Origin: a virus | IMG/VR virus record: IMGVR_UViG_3300022227_001926 | Coordinates: 1 to 34,696 of that record | Reading direction: 5' to 3' (one strand) | DNA: 34,696 nucleotides | In this document: piece after piece, positions 1 through 34,696 of the stretch | Layout: every line of letters begins with the position of its first letter | How positions within the stretch are numbered: position 1 is the first letter of the stretch | Made by a program: the position numbers and the translations under genes | Notes under the pieces: model-generated | The model's input: the letters and a program-made list of their open reading frames with translations, nothing else | Told to the model about the DNA's origin: nothing | Database searches by the model: none

Positions 1-3000
1 TGGTATGAAACTTATTTACAGATCTAGCACTGTTATAGAAGATCCCACCACAGGATATCTGCGTTTTGATTCCAACACGTTTGCTTCAATCACTGAGATG
101 GCTATTTCCGATCAAGATACTAATAATAATAATATTCATGACCTCATAGAGAGTTTTGAAGATAACACAAGTTCTATTTTAGGACAATTAAGAGTTCAGA
201 AAGCGACTCCCTCTATAGATTTTTGCACATTCCGTGTAACAGGGTTAACTGGACATGGCACTGGTGGCTGAGGAGGAGGACCCAGCTGGTATTCTGTAGA
301 TCTTGATCCTTTAAGCACAGCCAATACTAGTGGGCCGTTTGATGATTTGACTTTAGTATACGTTCAATTTGTTTCTACTGGAGATATCGGACCAACAGGA
401 CTCGAAGGACTATCCGGACCAACAGGGCTAGAAGGACTATCCGGACCAACAGGGCTAGAAGGACTATCCGGACCAACAGGATTAACAGCTGGTTTTATAA
501 CATCTATATATAACAGCGACCATTCAGGAGGAAACCCAGGCACTAGTCAATGAACTTACGACGCCGGTACTATTGGAGGCATAACTACCATAGCTATCCA
601 TAACGCTGATGCTAATGGAAACAGTCTAACTACTTATGTACATAGTTGAGATAACTCAACTACTCCAGGTGTAAAGGGACAACTATGTGTTGCTAATCCA
701 TCTAATGATACTGATTTCCATATTTGGGATGTTACAGATGTTCATCAAGAGACTGGTTATATAGAAGTTAGTGTAAGCATAGTGATGCATGCCGGCTGGC
801 CAGCAATTGATGGCGAAAACAGTATATTTACGTTCTCTCCTATTGGAGATCAAGGAGCCACAGGAAATACAGGACCCACAGGACTTGAAGGAGCATCCGG
901 ACCAACAGGAGCAGAAGGAGATACCGGACCAACAGGGTTAGAAGGACTATCTGGACCCACAGGATTAGAAGGAGCGTCTGGACCAACAGGACTCGAAGGA
1001 CTATCCGGACCAACAGGACTCGAAGGACTATCTGGACCAACAGGATTAGAAGGAGCTTCCGGACCAACAGGATTAGAAGGAGCATCCGGACCAACAGGAG
1101 CAGAAGGAGATACCGGACCAACAGGATCACAGTCTCCAGCCGCTAATACCGCTCTTTGGGATGTCATAAGCTCAGTTACGGGTACGGGTGACCCAACTGA
1201 GGACGGAGAAATCGCTTTTTCCTCAGCCGCAAACGGCCAAGCAAAAGGCAATGATATTGGAAATATTTGAATTAATAAAATAGATGAAAACGGCCATAAT
1301 ATGTATACTTGACTTAATGGGAATACAGTTGTAGGCAATAAGATAAGAGTTCATTATAATCATCTGGACCCAGAAGGTCCTCAGTATGAATCCTATACTG
1401 ATGTCGAAATTGATAGTCAAACTTATACATATGCAACTGGTATCTTTACAATATCTGTAACAACTCTAGGATATGGCGGCTCTTCTGGAAGCTTAGGTGC
1501 GACTTTGGCCCCTATTGGATTGGAATTTATAGTACAAGGACCAGATGGAAATACCGGACCCACAGGACTTGAAGGAGCATCCGGACCAACAGGAGCAGAA
1601 GGAGATACCGGACCAACAGGGTTAGAAGGACTATCTGGACCCACAGGATTAGAAGGAGCGTCTGGACCAACAGGACTCGAAGGACTATCCGGACCAACAG
1701 GATTAGAAGGAGCGTCTGGACCAACAGGACTCGAAGGAGCGTCCGGACCAACAGGGTTAGAAGGATTATCTGGACCCACAGGACTTGAAGGAGCATCCGG
1801 ACCAACAGGAGCAGAAGGAGATACCGGACCAACAGGGTTAGAAGGACTATCCGGACCAACAGGGTTAGAAGGACTATCCGGACCAACTGGAGATACCGGA
1901 TCAGACGCCACTGTTAATTTTACAAATGTAAATGCAGCGTTAGCAACAGCTGATGCTGATATTGATGTTAATGCGCAGTCTATAATTAATCTTGGTAAAC
2001 TAACGCAAACAGGCGGCGATCTTGAATTAATTGCTGGTGCAGATATTTTCTTAGATTCTGTAAATGTAAATATAGGTGGTTCGTTAGGTGTTTCAGGAAC
2101 TCTTGATATGACTGAAGGTTTAATTAAGAATATTGACGTACTCGAATTTGAGGGCCGTGTTTATCACCAGGGTGATCCTTTAGTAGGCGCTGCGTTTTTA
2201 TATCAGAGCAGTACTTTAGGTAGATTAATGTATAAAAATGCTACTGGTATAGGTCAGAAGGTGATGCTAGATCTAGTAGATGATACTACCCCTACACTTG
2301 GAGGGGATTTAGATCTAAATGGAAAAAAATTAGAAACTAATCTTGCTACTGGAACAGGCATTTACCTTGATACTACTGCAGTTGTAAATACAATTTTAAC
2401 ACTACGTTCCGTCAATGAAGGAACAGGAAAAGGTGTAATTGACTTAGATTCAACCACAATTACAGGAGGGTGTATTGATACTGATGTGACATTTGCTTCC
2501 TCCGTAGATACAAAGCTTGCTTCACAACTAGCTATAAAAACATACGCTGATACAAAGTCTATAGGATGGCATGGTTCTGAAACTAGAGTTAAAATAATGC
2601 CTAGTGACTTTATAAAGAATGGTGATTGGTCTAGAGGCAATCTTACAATGTCTCCTCCAACCACTGTAAAGCCTGTGGCTTTTTCAACAGATAACGATAA
2701 TTTAGAGGCTTTTGCTTGTGTGGTTATACCTCAAGGATATAAAGCCACTAAATTTATACTAAAGGGAAATGACAGCCTTAATAAAGTATATGCTTGGGAA
2801 GGGTGTGTGTTTGGATGTAATGCTATTGAATTGTTTGATTACGAATGGGGTTCAGCCGGAGCTGAGATCTATGTAGTAAATACAGAATACACATTTGATA
2901 CAGAGCTTACAGCAGGCGATTATAATTATCTATTAGTATGGTGGGAGTCAGAAGATGGAGCAGGGTATGGTATAGATTTATTGTATGGTGGTTGGGTAAC

Positions 3001-3016
3001 AATAGAGGCAGTGTAA
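1..3016 (+). CDS. Collagen-like tail fibre protein (5' partial, TGA read as Trp)
   Basis: One reading frame stays open from the left edge to the TAA at 3014-3016 once TGA is read as Trp at 269, 551, 647, 1268 and 1310. At least 1,003 residues are visible; the ATG at position 5 need not be the true start because the frame is open before it. The N-terminal part resembles phage fibre beta-rich modules. Three Gly-X-Y tracts built on GPTGLEGLS or GPTGLEGAS nonapeptides are separated by globular modules. The C-terminal third has beta-helix-like Asp/Asn/Gly-rich sequence and a Trp-rich tip. Collagen-like tracts form trimeric rods in phage fibres, so receptor binding is the inferred role. TGG is also used for Trp in the same gene (about 11 times). 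Confidence 0.85.
389..487 (+). repeat. 27-bp collagen-coding tandem repeat, array 1
   Basis: Three full 27-bp units encoding GPTGLEGLS run from 389 to 469, followed by a shortened unit ending in GPTGLT. The units are almost identical at DNA level and in frame with the fibre gene. Confidence 0.9.
848..1129 (+). repeat. 27-bp collagen-coding tandem repeat, array 2
   Basis: About nine units alternate [18 protein letters not shown] and GPTGAEGDT. Positions 863-1018 match 1547-1702 in the next array with a single visible mismatch (871 versus 1555), which points to duplication or recombination between arrays. Confidence 0.9.
1535..1900 (+). repeat. 27-bp collagen-coding tandem repeat, array 3
   Basis: The longest array, about twelve Gly-X-Y nonapeptide units in the same frame. 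Its first 156 bases repeat the start of array 2 at an offset of 684 bases, which is a multiple of three, so exchange between the arrays keeps the reading frame. Confidence 0.9.
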
Positions 3017-3043
3017 TAATAAATTTAACCAAAGGTAACTATA

Positions 3044-3781
3044 ATGGCCCTTAAAAAGAAAAATGGTAAAACAAATGGGAATGGAAGCGATCCAACTGTC
3101 CAAGAATGTGTAAATAAACGTCAGGCTCTGTCTCAGTTACGCCGTAAAAAATGAACTGACTTTGAATTTAAAACAGATAAGCAACAAGCATTTTATAATA
3201 AAATTGAAGATCACGTAATTAGCTTTTGTACAGGCCCAGCAGGAACGGGAAAAAGCTACCTTTCTCTTTATTATGCTTTGAAAGCATTAGGCAATAAAAA
3301 AAGATCTTATGACGGAATTATTTTATGTCGCCCATTTATATCAATTGATAATGAATCAATTGGTTATTTACCAGGCACACTTGAAGAGAAAGCAGATCCA
3401 TATATGATGGCTTATTGACATATTATTGAAAAACTTGTTGGCCCTAATATTTTACGTCAACTAGTTGATGGTGGTGTTATTAAGGTTATTCCCCTGGCAT
3501 TTTTTCGAGGACTTACTTTAGATAATAAGATTGTATTGTATGATGAGGCCCAAAACTCAACAGCGACCGCTATGAAGTCTTTTTTAACACGAATTGGTGA
3601 TAATACCAAGATGATAGTTATGGGCGATATTCAGCAAGCTGATCGTAAGGGGATTTCGGGCCTGGCTGATGCTATTAAACGTTTACAAAATTTATCAGAA
3701 GTAGGTTATACTGAATTTTTAGATATAGATATCGTACGCCACAACATTATTAGTAAAATTTTAGAGCAGTATGAGCTATAA
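3044..3781 (+). CDS. phoH: PhoH-like P-loop ATPase (TGA read as Trp)
   Basis: A 245-residue protein when TGA at 3152 and 3416 is read as Trp; under the standard code it would be broken into pieces. Walker A GPAGTGKS lies at about residues 64-71 and Walker B IVLYDEAQ at about 163-170, as in the PhoH ATPase family. The family is widespread in phages and linked to RNA metabolism or phosphate starvation, but its exact phage role is unsettled. Start ATG follows an AACCAAAGG stretch 8-16 bases upstream. The gene sits 27 bases after the fibre gene. Both Trp codons in it are TGA, with no TGG. Confidence 0.88.
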
Positions 3782-3797
3782 GACTTTTAAAAATAAC

Positions 3798-3826
3798 TTG
3801 ACAATTTTTAGTACCTAAAGTATATT
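3798..3826 (+). promoter_or_regulatory. Sigma70-type promoter, TTGACA-N17-TATATT
   Basis: TTGACA at 3798-3803 and TATATT at 3821-3826 are separated by exactly 17 bases. The box lies between the phoH stop and the next small gene. The expected start of transcription falls on or next to the ATG at 3832, so the transcript would be leaderless for that start, or translation begins at the inner ATG 3889. Confidence 0.7.
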
Positions 3827-3831
3827 AAACT

Positions 3832-4035
3832 ATGCAATTTATACCAGTTCATAAAGATCCTGTTGAAACTGTGGAGGCTAATATTGAGATGAGTGCCTAC
3901 ACACGGCTTTTAATGGAAAGATTTAAAGGCCGTCCGAGTGACTTACTTGAACCAATGGCTGCAACTCCGGGAGCTGACACTGTGGAAGAACATTTATTTA
4001 AAGTTTATAATAGTATAGATGACTTGCCAACTTAA
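3832..4035 (+). CDS. Small protein of unknown function (67 aa)
   Basis: Acidic to neutral 67-residue protein with no motif I recognise, ending in TAA just before the next gene. The start is uncertain. ATG 3832 lies only five bases after a promoter -10 box. ATG 3889 (product of 48 residues beginning MSAYTRLL) has a GGAGG at 3873-3877, eleven bases upstream, and is an attractive alternative. It lies between phoH and the structural genes. It has no Trp codons, so it does not inform the genetic code. Confidence 0.55.
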   Translation: MQFIPVHKDPVETVEANIEMSAYTRLLMERFKGRPSDLLEPMAATPGADTVEEHLFKVYNSIDDLPT

Positions 4036-4038
4036 TAA

Positions 4039-5043
4039 ATGGCTAATTATTCTTATTGATACCGAGGCTCTCTTGTAACGCCTGTAGAAGGTTTTGAGGG
4101 AACAGGAAATTTAACTTTAGATGTAAAATATTTATTTACATCTTTTTTACAAACGTTTTTTGAAAAGCAAACACGTTATAAATGATCACAAGATATTCAA
4201 GCAACTAAGATTATTGTTGCAGATAAAAATGCACTGGAGCTTGGAGTTGTGGAGCGTCGACCCTCAATTATATTGTCACGTGGTCCGTTAGGATGAGCAT
4301 ATGCTGCACGTGGTCAAGGCTCATTGGGACATAATCCACGTGGTGAACCACAGACATTGGGTGAGTTAACAATGCGGCAGGATGAAGCTTCAACTCAAAC
4401 AGACTTGGTACGAGGATCAATAACTATTAATTGTTTAGCTAAATATGGATTACAAGCGGAGGAGTTAGCAAATTTATGTTTTTTCGCTATTTCCGGTAAT
4501 AAGCAAAAGTTTTATAAACGCGGTTTGCACAGTTTAACTGCATTAACTGTTGGGGAGGAAAGTATTTTACGATCAACTAGTGGCATTGAACTTACGGCAG
4601 TACCGATATCAATGCAATATAGTTTGGTTAAAGATGTTTATACGTCGTTCAGTACTTTTGATGTGATTTTATATTACACACCTCCAAACGGCGTAGAACT
4701 GGAATTATATGAAGGTGCGGATTTTAAGATTGATCTAAATGGGAGTGCTATTACTACATTTTTAAGTCCGCGAGCTGGCTCTACATTAACTGTTTCATAT
4801 GTGGAGGCTATTACAGGAGATTCTAGAGTAAAGCAAGACTTAAGTGGAGAGATTAATGATACTAATACCCTGTTTTATTTACCAAATAATGAAAATGCAT
4901 TGGGCTATTATAAAGTTTTGGCTTCTGGAGCTATCTCTTTTGAACAAGGTGGTAGTGTGTATCCCACAGATTTCGCAACGGCGAGCGGTTTAACAACTAG
5001 TGCAATTTCTCAGGATATTGTATTAACAAGTGGCACTCTCTAA
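4039..5043 (+). CDS. Putative virion structural protein (TGA read as Trp)
   Basis: A 334-residue frame from ATG 4039 to TAA 5041-5043 is continuous only if TGA at 4057, 4183 and 4294 codes for an amino acid. All Trp in the protein would come from TGA. The C-terminal half is rich in beta-type, Ser/Thr-rich sequence. Its position four bases after a small gene and shortly before the tail sheath suggests a neck, tail-completion or connector protein, but I do not recognise the family. The first codons MANYSYWYRGS come before any plausible alternative start. Confidence 0.72.
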
Positions 5044-5048
5044 AACTA

Positions 5049-5756
5049 ATGACTTTTGAAACAAAAAGACACAAAGAACAAATTACCATGAATGCATTTA
5101 AAGATGAATTGCAAAAAACAGCGGAGTTTGAAAAATTAGCAACGCCTGCAGCTCTCTTAAGAATGCTGCCATCGTTAGCTAAAGGCTTACGATTTGCAGC
5201 AAAAACATCTCCAGGTAGATTGTTAAAACATGCTCCTAAAGGCGTTTTAAAGAAACCAAATTGGTTTCAGCGAGCTGGAGGGGAAGCTGTTAGAAACACG
5301 AAAATGCTATTTAAAAATCCTAAACAACTCTTGAAGGAACAGCTATTTAGTGCGCGACATAGAACTGTTGCTGCTAAAAAAATTCAAGGAGGCCATTACA
5401 AGACACGGTTTGGAAATAAGTATAAAGTTCAAGGCTATAATAGGCGGGGACAAGCGGTGATAAAACGACATCGGCTTGGTGCTGCTACATTAGGTTTTGG
5501 CTTTACGGGAATTGGAATGGGAGGATTAGAATTAGCAACTAACAAGACCGACGCACAAGGTCGGCCCCAAAGTATGGGGAAACGGCTAATGGGCGCTGGT
5601 GGACAAGCCGCTTTATGAGGACTTGCTCCACAAGCTGCAATGGGTATTTTAGGTGCACGAATGGTACATGGAATTGCTCAATCAGCCCGTAAACCCAAGC
5701 CCCAAACATTGACTAGTCAACAAATACAGTCTACATATCCTAGGAATTTATTGTAG
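5049..5756 (+). CDS. Basic, Gly-rich virion-associated protein (TGA read as Trp)
   Basis: A 235-residue, Lys/Arg-rich frame ending in TAG 5754-5756, with TGA at 5616 read as Trp. The inner ATG at 5088 (MNAFKDELQKTAEF) also looks like a natural start; neither ATG has a strong Shine-Dalgarno, so the start is uncertain by 13 codons. The N-terminal half is basic. The C-terminal half has two glycine- and alanine-rich hydrophobic stretches (about residues 145-165 and 190-210) that could be membrane-active. It is flanked by structural genes, so it is probably a minor virion or ejected protein. Family not recognised. Confidence 0.65.
5709..5737 (+). promoter_or_regulatory. Possible promoter ahead of the tail sheath gene
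   Basis: TTGACT at 5709-5714 and TACATA at 5732-5737 are 17 bases apart. The -35 match is good and the -10 match is weak. It lies in the end of the upstream gene, 50 bases before the sheath start. Confidence 0.3.
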
Positions 5757-5759
5757 ACT
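5728..5759 (+). other. Hairpin over the stop codon before the sheath gene
   Basis: AGTCTACA (5728-5735) and TGTAGACT (5752-5759) form a perfect 8-bp inverted repeat with a 16-base loop, spanning the TAG stop. The sequence after it is AT-rich but lacks a clean T-run, so it may be an mRNA processing or stability element rather than a terminator. Confidence 0.4.
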
Positions 5760-5786
5760 AATTTAATAATTAGGAGGAAATAACAA

Positions 5787-7430
5787 ATGGCATATCAGAA
5801 ACCAGGTGTAGAGATTTCGCAGGTACAAGGTACCGCAACCCCTATTCTGAATCCGGCAGACTTACCATCAGTAATAGTTGGGCCGGGATATAATGTTCAA
5901 GCCTATACGGAAGCATTAGATAGTGGTGGAGATCCAGTATTATACAGTGGTGTAGAACTGGCTATTGATCTAGTAAATACTAATGCAGATTGATATAAAG
6001 TCACTCAGGCAGATAGAGATGCGTTTTTACCGTATATCGATCTAATTGGTGTTCAAGGACCTGTTGCTGGATTAACAAAACATCTTAGCGCAGAACAAGT
6101 AATATGAACTGATGAAAATACGGTTACAATATCAGGCGCAATTAGCGGTTGGGATGCAACAGCAGCTAAAGCTAACGTAAAAATTTCATGGAGAAGTTTC
6201 CGTGAAGATATAGATTCGTATACAGTGATTAATAGTGTAGGTGAGATTGGCACCAAAATTGGTGAACCTGTTACCTATAATCCGTTAGCTCATGGAGTAT
6301 TAACTGCTATGCAGAATGCAGGATCTGCTATTGGTGCATATGGTGTTAAAGATATTACAGGAGGAGCAGGAACGCTTCCTGAAGCTAGTGATTATGACAG
6401 TGCAATGGATGACTTAGAAAAGAGTGAAGTTTATGCATGTGCATTTATGACGAATCTTGGTGTTGTAGGATCGATGAAAACAAAAGTTGAAGCAGCATCA
6501 ACTCCAGAGAGTAAAAAAGAACGTATTGCAATTGTAAATCAAAAAATACCTGATCCAGGCAGCAATCAAGGCTACCATGGAACCAGTGAAGATAATGATG
6601 TAACTTCTGGTGGTGTAAGAGATCAAAACTCTGCATATAATTCAAAACGGTTAATAATGACACATCCAGATATGGTATATGTTGAAGAGTTACGTCACGT
6701 CACTACATTAGATCCAGAGTGGATTGAAGCAAGTTTTGCTGGTATGGGCACTTATGCTGACTTTACAGCGATTGGAGCTTATGCACGATTTATGGGCACT
6801 ACTACAGTAGGCTCTAAAAGTTATTACTACTGGGATCCAATTACATCAGCCGTGCAAGACGAAATTGAAGCTGCTGGAATTAATGAAATGATGGTCTTTG
6901 CCCCTGTTCCAGGTTGAGCTTATACAGCAGCAATTGCTGGACAATCTGCAGGACAGGTGCCTGAACAACCATTCACTAACTTACCATTGTCAGGCCTTTC
7001 AAAAACGTTAGGTTCACAGGATTATTATAATAATGCCCAGCTTAATACAATGGCTGGTGGAGGAGCATATATTTTAACACAAAAATCTCCTGCCGCTCCC
7101 ATTGTATCTAGACATCAAGTAACAACTAATGTGACTAGTATAGCTAAACGTGAATTAAGTATTACTAGAGCTGTTGATTATTCAGCTAAGTTTGTACGTA
7201 GCGGTCTTGAGCCTTACATTGGGAGAAATAATATTACACCCGCATTTCTAAAACTGTTTAATTCAGTACTGGTTGCACAAGGATTGTTCCTTGTACGTGC
7301 AGGTGTTTTAAATGACTTTAAGGTATCTAGTGTAAAGGTCGAAGCCACTGCTCCAGACACAATTCTTGCAGATGTAGAGATTCTGGTAAAATACCCTGTT
7401 AATTATATTAAAATTCAACTTATTTTCTAA
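5787..7430 (+). CDS. Contractile tail sheath protein (TGA read as Trp)
   Basis: A 547-residue protein from ATG 5787 to TAA 7428-7430, with TGA at 5991, 6105 and 6915 read as Trp. The N-terminus (MAYQKPGVEISQ) is typical of tail sheath proteins, which start by positioning a beta strand for the neighbouring subunit. The C-terminal third, with residues around GLEPYIGRNN and a final beta-rich EILVKYPVNYIKIQ, fits the conserved sheath C-terminal domain. The start is fixed by a strong AGGAGG at 5772-5777. This protein identifies the phage as contractile-tailed. Trp is written as TGG four times and TGA three times. Confidence 0.85.
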
Positions 7431-7437
7431 TTAGGTA

Positions 7438-7466
7438 TTGACACAAGAATTTAAATGAATTATAAT
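7438..7466 (+). promoter_or_regulatory. Consensus sigma70 promoter, TTGACA-N17-TATAAT
   Basis: Both hexamers are perfect consensus (TTGACA 7438-7443, TATAAT 7461-7466) with optimal 17-base spacing, in the gap between sheath and tube genes. It is followed by AGGAGG at 7476-7481 and ATG at 7490. This should give strong separate expression of the tube-like protein. Confidence 0.85.
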
Positions 7467-7489
7467 AATTTATATAGGAGGATTTAACA

Positions 7490-8209
7490 ATGCCACATTT
7501 AACGGTAGCAGATTGGACTGACACTAATGGTCCAAATACAACTCAACATCATGATGTCTATGGCACAGGAACAGGATTTGTGTCGTCTGAGTCAGTTATT
7601 CTGGCTGCAGGCCACCCAACAATTTCCGCTAATGGTGATTCTGGTTTAGCAACTCTGGTTCCGATTGGTCTGGTTGAAAATGCTAATATTCAACAGAATA
7701 AAGCATTACAACAGCTTTTTGAAGTCGGTTCACGGCGACCATTCTTTATTCCTGGCAGGCACCAAATACAGGCAGCTTTGTCGCGAGTAATGTTTAACGG
7801 TCCGTCGTTAATGAAAGCATTATACTGACTTAAAGGTCAGAACCAGTTGTCTGATCAATCGGCAGATTATGAAGGTATTAATGCTGATGATTTACCAGGT
7901 CATATGAGTCATCCAGGAGCAGATAATGTTATTAACCCAGATACTGGTACGTCGGATGACCTATGAATTAATCTAGCATCCGAATTCTTTAATCATCCGT
8001 TTGGTTTAGCTTTTCTTATGAAAAATATGGAAGGCGAAACTTATGGTGGGTGTTATTTGGAAGAATGCTTTATTCAGGCACATCAATTTTCAATAGCTTC
8101 TCAGCAAACAGTTTTATTAGAAAATTGTTCACTTAGAGCTGCTAAATTGACGCCACTAAATAAAGCTGAATTTGGATCTCCTCAGCCTGAACCAGAGCCA
8201 GATGAATAG
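7490..8209 (+). CDS. Tail tube-like structural protein (TGA read as Trp)
   Basis: A 239-residue protein ending in TAG 8207-8209, with TGA at 7826 and 7964 read as Trp. It follows the sheath directly, the usual place of the tube gene in contractile phages. Its sequence (SRRPFFIPGRHQ, then ENCSLRAAKLTPL near the end) fits beta-barrel tube proteins in general appearance, though I cannot confirm the family. A perfect promoter and AGGAGG precede it, as expected for a protein needed in many copies. The tail ends in an acidic Pro/Glu-rich tract. Confidence 0.65.
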
Positions 8210-8229
8210 ATATCTAGGCTAAAAAAACT

Positions 8230-8260
8230 AAAGGGGGTTTCTTACAAAGATACCCCCTTT
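8230..8260. terminator. Bidirectional intrinsic terminator between converging genes
   Basis: AAAGGGGGT (8230-8238) pairs perfectly with ACCCCCTTT (8252-8260) around a 13-base loop. A T-run follows on the plus strand and the A-run at 8221-8227 supplies a T-run on the minus strand. It separates the plus-strand tail genes from the minus-strand early block. Confidence 0.88.
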
Positions 8261-8271
8261 TAATTATAGTA

Positions 8272-8637
8272 CTACTTAGCCCATTTTCCCTCTTTAACAA
8301 TCCGCGCAATAATTCCATAAACAGAGAGGTCCATAAATGCATCTGCGATAGATTCATTTTCGGGAGCCCTATTTGTTTTTACCACTAAATTTAACAGTCG
8401 TTGAATTTTATCATTCATTCTAATTATTAATCCGGTCAGACTCATTTGTCTATCGGCTTCGGTAGATAAAGTTGTGCCTAACGCAATATTCCCTGGACCA
8501 TAATCCTTTTGCTTTGATGAGAATACAGTATAATCTTCTTGCTGTATTTCTTTAAACAAAACCATCATTTCAGGATACTCACGTTGACAAAACTCTATAG
8601 CTGTTTCTTCAGTTTTTGAATTACTTGGGGACGACAT
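8272..8637 (-). CDS. DUF1599 / nucleotide-modification-associated domain protein
   Basis: A 121-residue protein ending in TAG. It has the KQKDYG motif at residues 42-47, an [12 protein letters not shown] helix at about 73-84 and [16 protein letters not shown] at about 95-110. These match the DUF1599 family, often found in phages with modified nucleotides or MazG-like functions. The biochemical role is not settled. The ATG lies inside the end of the cold-shock gene (17-base overlap), so the two are co-translated. It is the last gene of the minus-strand block before the terminator. Confidence 0.75.
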
Positions 8638-8833
8638 TTTCAGCTACTGGACCTTTGTCACCGGTCCCAGGTTCATAGTCCACATTTTGATTTTCTGCTA
8701 AAGTTTTATATCCATCCATTTGAATACTACTCATATGAACAAATAAATCGGCTCCACCATCTTCGGGGGTTATAAAACCATATCCTTTAGAATTGTTGAA
8801 CCACTTTACTGTTCCTGTTTTTACTTCACTCAT
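8621..8833 (-). CDS. csp: Cold-shock domain protein
   Basis: A 70-residue single cold-shock domain, the normal family length. RNP1 KGYGFI is at residues 16-21 and RNP2 LFVHM at 30-34, in the expected order after VKWFNNS. Such proteins bind single-stranded RNA or DNA and melt RNA structure. A good AAGGAAA Shine-Dalgarno lies upstream of the ATG. It is placed between DNA polymerase and the DUF1599 gene, so a role as phage RNA chaperone or ssDNA binder is inferred. Confidence 0.93.
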
Positions 8834-8855
8834 TTTATTTATTTCCTTCGTTTGT

Positions 8856-10622
8856 TTAATGTATCCAATAGTTTCCTATATGGGCTTGTGCCTCCATGCT
8901 GACTGAGGGGGCGTAAAAATTAAATGCTTTTACCATTTCAGTTTCGATTAGGCTAGCTACTAGGTCAGCTTCATGAGCCACTACCTCAACTAAAATTTCA
9001 TCATGCACAACATTTATTAGTCGTGCGTCATATTTTAATTTATCAAGTTTACGTTTAATACGGCACAGAGCTAATTTAGTTGTACTTGCTCCTGCACCTT
9101 GAAACGGAATGTTCTTTGCAATATTTAATGCATGAGATACTTCTCTCCTGTCATTCCAATTTACAAAAGCTAAACTACTTTGCCTCCCATCTAAAGGGGA
9201 TAATGCTATTTTCGATAGCCGTGCCTGTCCCTCTAGTTTTGACATTGTAATTTTTATTTGAGGAAAAGCTCTAAAGTATTTTTGTATTAATGTTTTTGCC
9301 TCTACAATATCAATATCTAATGTATGTGCTAATTTCATTGGGCCCATTCCGTATATCAACCCAAAGGTTATAGCTTTTGCCGCCTGACGCTGTGGTTTAG
9401 TAACTTCTTCGTAGGCTGTTTCAAATACTAGAGATGCGGAGTTTGTATGAAGATCTTTACCAGACTCTAAGGCTGATTTAAATTTTGGCTCTTGGCTTAT
9501 ATGTGCTAGTAGTCTAAGTTCTTGCCCGGAGAAGTCCGCCGCAATAATCCTATAATCAGCATTTTGTGCTGTAAAGGCTTCACGGTATTCTTTAGTTGCT
9601 GGTATATTTTGCATATTAGGCTTGGCACTAGCGTATCTGCCTGTATGTGCGCGACCTAACTGCCAAAATTCAGCATGTATTCGTCCATCTACTGGGTGAG
9701 TACTTTTCTCATAAAACTCTTCACCATATGTGTTGACACGTTTCATAGCCATACGATAGTCTAAGAGTGCTTGGACTGCTGGATGAGACTTGAACGCTTT
9801 AAGTGCAGCTGTGCTTGTAGAGGTAATAGGAGCTTGACAGATGGAACTTAAAATAGGTAAAATTTGTTTTGGAGATTTATAATTTATATCCACATCATTA
9901 AAGAGATCGAGCCCACAGTATTGTTTAAAATGATCATCAAGGATTACTTTATATGTAGAAGCATCTGTTTTAGCACGCATACATAAGGCAAGCCATTTCG
10001 CACGATCTAAATGGATTCCGTTTAATTCTAAGTCTCCAGTCGCTCGTACACATTCATTTTCTAAATCGGCCAGTAGACCCATATTACGTTTTTTAATTTC
10101 CAATAACAGATATTCATATAATGGTAAGAGGTATTTTATATCATTTATAGAATAGGCCAACTGTTCTGGTGTAAACTCATCCCCATAATTCATTTTTGTA
10201 AAAGTCAACTGCTCGCTTTTTGCCAATTCAATATTTAGATATTGTTTTAACAAGACATTCAATCCATGTCGCGCCTGCAGTACACCTTGTGTGATTAAAC
10301 AGTCTAACAAAAAGGTGTCTTTTAAATTTTGCATATCTATATAAAACTGTGCTTTAATCATTTTATAATCAAATTTTGCATTGTGAAGTACTTTTATAAT
10401 AGTGGGGTTATCTAAATAGGTGAGAAAATCTTGTATGGAGTTCCCAAGTTTAGCAACATCCATAACAAATTGATGTGTAGTATCACCTATAGAAATTAAT
10501 AATATTTTATCAGTTAAGGGATCGAGTCCCGTGGTTTCTGTATCTAATGCTATTATAGATTTCTTTGATAGTATAGATAAAGCGTGTTGTAGTTCTAGTT
10601 TATTAGTTATGTAAGTCATCAT
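8856..10622 (-). CDS. DNA polymerase, family A, with 3'-5' exonuclease
   Basis: A 588-residue polymerase. The proofreading exonuclease motif LDTET (Asp27, Glu29) opens the protein. Polymerase motif A is DFSGQELR from about residue 363, motif B runs from Arg412 through Lys416 and Phe420 to Tyr424, and motif C is VVHDE with His540-Glu542. There is no 5'-3' exonuclease domain, as in T7-type phage enzymes. The start ATGATG overlaps the end of the sigma factor gene by about 20 bases, so the genes are translationally linked. All Trp codons are TGG. Confidence 0.95.
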
Positions 10623-11436
10623 TTAAAAAAGGTTGTAAAAATTTTCTTAACCGTCGTGACTGCAGTTTTTCGATTACTTTTTGTTTAATTTGTCGTATAC
10701 GTTCTCGAGTTAATCCTAAATCAACTCCGATTTCTTCAAGAGTATAGTTTCGGACATTATCAATTCCAAAATACATATAGATAATTTGTTGCTCTCTAGC
10801 TGGGAATGATGCTAAAATAAGTGCAAGTTCCTGTTTAAGGGAGATACTATAGGCTTCTTTTTCACTATACGTAGGCTCATCAGGAATAACTTCACTTAAG
10901 GTTTTATTATTGTCTGTTTGCGGCGCATCTAAAGGAACATAGTTATAAGCGAACTGTTCATCATTTAATAATTTTAGTAGTCCTAATTTAGTTAGGTGTA
11001 CTTTAAGATCCTCGGCTGTTGGAGGTCGATTATATGTAACTTCATATTCGTGTTTAATACGATTAAGTTTAGTAATATTTGTAATTTTATTTACAGGTAA
11101 TCTGATTAATTTAGAATTTTCATGTATACTATTCATAATAGATTGACGAATCCACCAAACAGCATACGTAAGAAAATTGTTTGGCCGCTCTAAATCAAAC
11201 TTATTAAAGGCTTTTACAAGACCTAAGTTACCTTCTGCAATTAATTCTTCTAACGCTAGCCCATGATTTTGATATTGTTTAGCAATGGAGACTACAAATT
11301 TCAGATGGGCTGTCAATAATTTATTATAAGCTAGCTGGTCACCAGCTTTAGCTTTTGTGAGAAGCTCACGTTCTTGTTCCGAGCTAATGGTAGTACATTT
11401 AGCTAACAGTTTAAAATAGCGATCTAGAGTACTCAT
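10603..11436 (-). CDS. Sigma70-family RNA polymerase sigma factor
   Basis: A 277-residue sigma factor if ATG 11436 (MSTLDRYF) is used; the frame is open further up to a TTG at 11496 but that part is not sigma-like and overlaps a structured leader. Region 2 lies at about residues 45-105, including the FLTYAVWWIRQSI helix for -10 recognition and melting. Region 3 follows, and region 4 ends in LTRERIRQIKQK, the -35 recognition helix-turn-helix. It likely directs host RNA polymerase to phage promoters. No good Shine-Dalgarno precedes the ATG, which may reflect control by the leader RNA. Confidence 0.93.
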   Translation of the reverse strand: MSTLDRYFKLLAKCTTISSEQERELLTKAKAGDQLAYNKLLTAHLKFVVSIAKQYQNHGLALEELIAEGNLGLVKAFNKFDLERPNNFLTYAVWWIRQSIMNSIHENSKLIRLPVNKITNITKLNRIKHEYEVTYNRPPTAEDLKVHLTKLGLLKLLNDEQFAYNYVPLDAPQTDNNKTLSEVIPDEPTYSEKEAYSISLKQELALILASFPAREQQIIYMYFGIDNVRNYTLEEIGVDLGLTRERIRQIKQKVIEKLQSRRLRKFLQPFLNDDLHN

Positions 11437-11457
11437 AAAAATTTTATCTAAAAGTAA

Positions 11458-11538
11458 GGGCATACAGTAGAAACAGCTGTTCCTGCATATTAACAATAAG
11501 AAGATTACTCCGTAGAGTAAAATAACCTCTGTATGCCC
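11458..11538 (-). ncRNA. Candidate structured leader RNA upstream of the sigma factor gene
   Basis: On the minus strand GGGCATACAG and CTGTATGCCC form a perfect 10-bp closing stem (11529-11538 with 11458-11467) around a 61-base interior. The interior holds TTACTC-TACG-GAGTAA (11505-11520), a 6-bp stem whose C(UACG)G loop is of the very stable UNCG type. It also holds a palindromic AACAGCTGTT (11472-11481). It fills the gap between the holin-like and sigma genes and ends about 20 bases before the sigma ATG. No tRNA T-loop or anticodon arm is visible. An attenuator or protein-binding leader is inferred. Confidence 0.45.
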
Positions 11539-11551
11539 CTATTTTATAGAG

Positions 11552-11746
11552 TTATTTCTTTTTCCCGAAAGCGCCTAAGGCATCAACAATACCTTGGCCA
11601 GCCAGATAAGATGGTACGATTACAGTGATCGTATCAATAATGGAAGCTGATGCTTCTGCACTGATACCCATCCACTCTGTTAACACGACGGCAAAAACGC
11701 CACCTAATGCTACCCAAAGTTTTCTACTTGCTAATTTGTCATTCAT
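11552..11746 (-). CDS. Small membrane protein, holin-like
   Basis: A 64-residue protein with a short charged N-terminus (MNDKLASRK), a hydrophobic segment at about 11-27, a second weaker one at about 38-58 and a basic tail ending KKK. The SRKLWVALGG start resembles small phage holin families. It lies between the E1-like and sigma genes. There is no lysin beside it, so the lysis role is uncertain and another membrane function is possible. A possible AGGA lies upstream of the ATG. Confidence 0.55.
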   Translation of the reverse strand: MNDKLASRKLWVALGGVFAVVLTEWMGISAEASASIIDTITVIVPSYLAGQGIVDALGAFGKKK

Positions 11747-11771
11747 ATAAAATGTAATTCCTGATTAGTTA

Positions 11772-12383
11772 TTAAAAAGTATAAACGAATTTTGCTGGAC
11801 TATAGACATGACGTATATAATTTAAAATATACTGTGCTCCTACAGAAGCAATAATTCTATTTCCAACCTGTACAATTCCAGCATTGATATCTTGTGCTCG
11901 TTGACAGCTACCACCTTCTGCGGCATCCGCATTTTTATCAAAATTTCCGAGCGTATTGATCATGCTTTCTAGTGTGTGAGATTTATGTTTACAAAAAGCC
12001 GCAACGGAGTTTCCTTCTGATCGTAAGTCAATCCAATGCTTGTCTGCATTATTCTCTTGAAACGCCCAATTAAATAATAAGTTCCGAAATTTGGCGTTAT
12101 CTACACATGACACTACACATGTATATGGATTAAGTTCAGCTGGGCTGACTATCCGTGTATCGATGCCTGTGAATCCATATTGATCACTAATACTATTTAT
12201 TTTCTTTTCCATGAAGTCATCTTCTGTAAAGTTTTGATATAGTAAATTAGGCGTATCTACAGTGTCATCGTCACAAAATGTTATTGGCACATCTTGTAAT
12301 TGGTTGTGGTAGTTTAAGTGATATAGCTGAGCTGCTAGCCAACTGCCTATGCCTCCAGCTCCTACAATAAGAATGTTTTTCAT
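11772..12383 (-). CDS. ThiF/MoeB/E1-like adenylating enzyme
   Basis: A 203-residue Rossmann-type protein. The nucleotide loop GAGGIGSWLA is at residues 8-17. A DDDTVDTPNLLYQNF stretch at 38-52 corresponds to the family's D-x-D-x-V-x-x-x-N-L-x-R-Q signature with Tyr in place of Arg. SCVDNAKFR is at 92-100. Cys160 in GGSCQ is a candidate catalytic cysteine; I see no obvious paired CxxC zinc ligands. Such enzymes adenylate the C-terminal Gly of a ubiquitin-like protein. Its ATG overlaps the end of the JAMM gene. The nearby Gly-Gly protein is its likely substrate. Confidence 0.88.
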   Translation of the reverse strand: MKNILIVGAGGIGSWLAAQLYHLNYHNQLQDVPITFCDDDTVDTPNLLYQNFTEDDFMEKKINSISDQYGFTGIDTRIVSPAELNPYTCVVSCVDNAKFRNLLFNWAFQENNADKHWIDLRSEGNSVAAFCKHKSHTLESMINTLGNFDKNADAAEGGSCQRAQDINAGIVQVGNRIIASVGAQYILNYIRHVYSPAKFVYTF

Positions 12384-12814
12384 ATAATCTCCGTAGTTGT
12401 TGTTGGAATAAACTTCCTATTTGTTTCATCCCCATCATAATAAAATGTATTTAATTTATCATACTTAGGTGAGTAGATAATATAAATACCTGCATACCCA
12501 GCTCCATTTATATCTATTTGAGAGGGTATAGGTAAGCTATGAGGATGTGTATGGAAAATACCTACTAAGTCTTTTGTATTTGTTTTATCAAACTGCTTTG
12601 TTTTAGATAAAACACTAAAAAATTCATTTGGATCAGGGATATAGTGAGATCCTTGATCTTCTTTACTTATATTTGTTAAGGCAGTAAATTGGTCACAAGT
12701 GTAAGTGCTCTGGCCAGTATATCCGACCAGAGCTCCACACACTTCTTTCGAAGAAAATTTGTTGCCATATGAAATGAGGTTATCATAAACCTTTTTTGAA
12801 ATACTAAAACGCAT
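12362..12814 (-). CDS. JAMM/MPN+ metalloprotease (deubiquitinase-like)
   Basis: A complete JAMM zinc motif is present: Glu24 in KEVCGAL, then His88-x-His90, Ser98 and Asp101 (HTHPHSLPIPSQID). JAMM proteins cleave isopeptide bonds behind ubiquitin-like proteins or process their C-termini. The first candidate stop is the TGA at 12380, in an ATGA overlap with the E1-like gene; if TGA is Trp, as elsewhere here, the protein runs six residues further to TAG at 12362-12364 (150 residues). Those extra codons overlap the E1-like gene, so the true end is open. The ATG overlaps the upstream stop as TAATG. Confidence 0.88.
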
Positions 12815-13494
12815 TATCTACGTGGTTTAGTTTTCGTTGCTTTTTTCTGCCTATATCCAGCAATTAAAAAGTTAGGGGCTGAATGTTCTATTTGCTCTTT
12901 TGTGAAAATTCTTTTCACTTGAGTTTCAGTGATGTTTAGTCCTTTATAAAGATCACCCATATGTATGTTATATCTGTGTGTTGTTACTTCAATAGGCTTC
13001 TTTGTGTCATGAACTCCAAGGCCGCCTGTCACAACATTTGGCTTTTTCCTTGGCATATGATTTACAAAATCAGGGCTTCCAGAAGTTGCATGTCCTGAGT
13101 CTACTCCTAAATAATTACGTCTGTATGCGTCTAAACAGCTATAAGTAATTGTGTTACCACGTGTATTTAATACACCTCTGGAGTTTAATTCATTAACGAG
13201 ACTTGCTTGACACATACCATCATCAATTTTATTGTTGATCCATTGACGTGTAGTTGCATCTTTCATTGTTCCCCAATCTAGATTTAGGTTAGCTTCTAAA
13301 CACAGATTTTTAACAACAGTCACTGATATATTTAGGGATTTACCTACTTTATGTATAAACTTAACATCTGGATTAGAAAAAGATCCAAGTTTATTTTTAA
13401 ATTGGATAAACTGCTTTCTAATATAGTTTTTGGCTTCTTGTCTGAGATCGCCAGTCAATCGCTTGCTATTTTTCATTACGGATAAAGTATTCAT
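12814..13494 (-). CDS. Putative DNA-binding protein in the ubiquitin-like cassette
   Basis: A 226-residue basic protein. Its middle part (LVNELNSRGVLNTRG, about residues 99-113) resembles the helix-turn-helix of serine recombinase 'recombinase' domains, but there is no resolvase catalytic domain. A second helix-turn-helix-like stretch (VGKSLNISVTVVKNLC) is at about 50-65. The tail is Lys/Arg-rich. It lies between the Gly-Gly protein and the JAMM gene and is TAATG-coupled to the latter. It may be a regulator or a target of the conjugation system. AAGGAAA precedes the ATG. Confidence 0.55.
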   Translation of the reverse strand: MNTLSVMKNSKRLTGDLRQEAKNYIRKQFIQFKNKLGSFSNPDVKFIHKVGKSLNISVTVVKNLCLEANLNLDWGTMKDATTRQWINNKIDDGMCQASLVNELNSRGVLNTRGNTITYSCLDAYRRNYLGVDSGHATSGSPDFVNHMPRKKPNVVTGGLGVHDTKKPIEVTTHRYNIHMGDLYKGLNITETQVKRIFTKEQIEHSAPNFLIAGYRQKKATKTKPRR

Positions 13495-13543
13495 TTATTT
13501 CTTGTTTCCTTTTATTGTTTTTTGATGTTACGGTTGTCTTAGT

Positions 13544-13580
13544 AGTAAGGAGAGACTTTAAGTTAAAGCCTCTCCTTACT
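13544..13580 (-). terminator. Strong hairpin after the ubiquitin-like gene
   Basis: An 11-bp perfect stem (13544-13554 with 13570-13580) is extended inside by CTTTAA/TTAAAG. It starts ten bases after the stop of the ubiquitin-like gene. No T-run follows on the minus strand, so it is better seen as a partial terminator or mRNA stabiliser that could keep the ubiquitin-like mRNA in excess over the downstream enzymes. Confidence 0.6.
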
Positions 13581-13589
13581 CAAGTTTAT

Positions 13590-13820
13590 TTAGCCGCCTA
13601 CTAAGGCGTTTGTCAATGTAATATCTTCAGCAGCGAGAAGATCTTCTAAGGAGATGCTTTCTACGCTTGTCTGTTGGCCATTAAGATAGGCCCATTTACC
13701 GTTGTCGTCACATTCGACTTTTAATCGTTCCATTACATTTACCGCAGTATCGATGACTTCATCGTGACCGCGGCTTGATACGATTTTTAAAGTTACTGTC
13801 TCTGTGAGTCCTTTTATCAT
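13590..13820 (-). CDS. Ubiquitin-like beta-grasp protein with C-terminal Gly-Gly
   Basis: A 76-residue protein ending in LVGG, with Gly75-Gly76 as the last residues. The predicted order is two beta strands (TVTLKIVSS, then a turn), a helix (about residues 23-38), then strands around WAYLNGQQ and ITLTNAL, as in ubiquitin, ThiS/MoaD and the Ubls of bacterial conjugation cassettes. The free Gly-Gly end needs no processing, though JAMM could remove it from targets. An E1-like and a JAMM gene lie within 1.5 kb on the same strand. Its ATG overlaps the stop of the 715-residue gene as TAATG. Confidence 0.7.
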   Translation of the reverse strand: MIKGLTETVTLKIVSSRGHDEVIDTAVNVMERLKVECDDNGKWAYLNGQQTSVESISLEDLLAAEDITLTNALVGG

Positions 13821-15967
13821 TAGTTTTTACTGGTTAGCGTGTTTATATGTTTTGCGACACGTGAATCATTATGTAGCGCAAAGATTCTGTTAACGAGTTT
13901 GTCTTGTCCTACTTGTGAGGTAGATTTATCTACAATACAGATATATTGTCCACTGTAAAAGTCATAAACTCCACAGCTTCGAGACTGTTCTTCTGCACTC
14001 ATGTCAGATTTTTCTAAAAAATATGTGCGTATGTCACCTTGAATTTTGTAACCAAACTTCGACTTTCCACCTACTAACATTGTTTCAGCTGTTAGATTAA
14101 AGAGGTCTTCAGTTTCTTGAAGAAGCAGTTTACTTTTTTCTATAGCTTCTACATAGGCTTGTTTACCATCAAGTATAAGTTGCTTAATATCATCAGCTTG
14201 TACATTATATACCGTTGAGCCGTCAAGTAAAACAGTAATTACTTCTAAGATATTGTTCTTCTTAGAGAGTCTAATTAATTTATGTGTATCAGAGACAGGG
14301 AATTCCCTCTCTCCTAAGACTAAATACATTTTACCTCTACGCCTTTCTAACGGAAATTTCATACATACTTGTGTGTTATCGAATTGATCAGATACGGCAA
14401 CATCAATTCCTATTTGAAGATAACGGTGGAAAAATAAGGAACATGAACTTACACTTTTTAAGAAGCTATTATAATCAACTTGATTCTCAAAGCATAAGGC
14501 ACGTTCAAGTACTTGCTCCAATTCTTTTGCATTTATACGCCGCTCATTTACATACCAGCGTATACTTGTAATACCACGAGTGTTAGTACTTTCTTGATGT
14601 GTGACTGCAAACGTCACATCCCCAATTTTCCCTGACACCTCAGTTTTTTGATCAATAATAACTCCAGTAATAAGTTTTACAAAAGTTTGTATCACTGTAT
14701 CAAAGTGAATATCAGAAATACTTTGATATCTTGTGAGATGTCTTACAAGTGTATACGGCCAATTATTCAGTAATGTACTGTCATGATTAGAAGCGATCTT
14801 CAGTTCTTGTCCTTGATATTCAATGGCAGCATGCGTAAAGATCATATCATTTATTTTCAGCTCTCCATCTTTCTCTTGCAATACCTTGATCTTATCACTG
14901 GCTTTTTTTTGAAGTCGTTCTTGTGCTTCTGACTCACGTTTTACCCTAGTTTCACGATTTATAAAGCGTTTTACAGCCTGTGTTAGTTCTGCATTTGTGA
15001 TTAAACCAAAATGGTCTTTGGTGATACCTTTTGCACGCCCACACTCATTAATAATGTCTATGTGTTCAGGGATAGCGGGTTCATCCTCTAAAAAGAAATA
15101 TTTTCCTACACATGTTTCATAGGAACTCATATCCATATAAAGAAACCGCCCGATATCGCAGTAGTCATACGTAGGGTGTGTGTGAGGTATTACGAAAAAT
15201 GAAAAGTCATCGTAAGAGCGTCTGTGGTAATAAGACCCTCCACCTGCACCATGTTTCACTATAACACATCTATAATTTGCTGCTTCACCTATATAAACGA
15301 TTAAACCCATATTTTCAACCCGATTTAAAATCTCGGTTTGCTTTGTGGTTATAGCCTCATTTTTAAGCATAGATTGTGAAAGAGTTGGCCATAATTTTTG
15401 CAATAGACTACCGAGAGATTTCATTTGCTCATCTTCTATTCCGGAGTCAGTTCTATTAAATTTCTCTAAATTTGCTAGCATATGTTTTTTACATACCTCT
15501 ATACCAGCGTTTAGTGTCGTTATAGACTGTAGTCCATCTAGTCCGCATTTACGGTCAGTTAATAGATTTAAAAATAAATCTAGCATTTTTAACTCATCTA
15601 TATTTATATCCTTAATAGCCGGTAATATAAATCCCTTTTTGGGATTTGGCATATCATAACGACTAGTAATTGTATACAGATAGCAATTTGATAGTTTGTG
15701 TTGCTTCATCGCCTCAATAATCGAAATCGTTTTATTACTTGGATCAGTTGGTATTTTATGTAACTGAACATCGTGTGAATCGGTTATGCAGCGATATGCT
15801 AAAATTGTATCTGACAGAGAAAGATGCCAGATAGTTCCATTCAGATTAAGGTCATTTAATGCTTGATGGGTTTTAGCACCTGTTTGCAAATCACTAAGCT
15901 GTATTGGTGTTAAATTTAGGGAGTATAGATTATTTACAGCAGGTAAAAGTTGTAATGTTGTTCTCAT
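13820..15967 (-). CDS. Large protein of unknown fold in the ubiquitin-like cassette
   Basis: A 715-residue protein I do not recognise. Features seen: a His/Cys cluster HTHPTYDYC (His262, His264, Cys270) following a hydrophobic strand, a charged coiled-coil-like helix at about 335-370, and a C-terminal segment with SGQYICIV (Cys677). Both Cys contexts vaguely recall E2 enzymes, where a His-Pro precedes the catalytic Cys, but this is a guess. It is translationally coupled (TAATG) to the ubiquitin-like gene, so it may be the missing E2/ligase or the main target. All Trp codons are TGG. The start follows AACCAGGAAAC. Confidence 0.7.
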   Translation of the reverse strand: MRTTLQLLPAVNNLYSLNLTPIQLSDLQTGAKTHQALNDLNLNGTIWHLSLSDTILAYRCITDSHDVQLHKIPTDPSNKTISIIEAMKQHKLSNCYLYTITSRYDMPNPKKGFILPAIKDINIDELKMLDLFLNLLTDRKCGLDGLQSITTLNAGIEVCKKHMLANLEKFNRTDSGIEDEQMKSLGSLLQKLWPTLSQSMLKNEAITTKQTEILNRVENMGLIVYIGEAANYRCVIVKHGAGGGSYYHRRSYDDFSFFVIPHTHPTYDYCDIGRFLYMDMSSYETCVGKYFFLEDEPAIPEHIDIINECGRAKGITKDHFGLITNAELTQAVKRFINRETRVKRESEAQERLQKKASDKIKVLQEKDGELKINDMIFTHAAIEYQGQELKIASNHDSTLLNNWPYTLVRHLTRYQSISDIHFDTVIQTFVKLITGVIIDQKTEVSGKIGDVTFAVTHQESTNTRGITSIRWYVNERRINAKELEQVLERALCFENQVDYNSFLKSVSSCSLFFHRYLQIGIDVAVSDQFDNTQVCMKFPLERRRGKMYLVLGEREFPVSDTHKLIRLSKKNNILEVITVLLDGSTVYNVQADDIKQLILDGKQAYVEAIEKSKLLLQETEDLFNLTAETMLVGGKSKFGYKIQGDIRTYFLEKSDMSAEEQSRSCGVYDFYSGQYICIVDKSTSQVGQDKLVNRIFALHNDSRVAKHINTLTSKN

Positions 15968-15979
15968 AGTTTTCTGTTT

Positions 15980-15986
15980 CCTGGTT
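15980..15986 (-). promoter_or_regulatory. AACCAG translation-leader motif (example)
   Basis: The minus strand reads AACCAGG thirteen bases before the 715-residue gene. The same AACCAG hexamer occurs 5-13 bases before the starts at 13820, 16423, 18772, 19831, 20871, 23486 and 25098. It occupies the Shine-Dalgarno position and only sometimes continues into AGGAAA. Confidence 0.55.
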
Positions 15987-15994
15987 AATCGATG

Positions 15995-16423
15995 TTAATC
16001 GAATAAGTTTGCTTTTTCCTCTTGTACAGGAGTTGCAAACATTTTTTCTAACTCATTTGTGTTACATGCTGCAAATACTAAGTAGTTGTTTTGGTCCGGA
16101 AATGTTTTTACTTCCATTCCAACAATGTCACGTAAATTCTTAACTTGGTAATGCTTAAGAAGTTTCGCAACGGTTGAGTTTGCAGCAAGATTGCCCTTTT
16201 CATCCAGAGTTAACCACAGACCTTGTATTTTTAAACCACCTTTAGAGTCTTTAACCCACGTATCAGATATATTAAATGTGCGTCCATCTGACTGTGATAC
16301 TTTAAATAAAACCTTCTTTGACATAGATCCGCTTACGGGAACTTCAATTTCTTCAATTGAATCAACTGTTACTGTTCTATCAAGTTTTCCGATTCCTAAG
16401 TCTAGTATATTTGTGTCTGTCAT
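15995..16423 (-). CDS. Unknown protein, 142 aa, first gene of the cassette
   Basis: A 142-residue soluble protein with beta-rich N-terminal two thirds (VLFKVSQSDGRTFNISDTW) and an acidic tail ending NLFD. The general look, including the acidic tail, would suit a ssDNA-binding OB-fold protein, but no signature is decisive. It follows a terminator behind the ribonucleotide reductase and precedes the 715-residue gene by 27 bases. An AACCAG motif lies twelve bases before its ATG. Confidence 0.6.
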   Translation of the reverse strand: MTDTNILDLGIGKLDRTVTVDSIEEIEVPVSGSMSKKVLFKVSQSDGRTFNISDTWVKDSKGGLKIQGLWLTLDEKGNLAANSTVAKLLKHYQVKNLRDIVGMEVKTFPDQNNYLVFAACNTNELEKMFATPVQEEKANLFD

Positions 16424-16458
16424 AATGTTATTTTTCTGGTTATGTTTTGTTCTTGTTT

Positions 16459-16494
16459 AAAAAAAACTAGCTATATATGCCCTATATAACTAGT
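16459..16494 (-). terminator. Intrinsic terminator after ribonucleotide reductase
   Basis: ACTAG-C-TATATA (16466-16477) pairs with TATATA-A-CTAGT (16483-16494) with one mismatch around a 5-base loop. On the minus strand it is followed directly by a run of eight T (16459-16466). It ends the reductase transcript. Confidence 0.8.
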
Positions 16495-16518
16495 CTTCTT
16501 ATACCATTTTCCACTGCT

Positions 16519-18564
16519 TTATGCAGTAATGTTTTCCTCACTTTCCACTGGAATACTTCCATTGGTGGAGGGTTTATCAAAATCGAGTTCGCATGTATCA
16601 TTATTGCAGAAGCGTTCTACGATCGCTTCATTGCCTTTAACCTGTCTAAAGGTTAGGTAGCCTAACGGCTCTACCATATTGTAGTATTCTTTTTCCGTTA
16701 TTTCTTCATAAGGCATTTGACGATAAGCGCCAGTAGCTGTCTTTGGTAAAAAGGATATGCCTTTTAATTGGTATTGAAAATAATTAAGAGCGGATGCTAT
16801 TTGATGGCCTTCTGTTTCTGGGTCGAACGTTACTGTACATGAGACTTGATTATCAGCCCAATTTCTTTGCATAAAAGCGGCTAAGCTAAGCTGTTCCCAC
16901 ATAGACACGTCTGATACGGTACGAATACCTTCACCTACATCCACAGGAATTTCTACAACCATTGTAGTATCTTCACTGCCATAAGCAGGCTCAACTTTAT
17001 AATTAGCATTTTTTAGTGGGCCAATTAGCGGAGACAGTTTAGACAGACGTATACGTCGTATATAAAAACGACTTTCAGGATAATGTAAGCCTGGTGTAGC
17101 GCCGGCTAATAATGATACAGTTCCGGAAGGTTTAACAGATGTTGTTTTAATACTTCGTGGAACAGCGAGCCAATCTGAGTATTGTTTATCATACCCTTGA
17201 ATGGTATCATATCCTAATTCTAACCATTTTTTTAATTCTCCTTGGCCACGACAAGTTATAAATTGTGCGATACCACTAACCGAGCATCCAATCCGCCGGT
17301 TTCGTAGCATTACTCTATTAGTCTCTGGCCAGTGTGTTTTTCCTAAGGTAACAGTTTTAGCATATAAATATGCATATTTTAAGGTTTTTAAATAGTCATC
17401 TAAAGTTTCATGGTTGGTTGGAAACGTTTCTACTAAGCAACATAATTCATATGATTCAAGAGACTGTTCTAAACATGGATTGCCTCCCGCAACTCGTTGA
17501 TCTTTACGATCAGCTCCATTACGCATACGTGAATAATTTTGCATATTAGCTAGCCACGCAAATCCAGGCTCACCATTGTCATTTATACGCTCCGCCGCCT
17601 TAGTATAGTCCATACCTAATTCTGCAAAAACAGAATTATTACTGGTCCACCCATAATCTTCGCGCTGAGGGTTCACTTTATAATTTTTCAATTGAATGTA
17701 CTCATCACTAGTCATATCACCAAATACAATTTCAGCTGTTCGTCGTACATTACCTGCAACAACACACTTGCCTATAAGATTCATCACATCTACAATGGTA
17801 GTTAGGGTTATAGGAGATCCAGCGTTTACATTTAATTGTTTTGTAATTTGTTGATGGAGCGATTTTAATGGCTTGTGCCCAGAAGACACGCCTCCAAAAC
17901 CTTTTATTGGTTGGCCTTCCCCACGAATTAGACTATAGTCAAATGTTAGAGGAGCTGTTCCTAAAAAGTATGATTCCAGTAGTAAGCGTAAACTTTCTAC
18001 CCACCCTTCTCTAGAGTCAGGTATTTGATAACAGTCTGTTGGCCGGGAAGTGTTTGCACCTTTAATTAGTATTTGCTCCGCTCCTTTGGTGTCAAACCCA
18101 ACGCCTACTCCTAACATACTTGCATCCATTAGAAAGCAAAAAGGTTTTGATAGATCATCTTTTAATGTCGCCGTACTAACAAATGCACAATTATTTAAAG
18201 CAGCGAAAAGTCCTCGCTCTTCAGTAATGGCAGTTCCCATAGCCCATAAACCTCTACCTGGAGGTAAAAATTTCATATTAAATATTCTATCATACATTTC
18301 TTGAGCAGAACGTTGGGCTTGCCAAGCATTCCATCCAAGTTGATGTGAATCAATCCAAGTTTTTTGCATGTTGTAAGTTCCTTCCACAACACGGCGGACA
18401 GTTTCCCACCAATTTTCATTTTTATTATCTGATTTTACACGGCTATAGGTTCTCATATATACGAGTTCACCTAAGCCATTGAACCCAAAAGGTGGGCGTT
18501 TTCTTTTATATTTTTCGACGAATGTGTCGGTTATTTCAAACTTTTTATAATCTTGATTAATCAT
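16519..18564 (-). CDS. nrdJ: Class II (B12-dependent) ribonucleoside-triphosphate reductase
   Basis: A 681-residue monomeric reductase. Cys126 (NNCAF), the NPCLE active-site motif with Asn362, Cys364 and Glu366, Cys375 in the following ELCCLVE stretch, and the GTVSLLAG nucleotide-site segment match the Lactobacillus-type adenosylcobalamin RTPR. A C-terminal CNNDTC pair serves re-reduction. It makes dNTPs for phage replication without NrdA/NrdB partners. All 14 Trp codons are TGG. It overlaps the short gene upstream by eight bases and ends before a T-run terminator. Confidence 0.92.
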   Translation of the reverse strand: MINQDYKKFEITDTFVEKYKRKRPPFGFNGLGELVYMRTYSRVKSDNKNENWWETVRRVVEGTYNMQKTWIDSHQLGWNAWQAQRSAQEMYDRIFNMKFLPPGRGLWAMGTAITEERGLFAALNNCAFVSTATLKDDLSKPFCFLMDASMLGVGVGFDTKGAEQILIKGANTSRPTDCYQIPDSREGWVESLRLLLESYFLGTAPLTFDYSLIRGEGQPIKGFGGVSSGHKPLKSLHQQITKQLNVNAGSPITLTTIVDVMNLIGKCVVAGNVRRTAEIVFGDMTSDEYIQLKNYKVNPQREDYGWTSNNSVFAELGMDYTKAAERINDNGEPGFAWLANMQNYSRMRNGADRKDQRVAGGNPCLEQSLESYELCCLVETFPTNHETLDDYLKTLKYAYLYAKTVTLGKTHWPETNRVMLRNRRIGCSVSGIAQFITCRGQGELKKWLELGYDTIQGYDKQYSDWLAVPRSIKTTSVKPSGTVSLLAGATPGLHYPESRFYIRRIRLSKLSPLIGPLKNANYKVEPAYGSEDTTMVVEIPVDVGEGIRTVSDVSMWEQLSLAAFMQRNWADNQVSCTVTFDPETEGHQIASALNYFQYQLKGISFLPKTATGAYRQMPYEEITEKEYYNMVEPLGYLTFRQVKGNEAIVERFCNNDTCELDFDKPSTNGSIPVESEENITA

Positions 18565-18772
18565 TAATTTTTATGATTACCTTTATTTCGTTAGTTGGTA
18601 CGTACACATCATGTAAAACAGTTGCAGGATAGTCATCTAGTACTGCTGCGACATTATGTGGCACCATCTTTGTATACACTTCATTATGCTCTGGAATATG
18701 ACCTATGCCATTGAACATAGAGGTAATAATTTGATACACAGAAGTTTTATTAGGAATTATTTTTATAAACAT
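18557..18772 (-). CDS. Small protein of unknown function (71 aa)
   Basis: A 71-residue protein with alternating beta-type segments and several His/Val/Tyr residues. No motif recognised. The ATG follows an AACCAG at 18784-18789 and overlaps the end of recU when TGA is read through there. Its stop overlaps the start of the reductase, so it belongs to the same transcript and may assist nucleotide metabolism. Confidence 0.6.
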   Translation of the reverse strand: MFIKIIPNKTSVYQIITSMFNGIGHIPEHNEVYTKMVPHNVAAVLDDYPATVLHDVYVPTNEIKVIIKIND

Positions 18773-19212
18773 AGGTCTAAATACTGGTTAATATTGGTAA
18801 GTCATTTTTGTTTAAAATCTTTAATTGGTATCGATTTTCGTGTATTTCCATACCAATATTTTTTGACAATTGATAGTGGAGTTACAAATGCTTCATCTTC
18901 ATATAGCTGAGTAAAATGTATAAGGAAAAATCCGATACCACCTAGCTCTTCAACTATTTCTAAATAATTTAGTTGATGATCATGTATATTTGATAGGGGG
19001 AAACTTGTTTTGCTTTTTGTTTCTTTAGCGTCAAAAGCGATAAACTTACCACCCTTTATAAGCCCTGTATAATCTACAGTTGATTGCTGAGCAATCAATC
19101 CCTTTCGTGTATATAATATAGGTACCGGCACCTTTAATATCAAGGCTTCTTTTGCTTTTCGATACTTTAAATTGGCCTTATTAGCCCGTTTTTCTAATTG
19201 ATTAACTTTCAT
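18763..19212 (-). CDS. recU: RecU-type Holliday junction resolvase
   Basis: About 149 residues. The core VDYTGLIKGG, FDAKETKSKTSFPL and HDHQLNYLE at residues 47-88 matches RecU, with the Asp/Glu-x-Lys metal site in FDAKET. RecU is typical of Bacillota and Mollicutes and of their phages. A TGA at 18802 follows FKQK; reading it as Trp extends the protein by 13 residues to TAA 18763-18765, overlapping the next gene by ten bases. Both ends are possible; the extended one fits the code used elsewhere. The start overlaps the end of the sulfotransferase gene. Confidence 0.85.
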
Positions 19213-19831
19213 TTAAATAAAACTCTGTTTCCACTTTAATGGGAATGCCCATTTTACTTAAAATAGGCCCAGTTATATTAGGGGTATATTGAACAAATAG
19301 AACCTCCTTAAAGTTTTGCTCCAAGAGTTGTATAAGATCTTCTATCTCGAAATACCAAGAGCTATTATCTGCATAGTAGGGCGAACCGCTATCGTTAGTA
19401 GCGCGGCTTATACGTATAAGGTACGCTATTCAGGATTTTTTCCAATCTTCTTTTTCTCTAATACAAAGAAGGGGAATTAATTTGTAATTTTCAGGAAATA
19501 ATTTTATAAGTTGGTCTATCTCCGCCTGCATTCTAATGAAATCTAACCCTTCATCCGAGAAAATAAAATTGCTATGCTTGCTATTAGTCAGGAAGTGGCT
19601 AATCTTATTTTGTGTTTTTTTTCGTAACTCATGTCGCTTTGGGACAGGTGCAGTGGCGTTAATTACTTTATTCCTTAGGACACATTGACCTAACTCGGTA
19701 TGCCTACCGTTTGGTTTGTGCATATAATCAAAGTCGACCTTATTAAGCCTGTCAGTATTTTCTATAAAAAACTTTTGGATAGAGGTAGTCCCAGTTTTGT
19801 GACACCCAAAATGTATAAATATTTTTTTCAT
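19202..19831 (-). CDS. Sulfotransferase (TGA read as Trp)
   Basis: A 209-residue protein. The N-terminal P-loop-like PAPS-binding motif HKTGTTS is at residues 11-17, immediately after a beta strand (IFIHFGC), as in sulfotransferases. The frame reads through TGA at 19430 (context KKS-W-IAYL) to TAA 19202-19204; without recoding a third of the protein would be lost. It would transfer sulfate from PAPS to a sugar or other acceptor. It ends a cluster of glycosyltransferases and methyltransferases, so a phage or host surface glycan is the likely acceptor. Confidence 0.8.
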
Positions 19832-20344
19832 TTACTCTGGTTTTTGTCACCAAGCTGTTTGCCATTCTGAGCCATCCCTATTTTTATAATTAAAGGTGCC
19901 TGTATAATCAGGGCCTTTAGTTACTGTTTTAGGTCAGGACTTTAATTTATCTATGGCTGGTTGATATCCAGGTCTTTCAGCATTATCAAGCATTAAAAAT
20001 CCATTAGGTTTTAATAGTCGTATAGAGTCCAATACACATGCAATTCTATCTCGTCCATCAACTAAGATAAGGTCAAAAGACTCATCTTCGAATTCAGAGC
20101 ATACAGTGTTGCATGGCCGTGAAACATGTTTTACTAACGTATTGCTTGGGGTACTTTTTTGTATTTTAGTAGCCCAATTTAAGTCATGTTCTATTGAAAT
20201 TAATTTATTAACTTGTGGTGCTAACCATTTGGTGGAGCCTCCACAGCCAAATTCTAAAATATCAGCATTAGGATTCTTTTCTAAAAATGTTTCTAAAAAA
20301 ATAACTGCACCTTTTGTTAATCACGGGTATCCAGTATTATACAT
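19832..20344 (-). CDS. SAM-dependent methyltransferase hidden by three TGA Trp codons
   Basis: A 170-residue protein appears only when TGA at 20321, 19934 and 19847 is read as Trp; with standard stops no meaningful protein is left. It carries motif I EFGCGGST at residues 31-38 and an LVDGRDR strand at 94-100, followed by LLKPNGFLMLDN, the class I methyltransferase pattern. The contexts GYP-W-LT and TAW-W-QKPE suit Trp. Its ATG overlaps the stop of the upstream gene (TAATG) and its TAA touches the sulfotransferase ATG. It probably modifies a sugar made by the neighbouring glycosyltransferases. Confidence 0.78.
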
Positions 20345-20871
20345 TATTTTGTCTCCATATATTTTATAGAAGTTATATTTGATCCCTGAACATTCTTCTC
20401 GCCTAGGCATTCAACTGTATAGCCCAGTTCCCTAAACGTAGCTCCATCATAATGTGAGACATGCTCCTCATGTGGATTATTATGAAGATGCCCTTGCTTA
20501 TAAATTCCCCATGGACACCCAAGTAAAATAATATTTTTACAAATCTCTTCTAGCTTACTTAAAGTTGCGGCAAGCTCTGTTTTTTGAATATGTTCAGGGC
20601 CGTGCCACCAAATAATATTATCATATATAATATCCGTATCTACATTTCTGACATCGCCGTGTATCACCTTATGAACAAAATCTAAAGTTTTTAAGTATTT
20701 AATATTAGGCTCAAAAATTTCAAGAACGGTAATTTGTGCATTACTATTTTTTAATGGGACTGATAAGTCAAATCGATCTGTCCTAGCTCCTACATATAAT
20801 ACAGAAGCATTGTTTGTGAATAGATTTGGTGCCAGTCGATTAATACTATCTAATCTATTTATAGGTAACAT
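20344..20871 (-). CDS. Class I methyltransferase-like protein
   Basis: A 175-residue protein with a Rossmann-type start (VLYVGARTDRFD, about residues 24-35), an acidic second strand (ITVLEIFEPN) and a GDVRNVD motif at 71-77, as in SAM-dependent methyltransferases. The His-rich region HLHNNPHEEHVSHYDG at about 128-143 is unusual and might bind metal. The ATG follows AACCAGAGAAATAA. It sits between a glycosyltransferase and the second methyltransferase gene, so sugar or polyketide-like O-methylation is plausible. Confidence 0.7.
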   Translation of the reverse strand: MLPINRLDSINRLAPNLFTNNASVLYVGARTDRFDLSVPLKNSNAQITVLEIFEPNIKYLKTLDFVHKVIHGDVRNVDTDIIYDNIIWWHGPEHIQKTELAATLSKLEEICKNIILLGCPWGIYKQGHLHNNPHEEHVSHYDGATFRELGYTVECLGEKNVQGSNITSIKYMETK

Positions 20872-21729
20872 TTATTTCTCTGGTTTTCCTAATGTTTTAT
20901 CAGGCATATGAAACTCATACACTGCAGTTTTATTCGGAGTATTTTCATACCATTCCGGACAGTATTGGTTTTTTTTCCACCACTCTCCTCCTGGATTCCA
21001 TTTACCCCTCATTTCCCCAATATTCTGTATTCGACCTACGTATGGATGAACTTCTACCCTGTCTCGTCTATAGTAATGATTAAAAGGTCTCGCCCAGGAA
21101 CCTTGGTCACTGATTGTGTTGTTTTTTAGCCAGGCTTCATTATAGGTATCGGTTCCAAACCCGCTACCACCTCCAAGACTTCCAAATATCCCTAGTTTTG
21201 AAGCACTTATTTCCTCATAGATACGCCTAAATAAACCAAAGCCCCAACAACTAAACCATGAACACAGATAAGTTTTGCCTAGATTCTCACTAATATTATG
21301 CCTCTCTGGTGTGCGATTATAACCGGCTATTGAAAAAACTTCTGGGTCTGACTTAAAAGTTTTATTAGCCCATTCCATATACAACAAAAGATCTTTGGCT
21401 GGAACAGTGTCATCTTCTAGATGAATTACGAAGTCAGTGTCTGGGTCGTTAAATGCTTTGTCCAAAATTAAACGTGTATTACCAGCGCATCCAATATTTT
21501 TAGGCTGTAATACTAGAGTTTTAATTTGTTTATTTTTATATAAAGGACTTTGTTCTATACGTTGTTGCATTGCTTGTTGAGCTATATTTTGGCTTTGTTT
21601 TTTGACTCCACCGTCTATAGAAATATGTAGTATATACTCTTCAATATTTATACATTGTTCAAGCGCACTCAACATTGTATCAAAGTAATCAGGACGTTTC
21701 CAAGCTTTAATTGCAATAATTTTATTCAT
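20872..21729 (-). CDS. Glycosyltransferase, GT-A fold
   Basis: A 285-residue enzyme. The N-terminal AIKAWKRPDYF and the HLEDDTVPAKD segment with metal-binding acidic residues Glu105-Asp107 resemble GT-A glycosyltransferases of the GNT-I (GT13-like) type. Later SWFSCWGFGLF and GSWARPFN segments fit the acceptor side. It should transfer a sugar from a nucleotide donor. It overlaps the end of the upstream glycosyltransferase by eight bases. All ten or so Trp codons are TGG. Confidence 0.8.
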   Translation of the reverse strand: MNKIIAIKAWKRPDYFDTMLSALEQCINIEEYILHISIDGGVKKQSQNIAQQAMQQRIEQSPLYKNKQIKTLVLQPKNIGCAGNTRLILDKAFNDPDTDFVIHLEDDTVPAKDLLLYMEWANKTFKSDPEVFSIAGYNRTPERHNISENLGKTYLCSWFSCWGFGLFRRIYEEISASKLGIFGSLGGGSGFGTDTYNEAWLKNNTISDQGSWARPFNHYYRRDRVEVHPYVGRIQNIGEMRGKWNPGGEWWKKNQYCPEWYENTPNKTAVYEFHMPDKTLGKPEK

Positions 21730-22975
21730 TAGTAAGTAGTTGTCTCCATTGATTTTTGATGGCTGCTACTGCAGTGCGTTTTTCCAGAATAGCTCCGCCT
21801 TTGATTGCCTCTGCTTTCCAATGTGCATACCTATCTTTTACTTGTTGTATGCAATCAATAACAGATTCCATTTTAGGTTCAAACTGAATGCCTCGTGCTT
21901 GGTCAACATCAGCATTGCCAGAATACTTGGCGGTAGGTTGTGCTTCACACTCAACCCATAAAATACCTGGAACATCTAATAAATCTAAATGACTAGTATT
22001 TTTTGATAAAATAACTGGGGTACCTTGCATCAGTGCTTGTCTAGGAGTTATACTGTATGCCTCACCAGCAGAAATAAAAATATAACAATTTAAAGTAGAC
22101 CACCATTGAGAAAAGTCAGCATCTGTGAGTGTTTGATTATTTAACTCAACTTGTGCTGAGTTATCTTTAAATACTTTATTAAATGTCTCTAGCATTGGTG
22201 CTGTATTAGCATGTTTACGTGAGTGAATTTTAAGTAGATCATTTGGTTGGCGGGCCTTATTAAATGCTTTAAGGATCACATCTACCTTCTTACGTTCCCA
22301 TAAACCTCCTGAAAAGCCAAAGATAAATTTATCTTGACTGCCTAGTGCTTGAATTTTATAGTAGTTAGCAAAATGCTCCACTAGGATCACACTCTGTGTT
22401 GGATAGGCTTGTTGAAGTTGTTGTTGTAACCATGTATTTGTTACAATAATATGGTCATAAAGAGTGATAAATGGTTCCAGTTGTGACATGTCCGCACTCT
22501 CCCACATTAAATAAAGATATAACGTCGCTTGTAATTGCTTTTTAAATTTAAAAAAATCAAGAAAATTGTTGGAGTATTCTTGAGGTAAGGGCCCACAAAA
22601 TCCACCTAGATTAATTAGTTTACTTCTCATAAATGGGTCGGGAGTTTGAATGTGTTTATTCTCTTTAGCACGGTACTTCGCTACCCAAAGTAAATCTTGT
22701 TTATATCTCTCCATGGTTGCGACGTCTGTATTCGGCAGATCTTGTAAAAAACCATGCATAAACGGTCGTCTATCTGTAGGTGTAGCAAAAGAAACATTTT
22801 TATATTCACAAAAAATGTTGTCAAACAGATTAGGTAGATGGCTGCCAATTCCATCAGCTCGTCGCACAAACCCACGTAAAATAAGTGGTGGCTCAGTATA
22901 CAGTTTTGTCGTTGTATCCTGATAGTGTAAGTTTGTTATATACCCTTCTAAATCGACTTGTTCGTGTTGTTTCAT
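21722..22975 (-). CDS. Glycosyltransferase, GT4-like (GT-B fold)
   Basis: A 417-residue protein. The C-terminal half has FIFGFSGGLWERKKVD, a strand with donor-binding basic residues, then CYIFISAGEAYSITPRQALMQGTPVIL, the E-x7-E-like pattern of GT-B retaining enzymes. The N-terminal half carries the acceptor domain. It would add a sugar during modification of virion or host glycans. It is the first gene after a strong hairpin and begins the glycan cluster. The start follows AACCTAATTT. Confidence 0.8.
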   Translation of the reverse strand: MKQHEQVDLEGYITNLHYQDTTTKLYTEPPLILRGFVRRADGIGSHLPNLFDNIFCEYKNVSFATPTDRRPFMHGFLQDLPNTDVATMERYKQDLLWVAKYRAKENKHIQTPDPFMRSKLINLGGFCGPLPQEYSNNFLDFFKFKKQLQATLYLYLMWESADMSQLEPFITLYDHIIVTNTWLQQQLQQAYPTQSVILVEHFANYYKIQALGSQDKFIFGFSGGLWERKKVDVILKAFNKARQPNDLLKIHSRKHANTAPMLETFNKVFKDNSAQVELNNQTLTDADFSQWWSTLNCYIFISAGEAYSITPRQALMQGTPVILSKNTSHLDLLDVPGILWVECEAQPTAKYSGNADVDQARGIQFEPKMESVIDCIQQVKDRYAHWKAEAIKGGAILEKRTAVAAIKNQWRQLLTNE

Positions 22976-22997
22976 AAATTAGGTTGAGTAAAGTTAA

Positions 22998-23021
22998 GAG
23001 GGCTGATAAAAATCAGCCCTC
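22998..23021 (-). terminator. Hairpin terminator after the DUF669 gene
   Basis: GAGGGCTGAT and ATCAGCCCTC form a perfect 10-bp stem with a 4-base loop. On the minus strand it lies just after the DUF669 stop and is followed by a modest T-rich tract. It separates the recombination genes from the glycan cluster. Confidence 0.75.
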
Positions 23022-23036
23022 CGAATCTAGGATTAA

Positions 23037-23486
23037 TTACGCGAATAATTTGTCAGCAGGAGCTGCATTAGTTGTTGTAGTTGTAGCTGTGCTTGAACTA
23101 TCAAGCCCAGAAAATCTACTCATAACATTTACAGCATTGCCTTGATTATTGTTCTTAATCTCTACAAACACACTTGCAGTAAGACCTAGCATTTGACCCG
23201 CAACTTCTGTTTCATCTACATCATCGGCATCAATAGTCTTGCTACCAGCTGCTTTTAGAAAATTATATAGATAAACGTACGCTTTAGGGGTTAAGGTAAA
23301 GTTATTCCATAACTTACGACCTTTATATTGCCCGTCAGTGACTGCAAATTGTGCACTTATCATTTGTGTTCCTGTAGAGGCTGTTCTAAGGTCAGCCTTT
23401 TCTACAACAACATTATATCTATCTTCAGGTAAAGCCTCAAAACTTCCGCCAGAGTTTTCACCTATATTTTTAAAGTTAATTCCCAT
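23037..23486 (-). CDS. DUF669-family ssDNA-binding-like protein
   Basis: A 149-residue protein. FEALPEDRYNVVVEKADLR and the GQYKGRKLWNNFTL strand are typical of the DUF669 family, which accompanies Sak4-like and other recombinases in phages and is thought to be an OB-fold SSB-like protein. A Thr-rich linker precedes a short tail ending KLFA, reminiscent of SSB tails. It lies directly downstream of the Sak4-like ATPase. AACCAGGAAACTAAAATG provides the start. Confidence 0.82.
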   Translation of the reverse strand: MGINFKNIGENSGGSFEALPEDRYNVVVEKADLRTASTGTQMISAQFAVTDGQYKGRKLWNNFTLTPKAYVYLYNFLKAAGSKTIDADDVDETEVAGQMLGLTASVFVEIKNNNQGNAVNVMSRFSGLDSSSTATTTTTNAAPADKLFA

Positions 23487-23505
23487 TTTAGTTTCCTGGT
23501 TGGTG

Positions 23506-24426
23506 TTATATATTATTTAGATCTCTAATAAAAAGACCTGCTTCATCATCCTTCAAATCTAAGAAACTATCTACTAGATAGTCACTTTTAAGTTTAGACA
23601 TTACTTGTTGCTCACCTAACTTCTTTACGAGGCTAGATAATTTTTGTAATGACGTGTCTATTATTCCTGCAGTACGAACTGTTTTTCCATTAAAGACAAC
23701 ATCAGTCGTCCTATGTGATAGGCCGTCAAGCGCCTCTTGTTGGTTAAATACAACCGGTTCTCGTTCTAAACCATCTATCCCTAAATGTTTAACCATTTCT
23801 TGATAGTTAAATTCAAAGTCGGGTGGTAAAGAATTTGTTCGATCTTTATGTGTAATGGCTTTTCGCACCCCTTCATCATCTTTGACTAACTCTAATACAG
23901 TATCAAACATGTAAGGCAGGCCCTTAGGCCCATCGGGTTGTGTGCCAATAACTTGCATAAATTCAGATTTATCAGTACTATATAATAGCTTTGATTTAGC
24001 AGTTACGATAATGTTTAAATCTAAAGCTAATAGTTTGTGTACAATACCACGTACTTCTGCATTCATTGTTTTGTAATCGATTGGTTGAATTACATAGTTT
24101 GGATTTCCAGTTTTAACTTTCATACGACTTAATTGAATGTCTTGAATTTTATCCCAAATATTAGAGAAAGAATCAATTATCAATGTTTTAAAGTCCGCAG
24201 GATCTTTTAACAGCTCATCCAAGGCTTGATTAATTCTGCTTGGTTCTGCTGTATCAAGTCGTTGAAATGTAAATTTGTCACCATAATGTTCCGAGCCTCG
24301 TTCGGTATCAATTATGGCCGGGCTTGGAAAGTGTAAACTGGTGACAGTTTTACCCGTTCCGGTATCACCATAAATATACATCTTTAATCGGGTGCCTTTT
24401 GCGGCAGCCTGTTCAAATAAGCTCAT
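23506..24426 (-). CDS. Sak4-like RecA-type ATPase
   Basis: A 306-residue P-loop ATPase: Walker A GDTGTGKT at residues 20-27, then PAIIDTERGS at about 36-45 and Walker B KTLIIDSFSN. This is the compact RecA-core type used by phages for single-strand annealing or strand exchange (AAA_24/Sak4). Its C-terminal domain is unrecognised. A DUF669 protein follows, the usual partner, and a DnaQ-like exonuclease precedes it. Together they form the phage recombination module. Confidence 0.85.
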   Translation of the reverse strand: MSLFEQAAAKGTRLKMYIYGDTGTGKTVTSLHFPSPAIIDTERGSEHYGDKFTFQRLDTAEPSRINQALDELLKDPADFKTLIIDSFSNIWDKIQDIQLSRMKVKTGNPNYVIQPIDYKTMNAEVRGIVHKLLALDLNIIVTAKSKLLYSTDKSEFMQVIGTQPDGPKGLPYMFDTVLELVKDDEGVRKAITHKDRTNSLPPDFEFNYQEMVKHLGIDGLEREPVVFNQQEALDGLSHRTTDVVFNGKTVRTAGIIDTSLQKLSSLVKKLGEQQVMSKLKSDYLVDSFLDLKDDEAGLFIRDLNNI

Positions 24427-24444
24427 ATATTTTAAGTACCTTGA

Positions 24445-25098
24445 TTAGTGTTTAATATATTGTGTTAACAGTTTATAGATTTCATAGGTAGAGTCTACAT
24501 CTTTTAAACAGTACTCTGCTATTTCATCGATTTTTCCAGCATGGTAATAGGCTTCCACATCTTGTGCTTTCACTTCACCTGTTTTCGGTGAAGGAACCTT
24601 AAATAAGTCACATGCTAGATCTAAGGATACAACGTTGAATCGGTCCCAGTCTGCAAGGATCATCTGTACATCAAAATGTGGATACTTTTGAAAGCGTCTT
24701 AGCTCTAAAAAGTCTTTACTTGTAGCTCTTATACCATGTTTTATTGAACGTTTGATTATCCATGGGACATCGAACCCTAGTCCATTGTAATGTACATATT
24801 TTCCGGTGTGTTTTGAGGCGATACCTCACCACCGTGTTAATATATCTTGCTCTGAACCGGTTAGTGCTACAGAATCAAACTTTCCTGTGGTAAGAACCTT
24901 TTTAATACCAATACAAACGATTTCTCCAAGGAACGGGGAGGTTCCCATTGTCCGTCGCCGTGTCTCATCATAATCTTCATGTTCTAAGTAATTAGTACCA
25001 AGAAGGCGTGTTAATCGGGTATTTAGGTAGGCTGCTTGTGAGTCGGTAAGAGATTCTTTTTGTGGAATTGTTTCTATATCAAATACAATAATATCCAA
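24445..25098 (-). CDS. DnaQ-like 3'-5' exonuclease (TGA read as Trp)
   Basis: A 217-residue protein starting at TTG 25098 (no in-frame ATG lies upstream before a stop). Exo motif I VFDIET (Asp7, Glu9), a YNGLGFDVPW motif II and EYCLKDVDSTYEIY motif III fit the DEDDy group related to polymerase B exonuclease domains. A TGA at 24826 is read as Trp (TRW-W-GIA); otherwise motifs II and III would be lost. It sits in front of the Sak4/DUF669 pair. AACCAGAAAACTAAA precedes the TTG. Confidence 0.82.
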
Positions 25099-25134
25099 TT
25101 TAGTTTTCTGGTTTGAAGTTAATTATTATACTTT

Positions 25135-25163
25135 AATATAAGTTGCTTTTAACTCTTTTGCAA
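25135..25163 (-). promoter_or_regulatory. Possible minus-strand promoter ahead of the exonuclease
   Basis: TTGCAA (25158-25163) and TATATT (25135-25140) are 17 bases apart on the minus strand, in the 65-base gap between the MBL hydrolase and the exonuclease. A 6-bp inverted repeat AGTTGC/GCAACT overlaps the -35 box and could be an operator. Confidence 0.45.
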
Positions 25164-25931
25164 CTAAATAATTTGTAAGATATCGCAAGGAGCAGTATGG
25201 ATATTATTATAGTTTTGTGTTGAAAATTTAGTGTAAAATGCGGTTTTAACTAATTCAGGCGTATTAGTTCTTTCACTTAAATGCCCAAAAATAATCCACT
25301 GTGTTTTATCAAAATTTTCCTTAACAACATCATCAATAAATTGCATTGTTTGCTCATTAGATAAATGTCCAAAAGGGCTTGTAATCCTATCTTTTAAAAT
25401 GTCATCATATGTATCATTGTTCTTTAACATTTCAATATCATGCGCCGCCTCAATAAAATAAGCATCACAGCCTTGTAAGGTTTCTTTCATAAGTTTAGTA
25501 AAGCTACCTGTGTCAGTTAGGTAGCCAAAGTATTTTCCTGTAGAAAGCTCCTTAACAATGTATCCCATACCACCATTTTTAGAGTCATGACGAGTAGAGA
25601 ATGCTGAAATTCTAAAGTCCTTTATTGTTATAGCCTGTCCGCCTTCGAATTCATTTATATAATCTTCACATTTTTTGAAGATCTTTTCCGTTAATGGTTC
25701 ATAAGATTTCTTATGTATGTAAATTGGCACTTTTAATTTTCGGCATAAAACACCAGCTCCAGCAACATGATCACTATGTTCATGACTACAAAAAATAGCA
25801 TCAATCGGAAAGTCACCATTGGTAAAAATCCGTTTCATACTTACACCACAGTCCAGTAATATACTTGTTGTGTCATTATACACACGTGTACAGTTTCCAG
25901 AACTACTGCTATAGAGAGAATGTATATACAT
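25164..25931 (-). CDS. MBL-fold metal hydrolase (YycJ/WalJ-like)
   Basis: A 255-residue protein. The YSSSSGN start and the HEHSDH metal motif (His50, His52, Asp54, His55) match metallo-beta-lactamase-fold hydrolases of the YycJ/WalJ group, proposed to be 5'-3' exonucleases. Later ligands include an EAAHD (His/Asp) region and GHLSNEQT near residues 180-190. It likely processes DNA ends within the recombination module. It ends in TAG, and its ATG follows TAAGGATTAACTA and overlaps the stop of the upstream gene. Confidence 0.82.
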   Translation of the reverse strand: MYIHSLYSSSSGNCTRVYNDTTSILLDCGVSMKRIFTNGDFPIDAIFCSHEHSDHVAGAGVLCRKLKVPIYIHKKSYEPLTEKIFKKCEDYINEFEGGQAITIKDFRISAFSTRHDSKNGGMGYIVKELSTGKYFGYLTDTGSFTKLMKETLQGCDAYFIEAAHDIEMLKNNDTYDDILKDRITSPFGHLSNEQTMQFIDDVVKENFDKTQWIIFGHLSERTNTPELVKTAFYTKFSTQNYNNIHTAPCDILQII

Positions 25932-26302
25932 TAGTTAATCCTTATTTCTTCCCATTCTACATTCTTTTGTTGCACAATAGCTTTTATCCGTTTTTGTTTT
26001 TTGGTAAGCCGAGCTTTTCCCGTTTTTACTTCAATAAAAGTTATTTGATCTTGCCCAAAAATTATATAGTCAATTGGGTTACCACAAAAGAGTGCATCTT
26101 TGGGGTTATGTTTAAAATGGTTGAGAAAGGGCACTAGTTTTTCAGCTATTTGCCCTGTCGTTATTTCACTACTTTTCTTTTGTGATAGTAGCGTTGAGTA
26201 TTGTTTAGAGAGGGAAGTATATTGTTGTTGTATACGTCGATACCTTTTAAGGTACACTACAATAATAACAACAAAGATACTTATTATAAGTATTTCATTC
26301 AT
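25931..26302 (-). CDS. Holliday-junction-resolvase-like endonuclease (Endonuc_Holl family)
   Basis: A 123-residue protein with an N-terminal membrane segment (about residues 3-17), a coiled-coil linker and a C-terminal nuclease-like domain. AEKLVPFLNHFKHNPKDALF, DYIIFGQDQITFIEVKTGKA and WEEIRI match predicted Holliday junction resolvase-related proteins; the Glu-x-Lys of FIEVKTGK is the PD-(D/E)xK signature. The membrane anchor is normal for this family. It is a second resolvase-like gene beside RecU. Stop and start overlap its neighbours by one base. Confidence 0.8.
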   Translation of the reverse strand: MNEILIISIFVVIIVVYLKRYRRIQQQYTSLSKQYSTLLSQKKSSEITTGQIAEKLVPFLNHFKHNPKDALFCGNPIDYIIFGQDQITFIEVKTGKARLTKKQKRIKAIVQQKNVEWEEIRIN

Positions 26303-27783
26303 TATGAGTTTGTCTTATGTTTAAGTTTGTCACAAATAAAGTTACAGTACACTCCACATCTTAGTTTACCATCTTCAAAAATCTCCGGATCAGCTTTACC
26401 AATTTTAGTCCACATTTTAAATAAATGAGCTTTATCTAGAGGACATTTAATTTTATTAATTTCCCGTATAGCTCTTTTTAAATTAGTGGTTTTATTAGCA
26501 AGGCGCCCATATAGTACTTTATTTTCTAAGTACTGTTGAATGGGCTCAATAGCATCAGATGCGCTATCCGTAGAATACCTAATATAGTTGTGTATGTCCG
26601 TTTCTGACAGAACCAGTTTAAATTGGGTTGGTGAAATTTTGGCCAGCTCTTTGTTTATACGAGCACGAAATGCATGGACTTTTTTCATTGAAATATCTTT
26701 ACGACCAGTCCCATGACGATCGGCTATTCGCAAATCAATTAAATCATGTATATTTTCTGGACCTACGCGTGCAATTAATCTTTTAAGGGATTTAATTGGT
26801 ACCTTCGCATATGCATCAAATAAATGATTACGAACTAACAAAGAAACTTTTTTACTTAGGGGTTTAGAAAAACCCCAACGAAATAGAATCCGTTCCGCTA
26901 ACATTGCACCAACAATTTCATGGCTATAAAAATGCATACCTGTTTCTGTTTCAATTTGTGTATGTGGTTTTGCAATATCGTGCAGCAGGGCTGCAACTCG
27001 TATTACCACGCTATTAGTTTGGTTAAGTTTTACACTATCCAAAGCATACATAATATGCTGATACAAATCTAAATTAGCACGTTTATTGGATTGTGGAATA
27101 CCAATACAGAGTACAAGTTCGGGAAATATAACATCTAGTAACTTAGTAGATCGTAGAATATTAAATACCTTACTTGGAACACGGCATTCTCCAAAAACTT
27201 TAGTAAGTTCAATACGAATTTGACTTGTATGCGCCATAATAACTTTTAAATGACAGGCTTTAATCGCGTCATGTGTCTTACTAGCAAGTTTCCACCCATC
27301 ACCTAGAGTACCCGCTAAAGTTGGCCCACTTAACAATCGTATTTTGGATTCAAGTAAACTTGTTTGACCATTGATTAAACGGATAATTTTATTATCAATA
27401 TCCGCTTTAGCCCCATAAAAGTTAAGCCAAGTTTTTTTAATTGGATTATAGTATAGGGCTTGAATGGTATACCCACGATATTTTGCATCAACTTCAAATG
27501 AAGTGGTATGTTTATAGCTACAATACATATGATCCAGTTTAATCTGTTGTAGGGGCCTCACAATAAATAAGTCATTCCTGTAACGGAATTTAAGTGTGGT
27601 GGTATAGGAGTCACTATTTACAATAAATTCCTTGAATTGTTGCTGTAATTCCGTGAATTGCGCAGCAACAGCCACATGATGCCTTTTCGGTGTTTTACCT
27701 AAATAAATATCACGTGCGGTTTCATCGCTGATATAGGCTTGATAACCCCTCGATTCCAGTAATTTTATAATACCTATATACAT
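26302..27783 (-). CDS. CCA-adding-enzyme-like HD protein with degenerate nucleotidyltransferase site
   Basis: A 493-residue protein collinear with bacterial tRNA nucleotidyltransferases. A segment TARDIYLGKTPKRHHVAVA (residues 22-40) stands where the G-G-x-x-R-D-x-x-L-G-x4-D-x-D motif should be, but both Gly and both catalytic Asp are gone. The 'RRDFTINAL' motif is YRGYTIQAL (103-111). By contrast the HD domain is intact: His268-Asp269 in LLHDIAKP, with His284 and His288. It may bind tRNA ends and act as a phosphohydrolase rather than add CCA. GGAGGACGGATAACT precedes the ATG. Confidence 0.78.
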   Translation of the reverse strand: MYIGIIKLLESRGYQAYISDETARDIYLGKTPKRHHVAVAAQFTELQQQFKEFIVNSDSYTTTLKFRYRNDLFIVRPLQQIKLDHMYCSYKHTTSFEVDAKYRGYTIQALYYNPIKKTWLNFYGAKADIDNKIIRLINGQTSLLESKIRLLSGPTLAGTLGDGWKLASKTHDAIKACHLKVIMAHTSQIRIELTKVFGECRVPSKVFNILRSTKLLDVIFPELVLCIGIPQSNKRANLDLYQHIMYALDSVKLNQTNSVVIRVAALLHDIAKPHTQIETETGMHFYSHEIVGAMLAERILFRWGFSKPLSKKVSLLVRNHLFDAYAKVPIKSLKRLIARVGPENIHDLIDLRIADRHGTGRKDISMKKVHAFRARINKELAKISPTQFKLVLSETDIHNYIRYSTDSASDAIEPIQQYLENKVLYGRLANKTTNLKRAIREINKIKCPLDKAHLFKMWTKIGKADPEIFEDGKLRCGVYCNFICDKLKHKTNS

Positions 27784-27785
27784 AG

Positions 27786-28085
27786 TTATCCGTCCTCCAA
27801 TTTAGCACCACAATAATCGGTGACTTTGGATAGACTCCACACTCTACTTTTAATAATATGGAAATCACACACACAAGTACTGTATGTAGTTGGCCATCGC
27901 TTTTTATTATCGTGATCTGTACGTGCCTGTCCTGTAGCTTTAGTGCGAGCGTACGCACTTCCTAAACGACAGTTTCCACGCCGCTGATTACCTTTATAAT
28001 ACCAATAGAATTTACAATTTCCACAACAGCGAGTAATACGATAACCAGAACGCTCTATATCTGTTTTTACGTTATCTGCATCCAT
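27786..28085 (-). CDS. Small cysteine-rich, probable zinc-binding protein
   Basis: A 99-residue basic protein with CCGNC (about residues 20-24), a further Cys at about 39 in RGNCRLG, then CVCDF at about 71-75 and Cys92. This spacing suggests one or two zinc-ribbon-like sites. No enzyme motif is present. It lies between the deformylase and the HD protein with two-base gaps, so it is cotranscribed with them. It could bind nucleic acid. Confidence 0.6.
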   Translation of the reverse strand: MDADNVKTDIERSGYRITRCCGNCKFYWYYKGNQRRGNCRLGSAYARTKATGQARTDHDNKKRWPTTYSTCVCDFHIIKSRVWSLSKVTDYCGAKLEDG

Positions 28086-28087
28086 AA

Positions 28088-28645
28088 TTATTTACCGCAG
28101 AGTTTGCCCTGAAGATGGTCGTATTCATGTTGAACTATTTGCGCATATGGACCAAGGTGGCCATAAAACTTTATAGTTTGTGGAATAGTACTATCTAGGG
28201 TTTGGTAAGTTAAAGTTACATTTGCACGACGCTGTGTCTTTTTTTCTAGCTTATGTCCTAGAAGACTTAAACAGCCTTCATCATGCTTGGTTTTTTTCCC
28301 ACTAGTTACAATTTCTGGATTAATTATTTCTTGCCATTTCCAACTTGTAAAATTGTCAATAGGCCATCGCATAACAAAAATTGCTGGACAAGCTTCCTCA
28401 CTTTTCCATATTTGATTAGCCGCTAATCCTAGGCAATTAAACTGTAACATTGTAGCAGCTTGTGTTAAATCAGTACAGAAGTCTTTGATACTTGAGTCCC
28501 ATAGCTGATCAGATTGTTCTGTAGGAGTTGTAAGTGTTGTTGTACCGGTAAGTGGCTGCACGGGATGGGCACATACATGCAGGATAGGGGCTGGATACTG
28601 ATTTACAATATCCGCAAGGTTTATTTTAGTAGGTTTATCCTTCAT
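28088..28645 (-). CDS. def: Peptide deformylase
   Basis: A 185-residue enzyme. Its three signature motifs are GLAANQI (residues 73-79), EGCLS (123-127) and HEYDH (173-177), which bind the catalytic metal through Cys125, His173 and His177 and provide the general acid/base Glu174. It removes formyl groups from new proteins. ATG 28645 with GGAGG eleven bases upstream is preferred over the ATG at 28678. The deformylase start lies inside the end of the 78-residue gene. Phage deformylases are known, mainly from marine phages. Confidence 0.93.
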   Translation of the reverse strand: MKDKPTKINLADIVNQYPAPILHVCAHPVQPLTGTTTLTTPTEQSDQLWDSSIKDFCTDLTQAATMLQFNCLGLAANQIWKSEEACPAIFVMRWPIDNFTSWKWQEIINPEIVTSGKKTKHDEGCLSLLGHKLEKKTQRRANVTLTYQTLDSTIPQTIKFYGHLGPYAQIVQHEYDHLQGKLCGK

Positions 28646-28871
28646 TAACTGCCTCCATAAATACTTGATATGCGTCATCTGCCCCGTCTACTTTTAAGTC
28701 ATTCTCAATAAATGTTTTTCTGCGATCGGGGTCGGTAGGTAAGGTGGTTATTAAACCAGATACAGTTACGACATATTGTGTCCCAGGCGGATTGTACCAT
28801 GTTTTTAATGTTTCTTTACGTTCTTTACGTTGTTGTGGTGTTAAGCGTTTCCAATTAAAACGTTTTGCCAT
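28635..28871 (-). CDS. Small protein of unknown function (78 aa)
   Basis: A 78-residue protein with a very basic N-terminal helix (KRLTPQQRKERKETLK) and an acidic C-terminus. No motif is recognised. AAGGAG lies at a good distance before the ATG. It sits between the helicase and the deformylase and overlaps the latter, so its translation is probably coupled to it. Confidence 0.65.
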   Translation of the reverse strand: MAKRFNWKRLTPQQRKERKETLKTWYNPPGTQYVVTVSGLITTLPTDPDRRKTFIENDLKVDGADDAYQVFMEAVNEG

Positions 28872-28884
28872 TTGATTCTTCTCC

Positions 28885-30264
28885 TTATAGTTTTTTTAAT
28901 ACGTTAGCACGCTTACGTGCCTGTGCAGCTAATAAGCCAACCTGACGATCTACAAAATCAATAATGCTTGCAGAAGTTTTACCTTCAGCTTTTCGCATTA
29001 ATCTTCCTGCACTTTGTCTAAGCTTCACTTCTGAGCGCATAGGTGCACACATAAATAACACTTCTAGTTTTGGAATATCTATACCTGTACTGAATAAACC
29101 ATAGGTAGATACGACAATGCGTTTTTTTCCAGAAACTAGTTGAGCCATTCGTGCTTTACGTTCTTTTTTTGACATTTTAGAGGTGAGCATTACGGCGTCA
29201 TCCCCTAACTCTTTGGTTAAATGTTCCACTTGAGAAATACGTAAACATAAAAATACTAACATTTTATCTGTATATTTTTTTGCCGTATCACAAATTAATT
29301 CATTTCTTATTTTATCTATGGATAAGTCGGCTATCATTTCTTGATAGTCCTGTGACTGTATTAATGGAAATGTATAAGTTGTTTCTATCGGTTTATACTC
29401 AGGTGTAATTAAAATGTTCTTAAATTTCTCTTTTGGAACAGTGTGGATTTTTGGTCCTGTAGCTAAAAATATAACTTTTGTAAGGCCATCATCCCTTTTT
29501 GGTGTTGCTGATATACCCCATTTATACTTTGCTTTTAATGAAGTCATAGTATGGTAGTATGTACTTGCTGCTACGATGTGAACTTCATCAGCAATTACCA
29601 TGCCCACATTTTTATTTAGCAAGCCAAATTGTTTCTCAGATAATCGTGCCATGGTTTGATGAAGGGCGACAGTGATAGGTTTTACACTAAACTGTCCATC
29701 GCCAATAAAACCAATATCATCTACAGTTAAATTTGTAAATTTTATAAATGCATTAATCGTTTGCTGTGCAAGTTCTAACGTATTAACTAAAAAAATAGTT
29801 GATTGTTTCATTTTAAGAATAAGAGCTAACGCAAAAATAGTTTTGCCAGCTCCAGTCATTGCTTCTAAAACGCCTACGGTTTTATTTGCACAGGCATCTA
29901 CCATATCTTGTTGGTAATCCCGTAGGGTCGGGGTAAATTGCACTTTATCAAAGTAATCTGATAAATCCCTTGTGTAGCGATTATCAGTAATGTCTGATAG
30001 AGAAACTTCCCCATCCTCTTGTATTATAAGTAATATTTCATTTAGTGCTCCGATGGGAGCTGTAAGTGAGCCAGCATCATTATCATCAGGCTCTTTGTAG
30101 TATGTAATATCCCGTGGAACACCCCAATTAGCAAGCCCTAAATTTAAGCCTTGTCGAAATAATGGATTTTCAATAGTTAGGAATTTACGTATTTTTTTAA
30201 GACTAATAGGTGCGAGACCAGTGAGGTACGCCATATTAGATAGAATTATTGTTGGATTTGCCAT
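28885..30264 (-). CDS. SF2 DNA helicase/ATPase (UvsW-like)
   Basis: A 459-residue helicase. LRDYQQDMV precedes Walker A TGAGKT (residues 137-142), DEVH is motif II (226-229), SATPKRDDG motif III at about 255, and QSAGRLMRK motif VI near 430. This arrangement matches UvsW/SSL2-type superfamily 2 enzymes that unwind branched DNA or help origin melting and recombination. ATG 30264 (MANPTII) is preferred over an upstream TTG-like start that overlaps the divergent promoter region. It is the first gene of the minus-strand block. Confidence 0.9.
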   Translation of the reverse strand: MANPTIILSNMAYLTGLAPISLKKIRKFLTIENPLFRQGLNLGLANWGVPRDITYYKEPDDNDAGSLTAPIGALNEILLIIQEDGEVSLSDITDNRYTRDLSDYFDKVQFTPTLRDYQQDMVDACANKTVGVLEAMTGAGKTIFALALILKMKQSTIFLVNTLELAQQTINAFIKFTNLTVDDIGFIGDGQFSVKPITVALHQTMARLSEKQFGLLNKNVGMVIADEVHIVAASTYYHTMTSLKAKYKWGISATPKRDDGLTKVIFLATGPKIHTVPKEKFKNILITPEYKPIETTYTFPLIQSQDYQEMIADLSIDKIRNELICDTAKKYTDKMLVFLCLRISQVEHLTKELGDDAVMLTSKMSKKERKARMAQLVSGKKRIVVSTYGLFSTGIDIPKLEVLFMCAPMRSEVKLRQSAGRLMRKAEGKTSASIIDFVDRQVGLLAAQARKRANVLKKL

Positions 30265-30272
30265 ATAAACCT

Positions 30273-30301
30273 TATATAAATATTCATGGTTCTTATACCA
30301 A
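30273..30301 (-). promoter_or_regulatory. Possible minus-strand promoter of the early block
   Basis: TTGGTA (30296-30301) and TATATA (30273-30278) are 17 bases apart on the minus strand, nine bases before the helicase start. It forms half of a divergent promoter pair. The leader would be very short. Confidence 0.45.
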
Positions 30302-30320
30302 TTTCTACAGATAATTACTA

Positions 30321-30349
30321 TTGACCTGACCATAAATTTTTGATATATT
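30321..30349 (+). promoter_or_regulatory. Plus-strand promoter of the tail chaperone and tape measure genes
   Basis: TTGACC (30321-30326) and TATATT (30344-30349) are separated by 17 bases, about 60 bases before the chaperone ATG. The same -10 sequence and spacing occur at the 3798 promoter. Confidence 0.75.
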
Positions 30350-30410
30350 AAAAGAACGAGATAGTTATTTCAATATAACCATAAAATTAACCAAAAGAAA
30401 ATATTATATT

Positions 30411-30869
30411 ATGGCAGACAATAAAACTAACCCACTACTTGAAGATTTATTTTTTCAAGGGTATGCAACAAAAGAGGTAAGTCTTTTAGATGGTAAAATT
30501 ACAGCTGTGATACGAAGTTTATCAGCGAAGGACCAACTTCTTATTGAAAAAAGCCTGGCTACATTAAAAGGGTCTACTGCGTATGTACTACATACATATA
30601 GTTTAAAGTTACTATCACATACAATAATACAGTACGGGAAAGAGGAGTTTAAAGATTCGGTTGAGGCAAAAAAATGTTTAGAAAAACTTCCCGGCGCTGT
30701 TATTGATTATTTAGTGAAGCAACAAACTCAGTTTGAACGTGAAATTGCTGAACTTTATACTGGCCAAGAGATAGATGAAGTTTTTTTCGAAACCGCCTCA
30801 ACCGAGCACGAATCGAAGCAATCGTCAAAGGAATCAATCTCGGAAGCCAAGGTGGAGTCAGAGAGCTAG
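30411..30869 (+). CDS. Tail assembly chaperone (G-like)
   Basis: A 152-residue, mostly helical, acidic-tailed protein ending in TAG. Immediately upstream of the tape measure gene lies the classic position of the lambda gpG-type tail chaperone. The -1 frame opened at the slippery TTTTTTC near codon 126 continues as another protein, as expected for G and GT. No ATG-only alternative start precedes it and no strong Shine-Dalgarno is present; AACCAAAAG lies 13-21 bases upstream. The chaperone is needed to fold the tape measure protein and recruit tube subunits. Confidence 0.78.
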   Translation: MADNKTNPLLEDLFFQGYATKEVSLLDGKITAVIRSLSAKDQLLIEKSLATLKGSTAYVLHTYSLKLLSHTIIQYGKEEFKDSVEAKKCLEKLPGAVIDYLVKQQTQFEREIAELYTGQEIDEVFFETASTEHESKQSSKESISEAKVESES

Positions 30870-31120
30870 TTTTACTTAAAGCTTTAGCTAGGAAAGATCA
30901 AATAGAGCATTTACGTTTTTTGATTCAATATAAAGCAACAACTTTAGATCGAAGCAGTCAAACTGAAATACAGGCTTTTAATAATTTACTTAGTACATAT
31001 CAAGGACTGATTGATCCAGAAGTAGAAACAAAACGAGATACGTTAAAAGATAAATTTAATGATATGAAAGACCTATTTACACAAACAGTAAAAGTTACTA
31101 CAGCACCAGAACCTAAATAA
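30411..31120 (+). CDS. Tail assembly chaperone, frameshifted long form (GT-like)
   Basis: The first ~126 codons are shared with the short form. A -1 slip at TTTTTTC (30782-30788) continues into an open frame to TAA 31118-31120, giving about 236 residues. The region after the slip (EAIVKGINLGSQGG, then RFLIQYKATTLD) has the look of real coding sequence and stays open through the short form's stop. The second frame has no ATG with a ribosome site to start on its own. The tape measure ATG follows 14 bases later. Confidence 0.72.
30782..30788 (+). other. Programmed -1 frameshift site T-TTT-TTC
   Basis: A canonical X-XXY-YYZ slippery heptamer in the zero frame (TTT TTC codons) within GTTTTTTTC. 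A one-base slip places the ribosome in the open second frame. I did not find a convincing downstream pseudoknot by eye. Confidence 0.72.
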
Positions 31121-31134
31121 CTGAAAGTGAATCA

Positions 31135-34100
31135 ATGCCGGCAGAAGATACTTTAACTTATAAAATTGAAATAGATCCATCAGATCTTGGGGCCCAACTT
31201 GATCAAATACGATCTCAAGTTAATATGGCCATGGGAGCTGCCGCTTTTTCTCAAGCGCCGGCTCCTCCTGGTCTTGATATGTCTTTTTCAGCTTTGCCCA
31301 GTTACATGGCGACTACAGCAGGTAGTTTTGCGGAAACAACTCAACAGTTAGCAGGCTCGTCCCACTCTGACCTGTCTTCATATTTAAATCATAATTATGA
31401 TGCATTTAAATTAGGGTACTCTAAATTTACGACTGGGATGGAGCGTATGGGTCTTATGGTACCTCCTGCACCGATAGTACGTTTTCCACAACAGGGCATA
31501 ACTGACTTTACTAGGCAAATGGAAGCAATACAAGCTATTGGCCAGCCTGGAGGAAGACTTTTTACGGCTACTGGTTTAGAAAATGTAGATATGCCCGGTT
31601 TATTTAAAGGGGCATTAGGCTTTGGCTACGACCCTAATGAGATGGCATTCTCTAGATCTGAATTTAATCAGCGCTATGGTGATGCTCTAGGTACCCGTGT
31701 CACAGGTCTTCTTGAACGAAACACTGGAATGCTTACTGGTATGGCAGGTGGTGCAGCTATTGGAGCTGTTGGTGGACCAGTTGGTGCTTTTGCAGGCAGT
31801 ATAATTGGCATGGGCTATGATATGACTATGGGATGGGCCGGACAACAACGGCAACAGGAGGAACAGGTTGGAGGAGCGCTACAGGCAATTAGTAAACGAA
31901 CACTTATGCCGACTGCTCTCAGTGAGAGTGGAGGTACACGTATGGCTGAAAACCTTCTTGGTATTGCGGATTCTTACGAGTCTAGAGTAAATAAGTTGAC
32001 TAGAGATGATATACAGAGTGAGCTATTAGAATTTACTAAGTCTGGAGGCTTTGATGCAACACGGTCTGTTGATGAATTTGAGTCCGTCGCGAAAGGCGTA
32101 ATTGCAAACACGCGTAAAGTTATGCAATCACTTAGAATGACGCAAGAAGAAGCTATAAAAATGATGGCAGATATGCAGCGTGAAGGATTAGTAAGTACAG
32201 GCGATGCATCAATGTTTGCTTTAGATATATCACAGTCGGCTAAAGCGAGTGGTATGGATCCAATGGAGTTAATGAATTTTATGCGACAAGGAGCTGAAAT
32301 GTACCGCGGGTCTGGCGTAGGTATGCAAGGTGGTATGCAGATGTTACAGGAAGCACGATTAACGGTCCAGGATATGGTTCAAGACACTGGTACAGGATTA
32401 ACTATTGCACGGGAGTTAGGTGGAACTTCGAATGCAGCTGCAGCCCTCGCACAAGGCCAAACAAATTTTATGCAAACAGCTATGGGTTTAGTACAGTATA
32501 ACAATATGCAGCATGGCGGTGCAACTACAGATATGATTGGAGCTCTGGGTAATCTGAGTGGAATGAATGCATTTGATGTGTATCGTATGCGTTATAATAT
32601 TGATCAGGATATGGGATCTGGAAAAATGAGTCCACAACAAATGGCCGGCTTTCAAATTGATCCATATTTAGATCGTTATGCAAGTACCTTACGAATAACT
32701 GAAGGACGAGGCATGGAATCACAGGATTACGAAGGATTTATGTATTGAATGGAGCAAAGTACAGGAATGCCATTAGCTGAAGTTCGTCAATTATTTAATG
32801 TTCGTTTTGCAGATCCAACCGAAGGAGCTGATAGAGATATATCGGCTACACAAGGAGCTTTGCAGCAGCTAAGTCGAGAGGGTTATCAAGGCACCAAGTG
32901 GGACCAAGCTGTGGCCAATGCTGGTATGGCATTAGATGAATTAATGGCACCCTTACGGAAATGGGAGCGGGGCGCGCATGAGATGTGAAGTCCTTACTCA
33001 AAAAGCATAAGTCAGTGATGAACAGATACGGAGCAGATGGACTTAGTGACGGACGGTCCATTATCTAACAATACACAACGGATGGCGGCGGCAGCTTATG
33101 CAGCTGGCTCCCTTAATGAAGATCAGCAAGCTATTTTAGACGAAGCGAAAATCGCATGAGATCAAGAAGCACGAAGTGCTGGACCCGGATTTTTTGCTGA
33201 TCGAGATAATTATAAAGAATATAATAGAGAGACTGGTGGAAATCCTTTTGAGAAACGAGCTGCAGTATTTCATAGACTATTAGGCGAGTCCGGAGATAGC
33301 GGAGTTATAGCGGCAAAGGAAGGAGCACGGATCGCAGAAATACCTGAAACAGACCTTAATATACATGGTCTACAACCCGTAGATCCAGCCCTTTATGCCG
33401 AACGTGAAGAAATACTTGAGAGAATAGAAGGTGTTGATCTTGCAGACATATCAGATGCAGATCAGGCAGCCCTTATAGAAAATCAGCTTAAAATTAATAT
33501 AGGAGAAGCTAATCGAGAATTTGCTGTTTCGGGGGCTGGAAGAATGATGGACGCTCCGACTCTTAGCAAAGCATTGCAGAGTGAATTTATACTTAATGCC
33601 GAGGGTCAGTTTCTTCCAGAGTATGCACAAAGTCTAAGCATGGGAAGTTATGGATCGACTGCTATTACAACGGAAGGAGCTGAGGTAGAGAAGTTAGATG
33701 CTGGGTCAGTAGATCCATGAGATACATCGGGGTCAGTATATCGTGATGCAATTACACGGGATTATCTACAAACTACGGCCGCTATATTTACTAGAGAAGA
33801 TCAGGGAGTTGAAAAGTTTAAAGTTCTTACAAACTTTATCCAAGAACTTAGTGGTAAGGCCGATATAGCTACCGGACTTACAACTTTAGGCTTTGCTGCT
33901 ACTACGAATAGTGAAGCCATGGAGCAGAATGGCGGTTTATTTAACGAAGAAAAAGCTATGGATGCCTATAATGCTTTAGTTTTTTCAACTAAAACAACTC
34001 ATGATTTAACTCTAAATAACGCGAAGCAAAAAGCCACAGGCGTTTCATGAAGTAAAGTTCAAACTACTTTACAAGAGAGTTTGAAGACTTTATCCAAAGA

Positions 34101-34696
34101 GGAGGGTTTAGGTCGGATGGAAGCATTAGATGCTGCTGTTCGTAGTCTAGCCGCATATGGTGCTATTCAAACGGACTATACAAAACCTCCAAATCCAGGT
34201 TCTATAGAATCAATTAAAGCTTTTCAATCAGCATCGGGTCTAACACCTGATGGTATAATTGGCCCTATTACTCAAGCTGCAATTAAAGTGGCGGAACAGG
34301 GCCCAACTTTTAAAGATGTTTCAGGCGGTGACATGCCACTTGTTGCTGCCACTTTACGTGCAGCATTGCCGGGAGCAACATTAGATGCTGGAACTGGCGG
34401 TACTTGATGAGAGGAAACAATGGCGGGAGGCGAAAAGGCTTTAGGTACTAAATCTGGAAAACTTCGTACAGGAGCTCTATTACCAGATTTAAGTTTGGAC
34501 ACTATAGCCCGTTTTGGAGAAGATGATGCTGCCTTAAAGAGCTATATCTCCAAGATGGAAGATAAGCATGAACAATATTTACAATATGATCCTTTAGCAG
34601 CATTATCATCAGATAAAAAAGCTGGTTTACATGAAGCGAATGATGAAAATAAGAGGGAATCATGGTTAGCATTAGGTGGGGCTTTCTCAACATCAA
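31135..34696 (+). CDS. Tail tape measure protein (3' partial, TGA read as Trp)
   Basis: One frame from ATG 31135 stays open to the window edge (at least 1,187 residues) when TGA at 32746, 32986, 33016, 33019, 33157, 33718, 34048, 34405 and 34408 is Trp. Two positions are adjacent TGA TGA pairs. A Gly/Ala-rich hydrophobic stretch at about residues 200-230 and long helical regions fit a tape measure protein, and the gene follows the frameshifting chaperone. A peptidoglycan-binding-like motif (IKAFQSASGLTPDG, then GPITQAAI, about residues 1026-1047) suggests cell-wall contact at injection. The protein implies a tail longer than about 180 nm if the usual 1.5 angstroms per residue holds. Confidence 0.85.

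Follow-up and report, generated by a model that had tools for sequence, protein, structure and literature searches.

A ubiquitin-like protein, JAMM protease and E1-like enzyme cassette in the replication region of large uncultivated bacterial viruses, with a candidate cysteine transfer domain

Prokaryotic ubiquitin-like (Ubl) conjugation has so far been described mainly as a trait of hosts and plasmids and as a part of anti-phage immunity, and Bil operons are host Ubl conjugation cassettes. The locus considered here raises the question of whether a bacterial virus can own such a pathway and, if so, what it would serve and which protein would take the place of an E2. The window, which is the whole IMG/VR record of 34,696 bases (a linear virus fragment), carries on its minus strand five open reading frames spanning 11772-15967. 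In the 5' to 3' direction, they encode a 715-aa protein (hereafter big), a 76-aa Ubl, a 226-aa HTH-like protein, a 144-aa JAMM protease and a 203-aa E1-like enzyme (Table 1). The preliminary description of this DNA had recognized the cassette and placed it at 12362-15967; the cassette stands, whereas the interval does not, since the E1 gene (11772-12383) falls almost entirely outside it.

Table 1. Positions of the cassette genes, their parts and neighboring features in the window
Feature	Positions	Strand	Remarks
142-aa conserved upstream neighbor	15995..16423	-	candidate module member; between RNR and big
big protein, 715 aa, multidomain	13820..15967	-	always directly upstream of Ubl
bigC, aa 578-715 of big	13823..14236	-	invariant Cys677, codon 13937-13939; candidate transfer (E2-like) domain
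Ubl, 76 aa, C-terminus ...NALVGG	13590..13820	-	
Perfect long RNA hairpin just 3' of the Ubl stop codon	13538..13584	-	MFE -25.5 kcal/mol, z -6.5
226-aa protein, possible HTH	12814..13494	-	weak RWP-RK match
JAMM/MPN+ metalloprotease, 144 aa	12380..12814	-	motif codons 12512-12553, E24 upstream
E1-like adenylating enzyme, 203 aa	11772..12383	-	GxGGIGS; invariant Cys160, codon 11904-11906
64-aa small membrane protein after E1	11552..11746	-	holin-like, weak PHROG match

The start-stop overlaps noted at the outset are indeed present, as TAATG at the big/Ubl and HTH/JAMM junctions and as ATGA at the JAMM/E1 junction. The remaining junction, between Ubl and the HTH-like gene, is a gap of 95 nt that contains a strong hairpin, possibly an expression divider. 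Of the relatives in which a gap follows Ubl, most have a hairpin at this position too. Genes for a class II ribonucleotide reductase (RNR) and a Holliday-junction resolvase lie upstream of the cassette, and genes for sigma-70 and DNA polymerase A (PolA) lie downstream; as first described, the cassette is phage-borne, with phage RNR on one side of it and phage sigma/polymerase genes on the other. Judging by the sigma-70 and peptide deformylase genes, the probable host is a bacterium.

A first search returned two IMG/VR contigs encoding a close or distant relative of the Ubl, and an E1 profile search then uncovered a family. With HMMs built from three loci, big, Ubl, JAMM and E1 were found in the same order on no fewer than 18 distinct contigs of IMG/VR; four of these measure 205-210 kb. 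Clustering of the neighboring genes gave a fixed map that runs from the resolvase through RNR, the 142-aa gene, big, Ubl, an optional gene, JAMM, E1 and small genes to sigma-70 and PolA, followed by a tail sheath gene on the opposite strand. In the gene-order table, 19 of the 21 rows show the 142-aa gene in its place between RNR and big, the 226-aa HTH-like gene is accessory (replaced or missing in relatives), and the 64-aa membrane-protein gene occurs only in some relatives. Selection on every cassette gene is purifying (dN/dS of 0.06-0.17 against the nearest relative), which, together with the order recurring on 18 or more contigs, makes the cassette more than a product of chance. Since that order is always framed by RNR and sigma-70/PolA, the cassette forms a core module of the replication region in large uncultivated viruses of bacteria. 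Its fixed place argues for a part in replication or in the takeover of transcription over an accessory defense role, and our preferred reading, to which we give a probability of roughly two in three, is that the cassette constitutes a phage-owned reversible Ubl-conjugation pathway for genome replication and host takeover.

The preliminary description had included in the cassette a 76-residue protein ending in Gly-Gly, and had named the fold of this protein and the conservation of its tail among the points on which its reading would stand or fall. The open reading frame at 13590-13820 does end in VGG, and the two glycines are invariant among 16 aligned Ubls and kept in two further ones (L030 and L031). 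The Ubl matches no Pfam family. Its AlphaFold2 model, built from a 16-row alignment, reached a pLDDT of 85.7 and shows the bb-a-bb-a-b topology of the ubiquitin type; the PDB matches of the model are mostly ubiquitin/NEDD8/SUMO-type folds, with probabilities of up to 0.99, TM scores of about 0.5 and a best E value of 1.6e-3, so that none lies at E<=0.001. The Ubl is thus predicted with high confidence to be a ubiquitin-type beta-grasp protein. In some relatives, residues follow the Gly-Gly: a lysine in L004 (GGK), NAN in L027 (GGNAN), and an extension of about 190 residues in L030, whose Ubl is a fusion. Such Ubls would need a protease for their maturation.

A complete JAMM protease and an E1-like adenylating enzyme had also been claimed, and profile searches bear out both. 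The JAMM protein matches Pfam Prok-JAB (E=8e-12) and carries the full motif, E24...H88-x-H90-x7-S98-xx-D101, all five residues of which are invariant across 17 sequences. Its closest families are desampylase/JAMM1, JAMM1 being among the top PDB matches and a desampylase model the best NCBIfam match (E=2e-17; 63 bits against a cut-off of 130), and it is remotely similar to Cap3 and to PADLOC JAB models. The E1-like enzyme matches Pfam ThiF above its cut-off (E=1.7e-12; 47.4 bits against 28.1) and retains GxGGIGS and Asp95. Furthermore, its Cys160, invariant in 17 sequences, aligns with the cysteine of the "PSCS" motif of PRTRC-ThiF (hhalign 99.6%), and a tyrosine (NLxYQ) stands in 17/17 sequences where ThiF and PRTRC proteins have an arginine (NLxRQ).

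Since ThiF/MoeB sulfur-carrier models match the E1 as well, one may ask whether the Ubl carries sulfur instead of being conjugated. ThiS/MoaD and the Qbs/Pdt siderophore routes are precedents for sulfur carriers, with QbsD-like trimming of the tail. In the phage, the adenylated Ubl would then be converted to a thiocarboxylate and hand its sulfur on to a tRNA or small molecule, while JAMM trimmed the tail, with which the GGK and GGNAN termini are compatible. Against this, no rhodanese, desulfurase or obvious thio-acceptor enzyme is found among the annotated genes of the window, itself a fragment, and what constantly accompanies the Ubl is big, a large protein that has an invariant cysteine and whose relatives likewise lie beside Ubl genes. 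We therefore consider a sulfur-carrier role distinctly unlikely.

If the cassette serves conjugation, where does it come from? It had been likened to Bil- and PRTRC-type cassettes, a parentage that our comparisons do not uphold. The PRTRC plasmid system shares with it a Ubl, an E1 and a JAB protein in one operon and a similar gene order, and the two E1 families can be aligned, catalytic cysteine included. However, although PRTRC-ThiF (TIGR03736) is the best NCBIfam match of the phage E1, the score of 38.2 bits is far under the cut-off of 144.75. The PRTRC Ubl ends in GTKG/GAKG where the phage Ubl ends in GG, without profile similarity between the two, and PRTRC-C was rejected as a homolog of the phage Ubl (hhalign 0.1-0.2%), as was PRTRC-B, a divergent E2, as a homolog of any part of big (hhalign 0.1-0.2%). 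Neither the PRTRC-B E2 nor the PRTRC ParB/E/F genes were seen in the phage window. In the E1 tree, rooted at its midpoint only, the 17 phage sequences form one group (100/99), next to which stand a different phage (L031) and two MAG contigs (95/86), with Marine Group II and Acidiferrobacter MAG sequences further out; PRTRC forms a separate clade, and the phage group thus lies with another phage and archaeal MAGs. The best reading of these sequence comparisons is that the phage cassette is related to PRTRC remotely and in its E1 only.

Operons of E1, E2, JAB and Ubl genes have been described for bacteria (PMC1779556), and PMC10097602 presents CBASS conjugation as a host system and E1/E2/JAB systems as used by hosts against phages. 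The Bil and CBASS Cap2/Cap3 cassettes share with the phage locus the logic of Ubl conjugation with an E1 and a JAMM protein; in contrast to them, the phage E1 is small, separate and without a fused E2, the cassette is carried by a phage, and no CD-NTase was seen in the window. No model matched an E2 domain, fused or separate, the PADLOC E1-E2 matches covering only part of the E1 region. One could imagine that the phage cassette acts in counter-defense by tagging or untagging parts of the Ubl-based immunity of the host (Bil, CBASS Cap2/3), with which the remote resemblance of JAMM to Cap3 and PADLOC JAB models would agree. Yet it has a fixed core position in every relative, within the replication region and not in a variable accessory one, and the Ubl is unlike PRTRC-C, the sole host Ubl family compared. 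Since the cassette is a fixed core module and not an add-on, counter-defense is merely one option, and in our view an improbable one. Archaeal sampylation (SAMP/UbaA/HvJAMM1) likewise combines a small GG-ended Ubl, one E1 and a JAMM protein; the phage system differs in that its JAMM scores below the desampylase cut-off, its E1 is only remotely similar to UbaA, and it lies in a phage genome with a conserved large partner protein. Phage-borne Ubl-like domains and JAB peptidases occur together in TAPI/TAPK of lambdoid tail assembly, for which no E1 is described (PMC1779556). The phage cassette differs in its replication-region location, its E1 and its lack of an NlpC/P60 domain, and we rejected a tail-assembly reading in view of the gene context and of the E1. 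A search of full-text literature, a corpus outside which preprints and most subscription journals fall, returned no description of a phage-borne E1/Ubl cassette, of crAss with ubiquitin or of PRTRC with phage, which is weak evidence.

A parallel arrangement was observed in crAss-like phages, where a primase, a protein with a Ubl-like N terminus, a middle protein, JAMM and E1 lie in one block. Members of this block are gp79-gp76 of the cultured crAss001, and IMG/VR relatives have it too. A phage Ubl-like N terminus, JAMM and E1 in a single block are common to both cassettes; the crAss-like Ubl, in contrast to the GG-ended Ubl described here, is followed by K-x-K-S-G and a C-terminal extension, the middle protein is different, and the E1 belongs to a separate clade. 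From its sequence pattern and context, the crAss-like N terminus is a putative Ubl.

The absence of a canonical E2, already remarked on, is confirmed by profile searches of the cassette and directs attention to big. Sequence searches of Pfam, PHROGs, NCBIfam, PADLOC and PDB gave no assignment for this protein, scans for close relatives with big alone as the query found nothing, and no match exists in INPHARED, PLSDB or GTDB genome contigs. Its C-terminal domain, bigC, is more widespread. Cys677, within G-x-Y-I-C-I-V-D, is invariant in the 17 phage sequences, and its equivalent is kept in L031 and in archaeal relatives, which share little else with big. In the L031 phage contig, a 417-aa protein that has the bigC domain and its cysteine is encoded in the midst of Ubl, E1 and JAMM genes. 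A genome scan with E1 as the query revealed loci in Poseidoniales/Euryarchaeota, Maricaulis and Acidiferrobacter MAGs, in several of which a bigC-domain gene immediately precedes Ubl, E1 and JAMM. Phage bigC aligns with the archaeal family at 97% (hhalign, E 3e-11). The domain occurs in 76 of 146 genomes of the order containing the Poseidoniaceae MAG L131, and [ILV]-C-I is kept in every complete copy inspected from this order.

Comparisons with E2 enzymes gave weak signals. Phage bigC against three eukaryotic E2s (reference sequences, of which UBE2D2 was confirmed against the PDB) yielded an hhalign probability of 0.4%, the positive control PRTRC-B reaching 53%. The archaeal relatives yielded 7% (E 0.005) with cysteine aligned to cysteine, which is below significance; the score of 24 compares with 9-15 for unrelated families and a maximum of 18 for shuffled columns, and a deeper archaeal alignment scored lower (1.2%, E 0.04). 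In the 715-aa model (pTM 0.52), bigC has the order alpha-beta-meander-Cys-alpha. Foldseek found no significant match of this model in the PDB and no E2 among the best 50, and in BFVD it found three unnamed viral proteins of 416-452 aa (probability 1.00). Several other candidates were rejected. Neither the first nor the middle domains of big give a profile signal for an E2, the "HTHPxYDY" domain being without a conserved cysteine; C492 is invariant in the phage set but absent, by eye, from L031; and DUF7737 matches the C terminus of several members (E 1e-3 to 1e-5), never above cut-off. E. coli YehI (DUF4132), a supposed carrier of DUF7737, gave no match. Taken as sequence patterns, the conservation of Cys677 and the company of bigC are suggestive of a cysteine transfer enzyme and make bigC a candidate for the missing E2.

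That big and Ubl are strictly paired and translationally coupled, and that no E2 was detected, also fits a simpler scheme, in which big itself would be the substrate or scaffold, switched by E1-only attachment of the Ubl and its removal by JAMM, with no separate E2. The conserved feature of big is, however, a single cysteine and not a lysine, and it is kept in distant relatives, so that we regard this scheme as credible but unlikely. For the phage-owned reversible pathway that we favor, we infer the following chemistry, including each of its steps, the targets and the part of Cys677 as an E2. JAMM would trim Ubl forms that extend past Gly-Gly, and the E1-like enzyme would adenylate the carboxylate of Gly76 and load the Ubl onto Cys160. 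Big would then receive the activated Ubl, most probably through a thioester at Cys677, and would work as an E2-like enzyme of divergent type, or as E2 and E3 in one, while its N-terminal domains selected the target. An amine of a host or phage protein would be modified, and JAMM would finally take the tag off again and recycle the Ubl. More tentative, and in our estimation more apt to fail than to hold, is the wider proposal that this viral replication-core pathway uses a new cysteine-transfer class, bigC, also present at Ubl-E1-JAMM loci of Marine Group II archaea.

If our reading is true, bacterial viruses would tag proteins in the service of their own cycle. BigC, as a shared domain, is a testable candidate for an unrecognized transfer enzyme and links phages with marine archaea, and the cultured crAss001, with its parallel cassette, offers a tractable phage in which to study such systems.

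On the minus strand, the Ubl gene of the window is followed by a perfect long hairpin lacking a clear U-tract, and most relatives with an intergenic gap carry a hairpin at the same post-Ubl site, its sequence differing from that of the window. In one IMG/VR relative (L030), the Ubl continues into an extension and looks like a pro-Ubl or Ubl-fusion product. On another phage contig, L031, the Ubl, E1, JAMM, and bigC genes are dispersed and share the contig with a GroEL-like chaperonin gene.

The split tail sheath and exonuclease/polymerase-like genes of the window correspond in relatives to single ORFs (∼540 or 218 aa), and probably reflect assembly or sequencing frameshifts in its record. DNA polymerase A (polA) is interrupted in several relatives (L004, L089, L104, and L109), the interrupting ORF in L004 and L109 being homing-endonuclease-like (270 to 275 aa).

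Features of the window and of compared loci
Feature	Locus	Position	Remarks
Tail-fibre-like ORFs	Window	1-3016	Collagen-like GPTGLEG repeats
Tail sheath and exonuclease/polymerase-like gene	Window	5787-7430 and 24445-25098	Each several ORFs
Hairpin	Window	13495-13589 (-)	3' of Ubl stop codon; z -6.5
Ubl fusion	L030	6674-7495	Joined via own GG to ∼190-aa extension; adjoins JAMM
GroEL-like chaperonin gene	L031	10414-11955	
crAss001 block	L186 (MH675552.1)	744-5154	
gp79	crAss001		Ubl-like N-terminus, then KxKSG and extension
gp78	crAss001		Middle protein
gp77	crAss001		Complete JAMM
gp76	crAss001		ThiF/E1; annotated 'thiamine biosynthesis protein'

A separate Ubl-like/JAMM/E1 block, composed as tabulated for crAss001, is conserved in crAss-like phages (crAss001, L120, and L033-L086). 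Its middle protein has a conserved SHL...C-x-G motif and may be an E2-like enzyme; profile support for this assignment was sought and none was found.

Proteins with the bigC domain are also encoded in Marine Group II archaeal genomes (L129, L131, L133, L134, L135, and L151-L185). A Zn-ribbon-like CxxC pair is present at the N-terminus of many of these proteins. In some cases the bigC-domain gene lies immediately upstream of Ubl-E1-JAMM, and the Ubl is fused to E1 in L135, where it comprises two repeats, and in L185.
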